This document shows positions 1 to 40,375 of a stretch of DNA of 40,375 nt, piece after piece. The translations under genes and the position numbers were made by a program. The DNA is from a virus, in the IMG/VR virus record IMGVR_UViG_3300017917_003325, positions 1 through 40,375 of that record; one strand, written 5' to 3'. The notes beneath the pieces are model-generated. The model worked only from the letters and a program-made list of their open reading frames with translations, had not been told where the DNA came from and made no database searches. The first letter of the stretch is position 1. Every line of letters starts with the position of its first letter.

Positions 1-1
1 A

Positions 2-352
2 ATTATCAATTCTGGAGAAAGAACATACGCAGATTGGATGCGGAGACAACAGAGTTTGACTTACTTGTTCAAAGAACAATCAACGGAATTGTTCTCAGAG
101 AACGAATTAGAAACTGTGTTCAATTGTTCCAAGGGACATCCTATAGTCCTCAAAAGATTTCTAAGCGGGAAATTATCGCCAGAAACGTTCGTAATTTACG
201 ACAAAATATTTTCAATCGTAAAAGATTTTGACAAGAAACTGTTAGATCCCGTATGGGAAACTGTTAGTTTAAAGATTAAAAAGTATTCTTCGTTTCTAAA
301 TATTGACGTATTCCAGTATAAAAAGATTTTAAGGGAAATCATAGATGGGTAA
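2..352 (+). CDS. 59: Helicase loader gp59, C-terminal part (5' end outside window)
   Basis: The reading frame is open from base 2, so this is the C-terminal ~116 residues of a longer protein (T4 gp59 is 217 residues). In T4, gp59 loads the gp41 replicative helicase onto gp32-coated forked DNA. The visible C-terminus follows the T4 pattern as I recall it: an LSPETFVIYDKIFSIV helix (T4 ISFETFILLDSFLNII), then DPVWET and IKKYSSFLNID (T4 KLKAYRKILNID). An ATG at 38 is internal and is not the start. The stop overlaps gp33 by 8 bases (ATGGGTAA), giving translational coupling, and the order 59-33-32 is that of T4-like phages. The assignment is by motif memory plus synteny. Confidence 0.85.
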   Translation: MINSGERTYADWMRRQQSLTYLFKEQSTELFSENELETVFNCSKGHPIVLKRFLSGKLSPETFVIYDKIFSIVKDFDKKLLDPVWETVSLKIKKYSSFLNIDVFQYKKILREIIDG

Positions 353-677
353 CTTTTTTGACTCTGATATTATTCAAGACGAATTAAAAGAAATCAATAG
401 ATTGCAAGAGGAGATATATGGAAGTATTCTCACTTTTGGTGGAATGTCCCGCGAAACCAAACTGGAACATATTGAAAAACTTGAACTTTTGTTAGAAAAA
501 CAAAGAGTGATGTATACTAGATTATCTCTTTCAAACGATCCAGAAGCGGTTGAAATGAAAGAGAATCTGCGTAAGTCAGTTGCTCTGATGGGATTTCCAC
601 CAGAAACTGATATGAATATATTATTTGGTAGTATGAACAAAACAATCGAATCTCTCAAGCAATATATTGACCGCTGA
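345..677 (+). CDS. 33: Late promoter transcription accessory protein gp33
   Basis: This 110-residue acidic, helical protein lies between gp59 and gp32. T4 gp33 is 112 residues and occupies the same place. In T4, gp33 binds the beta-flap of host RNA polymerase and, with the late sigma factor gp55 and sliding clamp gp45, couples late transcription to replication. The sequence has a long charged helix (EIQRL/KLEHIEKLELLLEKQR-like) and a C-terminal segment MGFPPETDMNILFGSM, the conserved part of cyanophage gp33 as far as I recall. The start at 345 overlaps the gp59 stop. The gp32 promoter overlaps its 3' end (667-695). Function is assigned mainly by synteny and size. Confidence 0.78.
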   Translation: MGNFFDSDIIQDELKEINRLQEEIYGSILTFGGMSRETKLEHIEKLELLLEKQRVMYTRLSLSNDPEAVEMKENLRKSVALMGFPPETDMNILFGSMNKTIESLKQYIDR

Positions 678-695
678 GAGCATTTTTGCTATAAT
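667..695 (+). promoter_or_regulatory. Sigma70-type promoter of gp32
   Basis: TTGACC (667-672), a 17-base spacer and TATAAT (690-695), an almost perfect housekeeping-sigma promoter. The -35 lies in the last codons of gp33. Expected transcription start is near 702, giving a ~37-base leader before the gp32 ATG at 739. This fits early or middle expression by host RNA polymerase. Confidence 0.85.
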
Positions 696-703
696 ATCTA
701 AGT

Positions 704-736
704 AATCCCCCGAATCCAATTAATCCGAGGTAATCC
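704..736 (+). repeat. Four AATCC direct repeats in the gp32 leader
   Basis: AATCC occurs at 704, 713, 722 and 732, spaced 9, 9 and 10 bases. The third and fourth copies flank the ribosome binding site GAGG (727-730) of gp32. T4 gp32 represses its own translation by cooperative binding to a repeated unstructured leader. These repeats are a candidate counterpart, by position only. Confidence 0.6.
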
Positions 737-738
737 AA

Positions 739-1662
739 ATGTCTTTTGCTGATCTTAAGAAGCAATCAAAACTTGGTTCTTTGACTGCCAAACTGGTCAA
801 AGAAGTTGAAAAAATGAATACAAACAGCGGCTCTAGTGATGAGCGTCTGTGGAAACTAGATGTAGATAAAAGCGGTAATGGTTATGCCGTAATCCGTTTC
901 CTTCCTGCTCCAAACGGTGAAGACCTTCCGTTCGTGAAACTCTACAGTCACGCATTCCAAGGTCCTGGTGGTTGGTATATTGAAAACTCTCTGACTACTC
1001 TGGGTCAGAAGGATCCTGTGTCGGAACTGAACTCAGAACTCTGGAATAATGGCACTGATGCTGGTAAAGAAATTGCCCGTAAGCAGAAACGCAAACTGAC
1101 TTATGCCGCAAACATTTATGTTGTGAAAGATCCTGCAAATCCTCAGAACGAAGGTAAAGTCTTTCTGTATAAGTTCGGTAAGAAAATCTTCGATAAACTC
1201 ACCGCTGCCATGCAACCTGAGTTTGAAGATGAAGAAGCGATCGATCCGTTTGACTTCTGGAAAGGTGCAAACTTTAAACTGAAAGCAAAAAACGTTGCTG
1301 GTTATCGTAACTATGATTCTAGCGAGTTTGCTGCACCTTCTGCGCTTCTGGATGATGATGATGCCATGGAAGCAGTTTGGAAAAAACAATATTCACTTGC
1401 CGAACTTATTGCTCCTGACCAGTTTAAGTCATATGATGAACTGAAAAAGCGTCTTGAGTATGTGCTGGGTTCCAAAGGTTCTCGCCGCGTGGATGAAGAA
1501 GTTGCCGAAGAGGAAGAGTATTCTCGCGGTCCTGTGAAAGATCTTGATGAAGATCTTCGCAGCGAACTCAATAATCTCCAACCCACTCGTCGTGCTGCGG
1601 ATTCTGTGGAAGAAGATGAGGACGATGATGCACTTAGTTATTTCGCCCGATTGGCAGAATAA
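739..1662 (+). CDS. 32: Single-stranded DNA binding protein gp32
   Basis: This 307-residue protein matches T4 gp32 (301 residues) in order: a basic N-terminal cooperativity region (FADLKKQSKLGSL), an OB-fold core with GNGYAVIRFLP (about 47-56), GGWYIENS (77-84), YAANIYVVKDPANPQNEGKVF (about 122-142) and FGKKIFDKL, and a strongly acidic C-terminal tail (EEDEDDD) that in T4 binds partners such as gp59. It coats single-stranded DNA in replication, recombination and repair. H71 matches a T4 zinc ligand, but the three T4 cysteine ligands are absent (S84 and the D92-S95 region) and the protein has no cysteine at all. GC content and codon use are higher than in the tail genes. It has its own promoter and a terminator at 1725-1753. 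Confidence 0.97.
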   Translation: MSFADLKKQSKLGSLTAKLVKEVEKMNTNSGSSDERLWKLDVDKSGNGYAVIRFLPAPNGEDLPFVKLYSHAFQGPGGWYIENSLTTLGQKDPVSELNSELWNNGTDAGKEIARKQKRKLTYAANIYVVKDPANPQNEGKVFLYKFGKKIFDKLTAAMQPEFEDEEAIDPFDFWKGANFKLKAKNVAGYRNYDSSEFAAPSALLDDDDAMEAVWKKQYSLAELIAPDQFKSYDELKKRLEYVLGSKGSRRVDEEVAEEEEYSRGPVKDLDEDLRSELNNLQPTRRAADSVEEDEDDDALSYFARLAE

Positions 1663-1668
1663 TAATTT

Positions 1669-2316
1669 TTATGGGTTTGATGATCTGGTATTTTCCGTTT
1701 TAATCAACTTCCCATCAACATATTGCGATGACTTATCATAAGTCATCGCTTTTCTTGTATCATTTACCGCTTGTTGTAGGTATCTTGGTTTAAGGACATA
1801 AATTGTTCTTTTTTTATTGTTTTTGAGAACTTCATATTCATAATTACTAATTCCAACCACCGGATTTAAAGTTGCTAGTGGATTACTAGGATTTGGAATT
1901 GTAAAAGTTGAATCAACAACTTTACCAGCAGGTAGAATCAATCTATTTTTGGAATCTTTGACCTCTATGGTTTCATAATGATGAACATCATTCAAATTAA
2001 TTCCATAGATTGATTCTGAATAATCATAAATATCTTTATCAGATAATGGCCACTGGTCTCTAACTCTAGTAATACCTGCGCTTACGAGAACTACCCAATC
2101 ATATTGGGTGCTTCCATAGAGTTCTTCTGCAACTGTTTCTGGGCGAGCGCCATCTATAATTTGATACTTATCAAAAATTGTAAAAACATTTTGCAAATCA
2201 TCACGAAGTTTTACTCGACGAAATAAATTTTTTACAGTTAAATATTCATCAGACGCTTTGCGATCTGGTAAAAATGATTGATATTCGAGATTTGGTAGTT
2301 CTCTAAAGTATGACAT
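1669..2316 (-). CDS. 53: Baseplate wedge subunit gp53
   Basis: 215 residues (T4 gp53 is 196). In T4, gp53 joins adjacent baseplate wedges around the hub. The N-terminus MSYFRELPNLEYQSF and the LysM-like stretch RPETVAEELYGSTQYDWVVL (about 58-77; T4 has RPEELANAIYGNPQLYWVLL) are the recognisable core. Its ATG overlaps the gp48 stop by one base (TAATG on the minus strand). The stop is only 6 bases from the convergent gp32 stop, and the gp32 terminator lies in its 3' coding part. In T4 gene 53 also neighbours gene 4. Confidence 0.9.
   Translation of the reverse strand: MSYFRELPNLEYQSFLPDRKASDEYLTVKNLFRRVKLRDDLQNVFTIFDKYQIIDGARPETVAEELYGSTQYDWVVLVSAGITRVRDQWPLSDKDIYDYSESIYGINLNDVHHYETIEVKDSKNRLILPAGKVVDSTFTIPNPSNPLATLNPVVGISNYEYEVLKNNKKRTIYVLKPRYLQQAVNDTRKAMTYDKSSQYVDGKLIKTENTRSSNP
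1725..1753 (+). terminator. Rho-independent terminator of gp32, inside gp53
   Basis: A perfect 12-base inverted repeat, GCGATGACTTAT (1725-1736) and ATAAGTCATCGC (1738-1749) around one central base, is followed by TTTT (1750-1753). It ends + strand transcription about 60 bases past the gp32 stop. The DNA also encodes gp53 residues near its C-terminus on the other strand, so one sequence serves both roles. There is no T-run on the minus-strand side, so it should act in one direction only. Confidence 0.8.
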
Positions 2317-3218
2317 TAGTATCCAACTCCTGTTAATCTGAAGTTGCTATTTTCATCAACATAATCTTCATAGTAAATTGGTGTGAGTTCTTGGAAAGTT
2401 AGTCCCATTTGCATATGAACTGGTGTTGCATCAGAATATGTTGCATATGACCCAGAACCTGTATAGTTGACGTTCATGTTTATGAGCGCACAAATTTTAA
2501 ATTTATTTAAAAATGGATGTGGATTTCCTCCACTCATATATTGTATTCTAAAGACTTCTGGAGATTTGAGAAAAAGTCCCTCTGCACCGCCAGTATTTCC
2601 TTTTTTAGCAGCGGAATATACCTTAAAAGTTCGAATTATATTTTTAATCATTTCAGATTCGTCTTTACTTCTAGGAACCATATCAATATTAAATGAAAAT
2701 GGACTCCTTAAATTAACTCCAGTAAATAAAAGTTCCGCGTTTTGATTGAATACAACTCCTTGTGCTCTACTAATGATAGATGATGCATCTTGAGATCCTG
2801 TAATTGCTTTAACTGCTTCTCCTGCAATTGCTGTTTGTACTACTCTTTGACCAACTGCAGTCTGTGATGCATTTAAAACTTTTCCTACAACATTTTGGAT
2901 AGCACTTAATGCACCTTGAGCTCCTCCTGTAATCCCTCCAAGAGCTGTATTGTATAATGCACTTTCTAGGGGATTTAGAGTTCCAACATCCCAACTAGCA
3001 GCATTTGAATCACCAATTTGACCTTGAATTGGTAATATAATAGTTCTTAAAATATCTCTTGTTCCTAAACTGGCATAAGTTTGATCTGCACTATTCAAAG
3101 CAAATGAATTAGCATTTTGAGTGCTCAAACCGGGAGCTTTATATCTAACAACATCTATCTTCAAATAATCATCAGACCTATCAAGTTTTTTTAGTGGATA
3201 TCGTAGTGGCTCAGCCAT
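2316..3218 (-). CDS. 48: Baseplate tail tube cap gp48
   Basis: 300 residues (T4 gp48 is 364). It is expected to cap the hub and nucleate the tail tube together with gp54. The C-terminal half has the beta-rich tube-protein look: LLFTGVNLRSPFSFNIDMVPRS, MIKNIIRTFKV, PEVFRIQYMSGG, then MQMGLTFQELTPIYYEDY near the end, a pattern I associate with cyanophage gp48. The middle (about 95-150) is a small-residue helical stretch rich in Ala, Gly and Gln. It lies downstream of gp4 and gene X and is coupled to gp53. A late-type CTAAATA lies 15 bases before the start. The gp48 label is inferred from pattern and synteny. Confidence 0.75.
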   Translation of the reverse strand: MAEPLRYPLKKLDRSDDYLKIDVVRYKAPGLSTQNANSFALNSADQTYASLGTRDILRTIILPIQGQIGDSNAASWDVGTLNPLESALYNTALGGITGGAQGALSAIQNVVGKVLNASQTAVGQRVVQTAIAGEAVKAITGSQDASSIISRAQGVVFNQNAELLFTGVNLRSPFSFNIDMVPRSKDESEMIKNIIRTFKVYSAAKKGNTGGAEGLFLKSPEVFRIQYMSGGNPHPFLNKFKICALINMNVNYTGSGSYATYSDATPVHMQMGLTFQELTPIYYEDYVDENSNFRLTGVGY

Positions 3219-3231
3219 TTATGTTTTCTAA

Positions 3232-3612
3232 TTATTTAGTTCTAATGTTGCTAAAAGGCAACTTTTTTAAATCTTCAATTTCGGTATCATAAACTTCATA
3301 CATTCCTCCAGCAACTTCATCCCAGGTATATTGACGAACTTCTCCCCAATGGTAATTTAAACCTTTAAATCCCCATTTGAATACTTCAGTCACAGCAACT
3401 AGAGGATTTTGATCATATCTTAAATTTGGTGTTTTTGCATTATAAACAAAGATATAAAACTTTCCAACTTTTGGAGGTTCTTTGGTTTCAGGTAAAATAT
3501 CTATTAATTCGAGCATTAAATCGTCAGAATTTTCTGTTCCAATAAGTTTTTTTACCAAAGGACTGATTCTATTTTTTTCTTCCTTTTGTTGTTTAAGGGT
3601 CTTTCTCGGCAT
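3232..3612 (-). CDS. Unrecognised conserved protein between gp4 and gp48
   Basis: 126 residues. The first ~20 are very basic (MPRKTLKQQKEEKNR), followed by a compact aromatic domain: PPKVGKFYIFVYNAKTPNLR, PLVAVTEVFKWGFKGLNYHW and QYTWDEVAGGMYEVY. I do not recognise a named family; the domain looks like a small beta-rich structural or DNA-binding module. The gene is coupled at both sides of the gp4-gp53 block: its ATG overlaps the gp4 stop (TAATG) and its stop abuts the gp48 promoter. A role in head completion or baseplate assembly is inferred only from these neighbours. T4 gene 2 (DNA end protector) lies near gene 4, but I see no resemblance strong enough to use that name. Confidence 0.8.
   Translation of the reverse strand: MPRKTLKQQKEEKNRISPLVKKLIGTENSDDLMLELIDILPETKEPPKVGKFYIFVYNAKTPNLRYDQNPLVAVTEVFKWGFKGLNYHWGEVRQYTWDEVAGGMYEVYDTEIEDLKKLPFSNIRTK
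3233..3239 (-). promoter_or_regulatory. Late-type promoter element before gp48
   Basis: CTAAATA on the minus strand (3239 down to 3233), followed by AT-rich DNA, 15 bases from the gp48 ATG. It resembles the T4 late TATAAATA element and recurs before other structural genes here. It overlaps the stop of the upstream gene. Confidence 0.5.
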
Positions 3613-4049
3613 TAGTTAATACCTAGTTCGTTTTCTGTAATTACTTTGAATTCGTATCCTCTATCAGCACACCACTCTCTTGCCGCTTCCCATTTTGCCT
3701 GATTTTTAGCATATTCATATGCTTCATAAATGTATCCTTTTGTTTGTCTTTGTGGTTTTGGTGGTGGCATAGTTTGCTTTTTTGGTTTAATTTCAATCAA
3801 ATACTTTTTGGTTCTTCCATTTTCTTCCTGAACCTTAATATAAAAGTCGGGAAAATATCTATGAATCTTACCATCTAATGGCGAACGATATGGAAGAGCC
3901 AATTCTTCGCTACCCCATTCTAAAATCTTTTCATTTGTATCGCAATACACCATAAATCTGCGTTCCCATAATGACCTATAAATGATATTAGTTGGGTCAC
4001 CCTTATATTTTTTAGGAAAGGAGGGTTGGTATTTTCCTTTGTAGGACAT
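3612..4049 (-). CDS. 4: Head completion protein gp4 (gp50)
   Basis: 145 residues (T4 gp4 is 150). It is very close to T4 as I recall it: GKYQPSFPKKYKGDPTNIIYRSLWE (T4 GKFIPKYPNKYSGDPTQIIYRSSWE), ILEWGSEELALPYRSPLDGK, HRYFPDFYIKV and YLIEIKPKKQTMPPPKPQR. The E...PDF...EIK arrangement (E52-E53, D81, E100/K102 region) is that of a PD-(D/E)xK nuclease fold, which this family is thought to have. In T4, gp4 completes packaged heads so tails can attach. It is the first gene of the minus-strand block and is preceded by a late-type element at 4082-4088. Confidence 0.95.
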   Translation of the reverse strand: MSYKGKYQPSFPKKYKGDPTNIIYRSLWERRFMVYCDTNEKILEWGSEELALPYRSPLDGKIHRYFPDFYIKVQEENGRTKKYLIEIKPKKQTMPPPKPQRQTKGYIYEAYEYAKNQAKWEAAREWCADRGYEFKVITENELGIN

Positions 4050-4056
4050 CTAAATA
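4050..4056 (+). promoter_or_regulatory. Late-type promoter element before gp54
   Basis: CTAAATA on the plus strand, 34 bases before the GTG of gp54, in the divergent gap between gp4 and gp54. It pairs with a minus-strand copy at 4082-4088, so each gene has its own element. Confidence 0.5.
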
Positions 4057-4081
4057 ATTATAATATAAGACTCGTATAAGG

Positions 4082-4088
4082 TATTTAG
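4082..4088 (-). promoter_or_regulatory. Late-type promoter element before gp4
   Basis: CTAAATA on the minus strand (4088 to 4082), 33 bases before the gp4 ATG. It is the counterpart of the plus-strand copy at 4050-4056 in the same divergent gap. Confidence 0.5.
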
Positions 4089-4089
4089 A

Positions 4090-4920
4090 GTGGCTGTTAG
4101 ACCTCGCAGAATATCAGATATCAAACCACTATTCACAAATCTAGCACAAACTTCTCATTATGAAGTGAAGTTTGGAACCATGCCACCTGAGTTACAAACT
4201 TATCTTTTAAGAAAGGGAATTAATACAAGGTTTATTGCTGAAGATGCTGGTTTATTATGCTATTCTGCGATTTTACCCACCACAAGTCTTATGACTGCTG
4301 ATATTTCTGGAAACTTTACTGGAATAACAGAACATTTTGCTCATACGAGACAATATGATTCGATTAGTCTTGAGTTTTATGTCGATAGAAATTATCAAAC
4401 TTTGAAATTTTTAGAATGTTGGATGGAGTTTATTGCAAGTGGATCAACAAATCCACAAGGACTTGGTGGGGAAAATGTTCCAATTGGTGTTGGTGGTGAT
4501 AATTACTTCATAAGAATGCAATATCCAGAATATTACAAGGCAAATTCCGTAAAGATAATCAAATTCGATAGGGATTATAGAAAAGAAATTGAATATAACT
4601 TTAGAGGACTTTTTCCATCTGCAATTAGTTCTTTACAAGTTGGTTATACTCAATCTGATACATTAAAAATGTCAGCTACATTTACATATGATCGTTATAT
4701 CGCTGGACGAGCAAATAGTTTAGATATATTCCAAGGTATTGATAATAATAAACAATCTACACAAACTACACAATTGCCGCAACAAATTTCACAGACTCCA
4801 AATCCATTATTAATTCCAAGATCTCCTGGGTCAATACCTTCAAATGGCGTTCAGTCATTTCCTGCTGGGCAAACATTATATGAATCTCTTTATGGAACAG
4901 ACCTACAAAAGTATAGATAA
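4090..4920 (+). CDS. 54: Baseplate tail tube initiator gp54
   Basis: 276 residues (T4 gp54 is 320). The likely start is GTG at 4090, preceded by AAGG at a good distance. The core resembles the tail-tube fold of gp19/gp54: LLCYSAILPTTSLMTADIS, ITEHFAHTRQYDSISLEFYVDRNYQTLKFLECWMEFI, and near the end YNFRGLFPSAISSLQVGYT and LKMSATFTYDRY. T4 gp54 has the same order: extraction of a 'YSVQMPEN' strand, a KFHNAP loop, 'DPLVISFRMD', a helix with W, then 'FGGCIPVAVSSPELSY' and 'FNVTFAYR'. The last ~65 residues are Gln/Pro/Ser-rich and probably disordered. The adjacent gp26 supports a role in baseplate assembly. gp54 versus another tube-like protein is not certain. Confidence 0.75.
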   Translation: MAVRPRRISDIKPLFTNLAQTSHYEVKFGTMPPELQTYLLRKGINTRFIAEDAGLLCYSAILPTTSLMTADISGNFTGITEHFAHTRQYDSISLEFYVDRNYQTLKFLECWMEFIASGSTNPQGLGGENVPIGVGGDNYFIRMQYPEYYKANSVKIIKFDRDYRKEIEYNFRGLFPSAISSLQVGYTQSDTLKMSATFTYDRYIAGRANSLDIFQGIDNNKQSTQTTQLPQQISQTPNPLLIPRSPGSIPSNGVQSFPAGQTLYESLYGTDLQKYR

Positions 4921-4923
4921 ATA
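4917..4923 (+). promoter_or_regulatory. Late-type promoter element before gp26
   Basis: ATAAATA (within GATAAATAA) overlaps the gp54 stop and lies 27 bases before the gp26 ATG. It differs from T4 TATAAATA only in the first base. Confidence 0.55.
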
Positions 4924-4949
4924 ATTTTACTGAAGTTCTATGGGTCATC

Positions 4950-5669
4950 ATGCCTTTACCAAAGATTGCTACACCAACATATGAGTTGGAAATTCCCTCA
5001 TTAAAAAAGACAATTAAGTATCGCCCTTTCCTAGTAAAAGAAGAAAAGGTCTTGATTATTGCTATGGAGAGTGAGGATCCAAAACAAATTACAAATGCGG
5101 TAAAAACTGTAATTACAAATTGTATCCTCACTAAAGGAATTAAAGTCGAACAACTTTCAACTTTTGATATTGAGTATATTTTTCTTAATATTCGTGGAAA
5201 GTCTGTTGGGGAAGAAGTTGATGTTTTAATTACTTGCCCTGATGATGAAACAACTCAAGTTCCTATCAGCATTAATCTTGATGATATTAAAGTTCAAGTA
5301 AGTGAAAATCATAATAGAGATATTAAGTTGGATGATAATCTGACTCTAAGAATGAAGTATCCATCGATGGAAGAGTTCATCAAAAATAATTTTAATGGTG
5401 AAGGACAAATTAGCGTTGATGATACCTTTGATATGATTTGTTCTTGTATCGAACAAATTTATAGTGAAGAAGAATCTTGGGCAGCTTCGGACACTACAAA
5501 AAAAGAACTTATCGAATTCCTTGAAGGTCTGAGCTCAAAACAATTTAAAGATATTGAGAAGTTTTTTGAGACGATGCCAAAACTTTCTCATACTCTTACA
5601 ATTAAAAATCCAAATACTGGAGTGGAAAGTGAAGTGATTCTGGAGGGATTAACATCTTTTTTCGCATAG
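4950..5669 (+). CDS. 26: Baseplate hub assembly protein gp26
   Basis: 239 residues (T4 gp26 is 208). The N-terminus MPLPKIATPTYELEIPSLKK followed by TIKYRPFLVKEEKVLIIAMES is the signature of the T4 gp26-type baseplate family. In T4, gp26 is required to assemble the central hub. A central domain of CPDDE and SINLDDIKV strands and an acidic C-terminal helical part (FIKNNFNG, EQIYSEEES, LSSKQFKDIEKFFETMPKLSH) follow. It is behind a late-type element and overlaps the next gene (gp51) if that gene starts at 5654. Confidence 0.9.
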   Translation: MPLPKIATPTYELEIPSLKKTIKYRPFLVKEEKVLIIAMESEDPKQITNAVKTVITNCILTKGIKVEQLSTFDIEYIFLNIRGKSVGEEVDVLITCPDDETTQVPISINLDDIKVQVSENHNRDIKLDDNLTLRMKYPSMEEFIKNNFNGEGQISVDDTFDMICSCIEQIYSEEESWAASDTTKKELIEFLEGLSSKQFKDIEKFFETMPKLSHTLTIKNPNTGVESEVILEGLTSFFA

Positions 5670-5845
5670 GATTGGCGCATGAAGATCTTGCGTCATACTA
5701 CAAAACTAATTTTGCCCTTATTCAGCATCATAAATATTCATTAACAGAGTTGGAAAATATGATTCCTTGGGAAAGGGAAATTTATATTGGTCTTCTCCAA
5801 CAATATATTGAAGAAGAAAATTTGAAGAACCAATCAAATGGCTGA
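5654..5845 (+). CDS. 51: Baseplate hub assembly catalyst gp51, probable AUC start
   Basis: This is a 63-residue frame missed by ATG-based calls. The visible protein runs FFRIGLAHEDLASYYKTNFA, then HHKYSLTELENMIPWEREI and YIGLLQQYIEEENLKNQ. This LAHEDL...PWEREIY pattern directly after gp26 is what I recall for cyanophage gp51, which in T4 is needed for hub assembly. There is no ATG or GTG upstream in frame before the stop at 5630-5632. GGAGG at 5642-5646 is spaced 7 bases from ATC at 5654, making AUC the best-placed start; TTG at 5672 is the alternative (57 residues). The stop overlaps the next ATG by 8 bases (ATGGCTGA). The gene is confident; its start is not. Confidence 0.75.
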   Translation: MFFRIGLAHEDLASYYKTNFALIQHHKYSLTELENMIPWEREIYIGLLQQYIEEENLKNQSNG

Positions 5846-7385
5846 CCCGATCACCATAGCACAAACTGGTGTTGATCCTACTACTGGGTCTTATTTGTCG
5901 TCGGAAAGAAGAAAAGCAATATTTAGAAGTACCAGAGTATCTGGATTTACTGGTGGGGGCGGAGGAGGAGAAACTGGAAGAGGTGGTGCAATTATTGTAC
6001 GACCTCAAACAAGTTTAGTTGATAAAGCACAAGATTTACAAATACAGACAGCACAGCAATCTGTTGTTGGTCTTCAGGAACAAATACAAAGAGTTCGTGT
6101 AGAAGTTCTTGGCATCAATACTGGATTAATTACGGTTGCTCAACAAATTGCGAATGATAGCGCCCTTGAACAGCAAGAAAAGAAGACAGAAATAGAAAAT
6201 GAAAGAAAATTGAATGAAAGAAAAATTAGAATTGGTAGAGAAAAAGAATTTGAAAATAAAATTGCAAATGCTCTTTTAAGGCCAGTTGTTGCTATTCAAA
6301 AAAAATTAGAACCTCTTTTCAATAGAATTATGAATGCCCTTGGGTTTATGTTCCTTGGGTGGTTGACTAATCAGGGGATTGAAGCATTAAAAGCAAATGC
6401 AGAAGGTAATAAGACTAAACTAGAAGAAATTTTTAGATCAGTTACGAATGGTGTTATTGTTGCTGCTCGTGGGTTTGTTTTTGTTAATCGAGTATTTGGA
6501 TCTATTGTAAAAATAATCTTCAATGTAACAAGAGGAATAGTAAGATTAACTTCAGGATTAATAGGTGGATTATTCAAAGGAATTGCTAATCTTAGTAAAT
6601 TGGTTGCCGGAGGGGTTAAAAGTTTATTTACTGGTGGAAAAGCTGCGGCAGCAACAGCAAAAGTAGGATCTACAGCATCCAAAACTGGAATAAAACTTAC
6701 TGCAGGAAAACTTCCGGGGTTTAGTTTAGCTACTGGAGCCATTTTTGGAACAGGAAGACTGCTCCAGGGTGATACTCCAGGAGCACTTATGGAATATGGT
6801 TCTGGACTAGCAGCTACTATACCCTTTTTTGGAACAGCGGCATCATTAGCTATTGATGCTGCTATTATTGGTAGAGACTTTGGTGCATTTAAAGGAACTC
6901 CATTAGAAAAAAATCAACCAAAAACCCCTGAACCAACCCCATCAAAACCAGGTGCATATCCGGAAACAACTCCTCCGCCACCACCTCCAGCAACCCCACC
7001 AACAAAACCACCGGTTCAACCTGTAACTCCAATGGCACCTGAAAGTCCTACATTTAATTTTAATGTAGATACATCAAATATGATGACTCCTAAATCCTCT
7101 GTACCACAAGCAAATATAACTCAAAATCAAGTAGAGGAAAAGGCAGCACAACCAACTAATGTTGTTCAAGCACAAATTTCCATTCCCCAAATTACTACTC
7201 CAAATGTTGGTGCTCTTATTGAACCAGCACCAAATGTAATTATGGCATCTTCTGGTGAAGTGAGAAATCAACCTCAACCAGCACAACAAGTTGAACCTGC
7301 AGGAGATACGCCATTAATTCAATCGTCAAATCCTGAGAATTTTTATTCATTATATTCTCAACTCAATTATAATGTGGTAATGTAA
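5838..7385 (+). CDS. Tail hub / possible tape-measure protein
   Basis: 515 residues. From the N-terminus: a Gly-rich stretch near 40-50, a coiled-coil-like region rich in Gln, Glu and Lys (about 60-155), a hydrophobic segment LNRIMNALGFMFLGWLTNQG-like (about 160-182), a long amphipathic Gly/Ala/Val-rich helix-forming region (about 205-345) and a Pro-rich linker (about 365-410) with the motif PGAYPET. Size, hydrophobicity and place (after gp26-gp51, before gp27-like and gp5-like genes) fit the role of T4 gp29, the 590-residue hub/tape-measure protein. I see no direct sequence match, so this is inference. It shares layout and the PGAYPET motif with the next gene, suggesting duplication. Confidence 0.75.
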   Translation: MADPITIAQTGVDPTTGSYLSSERRKAIFRSTRVSGFTGGGGGGETGRGGAIIVRPQTSLVDKAQDLQIQTAQQSVVGLQEQIQRVRVEVLGINTGLITVAQQIANDSALEQQEKKTEIENERKLNERKIRIGREKEFENKIANALLRPVVAIQKKLEPLFNRIMNALGFMFLGWLTNQGIEALKANAEGNKTKLEEIFRSVTNGVIVAARGFVFVNRVFGSIVKIIFNVTRGIVRLTSGLIGGLFKGIANLSKLVAGGVKSLFTGGKAAAATAKVGSTASKTGIKLTAGKLPGFSLATGAIFGTGRLLQGDTPGALMEYGSGLAATIPFFGTAASLAIDAAIIGRDFGAFKGTPLEKNQPKTPEPTPSKPGAYPETTPPPPPPATPPTKPPVQPVTPMAPESPTFNFNVDTSNMMTPKSSVPQANITQNQVEEKAAQPTNVVQAQISIPQITTPNVGALIEPAPNVIMASSGEVRNQPQPAQQVEPAGDTPLIQSSNPENFYSLYSQLNYNVVM

Positions 7386-7386
7386 A

Positions 7387-9147
7387 ATGGCTGTAGCATC
7401 CCCACTCAATTTAGGAAGAACATCTTCATTTAGAACCACTCGGCAGGGTATTTCTAATGCAGGTAAAAGTATTCAAAATATTTCTGGAATTTTATTTCGT
7501 AAAACTAAAGTTAGAAGAGAATCTATTGCAACATCAAATCTTTTAACAAGGAAAAAAATAGAGAATGAAAATAGAGCAGAAAGAGAAACAGAAGCAGAAG
7601 CACAGAAACTTGTTAAAAGTCCAATTGGAAGACAATCGCTAGCAAATAATACTGGAGGTAGTTTTTTAGATAGAATTATAGGATTTATTGGATATACTGC
7701 TCTTGGGTGGTTTATGAATAATATTCCAACTTGGATTGGATTGGGTAAAGAATTTATTGCTAGATTGCAAAAGGCAGGGCAAATTATTAGTTCAATTGCT
7801 AATGATACGATTCGTATAGTTAATGGATTTGGTAATGTATTAGGTGCAATTGGAAAAAATATTGTATCGTTTGATATATTTGATAATTCAAAGCGTTTAG
7901 AAACTGCTTTAAATGATTTAAATGCAGCGTTTTTTGATATGAATCAACAATTTATGGATGGATTTGATTTGGTCGGAACGCCTTTGACTGAAGCAAAATA
8001 TAGTGGTGAAAATATTCCAGAATTTGGAACTGAAATTACTGAACCAGGTGCTTATCCAGAAACTCCGATGCCCTCTGGTGGTGGAGGAACTGTTAGTCCT
8101 CAAGCAGTTTATTCTTATCTAAGACAATTGGGAGTTTCTGATATACATGCTTTAGGTATTTTGGCAAATATTCAAGGAGAAAGTGGATTTCAAGTTGGAG
8201 TTTCTGAAAAAGGTGGTGGAGGTGTTGGATTATTTCAATATACTTATCCATCTAGAAAATCAGCGTTTTTAAGAGCGGTTCCTGATTATAAGACTAATTG
8301 GAAAGGTCAAATTGATTTTGCAATAAAGAGCGACCCAAATACTCCATTATATTTGAGAAAACAATTTAGTTCTCCTGAAGAAGCAGCAGATGATTTTATG
8401 AGAAACTGGGAAAATCCAAATAAAAGAGTTTATGCGGAGAGAAGAAGAAAGCATAATTCATTTATCAGATCATTTAAGGCAGGAAAAACACAACCACCGC
8501 AGGCACAAGTTTCACAATCTACCTCAGTTAGGCCGATTATAACAAGTAGATATGGTGACCCAAGAGGTGGAAGGACTCATGGTGGAACTGATCTTGCTAC
8601 TAATTATGGCACTCCGCTTAGAGCAGTTGCAGATGGTAAAATTATTGAAACTGGATGGGAAAGTGGGTGGGGATACTTTTTAGTTTATAGAGATACTTCG
8701 GGTCTTTATCATCTTTATGGTCATATGCCAAAAGGATCCTTCAAAACTAGTGGGACAGTTAAAAAAGGTGAAGTGATTGGTAAAGTCGGATCAACTGGCA
8801 GAACTAGTGGACCACATCTTCACTGGGAAATTGGAAAAAGTTGGAACGGAACTATTGGTGGAAAATTTGATCCTTTGAAAGTTTATAGTGCTAATGCACC
8901 ATTTAACAATACATCTAGTTCAGGAGCATCAGCACAAGTTGCATCAACACCATCACTCAACATACCGCAGCAGATAACACCACAAAGAACCGCACAGGAC
9001 ATTTTTGTTTTTAGTCCAGAACCTCAAACACAAATGCCTACTCCAGCACCATCAAGAGGTGGTCAGACATTTGTTGGACCTGATGAATTTACTACGTTAA
9101 ATAACTTTATCAAGAAACAACTTCTTCTAGATCTGGTATACCTATAA
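7387..9147 (+). CDS. Tail protein with tail-lysozyme and M23 peptidase domains
   Basis: 586 residues. The N-terminal ~210 residues resemble the previous protein (basic start, helical region, IIGFIGYTALGWFMNN segment, then PGAYPET near 222). A tail-lysozyme-type domain follows (about 238-375), with GILANIQGESGF carrying the likely catalytic E265 and the VGLFQYTYPSR motif. A complete M23/LytM metallopeptidase domain follows (about 383-500): HGGTD (H398, D402), HLYGH (H442, H446) and PHLHWE (H477, H479), i.e. the HxxxD and HxH zinc and catalytic residues. It should cleave both glycan and peptide parts of the host wall during tail penetration. The remainder is a Gln/Pro-rich tail. It probably replaces the lysozyme activity missing from the gp5-like protein downstream. 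Confidence 0.92.
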   Translation: MAVASPLNLGRTSSFRTTRQGISNAGKSIQNISGILFRKTKVRRESIATSNLLTRKKIENENRAERETEAEAQKLVKSPIGRQSLANNTGGSFLDRIIGFIGYTALGWFMNNIPTWIGLGKEFIARLQKAGQIISSIANDTIRIVNGFGNVLGAIGKNIVSFDIFDNSKRLETALNDLNAAFFDMNQQFMDGFDLVGTPLTEAKYSGENIPEFGTEITEPGAYPETPMPSGGGGTVSPQAVYSYLRQLGVSDIHALGILANIQGESGFQVGVSEKGGGGVGLFQYTYPSRKSAFLRAVPDYKTNWKGQIDFAIKSDPNTPLYLRKQFSSPEEAADDFMRNWENPNKRVYAERRRKHNSFIRSFKAGKTQPPQAQVSQSTSVRPIITSRYGDPRGGRTHGGTDLATNYGTPLRAVADGKIIETGWESGWGYFLVYRDTSGLYHLYGHMPKGSFKTSGTVKKGEVIGKVGSTGRTSGPHLHWEIGKSWNGTIGGKFDPLKVYSANAPFNNTSSSGASAQVASTPSLNIPQQITPQRTAQDIFVFSPEPQTQMPTPAPSRGGQTFVGPDEFTTLNNFIKKQLLLDLVYL

Positions 9148-10493
9148 TGTCGATTAAAAAGTCTATATTTGAGGAACTATTATTAGAATCAAACGATCAA
9201 ACTAGGACAATTGATATTTCTACAGGTGCAGTATCAATTGATTATTATGAAGATATTTTTTCTCCTATAATTACGACAACAATTAAAGTTGTCAATACTG
9301 GCAATACGATTGCACCAGAAGACAATCAAGATGGTGAAAAGCAATCAATTTATAATGGTCTACCACTTCGGGGTGGTGAAAGATTGTCGATGAAGATTGC
9401 AGGAAATTCATCAACAAATCCAGGACTAGATTTTTCAAAGAATGAAAAAGATTACTTATATGTTTCTAGTATTACTGATGTAATTTCAGAATCACAAAGA
9501 GAAAGTTTTACTCTCAATTTGGTATCTAGGGAAGCGATTACAAATGAGACTGTTCGAGTGGCGAGAAAATATCCCACAAGTTTATCAATTGATGAGTCAG
9601 TTAAAAAAATTCTAACTGATTATTTAAAAACTGATAAAATCGGAACTTTCGATAAGTCTTCAAACAAATATGGATTTATTGGAAATTTAAGAAAACCATT
9701 TACTGTTTTAATTTGGTTAGCATCCAAAGCAGTTCCAGTAAGTTCCGGAGATGCAACAGCAGGATTTGTATTTTATCAAACTCAGGATGGATTTCAGTTT
9801 AGATCCATAGATGGATTGATTCAACAAAAACCAAAGGCAACTTTTACATATAGTCAAACGACGGTATCATATGATGAAGAAGGAGGTAAAGTTAATAATG
9901 ACTTTAAAATTCTAAACTATATTACGGATAAGAACCAAAATCTAATTGAAAAATTAAAACTTGGAACTTATTCAAGTCAGCGTATGTTTTTCAATCCCCT
10001 TACATTTGCATTTTCAAAATATGAGGAGGGAGTTTTTAAACTTGGGGATTATGTAAATAAAACAAAAAATCTTGGAAGTCAACTTAAACTACCAAAAATT
10101 TCAAGCACTTCTAATCAAGATTTAGGTGATGCTCCAACAAGAATCATTACTGCAGTTCTTGATGTTGGAACGATGGAAAAAGACGCTTCTATTGATATAA
10201 ACTCAGATCCATCAAAATATCAATCTCAATCTTTAATGAGATATAATATTCTCTTTACTCAAACTTTAAGTATTATTGTTCCATCCAATACTAATTTGAG
10301 AGCAGGTGATATTGTTGAATGCCAGTTTCCAAAAATCTCCCAATCTGATGCCAAAGAATATGACAAGGAGCAAAGTGGACTATATATGATTAAAGAGTTG
10401 TGTCATCACTTTGATGCAGAACGATCATATACTTCCATGAAGTTGATACGAGATACATTTGGAATAAATGTAGAGGAAAAAAACGATAAATGA
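9147..10493 (+). CDS. 27: Baseplate hub protein, gp27-like
   Basis: 448 residues (T4 gp27 is 391). It begins MSIKKSIFEELLLE and has the domain flow of hub proteins of the gp27 type: a beta-barrel start with ISTGAVSIDYYEDIFSPIITTTI, then RESFTLNLVSREAITNETV and a helical insert YPTSLSIDESVKKILTDYL, and a second barrel ending LRAGDIVECQFPKIS and SGLYMIKELCHHFDAERSYTSMKLIRDTFG. The latter two are typical of the C-terminal part of phage hub proteins. As a trimer it should link the tube to the gp5-like protein encoded next. ATG overlaps the previous stop by one base; its own stop overlaps the next ATG (ATGA). Confidence 0.82.
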   Translation: MSIKKSIFEELLLESNDQTRTIDISTGAVSIDYYEDIFSPIITTTIKVVNTGNTIAPEDNQDGEKQSIYNGLPLRGGERLSMKIAGNSSTNPGLDFSKNEKDYLYVSSITDVISESQRESFTLNLVSREAITNETVRVARKYPTSLSIDESVKKILTDYLKTDKIGTFDKSSNKYGFIGNLRKPFTVLIWLASKAVPVSSGDATAGFVFYQTQDGFQFRSIDGLIQQKPKATFTYSQTTVSYDEEGGKVNNDFKILNYITDKNQNLIEKLKLGTYSSQRMFFNPLTFAFSKYEEGVFKLGDYVNKTKNLGSQLKLPKISSTSNQDLGDAPTRIITAVLDVGTMEKDASIDINSDPSKYQSQSLMRYNILFTQTLSIIVPSNTNLRAGDIVECQFPKISQSDAKEYDKEQSGLYMIKELCHHFDAERSYTSMKLIRDTFGINVEEKNDK

Positions 10494-12742
10494 TTGACCA
10501 ATCGCTGCTTAAAAGTAATTTTATTGGAAGAGACGGATTTCGTTGGTGGATTGGACAAATTCCACCATTATCCGCTATGGGTAAACAGGTAGAAGGTGGT
10601 GGATGGGGAAATCGATTTAAAGTTAGAATTATCGGTTATCATCCTTATAGTACAACAGAACTTCCCGATGAAGATTTACCTTGGGCGCAATGTTTGATTC
10701 CAACTACGGCAGGGAGTGGAGCTGCAAATTGTGTAACAGGAGTCCAATTACAACCAAGTGATATTGTTCTTGGATTCTTTTTAGATGGTGATAATGCCCA
10801 GATTCCGGTTATTCTTGCAACCTTTGGTAGAAGTGATTCAGTTCCATCAACAGACTATGCTGGACCATTTATTCCTTTTACAGGATATTCTAATAAAATT
10901 CAAGTAAATGGTGGATTGACTCCAAGTGAATCTAATGAGTTGAAAAAAACATCCAATCCGTCACCAAGAGATGTTAGTCCCGAACAAGCAAGTCAATTAA
11001 GTTCGATTGAAAAATCCATAAGTGATGCTATTGGATCTGAAATAATTCTTGCGAATACTATTAATAATACAAAAGTTTTAGGAATTAAAAATGAAGTTAG
11101 TAATTTACTCAAGAAAGTTGGAAGATTTTTAAATGGTGCAAAAAATGTCTCTCAAAAGATTAGACAAGAAATTAGAAAATCTGTAGATAAAATAGTATCA
11201 ATTGCAAATGATTTTGTTGGTAGTTCATTTAATTTTTTATATAAACAATTAGAAATTTTATTGAAAAAAGGTTTAGATCTTTTATACAAAAAAGTTTATG
11301 CTCTAGTTTTAGCAGCGACATTAAATCCAGCAGTAGCGCATCTTGCGGGAGTTGCTGCTCAAACTGCCATGGTTAACCCAGTAAAAAAAGTAGAGGAAGC
11401 ACTTTCTTGTGTTGCTGGGGCAGTTATAAGTGGATTGAAAAGTGTAGTTTCAGATTTACTTTATTCTGTTATCGATAATATAGAAAGATTCGTAACTTGT
11501 GCTTCGGATCAATTTGTTGGATCATTGCTAAACAGTATTATTGACAGAATTGAAAATGGTCTTTCTGGTCCTTTTTCTGGAATTCAAAAACTTTTACAAT
11601 TCTTCTCCAACTTTAGCGTTGGGAATACTATAAGAAGTACTATTGATGGAATTAAGTCGGTTGGAACCGCTTTTGATTGCAATCAGGACAAGAGTAGTTT
11701 TCAAGGTTTAGTAAATGAATGGGTAGTTGGATATGGACCAAAATCTAGTGGTATCGATCCGTTCCAAAATATTTTAGAGGCAATTAATATACAAAATAAC
11801 ACAACACCAATAACTGAGTTTAATCTGGCACCAACTGATAGTATTGTTCTTGACAATTTATTATCTACAGTAAGAATTTCTTCACCTGTTGATGTTAAAG
11901 ATACTAAAATTAATCTTCAATCCTTAACTAATATTTCTTCTGATGGATTATTGACTTCTGGATTCGAAATTATGAAGATTAATTCAATAAATCAGTCTAC
12001 AAATCAGGTTGTAGTTCAAAGAGCATATAGTGGAATTGCAACTAGTTATGAAGTTGGCTATGAATTAAACGTAGTTGATAATAAAGTCGAGCAGAAAAAT
12101 ACTACAACGATCATAAATCAAAATCCTTCTAATGTGTTTACAAATTCTTTAGGTAACTGTAATACTAGTGCCTTAACAAATTGTAACGCACCAATAGTTA
12201 ATATCTTTGGTGGAGGAAGTTCTGGATCCGGAGCATCTGCGATTCCATTACTAGGATCTTTTATTGAAAACACCGCGAGTATTATGGGAATTCAAGTTAC
12301 AAATGGTGGTTCTGGATATACGTATCCACCATTTGTAGAAGTTGTTGATAATTGTAATCAAGGATATGGAGCCGTTGCAAGAGCACTAATAAATGATGCC
12401 GGGCAGGTTGAATCAATCTATATTGTTTCTGAAGGTGAAAATTATCCAATTGGAGATATTGGACTTACTTCAGAATATTCCATCTCTGATGTTGTTGTTG
12501 ACTTTGGTGGATCTGGATATGAAAATGGTGATACTGTAATTGATAACTTCGGAAATACATATTCAACACAAATTGTGAATGGTGCGATTTATCAGGTTAT
12601 ACCTCTAAATAATGTAGTTCAGTCTGCTCCTATTTTGACTGTTCAAACAAAAACTGGATCTGGAGCAGTTCTTCGCCCATTACTTGCAACTCCAAACTTT
12701 ACAGGTGAAGTTCAACAAAGTATAGATTGTATTACAAAATAA
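10490..12742 (+). CDS. 5: Baseplate hub protein, gp5-like OB fold without lysozyme
   Basis: 750 residues. The first ~130 match the gp5 OB-fold as I recall it: WWIGQIPP, NRFKVRIIGYHPYSTTELPDEDLPWAQCLIPTT-type core, GVQLQPSDIVLGFFLDG and IPVILATFGR (T4 RVRVRVVGLHPP, LPWMSVIQPIT, VYGHFLDKW, GIVLGTYGG). T4 gp5 continues with a T4-type lysozyme and a beta-helix; here a long helical region (about 165-400) and beta-rich modules follow instead. No lysozyme motif is visible. The C-terminal ~180 residues carry a GSGYTYPPFVEVVD...GYGAVARALI...VESIYIVSEGENYP module also found in the fibres. The spike is a separate downstream gene. Confidence 0.85.
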   Translation: MIDQSLLKSNFIGRDGFRWWIGQIPPLSAMGKQVEGGGWGNRFKVRIIGYHPYSTTELPDEDLPWAQCLIPTTAGSGAANCVTGVQLQPSDIVLGFFLDGDNAQIPVILATFGRSDSVPSTDYAGPFIPFTGYSNKIQVNGGLTPSESNELKKTSNPSPRDVSPEQASQLSSIEKSISDAIGSEIILANTINNTKVLGIKNEVSNLLKKVGRFLNGAKNVSQKIRQEIRKSVDKIVSIANDFVGSSFNFLYKQLEILLKKGLDLLYKKVYALVLAATLNPAVAHLAGVAAQTAMVNPVKKVEEALSCVAGAVISGLKSVVSDLLYSVIDNIERFVTCASDQFVGSLLNSIIDRIENGLSGPFSGIQKLLQFFSNFSVGNTIRSTIDGIKSVGTAFDCNQDKSSFQGLVNEWVVGYGPKSSGIDPFQNILEAINIQNNTTPITEFNLAPTDSIVLDNLLSTVRISSPVDVKDTKINLQSLTNISSDGLLTSGFEIMKINSINQSTNQVVVQRAYSGIATSYEVGYELNVVDNKVEQKNTTTIINQNPSNVFTNSLGNCNTSALTNCNAPIVNIFGGGSSGSGASAIPLLGSFIENTASIMGIQVTNGGSGYTYPPFVEVVDNCNQGYGAVARALINDAGQVESIYIVSEGENYPIGDIGLTSEYSISDVVVDFGGSGYENGDTVIDNFGNTYSTQIVNGAIYQVIPLNNVVQSAPILTVQTKTGSGAVLRPLLATPNFTGEVQQSIDCITK

Positions 12743-13312
12743 ATGGCAGAAAGATCGAATCAAAATATCTATAAAAGACAATTAATTAGTTTCAATCCTA
12801 ATTTTAGAATTGATACTGCTAATCCTCAAATGGGATTGAGTGGTAGTGATGTTTATAAAATGTATGGTGTTACTGATGATGGTAATCAATCATCAATTTC
12901 TTTAAGTAGTAGTGGGAAAGTTTCTTTTTTGAATGATAGAACAATTGAAATTATTGCAGGAGAAAAAAACGAAGGAAAGAGTGTTGATATAGTTATTGTT
13001 GGTAAAAATGGTGATATTTGCATTACAGCAGAGCGAACTGGAATGGTTCGCATTAAGGCAAATAATATTATGCTTGATGCTGATGAAGATATTCACTTAA
13101 AAGCGGGAAGAAGTGTTAATATAACTTCTGGATCAGGAAGAATTTTAATGAATGGGAACAAAATTGATGTAAGTGCAATAAGTGGAACTTTAGTTGAATC
13201 TATGGGCCAGGGATTCACTTCAAGAGTATTTAAAGGAAGTTTTGTTGGTGCAGATGTGTTAAATGGTCTCGTTGGTAGTATTTTAAATACGGTAGTGGAT
13301 AAGGTTCTCTAA
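12743..13312 (+). CDS. Beta-helical central spike protein (gp5 C-terminal-like)
   Basis: 189 residues, starting immediately after the stop of the gp5-like gene. Residues ~65-150 form short repeated strands, VDIVIVGKNGDICITAERTG, MVRIKANNIMLDADEDIHLK, AGRSVNITSGSGRILMNGNK, the pattern of the triple-stranded beta-helix of T4 gp5 and VgrG spikes. The C-terminus is hydrophobic and Gly/Val-rich. It would trimerise at the tip of the hub to pierce the outer membrane. In T4 this part is fused to gp5; here it is a stand-alone gene, with no spacer bases between stop and start codons. A separate tip protein (PAAR or gp5.4 type) was not seen in the window. Confidence 0.8.
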   Translation: MAERSNQNIYKRQLISFNPNFRIDTANPQMGLSGSDVYKMYGVTDDGNQSSISLSSSGKVSFLNDRTIEIIAGEKNEGKSVDIVIVGKNGDICITAERTGMVRIKANNIMLDADEDIHLKAGRSVNITSGSGRILMNGNKIDVSAISGTLVESMGQGFTSRVFKGSFVGADVLNGLVGSILNTVVDKVL

Positions 13313-13313
13313 A

Positions 13314-16300
13314 ATGGCAGACATCACGGTATTTGGTAATGAGTCTTATTTTAATGAGGACGCCAAGTTCTTTAAAGATGTCTATATTTACGGTAATTTA
13401 TACGGAGATTTTATAAGTAGAAGTAATGGTATTTTTGAGGGGGATATATTTGTAGGTGGCAAAGCTTTATTCAATAGTGATGTTTATATTGTTGGTATAC
13501 TTACAGTACAAAAAAGATTAGATGTTGGTATTGGTGGAACAATACTGACCACAACTGATGGCAATATCGGTATAGGAAGTACAACCCCAACCAATAAATT
13601 TGATGTAATTGGTAATAGTTATATTAGTGGTAATGTTGGTATTGGGTCAACAATTCCACAGCAGAAATTAGATGTTGCGGGAAGCGTAAAGATTGATGCT
13701 CAAATTTATGATGCAACAAATAGTTCTGGGGTTATTGGAGCATTTTTAACGAAAGATGCCGAAGGAATTAAATGGACTGCTTTTGAACCAGCATTTACCG
13801 AAGGTATCTTTGTTTACAATGATGGTGTATTAGTTGGTCCAAGTTCTTACCGAGGAATTAATTTAAAAACTGGTAATATTGCAACTACTGGTATACGAAC
13901 TTCCAGCAATGCTCTTAATGTTGGTCTCGTAACAGATACAATACAAGCATTTGTAAGTCCATTAAATCCAAATGTTGCTGATATTTATGTTTTTGATACT
14001 TGGGAAATAGTTGATGGATCTACAAATATTTACAGAAATTCTAGAGTAGGAATTAATAATAGCAATCCTTTATATGATCTTGATATCACCGGAAATGCAC
14101 ATATAACACAAACTTTATTGGTTAATGGTGATGCTACTGTCAATTCAAATTTAGAGGTTGATGGAAGTACTGCTTTACATAGTACATTAGATGTTGATAG
14201 TGATACTAGACTCAACTCTAGTTTAGATGTTGATGGGGGAACTACTCTCAACTCTAGTTTAGATGTTGATGGAGGAACTACTCTCAACTCTAGTTTAGAT
14301 GTTGATGGTGCAACGACACTTAATAATACTTTAGATGTTGATGGTGCAACCACACTTAACTCTAGTTTAGATGTTGATGGGGAAACTACTCTCAACTCTG
14401 GTTTGGATGTTGATGGTGTAACCACACTTAATAATACTTTGGATGTTGATGGGGCAACCACACTTAACTCTAGTTTAGATGTTGATGGTGCAACCACTCT
14501 CAACTCTGGTTTGGATGTTGATGGAAGTGCTGCTTTACATAATATATTAACTGTTGATTCTGATACGGTATTAAAAACAACTCTTCAAGTTGGATTTGCT
14601 GGAACAGTTATTACGACTACTGGAATTGGATCTGTTGGTATCGGAACTAATGCTCCATTCAAAGATATTGATTTAGCAAAAGCAGTTTTACTTAGAAGAG
14701 CACTTTATGATAGTAATCGTAATGTAGGATATGATACCAATTTTTATCAAGTTCCTAGAGCAGTATTAACTCAGGTTGGAGTCGGAACAACTGGTCAAAT
14801 TATCAGCGGAAGATTTTTTGATGCTGCAAATATGATTCGTTTGAATCTTGATTTTATTGCAACAGAGGCAATAGGATTTTTAACAAGCACAGATTATAAA
14901 AATCCCGCATTTGTAGTTCCTGGCGTTGGTGGAGTTTCAACCTGTAGAAATGACATTAAAAAAATTCTAAAAGCAATTACTCTTGATATTACTAAAGGTG
15001 GAAACTCGCAATCAGTTGGTGCTGGATTATCTTATTACAACGGAAATACACTAATTCATATTACTGGTAACGATGTAAATGGATACTCAATTAAAGATGC
15101 TACTATTGTTGCAATCACGACTGCAGCACAATTAGCAAGATATGTAGTTAATAATGTTTCATTACCAAAATCATATCAAAGTGGAATCAATAGTATTCGT
15201 CAAGTCAAAGATTTAACTTTACAAGATGATCCCGCTGTTGGAAATAATACAAGTTTGAATGGATGCTCAAATGTAGTATCGGCAATTACTGTTTGTGCCG
15301 GTATTGTAACTACAATTATTGGAGGAACTCCATCTGCAGCACCAAATATTACATATCCTGATGGAAAAGCAATTTGGGCACCTGCAGGCGCAGATTCTAG
15401 AAACTTAATTTGGGTTTCTAAGTATGGTAATGATGATAATGGTGGAAGAACAGAAGGTGATGCAAAATTAACAATTGCCGCTGCTTGTGAAATTGCCGAA
15501 CCTGGAGATACTGTTATGATTCGTTCTGGTGTCTATTATGAAAATAATCCGATTGGATTGAGGACGGATGTATCGATAAGTGGGCAAGACTTGAGACTTG
15601 TTACAGTCGTACCTAAAAATTTGGGCAAAGATGTTTTCCATGTAAGACGAGGATGCCTGATTGAAAACATGAATTTTGCTTGTGAAACAGGAGAATCTAA
15701 TCCTGGGGGAGGAGCTGTTGCATTTCCACCAACATCTACAGACATAACATCAGGAAAATCTTATGGTGCCGTGACTGGATATACTGCTCCTGGACCTGCA
15801 ACAGAAGGTCCAAGTGGAAGGTGGAGATCTCCATATGTAAGAAACTGCACCAATTTCATGCCATTAAGTATTGGTATGAAGATTGATGGAGACCACGCAA
15901 CTGCTTCAACGATTGGGGCAGACCTCAAGTGTATGGTTTGTGATTCATTTACACAATATAATGAGGCAGGTATTGGAGTTTCTCTTACAAATAATGCATA
16001 TGCTCAGTTAGTTTCAATCTTTACAATTAATTGTGATATTGCAATATATGCAGATACTGGTGGGCAATGTGACCTTACAAACTCCAACTCATCATTTGGT
16101 AATTATGGTCTTTATGCAGTTGGTTTGGGTAGAACAGAATTTACTGCAAAAGTAAATACTACGACAACTGCGGAAGAGGATACAATAATTTTCAAGAATG
16201 TTAGTGATGGTTCTCAAGTTAGAAGACCTTATGATGGTCAGGCATTATGGTTTAAAATTAATCTTTCAAATTATAATACTGGGCAAACTGGAATTATTAC

Positions 16301-16985
16301 TGCACCAATGCAAAGATTGCAAAGTATTGGGATAGGTACTACTGGTGTTTCTGGATACAGCCAGGCTGCTCCTCCAGATATTACAATTTATGATGCCAAT
16401 ACAAATAGTACTGACCCATTAGGCCCAGAAGGAATTGTTGCTGAACTTTCACCAACAATTAATGATTCTGGAACAATTACAGCAGTTGATATAATTAATA
16501 GTGGAAGAAATTATCTTTCCTCTCAAAATATCAAAGTTAGAATTAATGGGGCTCCCACCAATAACTTAACTGCTGTGATGGAACCAATTTATTACACAGT
16601 TTCTGAAGCAACAAATCCAACACCAGTAACTGGAATCAGTACTGTAACTTTAAATGAATTTGTTCCATATCTTGTTTATGCTGAAGATGATATTGAAATG
16701 AAAAGAATCAGTAGAATTCTTACAAGTGGGCATTCATTTGAATATATTGGTACTGGTACAGACATAAATACTTCAACTCCTTTGAAGGGTGCCGTACCCA
16801 TCAAAGAAAATGAAATTGTTGCTTTAGATGGAGCTCAAATACCTTATACAAGCACTGACCAAAAAGGCAATTTTAATATTGGTGAAGGTATTCAAGTAGA
16901 CCAAACAACTGCAACAATTCGTGGAAGAGATTTTAGTAAGGCAATACAGGCAGAAGTTACACCTTTAATTCTTGCGTTGAGATAA
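13314..16985 (+). CDS. Large beta-helical tail fibre / structural protein
   Basis: 1223 residues. Domains in order: an N-terminal base (about 1-75); fibre repeats of the GIGST.P....DV.G type (about 83-125); a 12-residue tandem repeat block (278-421); a helical and mixed region; a right-handed beta-helix beginning WVSKYGNDDNGGRTEGDAKL and running through PGDTVMIRSGVYYENNPIGL to NSNSSFGNYGLYAVGLG (about 695-945); a module VDIINSGRNYLSSQNIKVRI; and a C-terminal domain with SGHSFEYIGTGTD and YTSTDQKGNFNIGEG. The beta-helix is of the pectate-lyase fold used by phage fibres for carbohydrate binding or cleavage; no catalytic residues can be named. It has no S74 chaperone. It starts two bases after the spike gene. 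Confidence 0.88.
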   Translation: MADITVFGNESYFNEDAKFFKDVYIYGNLYGDFISRSNGIFEGDIFVGGKALFNSDVYIVGILTVQKRLDVGIGGTILTTTDGNIGIGSTTPTNKFDVIGNSYISGNVGIGSTIPQQKLDVAGSVKIDAQIYDATNSSGVIGAFLTKDAEGIKWTAFEPAFTEGIFVYNDGVLVGPSSYRGINLKTGNIATTGIRTSSNALNVGLVTDTIQAFVSPLNPNVADIYVFDTWEIVDGSTNIYRNSRVGINNSNPLYDLDITGNAHITQTLLVNGDATVNSNLEVDGSTALHSTLDVDSDTRLNSSLDVDGGTTLNSSLDVDGGTTLNSSLDVDGATTLNNTLDVDGATTLNSSLDVDGETTLNSGLDVDGVTTLNNTLDVDGATTLNSSLDVDGATTLNSGLDVDGSAALHNILTVDSDTVLKTTLQVGFAGTVITTTGIGSVGIGTNAPFKDIDLAKAVLLRRALYDSNRNVGYDTNFYQVPRAVLTQVGVGTTGQIISGRFFDAANMIRLNLDFIATEAIGFLTSTDYKNPAFVVPGVGGVSTCRNDIKKILKAITLDITKGGNSQSVGAGLSYYNGNTLIHITGNDVNGYSIKDATIVAITTAAQLARYVVNNVSLPKSYQSGINSIRQVKDLTLQDDPAVGNNTSLNGCSNVVSAITVCAGIVTTIIGGTPSAAPNITYPDGKAIWAPAGADSRNLIWVSKYGNDDNGGRTEGDAKLTIAAACEIAEPGDTVMIRSGVYYENNPIGLRTDVSISGQDLRLVTVVPKNLGKDVFHVRRGCLIENMNFACETGESNPGGGAVAFPPTSTDITSGKSYGAVTGYTAPGPATEGPSGRWRSPYVRNCTNFMPLSIGMKIDGDHATASTIGADLKCMVCDSFTQYNEAGIGVSLTNNAYAQLVSIFTINCDIAIYADTGGQCDLTNSNSSFGNYGLYAVGLGRTEFTAKVNTTTTAEEDTIIFKNVSDGSQVRRPYDGQALWFKINLSNYNTGQTGIITAPMQRLQSIGIGTTGVSGYSQAAPPDITIYDANTNSTDPLGPEGIVAELSPTINDSGTITAVDIINSGRNYLSSQNIKVRINGAPTNNLTAVMEPIYYTVSEATNPTPVTGISTVTLNEFVPYLVYAEDDIEMKRISRILTSGHSFEYIGTGTDINTSTPLKGAVPIKENEIVALDGAQIPYTSTDQKGNFNIGEGIQVDQTTATIRGRDFSKAIQAEVTPLILALR
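14145..14576 (+). repeat. Twelve tandem 36-base repeats in the fibre gene
   Basis: Twelve consecutive units encode 12 residues of the form SSLDVDGATTLN, with outer units diverged (SNLEVDGSTALH, NILTVDSDTVLK). Inner copies are nearly identical in DNA (TTAGATGTTGATGG recurs). The pattern suggests a fibrous triple-helical shaft whose length can change by slippage or recombination. Confidence 0.95.
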
Positions 16986-16988
16986 GAG

Positions 16989-17654
16989 ATGGCAGTCGCA
17001 CCAGTTAATAAGTTTATAACTCTTGCAGTTCCAGTTGCACCAGGAGAGCAAACAGTCTACTCCACACCAACTGGAGTTTCTGCAATTATTCTTTATGCAC
17101 AAGTATCAAATGTTTCTACTGGAACAACTTATCCAACAGTTACTTTTACCCATCGAAGAAAATCAAATAGAACAGGAAATATAAGAAATATTAGAATTAT
17201 AAGAGGAACAGAAGTTCCTCCAAATGATAATTTGGTTATTATTGACGGTAGACTTGTTTTAGAAAGAACCGCACTTATTTCCGATTCGGTGGTAATTGAA
17301 GGAACTCAATCTGGAATTGTTACAGTCACAAATTGTTTATATGATAATAATACTGGAGTAACCACAGTTACAACATTAACTCCTCATAATTTTTCTTCTG
17401 GTAGTGAAATTACCATGAGTGGATTGGCCTTTACTTGTTCACCTGGAGCGAGTGGAATTACAACAACAATCTATCCATCTCCTCAATCATCATTTACAGT
17501 AACTTCGATTACTGGAAGTGTGGGGACATCACTTACGTTTACGACAAATACTGGTGTGATTTCTGGAATTGCACATACTTATGTAAGTGGTGGTAAGGTG
17601 GGCCCACTTCAAATGGAATTTATTTGCAGCATCCTAGAGAATAGTACGGTATAA
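16989..17654 (+). CDS. Small tail fibre-associated structural protein
   Basis: 221 residues between two large fibre genes. The N-terminal ~105 residues are a compact beta domain (VNKFITLAVPVAPGEQTVYS, GVSAIILYAQVSNVSTG, VTFTHRRKSNRTG, VPPNDNLVIIDGRLVLE). A second beta-rich part has a GIVTVTNCLYDNNTGVTTVT strand pair and an Ig/adhesion-like LTPHNFSSGSEITMSGL segment, similar in style to a segment of the 1808-residue fibre (TTSAAHGLNSGTPIKIKGVSG). I recognise no named family. A good GAGATAAGAG ribosome binding region precedes the ATG. It is probably a connector or minor fibre component, by position only. Confidence 0.8.
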   Translation: MAVAPVNKFITLAVPVAPGEQTVYSTPTGVSAIILYAQVSNVSTGTTYPTVTFTHRRKSNRTGNIRNIRIIRGTEVPPNDNLVIIDGRLVLERTALISDSVVIEGTQSGIVTVTNCLYDNNTGVTTVTTLTPHNFSSGSEITMSGLAFTCSPGASGITTTIYPSPQSSFTVTSITGSVGTSLTFTTNTGVISGIAHTYVSGGKVGPLQMEFICSILENSTV

Positions 17655-17656
17655 TT

Positions 17657-20600
17657 ATGGCAAAGTACGGTAGTGGGAGTAAAAAGGTAACTCCTAATGT
17701 TGGTCTACGGACAGGCAGATATCAATATCTAGCATTAGAAGATGCTGAACCTAATTTAGGTTTTACAAGTGAAAAAGTATTACCACTTAAAGATAATTAT
17801 TATCAGTTAGTATCTTTTGATGGTGGTACAGTATATGATAGATATTGGCAAGTAGCACCAGCAGGGATTATTACTGGTATTTCCATATTTGATGAGGGAT
17901 TTATTGTAGGAACTGGAAATAGCATCAATAAGATTGATTTTCGTGGAAATATTATTACTGCTACGGCAAATAATTTCGGGACAATTTCTACAATTACTGT
18001 AGCACCGCCAGGAAGCGATACACAACTCATCTATAATTCTAGTGGAAACTTTGCAGCATCGGCAAATTTAACTTTTTCTTCAAACACACTTTCTGTTACT
18101 GGATTTGGAAGTTTTTCTCAAGGTTCTTATAACCAATATGTAAGAGTTGGAGTTGCAAGTAATAATGTAATTGATACAACAAGTGGCAATTTAGTTCTTG
18201 ATGCAAATAGTGGCATCACTTCAATTAAGAGTATTCTACTGGCAGGAATTACAACCTTTAGTGGATCTAATTCATCAAATCTAGTTACACTTTCTCAAAC
18301 TGGAACTGGAAATGCTTTATTTGCAAATGGAACTGTAATTAGTGGTTTAGGATCGATTGGAGTTGGGACAACAATTCCAACTCAAGAACTTGATGTGAAT
18401 GGAGATGTTCGTTTAAGGGGCACGATTTACGATTACAACAATTTACCTGGAAACACTGGACAAGTACTTGTAAAGAATATTCTTGGAGGATTAGATTGGG
18501 TTAATCAAAGCACTCTTCAAACTGGGGCTGGAGGAACATATACAAATATTCAATATCAAACCTATGCAGGAGTCATGGGTGGTGCTTCTAATTTTGTATA
18601 TGAACCAATTAATAGTAGAGTTGGAATTGGAAGCACATTACCACAATATCTTTTAGATGTTCTTGGATATTCTAGATTTACTGGCCAAACAGAAATTAAT
18701 AATCTAAGAATTACTGGTGTTGCTACAATTGCAACTTTGGGTGTTACTGGTCTTACAACTTCACAAAATCTAATTATAACTGGTGTTGGCACATTTACAT
18801 CTTTAGGTGTTACTGGACTTTCTACAACTAAAGATTTAAGAGTTACTGGTGTTGCTACAATTGCAACTTTAGGTGTTACTGGACTTTCTACAACTAAAGA
18901 TTTAAGAGTTACTGGTGTTGCTACAATTGCAACTTTAGGTGTTACTGGTCTTACCACAACTCAAAATTTGATTGTAACCGGGCTATCTACATTAAGTGGA
19001 GCAAGAATTAATAATGTATATGTTGGAACAACAGATAATAATACAATCAGCACTCCTACTGGAAATTTAGTTTTAAATTCTACTGGTGGAACGACGCAAG
19101 TTAATGATATTCTTTTTGTTAATGACACAACACAAACAACAAGCATAACTGATGGAGCACTCGTTGTTAATGGTGGAGCTGGAGTTAAGAATGATTTGAA
19201 TGTCGGTGGTTATGTTGCAATTGGAGGAACTCTTGGAGTTACTGGAGCATCAAGATTTACTTCTAATGTAACTATTGATACTTCTGCTTCTTTATCAATT
19301 TTAAATACGACGCAATCAACAAATAAAGATACTGGATCTGTAATTATTGAAGGTGGAGTTGGAATTGAAAAGAATTTAAATGTTGGTGGTGCATCATCAA
19401 TTACAGGAATTACAACATTTGGTTCTAATGTTCTTCCGTTTACAAATGGAACTCAAAATTTAGGAAGCGTTACTCAAACATGGAATAGTGTCTATGCAAC
19501 AACATTTGTTGGAAGAATTTTAGGAAATGCTGAAACTGCTGGTTATGCAACCACAGCAGGTCTGACAACTCATATTAAAGGTGGTAGTGCAGGTCAAATA
19601 CCTTATCAAAGTAATGTAAATACAACTTTATTTACTGCAACTGGAACTCAAAATTACTTATTACAATCCAATTTTACTAGTGCTCCATCTTGGATAGATC
19701 CTGCATCTTTAAAAGTTGCTTATGCCGATAACGCTGGTATTGCCACCAACATCAAAGGGGGATCTGGTGGATCTATACCATACCAAACTGCAGTAGATAG
19801 AACTGCCCTATTAGCAAATGGATCTGCAGGTCAATTACTCCAGTCAAATGGTGGTTCTGCAGCACCAAGTTGGACGAGCACTAACACCCTCTCAGTTTCT
19901 TATGCCGATAACGCCGGTATTACCACTAACATCAAAGGTGGATCTGGTGGATCTATACCATACCAAACTGCAGTAGATAGAACTTCTTTATTAGCAAATG
20001 GATCTGCAGGTCAATTACTCCAGTCAAATGGTGGGTCTAATGCCCCCTCTTGGGTAAATCCTTCAAATCTTACAGTTCAAAACGCCAATAACGCGATTTA
20101 TGCAAACAACGCCGGTATTACCACTAACATCAAAGGTGGATCTGGTGGATCTATACCATACCAAACTGCGGCGGATAATACCTCACTATTAGCAAACGGA
20201 ACACTAGGACAATTACTTCAGTCAAATGGTGGTAGTTTAGCACCAAGTTGGGTTAATGCAACAGATCTTATTGTAAATAACGCGATTTATGCAAACAACG
20301 CCGGTATTGCTACAAATATTAAAGGTGGTTCTGGCGGTTCTATACCATACCAAACTTCATTAGATAGAACTGCCCTATTAGCAAACGGAACACTAGGACA
20401 ATTACTTCAGTCAAATGGTGGTACTGCGGCTCCTAGTTGGGTTAATGCAACAGATCTTGTTATAAATAACGCGATTTATGCAAACAACGCCGGTATTACC
20501 ACTAACATCAAAGGTGGATCTGGCGGTTCTATACCATACCAAACTTCAGCAGATAGGACTGCTTTATTAGCAAATGGATCCGCAGGACAATTCCTTCAGT

Positions 20601-22570
20601 CAAACGGTGGCACCGCAGCACCAAGTTGGGTTTCCCCAAGTGGTCTTACGGTTTTATATGCATCTTATGCAAACAACGCCGGTATTGCTACAAATATTAA
20701 AGGTGGATCTGGTGGATCTATACCATACCAAACTGCAGTAGATAGAACTTCTTTATTAGCAAACGGAACTCTAGGTCAAATATTACAATCAAATGGTGGT
20801 ACTGCGGCACCAAGTTGGGTTTCCCCAAGTGGTCTTACGGTTTTATATGCATCTTATGCAAACAACGCCGGTATTGCCACTAACATCAAAGGTGGTGCTG
20901 GCGGTTCCATACCATACCAAACTGCGGCGGATAATACCTCACTATTAGCAAATGGAATATTAGGTCAAATATTACAATCAAACGGTGGCACCGCAGCACC
21001 TTCCTGGGTTTCCCCAAGTGGTCTTACGGTTTTATATGCATCTTATGCAAACAACGCCGGTATTACCACTAACATCAAAGGTGGATCTGGTGGATCTATA
21101 CCATACCAAACTGCATTAGATAGAACTGCCCTATTAGCAAATGGATCTGCAGGACAATTACTCCAGTCAAATGGTGGTAGTTTAGCGCCAAGTTGGGTTT
21201 CTCCTTCCAATCTTTCTGCAAGTAAAGCAGGATACGCCGATAACGCTGGTATTGCCACTAACATCAAAGGTGGTGCGGGCGGTTCTATACCTTATCAAAC
21301 TTCAGCAGATAGAACTGCTTTATTAGCAAATGGAACTGCTGGATTTATTTTACAATCAAATGGTGGGACAGCAGCTCCCAGTTGGGTTAATGCAACTGGT
21401 ATTGTAGTTACAAATTCTACCTTTTCGTCTTATGCCGATAATGCAGGTCTGACAACTCATATTAAAGGTGGTAGTGCAGGAGCAATACCTTATCAAAATT
21501 CGACAAATCAAACAGCTTTCGTATCAGCTGGAACTGCGGGATTTATTTTAAAATCAAATGGAACATCTGCACCGAGTTGGATTAACCCTGTAGGTGCTGG
21601 GGGTATTACTGTTGCAACTTCAAATTATGCCGATAATGCAGGTCTGACAACTCATATTAAAGGTGGATCTGGTGGATCTATACCTTATCAAACTTCAGCA
21701 GATAGGACTGCTCTATTAGCAAATGGAACTGCAGGTCAATTACTCCAGTCAAATGGTGGTTCTGCGGCACCAAGTTGGGTCGCCCCAACAAATCTTACTG
21801 TATCAAATTCCACTACTGCTACTAGAGCAACTAATGTTGCTGGAGGTGGTGCAGGAACGATACCATATCAAACTGGATCAAATAGTACAGCATTTACACC
21901 AGTTGGATCAGTTGGACAAGTATTAACATCTAATGGAACTGGCACCCCAACTTGGACAACACCAAGCACAAATGCAACTACAGTAACAACTACAGGAACT
22001 GGTGCTTCTGGAGACTTTTTTATAACTTTTACTTCTGGTGGAGCAGGAGCACAATTATTAACTGATACTGACTTAACTTATAATCCAAGTTCAAATGTTC
22101 TTAACGTTCAAAATATTGGATCAACTCGTATTCTTTCTCTTGGTGTAGGAACTCCCGCATCAGGAACGACCGGTGAAATTCGTGCAACCAATAACATTAC
22201 TGCATATTATTCCGACGAAAGACTGAAAGAAAATATTAAACCAATTCCAAGTGCTCTTTCAAAACTTCTTGCACTAAGAGGAGTTACTTATAATAGTAAT
22301 AAACTCGCAGAACAATATGGTTATACTGATAAGAAAGAGCAAGTTGGAGTAATCGCTCAAGAAGTAGAAAAGGTATTACCACAAATTGTAGTTCCTGCAC
22401 CATTTGATATTGCACAAGACAAAGATGGAACTGAATATTCAAAGAGTGGTGAAAATTATAAGACCGTTCAGTATGATAAACTTATTCCTCTTTTAATTGA
22501 AGCGATTAAAGAGCAGCAAGAGACAATTATAAATCTGCAAAGAAGAATTGAATCTTTGGAGAATCAGTAA
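17657..22570 (+). CDS. Giant repeat tail fibre with S74 chaperone domain
   Basis: 1637 residues. Regions in order: an N-terminal attachment domain (about 1-120); GIGST.P...LDV fibre repeats; four 22-residue repeats (352-439); more fibre strands; thirteen ~63-residue repeats (638-1439) of the type NIKGGSGGSIPYQT...LLANG..GQLLQSNGG..APSWV; and a C-terminal intramolecular chaperone of the peptidase S74 type, YYSDERLKENI (S1519, D1520) through VGVIAQEVEKVLP to QYDKLIPLLIEAIKEQQ and a coiled coil. S74 domains trimerise the fibre and then cut themselves off just before the Ser-Asp. Its host-binding tip is probably provided by the adhesin encoded next. Confidence 0.93.
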   Translation: MAKYGSGSKKVTPNVGLRTGRYQYLALEDAEPNLGFTSEKVLPLKDNYYQLVSFDGGTVYDRYWQVAPAGIITGISIFDEGFIVGTGNSINKIDFRGNIITATANNFGTISTITVAPPGSDTQLIYNSSGNFAASANLTFSSNTLSVTGFGSFSQGSYNQYVRVGVASNNVIDTTSGNLVLDANSGITSIKSILLAGITTFSGSNSSNLVTLSQTGTGNALFANGTVISGLGSIGVGTTIPTQELDVNGDVRLRGTIYDYNNLPGNTGQVLVKNILGGLDWVNQSTLQTGAGGTYTNIQYQTYAGVMGGASNFVYEPINSRVGIGSTLPQYLLDVLGYSRFTGQTEINNLRITGVATIATLGVTGLTTSQNLIITGVGTFTSLGVTGLSTTKDLRVTGVATIATLGVTGLSTTKDLRVTGVATIATLGVTGLTTTQNLIVTGLSTLSGARINNVYVGTTDNNTISTPTGNLVLNSTGGTTQVNDILFVNDTTQTTSITDGALVVNGGAGVKNDLNVGGYVAIGGTLGVTGASRFTSNVTIDTSASLSILNTTQSTNKDTGSVIIEGGVGIEKNLNVGGASSITGITTFGSNVLPFTNGTQNLGSVTQTWNSVYATTFVGRILGNAETAGYATTAGLTTHIKGGSAGQIPYQSNVNTTLFTATGTQNYLLQSNFTSAPSWIDPASLKVAYADNAGIATNIKGGSGGSIPYQTAVDRTALLANGSAGQLLQSNGGSAAPSWTSTNTLSVSYADNAGITTNIKGGSGGSIPYQTAVDRTSLLANGSAGQLLQSNGGSNAPSWVNPSNLTVQNANNAIYANNAGITTNIKGGSGGSIPYQTAADNTSLLANGTLGQLLQSNGGSLAPSWVNATDLIVNNAIYANNAGIATNIKGGSGGSIPYQTSLDRTALLANGTLGQLLQSNGGTAAPSWVNATDLVINNAIYANNAGITTNIKGGSGGSIPYQTSADRTALLANGSAGQFLQSNGGTAAPSWVSPSGLTVLYASYANNAGIATNIKGGSGGSIPYQTAVDRTSLLANGTLGQILQSNGGTAAPSWVSPSGLTVLYASYANNAGIATNIKGGAGGSIPYQTAADNTSLLANGILGQILQSNGGTAAPSWVSPSGLTVLYASYANNAGITTNIKGGSGGSIPYQTALDRTALLANGSAGQLLQSNGGSLAPSWVSPSNLSASKAGYADNAGIATNIKGGAGGSIPYQTSADRTALLANGTAGFILQSNGGTAAPSWVNATGIVVTNSTFSSYADNAGLTTHIKGGSAGAIPYQNSTNQTAFVSAGTAGFILKSNGTSAPSWINPVGAGGITVATSNYADNAGLTTHIKGGSGGSIPYQTSADRTALLANGTAGQLLQSNGGSAAPSWVAPTNLTVSNSTTATRATNVAGGGAGTIPYQTGSNSTAFTPVGSVGQVLTSNGTGTPTWTTPSTNATTVTTTGTGASGDFFITFTSGGAGAQLLTDTDLTYNPSSNVLNVQNIGSTRILSLGVGTPASGTTGEIRATNNITAYYSDERLKENIKPIPSALSKLLALRGVTYNSNKLAEQYGYTDKKEQVGVIAQEVEKVLPQIVVPAPFDIAQDKDGTEYSKSGENYKTVQYDKLIPLLIEAIKEQQETIINLQRRIESLENQ
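18710..18973 (+). repeat. Four tandem 66-base repeats
   Basis: Four units encode 22 residues each of the form VTGVATIATLGVTGLSTTKDLR. Units 2 to 4 are nearly identical in DNA, unit 1 slightly diverged. It is a second, independent repeat type inside the same fibre gene. Confidence 0.92.
19568..21974 (+). repeat. Thirteen tandem ~189-base repeats
   Basis: Thirteen units of about 63 residues share KGGSGGSIPYQT, LLANG, LQSNGG and APSWV. Blocks such as AACATCAAAGGTGGATCTGG are identical over several units, while the short linker between APSWV and the next NNAG differs in length and sequence. Units 1, 11 and 13 are the most diverged, as expected for array ends with active recombination in the middle. 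Confidence 0.95.
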
Positions 22571-23992
22571 ATGCCGTTACCTTGTCCCGGACCTGCTCCA
22601 ATTAGTCTCTTAGATATTCAGAACGAATTTGGTGGTACTTATCTTGATGGAACCTTTACTCAAATTAGAGAATATTATAGAGGAGGTTCTTATGTGCAAA
22701 ATACTCCTACAAATGCCAATATTCCCACTAGTGGTCAAATAAGTTTTGATCAATTTTTTTGCTCATTAGCGGAAATTGTTGTTTATATTACACAAAATAC
22801 TGCAAATGTTGATGTTAGATCTTTATTTGGTAGTAATTGGACTAGTCTTGTACCTAAAAGATTAGTTATTAATCCAGGAGTTATTGTATATAATACAAAT
22901 CCTTATGCAATATCCAATCTTAATGGATATGCCATGAGAATTTATGATGATTTTAATGGGAGGTTAACAATTCAAAACTTTGGGTCGATTCAAGGTGCCG
23001 GTGGTCGTGGTGGAGGAACACCTATTTTGTCTGGAGAATCAAGAACTAATTTAAATTCTGGTGGACAAGGTGGAAATGCGATTTATATAGGTCCGACTTC
23101 ATATGGGGGCGGCGCATCTAGTCCAAGACGAACAGTTTTCTTTGATAATCGAGGAACTATCTATGCGGGCGGCGGCGGCGGCGGTGCTTCGTCAGGATCC
23201 GGTGGTACAAAAAATTATAGTTTTCAAAATAATAACGTAAGAATAGAATTAACAACATTAAATCAAACTTATGGTGGTGGTCTTGGGCAGGGATATAATC
23301 AGACCAAAACAAATTCAACTGTATCTGGAGCTGGGGGTTCTTATAGAATAGTATTTAGCACTAACGGTTGGGCTACTTCTGAAATGAGATTTCCACCAAA
23401 TTCAGATATTACTGTTACTGCACAGAGTGCATACACAAGAAATATCTATATTGGATCTAATAGTATCGGAAGATTTAGTCATACAGCATCTGGTATTGGA
23501 AATATAGGAAGTGACGGTTGTATATATCTTTATCCTAATCAAAGAACTTCGTTTTGTGGGTTTAACTTCTCTGGAAACGGATTGGGTGGTATGTATATTG
23601 CTGGTAACAATAGTACAGTTAATGTAAGTTTCGGAAGTGGTAGTTCTGGATGCTATCAACTTACAAAAGATCCAAATCAAGTCGTAAATGGAAGCTTAAA
23701 TCCTTCATCCAATAATACTTTTGGTGGTTTTTATGCGGTTATCAATCAATCCGGTGGTGGTCCAGAACAAACTCAAGGTTTTGTACGTCTTTCCGGTAAT
23801 TGGGGAACAGTTGCTGAAAATATGCCTCAGGGTACAACACCATCATCTCCCGCAGGTGCAGGTGGAGATTGGGGACAAAACGGCGGCAGCGGCGGATCTG
23901 GATCTGGAGGAGCATCTGGTTATTCAATCGTAAATGCATCTCAGTATGTTAGTTATATAAGTCAGGGATCTATTGCTGGTCCAACTACTTAA
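22571..23992 (+). CDS. Glycine-rich tail fibre tip / adhesin
   Basis: 473 residues. The N-terminal ~65 residues have the phage fibre-attachment pattern ISLLDIQNEFGGT ... IPTSGQISFDQFF. A beta domain follows (about 70-145), then glycine-rich segments (GAGGRGGG, AGGGGGGASSGSGG, GSGGSGSGGASG) separated by variable, aromatic- and Asn-rich loops (about 145-460). The layout is that of polyglycine-II adhesins such as gp38 of T2/T6-like phages, in which loops between Gly helices bind receptors; this is by analogy. It starts directly after the S74 fibre stop, behind a GGAG site within the end of that gene. The poly-Gly DNA (GGCGGCGGCGGCGGCGG near 23168) is more GC-rich than its surroundings. Confidence 0.82.
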   Translation: MPLPCPGPAPISLLDIQNEFGGTYLDGTFTQIREYYRGGSYVQNTPTNANIPTSGQISFDQFFCSLAEIVVYITQNTANVDVRSLFGSNWTSLVPKRLVINPGVIVYNTNPYAISNLNGYAMRIYDDFNGRLTIQNFGSIQGAGGRGGGTPILSGESRTNLNSGGQGGNAIYIGPTSYGGGASSPRRTVFFDNRGTIYAGGGGGGASSGSGGTKNYSFQNNNVRIELTTLNQTYGGGLGQGYNQTKTNSTVSGAGGSYRIVFSTNGWATSEMRFPPNSDITVTAQSAYTRNIYIGSNSIGRFSHTASGIGNIGSDGCIYLYPNQRTSFCGFNFSGNGLGGMYIAGNNSTVNVSFGSGSSGCYQLTKDPNQVVNGSLNPSSNNTFGGFYAVINQSGGGPEQTQGFVRLSGNWGTVAENMPQGTTPSSPAGAGGDWGQNGGSGGSGSGGASGYSIVNASQYVSYISQGSIAGPTT

Positions 23993-23998
23993 TAAATA
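23992..23998 (+). promoter_or_regulatory. Late-type promoter element
   Basis: ATAAATA overlapping the adhesin stop, 22 bases before the ATG at 24020. It fits late expression of the next gene. Confidence 0.5.
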
Positions 23999-24019
23999 GA
24001 CAGTAATTATTACTTGTTT

Positions 24020-24499
24020 ATGGATATTACTTATATTTGGGATATTCAATCTATACATGTAGTGCCATCTTTAAGTGATGATGGTTATACTAATATTGTA
24101 AAAAAAATATATTGGTCATTAACTGCTACAAATGAGCAATTAGTTAGTGATTTTCTCACAGATGTGGCAACTGTTGATATATTTTCAGATAAGACAAATT
24201 TTATACCTTATTCCGATTTAACCCAAGAACAAATTATTTCTTGGATTCATGAAATTTTAGGAGAAGAGAAAATTAATACCATGAAAAAAATCCTTGAAGA
24301 TAGGATTCAAAGTACACTTGATCACCCGACAGTAATGTTCCCTTTACCGTGGGTTAGTTATTTGCCACAAGAAGCCATAACCTCAGAATTCTTACCTACA
24401 GAAATTATACAAGCAGAATTAGAACCAACAGCAGAACCAATTCTGATAGAACCAGCATCAGAAGAAACACTACCAGAAGAAGTTCCCGAAACCCCTTGA
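24020..24499 (+). CDS. Conserved cyanophage protein of tail fibre region
   Basis: 159 residues from ATG 24020; an in-frame TTG at 24014 is less likely. It begins MDITYIWDIQSIHVVPSLSD, then GYTNIVKKIYWSLTATNEQL, a pattern I have seen in many cyanophage proteins near tail fibre genes (ITY.WDI......D...DVV..I.W). A helix (EEKINTMKKILEDRIQSTLD) and PTVMFPLPW follow, and the last ~45 residues are Glu/Pro/Thr-rich and probably unstructured. Function is unknown; a fibre or baseplate accessory role is inferred from position. The TGA stop lies within the -35 of the next promoter. Confidence 0.8.
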   Translation: MDITYIWDIQSIHVVPSLSDDGYTNIVKKIYWSLTATNEQLVSDFLTDVATVDIFSDKTNFIPYSDLTQEQIISWIHEILGEEKINTMKKILEDRIQSTLDHPTVMFPLPWVSYLPQEAITSEFLPTEIIQAELEPTAEPILIEPASEETLPEEVPETP

Positions 24500-24524
24500 C
24501 AGGGCGCCCAAGACCCCCTATAAT
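24496..24524 (+). promoter_or_regulatory. Perfect-consensus sigma70 promoter
   Basis: TTGACA (24496-24501), a 17-base GC-rich spacer and TATAAT (24519-24524), an exact housekeeping consensus. It drives the small genes at 24550 and 24771 and perhaps the first tRNA. Confidence 0.9.
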
Positions 24525-24549
24525 ATGAGGGTAATCAACGGAACACCAA

Positions 24550-24759
24550 ATGAGCACCGCACAAGAAACCGTACAGGGTATTGTGATTGATGTATGCACC
24601 CGCACTTTTCTTCTTCTCAGCGATCAGGGCAGCGAGCGTCTGGTTGAGTGTGATACTGTAGAAGAGTTTATGAATGTGTTGGAAGTTGTAACTGCTCAAC
24701 TTGACCCCGAGCAAATTGAGTATGCTGACCTTGCTATCAAAGGTCAAGAAGTTAACTAA
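24550..24759 (+). CDS. Small conserved hypothetical protein
   Basis: 69 residues, acidic, with a probable beta start (VQGIVIDVCTRTFLLLSDQG) and a helical end (EEFMNVLEVVTAQL, QIEYADLAIKGQ). I do not recognise a family with a function. The gene is the first one behind the perfect promoter at 24496-24524, and the next gene begins 11 bases after its stop, so both are probably on one early transcript. Codon use is GC-richer than in the preceding fibre genes, as in gp32 and the helicase. Confidence 0.8.
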   Translation: MSTAQETVQGIVIDVCTRTFLLLSDQGSERLVECDTVEEFMNVLEVVTAQLDPEQIEYADLAIKGQEVN

Positions 24760-24770
24760 ATATTAACCAA

Positions 24771-24944
24771 ATGGAAGTTTTCACCGTGGCAGAATTTCAA
24801 GAACGTTTTGACGAATTGGTTGAAAGAGTGGAAAATGGAGAGCATTTAGGTATAATTAACGAGAATGGACAAGCAGCGGTTATGATGCCTACAGTTGATG
24901 AACTTATACGAATACACACTGAGTTAAACAACGAAGCACCCTAA
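24771..24944 (+). CDS. Phd/YefM-type antitoxin, orphan
   Basis: 57 residues: MEVFTVAEFQERFDELVERV, then ENGEHLGIINENGQAAVMMP and TVDELIRIHTELNNEAP. This is the classic N-terminal domain of Phd/YefM antitoxins: a short strand, FxExFDELxERVExGExxxI, NxNGxAVxxxPxxEL. These proteins bind operator DNA as dimers and neutralise RelE- or Doc-type toxins with a C-terminal tail. Here the tail after the DNA-binding fold is only ~10 residues and no toxin gene lies next to it (tRNAs follow). It may neutralise a host toxin during infection or act only as a repressor. The gene is short and easily missed. Confidence 0.82.
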   Translation: MEVFTVAEFQERFDELVERVENGEHLGIINENGQAAVMMPTVDELIRIHTELNNEAP

Positions 24945-24959
24945 TTCTAAGGGTTTTAT

Positions 24960-25047
24960 GCGAGTGAGACTTGGTAGTCAGAGGAGTCTTATAAACTCTT
25001 TCCGCCAGATTAGCGGCTTTGACCTGGTTCGAATCCAGGCACTCGTA
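24960..25047 (+). tRNA. tRNA-like gene, class II shape, apparent UAU anticodon
   Basis: The acceptor stem GCGAGTG (24960-24966) pairs with CACTCGT (25040-25046), with one G-T, and A25047 is the discriminator. The T arm is perfect: CCTGG, TTCGAAT, CCAGG (25023-25039). The anticodon arm GGAGT / CTTATAA / ACTCT (24983-24999) puts TAT at 24990-24992, an isoleucine AUA anticodon. A 23-base variable arm holds a CCGC/GCGG hairpin, as in Leu, Ser or Tyr tRNAs, not Ile. The D arm is short (GAC, 6-base loop, GTC) and position 8 is A rather than U. CCA is not encoded. It is either a real but odd tRNA, possibly leucine-derived, or a decayed one. Confidence 0.55.
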
Positions 25048-25049
25048 TT

Positions 25050-25123
25050 GCTCGTTTAGCCATCTGGTGAAGGCAGCGTTCTCATAAAGCGCCGTAGGAA
25101 GAGTTCGATTCTCTCAACGAGCA
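25050..25123 (+). tRNA. tRNA with CAU anticodon (elongator Met or Ile2)
   Basis: Acceptor GCTCGTT (25050-25056) pairs with AACGAGC (25116-25122), discriminator A. U8 and A9 are present, D stem GCC/GGC, anticodon stem GCGTT/AGCGC with loop CTCATAA, so the anticodon is CAT. The T loop is TTCGATT, with an A-C mismatch at the stem base. G1-C72 pairing excludes an initiator. Elongator Met and lysidine-modified Ile2 cannot be told apart by eye. No encoded CCA. Confidence 0.88.
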
Positions 25124-25124
25124 C

Positions 25125-25153
25125 TTGACCACTATGACTTTTTGAGTTATAAT
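25125..25153 (+). promoter_or_regulatory. Sigma70-type promoter before tRNA-Leu
   Basis: TTGACC (25125-25130), 17-base spacer, TATAAT (25148-25153), directly after the CAU tRNA. The transcript should start ~8 bases before tRNA-Leu at 25169. The elements match those of the gp32 promoter exactly. Confidence 0.82.
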
Positions 25154-25168
25154 GGTCTTATACATCAC

Positions 25169-25255
25169 GGGCGAGTGATGAAATTGGTTAGACATTTCAG
25201 ACTTAAAATCTGACGGGCATTAATGCCCATGCGGGTTCGAGTCCCGCCTCGCCTA
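25169..25255 (+). tRNA. tRNA-Leu (UAA)
   Basis: Acceptor GGGCGAG pairs with CTCGCCT (G1-U wobble), discriminator A25255. Anticodon stem TCAGA/TCTGA with loop CTTAAAA gives anticodon TAA. The class II variable arm GGGCATTAATGCCC and T arm GCGGG/TTCGAGT/CCCGC are complete. It reads UUA, a common codon in this AT-rich phage. No encoded CCA. Confidence 0.95.
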
Positions 25256-25261
25256 CTTAAA

Positions 25262-25268
25262 ATAAATA
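25262..25268 (+). promoter_or_regulatory. Late-type promoter element
   Basis: ATAAATA 7 bases after tRNA-Leu, 21 bases before the ATG at 25290. A start of transcription near 25275 would exclude the upstream ATG at 25275 as the main start. Confidence 0.45.
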
Positions 25269-25289
25269 TAAGATATGGGAATTCATCCT

Positions 25290-25592
25290 ATGTCTTATAA
25301 AATCACTCACGCATACTGTTGGTATAACAATGGCAGTATGATTGTGAAAATGTATTTCATCAACGAGATTCCATTTACATTTGATGAATTGCCAGAAGGT
25401 CATTTATATGATCAAGATCTTTGTAGAGAAGCAGACAAATATCTAGCATATGAACCAGAAGACTTATACTTAAATTCTTTCTATTTGATAGATGAGGAAG
25501 CGCATCCCTGTTTCTTTCCAGTTGAATTAGAGAATCCAGAAGATATGCCTGATGATATTATTGAGTATGGTGAAGAAGATTTGACCAGCTAA
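25290..25592 (+). CDS. Acidic small hypothetical protein
   Basis: 100 residues from ATG 25290 (MSYKITHAYCWYNNGSMIVK); an alternative ATG at 25275 adds MGIHP but probably coincides with the transcription start of the late-type promoter at 25262-25268. The protein is acidic and aromatic, with FDELPEGHLYDQDLCREADKYL and a C-terminal ELENPEDMPDDIIEYGEEDL. No recognised family. It stands alone between the tRNAs and the second fibre block; a later CTAAATA overlaps its stop region. Confidence 0.7.
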   Translation: MSYKITHAYCWYNNGSMIVKMYFINEIPFTFDELPEGHLYDQDLCREADKYLAYEPEDLYLNSFYLIDEEAHPCFFPVELENPEDMPDDIIEYGEEDLTS

Positions 25593-25595
25593 ATA
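25589..25595 (+). promoter_or_regulatory. Late-type promoter element before giant fibre
   Basis: CTAAATA overlapping the stop of the previous gene, 33 bases before the ATG at 25628, the same distance as the elements before gp4 and gp54. Confidence 0.55.
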
Positions 25596-25627
25596 GAACA
25601 TAGAAATATTCTGGTCGTAATAATCCG

Positions 25628-28600
25628 ATGCCATTAAATAAATTAGATAATTTTTTAAAGAATACAGAAGGTCGTATTCTTTATGTAAACCCAAGCGATC
25701 TTGATGCAACTGATAACATCAATAATCAGGGAAATTCTCTTGCCCAACCATTTAAAACGGTTCAAAGAGCATTATTAGAGGCTGCGAGATTTTCATATTT
25801 AAAAGGATATAATAACGATATTGTAGAAAAGACAACAATTCTGCTGTTTCCGGGTGAGCACTTAATTGATAATAGACCTGGTTTTGCAATTTATGATAAT
25901 GGTGGATCCGCTTATGCCGTATCGAGATCAGGTGGAGTAGGAGTTTTAGCTGCAAGTGAATTGGCATTAGGAACGGATTCTAATTTTGATTTAACACAAC
26001 CTGACAATATTCTTTACAAGTTTAACAGTTACTACGGTGGTGTTGTAGTTCCTAGAGGAACTTCTATTGTTGGTCTTGATTTAAGAAAGACTAAACTTCG
26101 CCCAAAATATGTACCAAACCCAACTGATTCTGCAGTTGCAAAGTCGGCAATCTTTAGAATTACTGGTGCTTGTTATTTTTGGCAGTTTTCTCTCTTTGAT
26201 GGAGATGAAAGTGGATTAGTTTATACAAATCCAGATAATTTTGATTCTGCATATCAATCATCTCCGTTATTCTCTCACCACAAACTTACTTGTTTTGAGT
26301 TTTGTGATGGTGTTAATAATATTGGTTCTTATGGAATTACTGACCTTGACATGTATTACAGCAAGGTCTCAAATGCATTTAATGCGGTTCGAGATATTGA
26401 TCAAAAATTCCCAGCAGACGCATTAGGATTTGCAAAGCGTCGTCCAGAATGGGAAATTGTTGGTGCATTTGCATCCGATCCAATTACTATTTCCAATATT
26501 ATTTCTGGAAATGGTTTTGCGGCAACTCCAGTTGTTACCGTAACAACATCTGCGGCACATGGTCTTAACTCTGGAACTCCAATTAAAATCAAAGGAGTGA
26601 GTGGATCTGGTACAGTTGCTCCTTATAACATTTCGACGAAAGTTCAAAACGTCATAAATGACACAACATTTACTTATGTAATCCCTGGATTTGAATCTTA
26701 TCCTAATCTAAATGCCAGCCCAAGTGCATCTTCGGCAACTGCAACGATTGAGACTGATACAGTTTCTGGCGCATCTCCTTATATCTTTAACTGCTCTCTG
26801 CGTTCAGTATGGGGCATGAATGGTCTTCATGCTGATGGTAGCAAGGCATCAGGTTTCCGAAGCACCGTTGTTGCACAGTTTACTGCAGTCTCTCTGCAAA
26901 AAGATGATCGTGCATTTGCAAAATATGATAACGTAGGAAGAACATATCAAACCGTTGATTATACTGCGGTTTATGGATCTAAACTTCCAGAAGGATCATC
27001 TCAAACAGATTCAACCAAAGTTTACCACTTAGATCCAAGAGCAGTTTATCGTCAAGGTTGGGAAACGAGTCATATTAAAATTTCAAACGATGCTTTTATT
27101 CAAATCGTTTCTGTGTTTGCGATTGGTTTTAACAAACATTTTGATTCAGAAACTGGTGGTGACGGTTCTATCACTAACTCCAACTCAAACTTTGGACAAA
27201 TTTCACTAAACTCTAGTGGATTTAAGAGAACGGCATTTGCTAAAGATAATAATGCATTTATTACTTCAATTATTCCACCCAGAGAAATTGATAAAACTAC
27301 AGAGGAAAAAGTTGATTGGTTATCATTAGATGTAGGACTTACAACTTCTGTTGGAATTACAAGTCATCTTTATTTGTATGGATATGATTCTATTGACAAT
27401 CCTCCACTATTACTAACTCAGGGTTATCGTATTGGTGCTCGTGACCAAGATAAACTTTATCTAGTTGGTGCAGGAGTAACTTATTCTGCCAATATTTACA
27501 TGTGTGATAATGTAATTACTGGTACAGCAATTACTGCTGCCGGAACAATTAGTGCCAGAAAATCATACGATGTTTCTTCTGGTCCTACAAATAATATCTT
27601 TACAATCGGAGTACATAAACTTCAAACGGGCGAAAAGGTCATTATTACGAGTGATGATGGAGATTTGCCAGAAAATATTATTGAGCATACTGTTTACTAT
27701 GTAATTGTAAATGACGTAACAAGTATTAAACTTGCCGCATCATACACCGATGCTTTAAGTGGAAATGCATTAACCGTTTATTCCGGAACTAACTTACACA
27801 TTAGTAGCAGAGTATCGGACAAAAATTCTGGAGATATCGGTTCTCCTGTTCAATTTGATGCAATTAATTCCAATTGGTATCTTCATGTAAATTCTAATAA
27901 TGAAATTTATAACGGATTAAACACACTTGGAGTTAATGGATTATCTGAAACTACAGATCTTTCTTATGTAAATAGAATTCCTGATAATAGAAGTTTGGAT
28001 GAAAAACTCTATAAGGTTAGAGTTGTAATTCCAAAAGAACTTGCTAATGCAAAAGATCCTCAAAATGGATTTATTATTCAAGAATCTAGTTCAACTGGAG
28101 CAAGAAATACTGCAGATTTTACAAGAACAAGTATTGCTAGTACCGATTATGGGTATAATAAAAATCTTAGACTCATTAAATCTTGTTCTGTAGCTGCTAA
28201 TGTCGTAACAGTTGTTTCTGAAATTCCTCATAATATTCAAGTTGGTGAAACTGTTACGATTAAAAATGTCACAGACAGCACAAATACTAGTGGAACAGAT
28301 AATGTTGGATATAACGGAGTCTTTGTAGTTACCGAAGTTCCAGATGAGGTAACTTTTAGATATTCCGTAATTGATATTTTTAGTTCCTCTCATACTCCAG
28401 GAACATTTACAAATAATGTAAATACGAGAACTGCTTCTCTTCCAAGATTTGAAAGAACTGATTGGAAAGGAAATCTTTTTGTTTATAGAAATGAAATAAT
28501 TTCAAATTATATTGAAGGATCTCAAGATGGCATTTATCATCTTTATGTTTTAAATGCAAGTAATACTATACCAAATCAATTTACTAACTTAAAATTCAGT

Positions 28601-31054
28601 CAACTATCTAAAGATCTTTATCCACAACTTGATAGAGATAATATTGAATCAAATCCGAGATCTGCAAAAACATTCGCCAAGCGCTCTCCAATTGGTGACA
28701 TAGTAACGAATGATTTAAAGAACAGTATTACTAGAGAATCTGCTGACTTACTGCTGAAAGATATTGGTATTGGACTAACAATTTCTTCTGTATCTTCATC
28801 AACAAGTAGCGCAACAATTACATTTGGAAGAAATCATGGGTTATCTGGTATTGTTACTTATAGTAACACAACTGCCGGAAGTTTTCCATTAGTAACCGGA
28901 AACAGTTATACAGACGGAACGTATTATAATGTAAAACTCTACAACGATTCTGGTCTTACAGTTTGGAAAGGTGCAACCGCAAAAGTTGTAGTTAGTGGTC
29001 AAGCACTATCTTCTGTAGATATTACAGCACCTGGATCTGGTTATGCAAATGGTGATGTTCTGTATTTTGATACCGCAGTAATCGGAAGTGGTAATAATGG
29101 AAGACTTACATTATCCACAGCAGGAATTAGCATAAACGTAGGTGATGTAGTTCAATTTACTGGAGCAGGTACAACTGCAGATGGATATTATCGTATTACA
29201 TCAGTTCCTGCAGTAAATCAAATTGCAATTGCTAAAACATCAGGAGATCCAGTAGTAATTTCATCTCAATATGCATTTGTAATCGGTCCATCGATTAGAA
29301 TTTCGAGTACTTCATATAATTCTTCAACAGGAGTATTAACATTTAATTGTTCGTCTTCACATGGATTATTGTCTGGAAATAAATTTAGAGTTATTGATTC
29401 CAGTAACAATAATGTAGGTGATTTTATAGTTGAAGATAGAGTAAGTGTTACGTCATTTACCGCAATCACCAACACATCGTTGTCTGTAAATGATGGATAT
29501 ATTTTAAAGCACGGTCTTTCTTCGAACGATGGTGTTTCCGATACTACTACAGAAAACTTTGGCGCGAGAACTGTCACTTTCTATGATAATGATAGATTTA
29601 CTCTTTCTTCTGCCATTACTACAGAGACATCATTAACAATTACTAGTTCTGGTATTGGTACTGCAAATAGATTATCACTTGGATCTTATATCCAAATTGA
29701 TAATGAAATTATGAGAATTATCAGTACTGGTAGTCAATCTATATTTACTGTCATTCGTGGTGCTCTTGGAACTCGTCAAGAATCTCATGATGCAAACTCT
29801 TTAATTCGTAAAATTAATCCGATTGCCGTTGAATTTAGAAGACCTTCTATTCTTAGAGCTTCTGGGCATACATTCGAATATCTTGGGTATGGTCCAGGAA
29901 ACTATTCAACCGGTTTGCCTGATGTTCAGGTCAGAACCAATACAGATAGAGAAGATTTTCTTGCTCAGGCACAAGAAAGATCTGGTGGTGTAGTTGTTTA
30001 TACTGGTATGAATAATAATGGTGATGTCTTCAACGGCAATACCAAAACATCATCTCAAAGTGGTGAAATTATTTCTTATGATATTCCTCAACCAACTGTT
30101 ACTGGACAAGATCCTTCAAAATTAAGCGTTGTATACGATGAAGTTACTATTAAAGAAAAATTACTCGTAGAGGGTGGTTCTTCTGGAACGGTTCTATCTC
30201 AATTTGATGGCCCTGTCACATTCAATAAACAGATTCGAGCAAAGGATAAAACAACCTTTAGTTCAACTGTAAAAATCTCTGATTCAAAATCGACTCAATC
30301 AACAAGTACAACAACTGGGTCATTAGTTGTAAATGGTGGAGTTGGTATTGGTAAAAATCTTAATATTGGTGGAAATACTAATATCAGCGGAGCTTTGACA
30401 GTTGGTGGAACAGTTACAATATCCGGAGAAACTACATTTAATACTGGTATAGTTCCAGATACAGATTTAGGTGCTTATGTTGGAACATCATCAAAGAGAT
30501 TCAGTGAAGCATATTTTGGAAATATTAAAATTGCTGTTACTGACGATAATACAATTGATACTTCTACTGGCAATTTAATTTTAAATCCTGCATCTGATCT
30601 TGTTTCTATAACTGCAAATACAGCAATCACCGGATCACTTACTATTAATTCTGGTACAACAATTACTAGTGGAGGACTTTCTGTAACTGGTAATTCAACA
30701 GTTGTTGGTAATTTAGCAATTACTGGTGATCTAACTGTTACTGGCGATATTACAGCATTCTATACTTCTGACCAGAGACTGAAAGATAATATTGCTGCAA
30801 TTGAAGACTCACTTGCTAAAGTTCTCTCAATCAGTGGTAATACTTATACTTGGAATGAGAAGTCTGGTAAAGAAGGAGCAGACGTTGGTGTAATCGCTCA
30901 AGAAGTTCTCGAAGTTCTTCCTGAAGCAATTACAACGAGAGGTAATGGTTACCTTGCTGTGGATTATCAAAAACTTGTTCCACTTCTTGTTGAGGCTATT
31001 AAAGAACTCTCTGCTAAGGTTGAAACCCTTGAGCAGAAACTTACAGATAAATAA
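25628..31054 (+). CDS. Giant beta-helical structural protein with S74 chaperone
   Basis: 1808 residues. The N-terminus KNTEGRILYVNPSDLDATD, then SLAQPFKTVQRALLEAARF and TILLFPGEHLIDNRPGFAIY, opens a pectate-lyase-type beta-helix (about 1-560) ending with TNSNSNFGQISLNSSGFKRT. Several Ig-like segments (about 640-1350) include PHNIQVGETVTIKNV and VDITAPGSGYANGDVLYFD. Near 1413 is SGHTFEYLGYGPGNYSTGLP with YTGMNNNGDVF after it, shared with the 1223-residue fibre. Fibre strands follow, then an S74 domain (S1714, D1715 in YTSDQRLKDNI; VGVIAQEVLEVLPEAI; VDYQKLVPLLVEAIKEL) that should trimerise and cut itself. Cyanophage virions commonly carry such a protein; its T4 counterpart is not clear. Confidence 0.92.
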   Translation: MPLNKLDNFLKNTEGRILYVNPSDLDATDNINNQGNSLAQPFKTVQRALLEAARFSYLKGYNNDIVEKTTILLFPGEHLIDNRPGFAIYDNGGSAYAVSRSGGVGVLAASELALGTDSNFDLTQPDNILYKFNSYYGGVVVPRGTSIVGLDLRKTKLRPKYVPNPTDSAVAKSAIFRITGACYFWQFSLFDGDESGLVYTNPDNFDSAYQSSPLFSHHKLTCFEFCDGVNNIGSYGITDLDMYYSKVSNAFNAVRDIDQKFPADALGFAKRRPEWEIVGAFASDPITISNIISGNGFAATPVVTVTTSAAHGLNSGTPIKIKGVSGSGTVAPYNISTKVQNVINDTTFTYVIPGFESYPNLNASPSASSATATIETDTVSGASPYIFNCSLRSVWGMNGLHADGSKASGFRSTVVAQFTAVSLQKDDRAFAKYDNVGRTYQTVDYTAVYGSKLPEGSSQTDSTKVYHLDPRAVYRQGWETSHIKISNDAFIQIVSVFAIGFNKHFDSETGGDGSITNSNSNFGQISLNSSGFKRTAFAKDNNAFITSIIPPREIDKTTEEKVDWLSLDVGLTTSVGITSHLYLYGYDSIDNPPLLLTQGYRIGARDQDKLYLVGAGVTYSANIYMCDNVITGTAITAAGTISARKSYDVSSGPTNNIFTIGVHKLQTGEKVIITSDDGDLPENIIEHTVYYVIVNDVTSIKLAASYTDALSGNALTVYSGTNLHISSRVSDKNSGDIGSPVQFDAINSNWYLHVNSNNEIYNGLNTLGVNGLSETTDLSYVNRIPDNRSLDEKLYKVRVVIPKELANAKDPQNGFIIQESSSTGARNTADFTRTSIASTDYGYNKNLRLIKSCSVAANVVTVVSEIPHNIQVGETVTIKNVTDSTNTSGTDNVGYNGVFVVTEVPDEVTFRYSVIDIFSSSHTPGTFTNNVNTRTASLPRFERTDWKGNLFVYRNEIISNYIEGSQDGIYHLYVLNASNTIPNQFTNLKFSQLSKDLYPQLDRDNIESNPRSAKTFAKRSPIGDIVTNDLKNSITRESADLLLKDIGIGLTISSVSSSTSSATITFGRNHGLSGIVTYSNTTAGSFPLVTGNSYTDGTYYNVKLYNDSGLTVWKGATAKVVVSGQALSSVDITAPGSGYANGDVLYFDTAVIGSGNNGRLTLSTAGISINVGDVVQFTGAGTTADGYYRITSVPAVNQIAIAKTSGDPVVISSQYAFVIGPSIRISSTSYNSSTGVLTFNCSSSHGLLSGNKFRVIDSSNNNVGDFIVEDRVSVTSFTAITNTSLSVNDGYILKHGLSSNDGVSDTTTENFGARTVTFYDNDRFTLSSAITTETSLTITSSGIGTANRLSLGSYIQIDNEIMRIISTGSQSIFTVIRGALGTRQESHDANSLIRKINPIAVEFRRPSILRASGHTFEYLGYGPGNYSTGLPDVQVRTNTDREDFLAQAQERSGGVVVYTGMNNNGDVFNGNTKTSSQSGEIISYDIPQPTVTGQDPSKLSVVYDEVTIKEKLLVEGGSSGTVLSQFDGPVTFNKQIRAKDKTTFSSTVKISDSKSTQSTSTTTGSLVVNGGVGIGKNLNIGGNTNISGALTVGGTVTISGETTFNTGIVPDTDLGAYVGTSSKRFSEAYFGNIKIAVTDDNTIDTSTGNLILNPASDLVSITANTAITGSLTINSGTTITSGGLSVTGNSTVVGNLAITGDLTVTGDITAFYTSDQRLKDNIAAIEDSLAKVLSISGNTYTWNEKSGKEGADVGVIAQEVLEVLPEAITTRGNGYLAVDYQKLVPLLVEAIKELSAKVETLEQKLTDK
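31047..31053 (+). promoter_or_regulatory. Late-type promoter element
   Basis: ATAAATA (in GATAAATAACTAA) overlapping the 1808-residue gene's stop, 17 bases before the next ATG at 31071. Confidence 0.5.
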
Positions 31055-31070
31055 CTAAAAACCATATAAG

Positions 31071-33194
31071 ATGGCAAATTATAGAAAGTCATTTAACCTT
31101 AGGAATGGTGTTCAGGTTGACGACGATAACTTTATCGTAAACGCGAATGGTTTGGTGGGAATTGGAACTTCAGTTCCTACCGAGTTCTTAGATGTTCGTG
31201 GTAATGCAAAAATAGTTGGATTAGTTACCGCAACTTCAGTTACTGTTACAAATTTACTTGCAAGTGGTGTTACTACCTTTACAACGTTAGCGAATGGAAG
31301 AATTATAATTAATTCTGGTATTATAACAGCATCTTCGGGAATTGTAACGTATTATGGTGATGGGCAAGGATTAATCAATATTCCATCATCTCAATGGATT
31401 GATGCCAATCCTGGATCTGGATTTTCCAGTATTTACTATTCGGGAACAGTCGGAATTGCAACATCATCTTCAAATTATTATTTACAAATCGGTGGAGATC
31501 CGGCATCTGGAAGTGGAACTGGTATAAACTCTACTGGTAGTATTAGAGCAAGTGGAATCATAACTGCAGCATCTTTTGTTGGATCTGGTACTCAAATTAC
31601 TCAGATTAATGCTTCAAATATTGCAAGTGGAACTTTATCAAACTCAAGACTTCCCTCTAATATTAATATTTCTGGGATTGTTACCGCAACTGGTGGATTC
31701 ATTGGATCAGTATCTGGCAATCTTTATGGAGATTTAGTAGGAAATGTAACAGGAAATCTAGTAGGAAATGTAACTGGTATTGCTTCTACTGCCAGAACAT
31801 TAACTGGAAATCCAGATATTTCGGTTAATAATATAACAGCCACTTCAATCGCGTCTACAAGTATTAGTGTTTCTAGCATCGGATGCACAAATATTTTTAA
31901 TACCGGTATTGTAACTTCATCATCATTTAATATTGGTTTAGGTGGAACTATTTTATCTTTAACAACGAGTGGTAATATTGGAATTGGTTCAAATGTACCA
32001 ACAAAAGATATTCAGGTTTTACGAAGTGGTACAGCTGCGTTCGAGATAATAGGATCAAGTGAAAGTCAAATTATTATTGGTCAGAAAAAAACACCATCTA
32101 TTGGAGTTGGCGATAGCACTGCCGTAATTAGATTTGGTAATAGTTCGAGAACATTTGATCTTATTAATGGTGATCAAGGAGATTTTAATTTCTATTTACA
32201 TACAACGCCACCAGTTGCTGGAATTGAGACCGGATCATTTAGATGGTTGCATGGTCAAAATATTTCAGCACCTCTTATGACACTAACCTATGGTGGAAGA
32301 TTGGGTATTGGAAGAACAAATCCAAGCAATACACTTCATGTTGTTGGTACATCAACAGTTACATCTAATGCCTTTGTTGGTGGAAATTTAACAGTTTATG
32401 GAACTTTAACTGCTAGTAGCATACAATTACCATCAGTAATTCAGCAATCTAATATCTACGTTACTTCGGGAATATCAACCTTTAATTATATTAAAGCAAT
32501 AAGGATTGGAATAAACAGCGATTCTCCAACTGTAGCTATAGATGCAAAAGATTCAACCGCATTATTATCTTCAATTGGAATTGGAACTATTTCTACTGGT
32601 GCCTCAAAATTAAAAGTTGTTGATGGATTTGCAGAATTTAATTCTATTGGTATCGGAACAACACAACTTTTTGATCCAGGAGAAAAATTACAACTTCATA
32701 ATACTGGAATTTCAATATTTAATGGATCTATTTTAATTGATAATGCGAATGGATCTACAATAGGATTTGGTACAAATTCTGCAAGAGCAATTGTAGACTT
32801 TGGAAATGTTGGACTATCTTCATTTACCCTATTGAAAGCATACATGATTCTTCCATCAATAACTAACTCGCAAAGAGTTGGATTATTGACTACAAGTGGG
32901 GGAATTATTTACAACAGTAGTTCTCAAGAATTTCAAGGATATACAAATGATACTTGGATAAATCTTGGAATTACTACCGCAAATATAAATTCTAATCAAA
33001 TTAATGTTTCTGGAATTTCTACACTTGGTAGTACCACTAAGATTGGAACGGGTGTTACAATTCAATCTGGGATTGTAACCTCAATAAATGGATTTAATAG
33101 TGGTATTGGTACTGCAGTTCAGATTACAACAGTTGGAAATACATTAGTCTTCACCGTTCCTGGTGTAGGAACTACAACACTTACACTATTCTAA
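31071..33194 (+). CDS. Tail fibre protein
   Basis: 707 residues. The N-terminus MANYRKSFNLRNGVQVDDDN followed by FIVNANGLVGIGTSVPTEFL is the start of a common cyanophage fibre type. Repeating GIGT..P....DV.G units (about 30, 305 and 420) alternate with short beta strands (VTATSVTVTNLLASGVTTF; GNVTGNLVGNVTG near 230) and a GSGTQITQINASNIASGTLS segment. No S74 domain and no enzymatic motif. It lies between the S74 giant protein and a glycine-rich putative adhesin, mirroring the order fibre then adhesin at 17657-23992, so it may form the shaft carrying that adhesin. Confidence 0.85.
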   Translation: MANYRKSFNLRNGVQVDDDNFIVNANGLVGIGTSVPTEFLDVRGNAKIVGLVTATSVTVTNLLASGVTTFTTLANGRIIINSGIITASSGIVTYYGDGQGLINIPSSQWIDANPGSGFSSIYYSGTVGIATSSSNYYLQIGGDPASGSGTGINSTGSIRASGIITAASFVGSGTQITQINASNIASGTLSNSRLPSNINISGIVTATGGFIGSVSGNLYGDLVGNVTGNLVGNVTGIASTARTLTGNPDISVNNITATSIASTSISVSSIGCTNIFNTGIVTSSSFNIGLGGTILSLTTSGNIGIGSNVPTKDIQVLRSGTAAFEIIGSSESQIIIGQKKTPSIGVGDSTAVIRFGNSSRTFDLINGDQGDFNFYLHTTPPVAGIETGSFRWLHGQNISAPLMTLTYGGRLGIGRTNPSNTLHVVGTSTVTSNAFVGGNLTVYGTLTASSIQLPSVIQQSNIYVTSGISTFNYIKAIRIGINSDSPTVAIDAKDSTALLSSIGIGTISTGASKLKVVDGFAEFNSIGIGTTQLFDPGEKLQLHNTGISIFNGSILIDNANGSTIGFGTNSARAIVDFGNVGLSSFTLLKAYMILPSITNSQRVGLLTTSGGIIYNSSSQEFQGYTNDTWINLGITTANINSNQINVSGISTLGSTTKIGTGVTIQSGIVTSINGFNSGIGTAVQITTVGNTLVFTVPGVGTTTLTLF

Positions 33195-33199
33195 TAAAA

Positions 33200-34441
33200 A
33201 TGTCAGTTTCAGTCGAAAAATCTGGTCCCTATTTTTCCAGCGGATCTATTTCTTTTAGTCAACTAAGAAGCACTTTTAAAGAAGTTGGTAGTGGAGCAAT
33301 TGCAGCAACTGAATTGAGAAGAAATACTGATATTAGTGAAGCAAATCCAATAGTTCCAGATTCAACTGAAAATGAGCAAATATCCACAAGTTCTAATCTA
33401 AAATTATCTCAGTTTAGAAATTCAATTAAAAGATATGTAGCTACTCAATCGGGAACTGATGATAATGCATCATATCCAGATAATCCTGGATTTAGGATGG
33501 GAAGATATGATGTAGATGGTAGAGGTATTGATTGGTCTGGTGGTGGATATTTTGGGCGAGATGGGCAAGGTGGTGGAATAACAGGGAATTTAACAAAAAA
33601 TGTTCAAAAAAGAATACTAATTACCGGAACTTGTGGTAGCACTAGAACTGGATTAGCTGCAGCGCAAATGGCACCGGTTGTCACAGTTCATAACGTAACA
33701 ATTGAGGTTTCTGGTTCAATTCTTGGTTATGGTGGAAATGGTGGTGGCAATTGGATTAATTTTTCAGGCACAAGTAACGGAGATTTAGATGGTGAAAATG
33801 GGGGAGCAGCTATAAACTTTGGTAATGTTGGTAACAATTGCAGAGTTATTGTAGGGTCTGGATGTCGCATTTGGGCTGGTGGTGGAGGAGGTGAAAGAGG
33901 AAAAACGGGTGATGCTGGAGATTCCGGTACTTGTTTTGATTATCAAGAGTATGAGGTTGGATCTGGTTGTGAGTGGTGTGGAAGTTGTGGTGACGGAGAG
34001 AAAACAGGAGGATGCCATGGTGTTCGTGGATGCTCCTGTGCATTTGGATACTATAGTGGAGTTTTTTGTACAAAAACCGAATTGGCTCCAGCACAATGTA
34101 GAAGAAAAATTCCAGAATCAAAAGCGGGTGGCGCTGGTGGTTTAGGTGGCAAAGGTGGAAACGCGAGAGGATATAATAATCAAAGTGGATCTACATCAGG
34201 AGAGATTGGATCTCCCGGAGAAGCTGGAAATTGTGATGATAAAAATGGCACAATTACTCAACCCGGAACGGGAAAAACAGGCGAGACCGGTGGTTCTGGT
34301 GGAAATTGGGGGGAAAATGGTACAGGAACTGCTAATATTGGAGTTCCTGGACTTGCCGGAAAAGCAATCACATCAGATGGTGGTAGATATACTGTCGATG
34401 GAACAATCAATTCCGACACAGTAAAAGGTTCTATATACTAA
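33200..34441 (+). CDS. Glycine- and cysteine-rich tail fibre adhesin
   Basis: 413 residues. The N-terminal part has fibre-attachment repeats: GPYFSSGSISFSQLRSTFKE near 8-27 and SSNLKLSQFRNSIKRY near 64-79, the same [IL]S[FL].Q[LF]R idea twice. From ~105 the sequence is a glycine-rich adhesin (GGGYFGRDGQGGG, YGGNGGGNW, AGGGGGERGKTGDAG, GGAGGLGGKGGNARG, GGSGGNWGENG). A knob with nine cysteines lies at C245-C300 (CEWCGSC, CHGVRGCSC, FC, QC), probably disulphide-rich or metal-binding. It is likely the receptor-binding tip of the second fibre set. Glycine is coded mostly by GGT/GGA. Confidence 0.82.
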   Translation: MSVSVEKSGPYFSSGSISFSQLRSTFKEVGSGAIAATELRRNTDISEANPIVPDSTENEQISTSSNLKLSQFRNSIKRYVATQSGTDDNASYPDNPGFRMGRYDVDGRGIDWSGGGYFGRDGQGGGITGNLTKNVQKRILITGTCGSTRTGLAAAQMAPVVTVHNVTIEVSGSILGYGGNGGGNWINFSGTSNGDLDGENGGAAINFGNVGNNCRVIVGSGCRIWAGGGGGERGKTGDAGDSGTCFDYQEYEVGSGCEWCGSCGDGEKTGGCHGVRGCSCAFGYYSGVFCTKTELAPAQCRRKIPESKAGGAGGLGGKGGNARGYNNQSGSTSGEIGSPGEAGNCDDKNGTITQPGTGKTGETGGSGGNWGENGTGTANIGVPGLAGKAITSDGGRYTVDGTINSDTVKGSIY

Positions 34442-34459
34442 TAGAGTATAAATTATTTT

Positions 34460-34810
34460 ATGTCTGAAGAAAAACAGTATCCTTCCCTTGGTAAACAAGT
34501 AAAAAATCTTGCTCAATTTTCCTGGGACCTTGTTCAATATATTCATAAAAGTCAAGGTGACCCATTAACAGTTTCTGATGAAGTTGCTAAAGAAAGAGTA
34601 AAAATATGCCAAAAATGTGAATGGTATGATGCCGCTCAGCATCGATGCAAAAATTGTGGTTGCTATCTTGCACCAAAAGTTAAAATTTCTTTAGAAAGTT
34701 GCCCCATTGGAGCTTGGTCATCGACAGAATCTGATTGGATGGAAAACTTTGGTGAGCTTGTACAAAAAATTCAAAGTGAAGAAAACAATAACAAAGAACC
34801 AGAAGCTTGA
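34460..34810 (+). CDS. Cys-rich zinc-ribbon-like protein (DUF6171-like)
   Basis: 116 residues. An N-terminal helical part is followed by a cysteine pattern: C50-x2-C53 (CQKCEWYD), then RCKNCGCYLAPKV with C63, C66 and C68, and SCPIGAW with C81. This is the C..C.WYD...RC..CGCYL..K......CP...W pattern of a small zinc-binding family common in cyanophages; I recall the label DUF6171, with no known function. It follows the adhesin by 18 bases and may be late-expressed (TATAAAT lies at 34450-34456). The ATG at 34460 has little Shine-Dalgarno support. Its stop abuts a consensus promoter. Confidence 0.75.
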   Translation: MSEEKQYPSLGKQVKNLAQFSWDLVQYIHKSQGDPLTVSDEVAKERVKICQKCEWYDAAQHRCKNCGCYLAPKVKISLESCPIGAWSSTESDWMENFGELVQKIQSEENNNKEPEA

Positions 34811-34836
34811 CACAAGTATTCTAATACTGCTAGAAT
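34807..34836 (+). promoter_or_regulatory. Sigma70-type promoter
   Basis: TTGACA (34807-34812), 18-base spacer, TAGAAT (34831-34836). The TTGACA overlaps the stop of the zinc-ribbon gene. A terminator follows at 34890-34913 before any gene, so the product would be a ~70-base RNA or an attenuated helicase transcript. Confidence 0.6.
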
Positions 34837-34866
34837 ATCTTTGCTAAGGTTGAACACAAGGTTCTA

Positions 34867-34894
34867 GGACACTTTAAGAACTGTCACACAGGGG
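34867..34894 (+). repeat. Intergenic element, copy 1
   Basis: GGACACTT-AAGAACTG-CACA-GGG, nearly identical to 38906-38930 (differences are two substitutions and a two-base gap). Both copies are followed by a C/T-run ending TTTTTG and a TATAAT before a gene. It is probably part of a repeated promoter module. Confidence 0.65.
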
Positions 34895-34913
34895 TCGTCT
34901 GAGACCCCTTTTT
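34890..34913 (+). terminator. Rho-independent terminator before the helicase gene
   Basis: AGGGGTC (34890-34896), 6-base loop, GACCCCT (34903-34909) followed by a run of T to 34913: a GC-rich stem with U-tract. It ends transcription from the fibre block or from the promoter at 34807. The TATAAT at 34919-34924 can restart transcription for the helicase gene. Confidence 0.8.
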
Positions 34914-34918
34914 GCTGT

Positions 34919-34924
34919 TATAAT
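34919..34924 (+). promoter_or_regulatory. -10 element before helicase gene
   Basis: TATAAT 12 bases before the helicase ATG at 34937, preceded by TTTTTGCTGT. No -35 match at 16-18 bases; that place is taken by the terminator stem. The TTTTTG-TATAAT arrangement recurs at 38949-38963. Confidence 0.5.
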
Positions 34925-34936
34925 ATTCCTATCGTT

Positions 34937-36172
34937 ATGAGACAGATGTTTCAACTTCGTCCCCATCAACAACGTGCTCTGGATGCTCTTGCCAAGTATC
35001 TGAAAGGTCAGGTGATCATTCCGACCGGCGGTGGTAAGACCAACATCGCTATCTTTGATGCGATTCGTGAGTTTTTGAAAGATACTCCGCAAACGATTGT
35101 GGTGTGTGCTCCGAGAATCCTCTTGGCAGAGCAGTTGTCTTCTGAGTTCCTTGAGTTTATCACGAATGCTCAGGTTCTTCACGTTCATAGTGGTGAGACT
35201 CATCACTTCAGCAGCACTCGTCCGAATGTGATTCGTGCCTGGTATGAGCAGGCAAAAGGTCACAAACTGATTTTCACCACCTACAACTCTTTGCAGCGTC
35301 TGCAACAGGCAGATATTCCTGTCAATACCATTTACTTTGATGAGGCACACAATAGCGTTCAGCGTCACTTTTTCCCTGCTACGGAGCACTTCGCTTCTGC
35401 TGCTGACCGCTGCTATTTCTTTACTGCTACTCCTAAGCATTCTGCTACGATTTCCAAACCTGGGATGAATGATGCTGCCGTTTATGGCAACGTCATTTGT
35501 AACGTTCCCGCTCCTGAATTGGTTGAGGGTGGTTTTATTGTGCCGCCTAAGGTTGTGGTGCAGCAGTTTGATATGCTGGGTAAGGGTCAGATCGTTGCCG
35601 ATGTTGACTGTGAGAATCTGATTCAGACGATCGATGCTCAGAGTGTGAGCAAGGTTTTGATTTGTTCTAAGGCAACTAAACAGATTCAGAGTCTGGTTTC
35701 TCAGACTGATTTCTGCAAGCAACTGGAGGATCGTGGTTTTTCTTGGATGTATATTACTTCCAAGACCGGTGCTGTGATTGATGGGCAGAAGGTCAACCGT
35801 GAGGTGTTCTTTGATACTCTGAGCGCCTGGGGAAAGGATAGTGACAAGAAGTTTGTGGTGCTGCATCACAGCATCCTGAGCGAGGGTATTAACGTGTCTG
35901 GTCTGGAGGCGGTTCTGTTCATGCGCTCTATGGACTATATCGGCATCTCTCAGACCATCGGGCGGGTGATCCGCCTGCACAAGGACGATGCTGCTGCCCT
36001 GCAGAGTGGTAGAATCGCCCCTGGTGCCGTTGAAACCTACACCAAGTCCTTTGGGTTGGTCTGCATCCCTGTCTACTCTTCTGTGGGCGTGAGCACCGCT
36101 AGGAAGGTGCAAGCGGTGGTGGACACCGTATTCAATCAAGGTCAACCTGCAATCTCTGTCGTAAAGCGTTAA
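34937..36172 (+). CDS. Superfamily 2 DEAH-box helicase
   Basis: 411 residues. All main SF2 motifs are visible: a Q-like RPHQQRALDALAKYL (8-22), Walker A PTGGGKT (29-35), motif Ia CAPRILLAEQL, motif II DEAH (135-138), motif III FTATPKH (about 163-169), motif V EGINVSGLEAVLFM and motif VI QTIGRVIR (339-346). It is shorter than T4 UvsW (503), which does a related job (unwinding branched DNA and R-loops), and looks nearer to the Ssl2/XPB or restriction-helicase group. I leave it unnamed. GC content and codon use (CTG, GGC, CAG, CGC) are much higher than in the fibre genes. It probably heads the small-gene transcript downstream. Confidence 0.93.
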   Translation: MRQMFQLRPHQQRALDALAKYLKGQVIIPTGGGKTNIAIFDAIREFLKDTPQTIVVCAPRILLAEQLSSEFLEFITNAQVLHVHSGETHHFSSTRPNVIRAWYEQAKGHKLIFTTYNSLQRLQQADIPVNTIYFDEAHNSVQRHFFPATEHFASAADRCYFFTATPKHSATISKPGMNDAAVYGNVICNVPAPELVEGGFIVPPKVVVQQFDMLGKGQIVADVDCENLIQTIDAQSVSKVLICSKATKQIQSLVSQTDFCKQLEDRGFSWMYITSKTGAVIDGQKVNREVFFDTLSAWGKDSDKKFVVLHHSILSEGINVSGLEAVLFMRSMDYIGISQTIGRVIRLHKDDAAALQSGRIAPGAVETYTKSFGLVCIPVYSSVGVSTARKVQAVVDTVFNQGQPAISVVKR

Positions 36173-36177
36173 TCCTA

Positions 36178-36321
36178 ATGAAGTACAAAGTTCAACTCTA
36201 CGTTAGCGGTAAAACCTGGTGGTTTGAATGCTATGCTCAGAATATTCAAGAAGCAAGAGAAGTTGCTTCCGCCCAACATCCAAACGCCCGTATTATTAGT
36301 GCGACTGCTACTTTTCTATGA
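36178..36321 (+). CDS. Small hypothetical protein (47 aa)
   Basis: MKYKVQLYVSGKTWWFECYA, then QNIQEAREVASAQHPNARII and SATATFL. The beta-alpha-beta pattern with EAREVA..QHPNARI is common among tiny cyanophage proteins of unknown role. ATG is 5 bases after the helicase stop; the TGA overlaps the next ATG (ATGA), so it is coupled. It is too short for usual length cutoffs. Confidence 0.72.
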   Translation: MKYKVQLYVSGKTWWFECYAQNIQEAREVASAQHPNARIISATATFL

Positions 36322-36551
36322 ACATTCAAAACGAAACTCTTCTGAACTCTGTACCAGGAGATCCAAGTGGGTATGTAACAAAAGATGGAATGTGGGCAGC
36401 AGTTCCATGGGGTAAAAAATTTGTCATCATTCATAATGGTCAGCAAATTCATACTACAAACAACTACGATTCCGCAAAAACCTACATCCAAAAGTCCGTA
36501 AAAGGTACATCAAAAAAGAAAACATCGACAGTTGAGCAGTTTTTTAGTTAA
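36318..36551 (+). CDS. Small hypothetical protein (77 aa)
   Basis: It begins MNIQNETLLNSVPGDPSGYV, with DGMWAAVPWGKKFVIIHNGQ and a basic C-terminus (KSVKGTSKKKTSTVEQFFS). A compact beta domain with a lysine-rich tail; no recognised family. Its start overlaps the previous stop by ATGA. TTAAATA at 36548-36554 overlaps its stop and could be a weak late-type element for the next gene. Confidence 0.75.
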   Translation: MNIQNETLLNSVPGDPSGYVTKDGMWAAVPWGKKFVIIHNGQQIHTTNNYDSAKTYIQKSVKGTSKKKTSTVEQFFS

Positions 36552-36578
36552 ATAATACAACTATTATATCGATTGGAG

Positions 36579-36806
36579 ATGAATTATTATACTTGGTTTA
36601 TTATATTCGCAGTAGTGGCATATTTCATCGTAACAGATGATAGTGTCGCTGCTGCCTTTTATTATCTTACAAAATTAATAAAAGTTTACTATGAAAAACA
36701 AAAGTGGTGGTTACTTTACAATCCACGTAATCCTGTGGTAAAATACTTAATGTGGCGTCGTGCTCTGAAACTTGCAAAAGAACTTCAAAAGGAATTTACA
36801 AAATGA
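36579..36806 (+). CDS. Small membrane-anchored protein
   Basis: 75 residues from ATG 36579; a TTG at 36573 would add two. The start MNYYTWFIIFAVVAYFIVTD is a single N-terminal membrane segment, followed by DSVAAAFYYLTKLIKVYYEKQ and a basic amphipathic part ending WRRALKLAKELQKEFTK. It resembles a short membrane protein I recall in many cyanophages, of unknown role. GGAG directly abuts the ATG, too close for a normal ribosome site, so the precise start is uncertain. The TGA overlaps the next ATG. Confidence 0.75.
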   Translation: MNYYTWFIIFAVVAYFIVTDDSVAAAFYYLTKLIKVYYEKQKWWLLYNPRNPVVKYLMWRRALKLAKELQKEFTK

Positions 36807-36988
36807 AACCCAACTTTCGTAAAGTATTGGAAATGGCACTTGAAGAAGGTGTTCGTTATGGATACAATCGTGCCCATAAGCATGTAGAGAATCCACACCA
36901 GGATGCTGTGGTTGATTGTGTGGTAGATAGTGCGATGAACTCTCTGTATGAATGGTTTGACTTTGAGGATAATAATGAATCCAATTAA
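36803..36988 (+). CDS. Small hypothetical protein (61 aa)
   Basis: MKPNFRKVLEMALEEGVRYG, then YNRAHKHVENPHQDAVVDCV and a C-terminal helix with EWFDFEDN. Helical, with a His-rich HKHVENPH centre; no known family. It starts on the previous stop (ATGA) and overlaps the next gene by 14 bases. A longer in-frame start at 36752 is unlikely because it lies inside the previous gene. Confidence 0.75.
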   Translation: MKPNFRKVLEMALEEGVRYGYNRAHKHVENPHQDAVVDCVVDSAMNSLYEWFDFEDNNESN

Positions 36989-37274
36989 CTTTAAACACCG
37001 CAAATTCTTGATTAAGTACAATCATCGTGAAGATTTTGGTCACGAATGGTACGTTCAAATCTTGAATATCAAACGTTGGAGTTTGTTTCAACTTTCTGTG
37101 AGTTGGAATGACTATCCTTCTTGGCCTTACTTTCAAATCAAATCAGGTTCTGGCGATGTTTTGAGTATTTTATTCTGGGCATATAAGTTTGGATTTGATG
37201 TTGATTTTATGGGTAGAACTTGGAACTGGGATTATTTGGAGAAACTAGATGAAGACAAAACTGAATTGGTTTGA
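36975..37274 (+). CDS. Small hypothetical protein, Trp-rich
   Basis: 99 residues from ATG 36975, which has GAGG 6 bases upstream. Strands such as HRKFLIKYNHREDFGHEWYV, SLFQLSVSWNDYPSWPYFQI and a C-terminal FMGRTWNWDYLEKLDEDK make a Trp/Tyr/Phe-rich beta protein. The type (aromatic, with SWNDYPSWPYFQI-like strands and a short acidic end) recurs at 38985. Function unknown. It overlaps both neighbours (14 and 26 bases). Confidence 0.75.
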   Translation: MNPINFKHRKFLIKYNHREDFGHEWYVQILNIKRWSLFQLSVSWNDYPSWPYFQIKSGSGDVLSILFWAYKFGFDVDFMGRTWNWDYLEKLDEDKTELV

Positions 37275-37596
37275 GTATTACTTTGGACACTGTTTCCAGA
37301 CTGGTTGGAGAGAAATCTGGAACAACTTTAAGATGTGGCGTGACCTCATCAGCGGAAACTATGAGAACTATGCCCTACTGAAAGACGACGACCCATATGA
37401 AGAATGTTATAATTGGTTCTGGACTTCTATCAATCTTGATGAAACATATCCAAAAGAGTTTCTAGAATACCTGATGGAAATGTGTGATAGAATTGATAGA
37501 GGTGAAGAGAAGTTGATACCTATGGATGAAGACTTTATGAATAGACTAAAAGACCTTGTGGAAGATGTAGAATTGGACGATGAAGACTTTGCCTGA
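37249..37596 (+). CDS. Hypothetical protein (115 aa), acidic
   Basis: It begins MKTKLNWFEYYFGHCFQTGW and continues with REIWNNFKMWRDLISGNYEN, then an acidic half: LLKDDDPYEECYNWFWTSIN and a C-terminus VEDVELDDEDFA. Probably helical; no recognised family. It overlaps the previous gene by 26 bases and the next by 17. Confidence 0.75.
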   Translation: MKTKLNWFEYYFGHCFQTGWREIWNNFKMWRDLISGNYENYALLKDDDPYEECYNWFWTSINLDETYPKEFLEYLMEMCDRIDRGEEKLIPMDEDFMNRLKDLVEDVELDDEDFA

Positions 37597-37780
37597 TAAG
37601 CAGCAACTTGATATCATGTGGACGGTTGCCACATCGACCAGTATCGAAACTGGCACAAGACCCCACTACGGGTTTGCCGACCTGCTGTATGATTACCTCA
37701 CAGACAACCTCAAAAACAAATACGGAATTGAACTCTGCTATGAACCTCAAAGAGAAAAAAGCACTCCTGAAGAAACTTGA
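37580..37780 (+). CDS. Small hypothetical protein (66 aa)
   Basis: MKTLPDKQQLDIMWTVATST, then TGTRPHYGFADLLYDYLTDN and a lysine/glutamate-rich end. No known family. It overlaps the previous gene by 17 bases and the next by 41 bases, the largest overlap among neighbours here apart from 37957-38012. The alternative long frame starting at 37608 competes with it; the downstream gene most likely starts at 37740 instead. Confidence 0.65.
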   Translation: MKTLPDKQQLDIMWTVATSTSIETGTRPHYGFADLLYDYLTDNLKNKYGIELCYEPQREKSTPEET

Positions 37781-38012
37781 GAATGCTTACAACACTTGTT
37801 TTGATTGTGGGAAGAAGTATGGAGTGTATTCTGTAGGATGCTCTTCCGTTTATGAGTCAAAGTGTGGTGTGTGCGGTGAAATCAAACCCATTACAGAGAC
37901 TCGTGACTTTGCTTATTTCTTTCCTACCATTCGCAAATTGAAACTGGAAATTCAAAATGAGAAAAGTAACAGTAAAACCCAAAAGCAGCAAGGCGAAGAA
38001 CCGTCTTGCTAA
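37740..38012 (+). CDS. Small zinc-binding-like protein
   Basis: 90 residues. The pattern C20-x2-C23 (CFDCGKKYG), C34 and C42-x2-C45 (CGVCGEIKPITETRDF) is a zinc ribbon or rubredoxin-like knuckle; C34 may be an extra ligand. The stretch DCGKKYG.YSVGCSS then C.VCG...ITETRDF is frequent in cyanophage small proteins as I recall. The last ~20 residues are Lys/Gln/Ser-rich. Chosen start: ATG 37740 (MNLKEKKALLKKLENAYNTC) rather than 37608, which would overlap the previous gene fully. Function unknown. Confidence 0.78.
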   Translation: MNLKEKKALLKKLENAYNTCFDCGKKYGVYSVGCSSVYESKCGVCGEIKPITETRDFAYFFPTIRKLKLEIQNEKSNSKTQKQQGEEPSC

Positions 38013-38172
38013 TACTATGGACAACAATCCTGTTTGTATTGTAGAGCAGGATACTGGTGGTGAGTTGTTCTTGGCATCAGAAAATCGCAAATACTTCTTC
38101 TGGGTAAGCACAAGAACTGGCACTAATCGTTTCGGTGACAAATCTGACGCACATTGGGAGGTTATTGAATGA
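37957..38172 (+). CDS. Small conserved hypothetical protein (71 aa)
   Basis: Basic start MRKVTVKPKSSKAKNRLANT, then NNPVCIVEQDTGGELFLASE and NRKYFFWVSTRTGTNRFGDK, ending HWEVIE. I recall this KPK..KAKNR..N.M....V..VEQ...LFLAS...KYFFWV type in many cyanophages, with no assigned role. It overlaps the previous gene by 56 bases in another frame. Its end carries GGAGG (38157-38161), the ribosome site for the next gene, whose ATG overlaps its stop. Confidence 0.8.
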   Translation: MRKVTVKPKSSKAKNRLANTMDNNPVCIVEQDTGGELFLASENRKYFFWVSTRTGTNRFGDKSDAHWEVIE

Positions 38173-38453
38173 GTTTCTCTAAAACAATTTCAGTCTTTGC
38201 TGCGCTTGCAAGTATCTTTGCTGCTGGTGCAACTGGTTGGAAACTTGCAGATTCACAAAAAGAAGTTCCTTTGAGTCCATTAGACCAAAAGGTAATGGAG
38301 TTGGAAAAGAAACTTGACCAAGCACAACAACCACAAATTGCTCCAGAACCAGTCAAACTTCCACCACCTACAGTTCAAACAGTAGTACCACAACCTGTTA
38401 TACTACCACCAGTAACACCTCCTCCTCCTGTTCCAGAAAATGTCACTCCTTGA
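38169..38453 (+). CDS. Membrane-anchored proline-rich protein
   Basis: 94 residues. The N-terminus FSKTISVFAALASIFAAGAT is a signal or membrane segment, followed by a short coiled coil (SPLDQKVMELEKKLDQAQQ) and then a proline-rich tail (PPPTVQTVVPQPVILPPVTP, then PPPPVPENVTP). It may be an inner-membrane or periplasmic rod. Spanin-like layout is possible but there is no partner or lipobox, so I do not name it. Strong GGAGG site, ATGA overlap with the previous gene; overlaps the next by 14 bases. Confidence 0.75.
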   Translation: MSFSKTISVFAALASIFAAGATGWKLADSQKEVPLSPLDQKVMELEKKLDQAQQPQIAPEPVKLPPPTVQTVVPQPVILPPVTPPPPVPENVTP

Positions 38454-38631
38454 TACTCTCAACTACTTTATACAAGACCAAGAAGGAGACCTTCAATGTT
38501 ATGAATGGGACATTCGTGAAGAAACCAATCACGAAGTCAATGATATTGATTGGTATGTAGAACAATACGACCTCACAAAACAACGAATAGAAGACCTCAA
38601 ACAAATCAAAACTATCTTGGAGCAACAATAA
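38440..38631 (+). CDS. Small acidic helical protein (63 aa)
   Basis: MSLLDTLNYFIQDQEGDLQC, then YEWDIREETNHEVNDIDWYV and a helix YDLTKQRIEDLKQIKTILEQ. No recognised family. Overlaps the previous gene by 14 bases; its TAA shares one base with the next ATG (TAATG). Confidence 0.72.
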   Translation: MSLLDTLNYFIQDQEGDLQCYEWDIREETNHEVNDIDWYVEQYDLTKQRIEDLKQIKTILEQQ

Positions 38632-38915
38632 TGAGCGGCGGACATTTCAACGATTGTGGTTACGAATACTACAACGTCTCACAGTTTGCTGATGAACTTG
38701 AAGCAGAAGTTAGTACTAACTTTGAGCAAGATGAGTATGGTTTTGCTCACGAATATTCACCAGAAGTTTGTGAGTATCTGTTAGAGCAGGTTACCAAGAT
38801 GCGTAAGATGGCAGAGATTATGAGGCATATTGATTATCTGTATTCAGGTGATCATGGTGAAGATAGTTTTATGGAACGGGTGAAAGAAGTAGAAGAGAAA
38901 TACAAGGACACTTGA
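38631..38915 (+). CDS. Small conserved hypothetical protein (94 aa)
   Basis: MSGGHFNDCGYEYYNVSQFA, DELEAEVSTNF, then helices SPEVCEYLLEQVTKMRKMAE and IMRHIDYLYSGDHGEDSFME. The MSGGHFN.....Y.....FADELE start and SGDHGE..F end are familiar from phage and bacterial small proteins of unknown function. The intergenic repeat copy 2 begins inside its last four codons. It is the last gene before the promoter-like gap at 38916-38984. Confidence 0.78.
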   Translation: MSGGHFNDCGYEYYNVSQFADELEAEVSTNFEQDEYGFAHEYSPEVCEYLLEQVTKMRKMAEIMRHIDYLYSGDHGEDSFMERVKEVEEKYKDT

Positions 38916-38930
38916 AGAACTGGCACAGGG
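38906..38930 (+). repeat. Intergenic element, copy 2
   Basis: GGACACTT-AAGAACTG-CACAGGG, matching 34867-34894. The GGACACTTGA start also encodes the end (Asp-Thr-stop) of the upstream gene. A CTCTTTTTTGG and TATAAT follow before the next gene. Confidence 0.65.
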
Positions 38931-38934
38931 AATC

Positions 38935-38963
38935 TCCACAAGACCTCTTTTTTGGTTTATAAT
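38935..38963 (+). promoter_or_regulatory. Sigma70-like promoter
   Basis: TCCACA (38935-38940, 4 of 6 consensus), 17-base spacer with TTTTTTGG, TATAAT (38958-38963). 22 bases before the ATG at 38985. The repeated element lies just upstream, as at the helicase gene. Confidence 0.65.
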
Positions 38964-38984
38964 GACTTCATACACAACAAACCG

Positions 38985-39245
38985 ATGAAACTCTTCCAAT
39001 ACGATAAAAAAGTCTGGGATGAAGGTGAAACCTCACGCACTTGGCAGTTTGGTGTCTTCAAAAATCGTTCATTCCTGTGGGTTCATTATGAAAATCCCAG
39101 TGCTTTAGTTCATAGTAATGGTGGATTACACATCCTGCTCTCATTTTTCACTTCTTCTTCTTTGTTTGGAGCAGATTTTCAGTTTGGTGATGTTGGATTG
39201 AGTTTCAACTTTTTCACAGAATACTTTGATGGGTGGGAAGAATGA
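38985..39245 (+). CDS. Small hypothetical protein (86 aa), aromatic
   Basis: MKLFQYDKKVWDEGETSRTW, then QFGVFKNRSFLWVHYENPSA and LLSFFTSSSLFGADFQFGDV, ending in SFNFFTEYFDGWEE. Beta-rich and aromatic, in style like the 36975 protein. No recognised family. The longer in-frame start upstream at 38952 lies over the promoter, so ATG 38985 is preferred. The stop overlaps the next ATG, and GGGAAGAATGA encodes its final Glu-Glu and the next ribosome site. Confidence 0.75.
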   Translation: MKLFQYDKKVWDEGETSRTWQFGVFKNRSFLWVHYENPSALVHSNGGLHILLSFFTSSSLFGADFQFGDVGLSFNFFTEYFDGWEE

Positions 39246-39424
39246 CTGAAATGCCAATAGGTTCTAAATGGAAACATAAGAACTCTAATGATGTTTATGT
39301 TGTAATGGAGCAGTATTCTCATAGAGTTGTTCTTCAACACGAACTTACTGGAACAAGTATCAAACTCACAGTAGGACATCTAAATCCAGATGGTTTTGCT
39401 GATTATGAAAGGATAGAAGAATGA
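39242..39424 (+). CDS. Small beta-barrel-like hypothetical protein (60 aa)
   Basis: MTEMPIGSKWKHKNSNDVYV, VMEQYSHRVVLQHE, then TSIKLTVGHLNPDGFADYER. The GSKWKHKNS..VYVV...........L.HE.TG....L....L...F..YE pattern resembles small SH3/PAS-like barrels called in many phages without a known role. ATG 39242 (GGGAAG site, ATGA overlap) is preferred over ATG 39233. Confidence 0.75.
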   Translation: MTEMPIGSKWKHKNSNDVYVVMEQYSHRVVLQHELTGTSIKLTVGHLNPDGFADYERIEE

Positions 39425-39597
39425 CCGTTGCTGAAATGATTGAGAAACTTCAACAGTTTCCACCTGATATGGAAGTTGAAGTTACCGATGGATTTCAATA
39501 CAAATTCTACAAAGGTAATTTTGAATTTCAACTCTTTGAGGATACTGATGGGAGCACTTTTGTAGATATTGGTGTTGGAGGATTTGATTACGACTAA
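39421..39597 (+). CDS. Small acidic hypothetical protein (58 aa)
   Basis: MTVAEMIEKLQQFPPDMEVE, VTDGFQYKFYKGNFEF, then a short acidic end VGGFDYD. The opening TVAEMIEKLQQFPPDMEVEV is a widely seen phage/bacterial small-protein motif (T..ELI..L...P.D..V), role unknown. ATGA overlap on the left; TAATG on the right. Short enough to be missed by a 60-residue cutoff. Confidence 0.78.
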   Translation: MTVAEMIEKLQQFPPDMEVEVTDGFQYKFYKGNFEFQLFEDTDGSTFVDIGVGGFDYD

Positions 39598-39797
39598 TGT
39601 TCAACTTCAAAGAGGACTGGGAAGAACCAACTCGTAAGGCAATCCAAAAAATGCTGTCTTATAAGGGATACATTCCATCCAAAGACCTCAACGAGTATCA
39701 GTATCAAACCTATCTCAAAGTAGCATCACTATACGAATTGGAAAAGGACATTATCACCGAAAAGACGATGCTTAAAGTAAATGAGGAAGAATTATGA
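39597..39797 (+). CDS. Small hypothetical protein (66 aa)
   Basis: MFNFKEDWEEPTRKAIQKML, SYKGYIPSKDLNEYQYQTYL, then helix KVASLYELEKDIITEKTMLK. Helical; no recognised family. Start shares one base with the previous stop; the end GAGGAAGAATTATGA holds the ribosome site and ATG of the next gene. Confidence 0.75.
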   Translation: MFNFKEDWEEPTRKAIQKMLSYKGYIPSKDLNEYQYQTYLKVASLYELEKDIITEKTMLKVNEEEL

Positions 39798-40027
39798 TTA
39801 AAATCTATTGTGTGGTTGATAATGTTGATTTGGGTTATCACGTTCTGTGTGCTTCCACTTCCAAGGATAAAGCACAAGTAGCATTAGATATAAAGATTAA
39901 ACAAAAATATGATTATGCTATTAAACAACAAGTGCTTCGTGGATTTGATTACGAGAAAGCAAAAGAAAAAGTAGATGAATGCTTTTGGACTCCTTATGAA
40001 ATGATTGAGATTGAGGTGGAAGAATGA
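39794..40027 (+). CDS. Small hypothetical protein (77 aa)
   Basis: MIKIYCVVDNVDLGYHVLCA, STSKDKAQVALDIKIKQKYD and a charged end PYEMIEIEVEE. A beta-alpha-beta layout with VLCASTSKDKAQVAL, a common form for tiny cyanophage proteins; no known role. ATGA overlaps on both sides, and the final GTGGAAGAATGA provides the next ribosome site. Confidence 0.75.
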   Translation: MIKIYCVVDNVDLGYHVLCASTSKDKAQVALDIKIKQKYDYAIKQQVLRGFDYEKAKEKVDECFWTPYEMIEIEVEE

Positions 40028-40266
40028 ATAAGGACGCATACTACGACTGGATTGATGAAAATGATTCGTATCCAGAACATTCTCATAAGTGGATAGTGGG
40101 ACTTTATAACAAATATGAAGGTGTAGAAGGACTTCATAGATACTTTGGAGTTTTTGAAACCAAAGAAGAAGCAAAAGAGTTCGCAGCAGATTATAAAGAC
40201 AAATATACAAAACCAGGGTTTATAAGTAGTATGAGAGTTTTCCCTTTATGTGAGGTAGTAAAATGA
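40024..40266 (+). CDS. Small hypothetical protein (80 aa)
   Basis: MNKDAYYDWIDENDSYPEHS, HKWIVGLYNKYEGVEGLHRY, then FGVFETKEEAKEFAADYKDK. The pattern of a strand pair and ETKEEAKEFA helix is typical of small phage proteins of unknown role. It overlaps the previous and next genes by ATGA. Confidence 0.75.
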   Translation: MNKDAYYDWIDENDSYPEHSHKWIVGLYNKYEGVEGLHRYFGVFETKEEAKEFAADYKDKYTKPGFISSMRVFPLCEVVK

Positions 40267-40375
40267 GTTCTTATATTTGCTGCTATAATCAGGAGACCAG
40301 AGAACTGGAACACTTCAAAGTTCCTAAATCAGTTTCTGTTTATATTCGTCAGTTAGAATGTGAAATCAAGTATGG
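40263..40375 (+). CDS. Small hypothetical protein, 3' end outside window
   Basis: An open frame from ATG 40263 to the window end, overlapping the previous stop by ATGA: MSSYICCYNQETRELEHFKV, then PKSVSVYIRQLECEIKYG. It follows the coupled-gene pattern of its neighbours. A TATAAT-like stretch within its first codons (40284-40289) is coding sequence and not called as a promoter. Confidence 0.65.
   Translation, partial: MSSYICCYNQETRELEHFKVPKSVSVYIRQLECEIKY

Follow-up and report, generated by a model that had tools for sequence, protein, structure and literature searches.

A phage tRNA-Ile(UAU) with an anticodon-like GAU hairpin as its variable arm

Results

Organization of the tRNA locus

The window, i.e. 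the whole stretch of 40,375 nucleotides analyzed here (IMG/VR record IMGVR_UViG_3300017917_003325), is a 40 kb cyanophage contig with S-SRM01 and S-SKS1 as relatives. ARAGORN calls a tRNA-Ile with the anticodon TAT at positions 24959–25048, for which direct reading gives the limits 24960–25047. The gene is flanked by a run of small genes and by a large ORF of 1808 residues that aligns to cyanophage tail fibre genes. The features of the locus are the following:

24960–25047, + strand: class II tRNA-Ile(UAU), 88 nt without an encoded CCA, the variable arm being a GAU hairpin (ARAGORN, MFE and centroid fold, family alignment with covariation)
24960–24966, + strand: 5' strand of the acceptor stem, GCGAGTG, forming 7 bp with 25040–25046, including G1-U72 (fold)
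24968–24979, + strand: short D arm GACT-TGGT-AGTC with a 4-nt loop (fold; the family has several types of D arm)
24983–24999, + strand: first anticodon arm, loop CTTATAA at 24988–24994, anticodon UAU at 24990–24992, with U33 and A37
25002–25016, + strand: variable-arm hairpin CCGC-CAGATTA-GCGG, anticodon-like, GAU at 25008–25010, pairs C29-G41 and C31-G39 (covarying stem, GAU kept)
25017–25022, + strand: 3' linker CTTTGA, 6 nt, unpaired, standing where the class I variable loop would
25023–25039, + strand: T arm CCTGG-TTCGAAT-CCAGG (fold; compensatory GGTGG/CCACC in relatives)
25040–25047, + strand: 3' strand of the acceptor stem, CACTCGT, and discriminator A73 (25047), the latter in 184/186 unique family members
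25050–25124, + strand: neighbouring tRNA with a CAU anticodon, Met or Ile2 (ARAGORN; Rfam tRNA model, 41.9 bits)
25169–25256, + strand: neighbouring ordinary class II tRNA-Leu(UAA) (ARAGORN; Rfam tRNA model, 53.8 bits)

The predicted RNA fold of 24960–25047, for which the MFE and centroid structures coincide (−31.1 kcal/mol, z −2.6), is a five-armed cloverleaf-type structure with a 5/7/5 T arm and a 4-bp stem in the variable arm. It possesses the 7-bp acceptor stem, the anticodon arm with U33, the T arm and the discriminator base of a functional tRNA, whereas position 8 (24967) is occupied by A and U8 is absent. The initial annotation, made from the sequence alone, had described sound acceptor, anticodon and T arms, a long variable arm joined to a UAU anticodon in the loop CTTATAA, a short D arm without U8, and a tRNA-Leu(UAA) about 120 bases further on, and ARAGORN, the fold and direct reading bear out each of these points; the 7-nt loop CAGATTA of the variable arm, with its GAU, had been overlooked. 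The covariance-model scoring that it had proposed left the gene outside the Rfam tRNA model (no match at E ≤ 1), and the tRNA-Sec model reached 32 bits, short of its gathering score (47).

Conservation and distribution

The cyanophage S-SRM01 carries an unannotated copy of the gene that is identical at 88/88 positions, next to a gene of 74.7% identity. At least 119 viral contigs contain an exact 35-mer of the gene's 5' half, and the T stem of these relatives exists in two compensatory forms, CCTGG/CCAGG and GGTGG/CCACC. Diverged members, likewise with UAU as anticodon, are found in S-SKS1 and S-CRM01; directly after the UAU tRNA of S-CRM01 lies an orphan 3' half (L004 3979–4055) consisting of variable arm, linker, T arm and acceptor strand, possibly the relic of a second copy. 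The whole family of two-hairpin tRNAs amounts to about 400 loci, a count that includes a few loci entered twice for one place, and to 213 unique sequences. Beyond cyanophages, carriers comprise the Vibrio phages henriette 12B8 and Brizo together with many of their relatives, Acinetobacter phage qsb1, Lactobacillus phages and bacterial tRNA arrays; in phages, the members are mostly annotated as plain tRNA-Ile or not at all.

Bacterial occurrence is sporadic, with model matches in 8/297 genomes of Acidobacteriota and 5/199 of Rhodobacteraceae, one of the latter (L467) being a tRNA-Leu according to ARAGORN. The acidobacterial members sit in tandem tRNA arrays of 12–34 genes (L468–L472), each of those examined containing exactly one two-hairpin UAU tRNA and four of the five one Ile(GAU). 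Judged from this gene content, the two-hairpin tRNA appears to take the AUA slot within near-complete arrays, beside Ile(GAU). All 23 bacterial genomes tested possess TilS, so the two-hairpin tRNA is accessory there, and the idea that carrier bacteria have no TilS and need this tRNA instead was rejected. TilS was not found in the phages S-SRM01, S-SKS1 or S-CRM01.

The GAU hairpin of the variable arm

Across the family the variable arm is a hairpin of 4–5 bp with a 7-nt loop (V-loop), the sole invariant letters of which are GAU at loop positions 3–5. The main tRNA-Ile of bacteria has this triplet as its anticodon. Already among the first relatives compared, the loop stays CNGATTA while the stem changes. 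Searches that left the variable arm unconstrained recovered GAU at these positions in 97/102 unique members, in 15/15 and in 64/64, the last set being occurrences of the cyanophage subtype (38 unique); hairpins of the GAU type are present in only 3/376 Leu, Ser and Tyr tRNAs of the same contigs. Of the five exceptions among the 102, two hold CAGATTA with an imperfect stem, and the others are L399, a class II UAU tRNA without GAU, and L404 and L415, which belong to a group lacking the D arm. Conversely, searching by V-loop and T arm with the anticodon left free gave 98 UAU calls out of 103, i.e. the conserved anticodon expected of an AUA reader. Among the five other calls, three are Gly tRNAs with the motif in the anticodon arm and two are odd calls whose sequences also contain TTATAA.

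Over 186 unique members, part of which were found through the motif itself, the V-loop has Y32 in 100%, A33 in 94%, GAU in 100%, U37 in 87% and A38 in 94%. The corresponding numbers in an unbiased subset of 112 members are C32 92, A33 109, GAU 112, U37 88 and A38 100, this subset being restricted to members with a GAU hairpin and hence fair for the flanking letters but not for the rate of GAU. The variants CAGATTA, CAGATAA, TAGATGA, TAGATTG, TTGATAG, TAGATGT, CCGATTA and CAGATCA illustrate that the flanks vary independently around a fixed GAU. U33 and A37 are positions required on the ribosome. Of 80 diverse members, all have U33 in the UAU loop and 78 have A37 there, whereas the V-loop has U33 in 3/186 members and mostly avoids A37 as well; from this difference in composition, the two arms look specialized for different partners. 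Intramolecular kissing of the V-loop was considered and rejected: among the 80 diverse members, the complement ATC is missing from every UAU loop, occurs in two D regions and is found in only 40 T loops, with GAU fixed throughout.

Covariation, linker and synthetase determinants

Covariation was evaluated on an alignment of 40 diverse members, and pairs were counted over 80 representatives at least 14 edits apart. In the former, every pair of the acceptor, anticodon and variable-arm helices shows double changes and 97.6% of the cells are paired, a value that none of 500 shuffled or slid versions of the alignment comes near. The acceptor helix is paired to 99.3%, with double changes at all seven pairs, and the variable-arm helix to 98%, with double changes at all four. 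Among the 80 representatives, most variable-arm stems consist of 4 bp and a mismatched fifth pair; the third pair, 29-41, is C-G in 74 and pair 31-39 is C-G in 72, while 30-40 is free. A stem kept for stability alone would not be expected to fix the orientation of C29-G41 and C31-G39 in this way.

The 3' linker measures 5 nt in 123 members, 6 in 53, 4 in nine and 7 in one, so that in 176/186 its 5–6 nt match in length the variable loop of class I tRNAs. Of the 80 diverse members, 59 have a normal D arm together with U8 and A14, the short D arm without U8 being limited to one subtype, and A15 is kept with U48 in 52 of these 59. Given the class I length of the linker and the retention of A15/U48, the molecule can be viewed as a class I tRNA that bears two anticodon arms in tandem.

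For E. coli IleRS, A73 and the anticodon are strong determinants and C4-G69 and C29-G41 minor ones (PMC9976931). In the family, A73 is nearly universal, as listed above, and C4-G69 is present in 114/186 members but absent from the gene at 24960–25047; C29-G41 and GAU are present, but placed in the variable arm. A G1-U72 pair, found in 29/40 diverse and 110/186 unique members, is clearly commoner than in the other tRNAs of the same contigs and may be an additional identity or antideterminant element.

Members and relatives without GAU

The clearest exception in the family is a class II UAU tRNA found in L399, L416 and L418, the variable arm of which (GGGCGGTAGTCCCGGTCACG) has no GAU hairpin. 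The D-armless UAU tRNA-like group (L363, L368, L371, L382, L392, L395, L403, L404, L405, L408, L415, L429, L442, L447) differs in its variable hairpins, of which GTAACTGGTTAC is an example. Contigs of the two-hairpin family also contain about ten class I UAU tRNAs that lack a GAU arm, and L100, L028, L043, L086, L026 and L014 carry such a tRNA together with a two-hairpin one. Since class I, GAU-less class II and D-armless UAU types all exist, the GAU arm is not obligatory for UAU tRNAs.

Among Lactobacillus phages, LpeD, Lpa804 and ENFP1 keep GAU, whereas 3-521 has GAC and Semele GAA in otherwise intact hairpins. This loss in 2/5 compared with 0 of about 150 unbiased members elsewhere gives p = 0.0008 in Fisher's test, for a post hoc comparison with n = 5 and an approximate denominator that leaves out the GAU-less types (L399 type, D-armless). 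It is suggestive of a fit with the hosts, as the IleRS of lactic acid bacteria reportedly recognizes UAU, according to titles cited in PMC9976931.

Comparison with known tRNAs

With bacterial tRNA-Ile2 (CAU, lysidine 34) the two-hairpin tRNA shares A73 and the job of reading AUA as Ile, but tRNA-Ile2 is a class I tRNA that needs TilS for charging by IleRS, whereas the two-hairpin molecule has an encoded U34 and an additional GAU hairpin; with UAU as anticodon and no TilS in S-SRM01, S-SKS1 or S-CRM01, assignment to the lysidine type was discarded. In Mycoplasma mobile, Lactobacillus, Bifidobacterium and others, a class I tRNA-Ile(UAU) likewise has an encoded UAU for AUA, but with a short variable loop. 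Reportedly, a tRNA-Ile with UAU serves lactic acid bacteria and Mycoplasma, and such systems depend on an adapted IleRS rather than a second hairpin, as indicated by titles that PMC9976931 and PMC11938285 cite. The nematode nev-tRNA-Ile(UAU) also joins a long variable arm to UAU; it is, however, eukaryotic and leucylated in vitro, and the abstract describing it mentions no GAU-loop hairpin (PMC4300185). Beyond these nev-tRNAs, we found nothing in the open-licence literature on a second anticodon hairpin or a V-arm in a phage tRNA-Ile, which is weak evidence of absence.

The cyanophage subtype resembles tRNA-Sec and allo-tRNAs in its 4-nt D loop, missing U8, long variable arm and weak match to the tRNA-Sec model. 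On the other hand, the family has a 7/5 acceptor/T branch, UAU and A73, and most members have a normal D arm; tRNA-Sec identity (UCA, 8/5 or 9/4 branch) was rejected on the anticodon, the branch and the sub-gathering score. An extended variable region is held in common with class II tRNA-Leu, Ser and Tyr, from which the family differs by the invariant GAU in a 7-nt V-loop and by the 3' linker of 5–6 nt. Cyanophages also carry tRNA-Leu (UAA, CAA, GAG) of 73–77 nt with short variable loops (L002 3667–3739, L003 4301–4377, L004 3324–3398 and 7868–7941), class I bodies with Leu anticodons that form the converse of the UAU tRNA; tRNA-Leu of 74–79 nt occur in Lactobacillus phage LpeD and in acidobacterial arrays. 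Class II tRNAs with class I amino acid anticodons (Trp CCA, Thr UGU and Thr CGU) in other phage or bacterial sequences (L273, L219, L312, L293, L361) are perhaps misread or suppressor-like Ser/Leu tRNAs.

Discussion

Decoding of AUA and possible roles of the GAU hairpin

AUA makes up 154 of the 863 Ile codons, so a tRNA for it is useful. In homologues of the window proteins at 25–85% identity, the 127 columns aligned with AUA contain, AUA codons excluded, I at 0.33, V at 0.19 and L at 0.14, compared with I 0.50–0.51, V 0.15–0.17 and L 0.11–0.13 for AUU/AUC columns, and L 0.53–0.58 and I 0.11–0.12 for TTA/CTT columns. AUA is isoleucine in the carrier genome, a result that tests the code and not the UAU tRNA alone because the host also reads AUA. 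The initial annotation had suggested that LeuRS charges the tRNA through its class II body, so that AUA codons receive some Leu. A73 suits LeuRS, and in vitro leucylation is known for nematode nev-tRNAs that combine a V-arm with UAU, although mistranslation was not detected in the nematodes (PMC4300185). In the present case the AUA columns are Ile-like and not Leu-like, and Leu recognition does not call for an invariant Ile anticodon in the variable arm or for a linker of 5–6 nt, which makes leucylation very unlikely; assignment as tRNA-Leu likewise failed on the UAU anticodon, the GAU loop and the long 3' linker. The same annotation was right about a class II body combined with UAU, and its alternative of a reshaped tRNA-Ile came close, but the GAU arm was not foreseen.

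Among readings in which AUA is decoded as Ile, the hairpin might serve an enzyme modifying U34, folding, or as an antideterminant against LeuRS, SerRS and TyrRS. The conserved loop and the orientation-specific stem pairs suit any sequence-specific binder, yet the same binder would then have to exist in cyanobacteria, Vibrio, Acidobacteriota and Rhodobacteraceae alike, and the invariant letters are limited to those of the Ile anticodon, at anticodon positions; an intramolecular contact is improbable with no ATC in the UAU loop and ATC in half of the T loops. We regard a role of this kind as rather unlikely. Much less credible still is a bait function, in which the arm would attract an anticodon nuclease specific for tRNA-Ile(GAU) and spare host or phage tRNAs. 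Although tRNA arrays have been discussed as anti-defence elements (PMC12803027), a single bait per tRNA would protect weakly, A33 and U37 differ from a real anticodon loop, and the strict link to UAU would be left without a reason. Finally, the short D arm and the missing U8 had been taken to suggest decay or a special function, and a decoy had been offered as another alternative. The short D arm and the missing U8 are real in this subtype, which the Rfam tRNA model misses, and S-CRM01 does hold an orphan 3' half; conservation in at least 119 contigs, compensatory T stems, covariation and intact members in many phages and bacteria nevertheless contradict a decoy and reduce a decaying or non-coding relic to a negligible prospect.

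A probable division of labour between two anticodon arms

A tRNA-Ile2 in which C34 is unmodified fails to be isoleucylated (PMC11938285), so AUA tRNAs face a charging problem, and by analogy a U34 tRNA would present the same kind of difficulty. Taking the conserved features together, we consider it probable that the two-hairpin molecule is a functional, AUA-reading tRNA-Ile in which the UAU arm works on the ribosome and the GAU arm addresses the host IleRS. Once expressed, it would be read on the ribosome through the UAU arm with its U33 and A37, while the variable arm (Y32-N33-G34-A35-U36-N37-R38 with C29-G41 in the stem) would present the determinants of tRNA-Ile(GAU). IleRS could thereby charge with Ile a tRNA whose U34 would otherwise be poorly recognized, and the phage would need neither TilS nor lysidine. 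With 5–6 nt, the linker behind the GAU hairpin is as long as the variable loop of a class I tRNA, so the GAU arm may replace the anticodon arm under the D stem on IleRS.

Some points speak against the two-arm proposal. Most V stems have 4 bp with a mismatched fifth pair, which makes the fit of the GAU arm to the geometry of IleRS uncertain, and the UAU tRNAs without a GAU arm, class I ones in the same contigs included, also count against it. Moreover, bacterial IleRS relies strongly on t6A37, whereas the V-loop mostly has U37, and the proposal does not account for how misreading of AUG by U34 is avoided.

Implications

The anticodon of many tRNAs serves ribosome and synthetase alike, and AUA is the textbook trouble case, for which bacteria modify C34 post-transcriptionally. 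The two-hairpin tRNA is still a tRNA-Ile for a standard codon and amino acid, widespread yet labelled 'tRNA-Ile' or missed in annotation. If the two-arm proposal is true, it would be a natural tRNA with two anticodon arms, uncoupling decoding from charging identity in one molecule, and would provide phages with a modification-free route to AUA decoding. The two-arm reading opens a direct question, namely which hairpin IleRS reads: if the second one carries the charging signal, the two functions would have been separated by nature in a simple modular way, suggesting a general design for genetic-code engineering in which one anticodon serves decoding and another charging.
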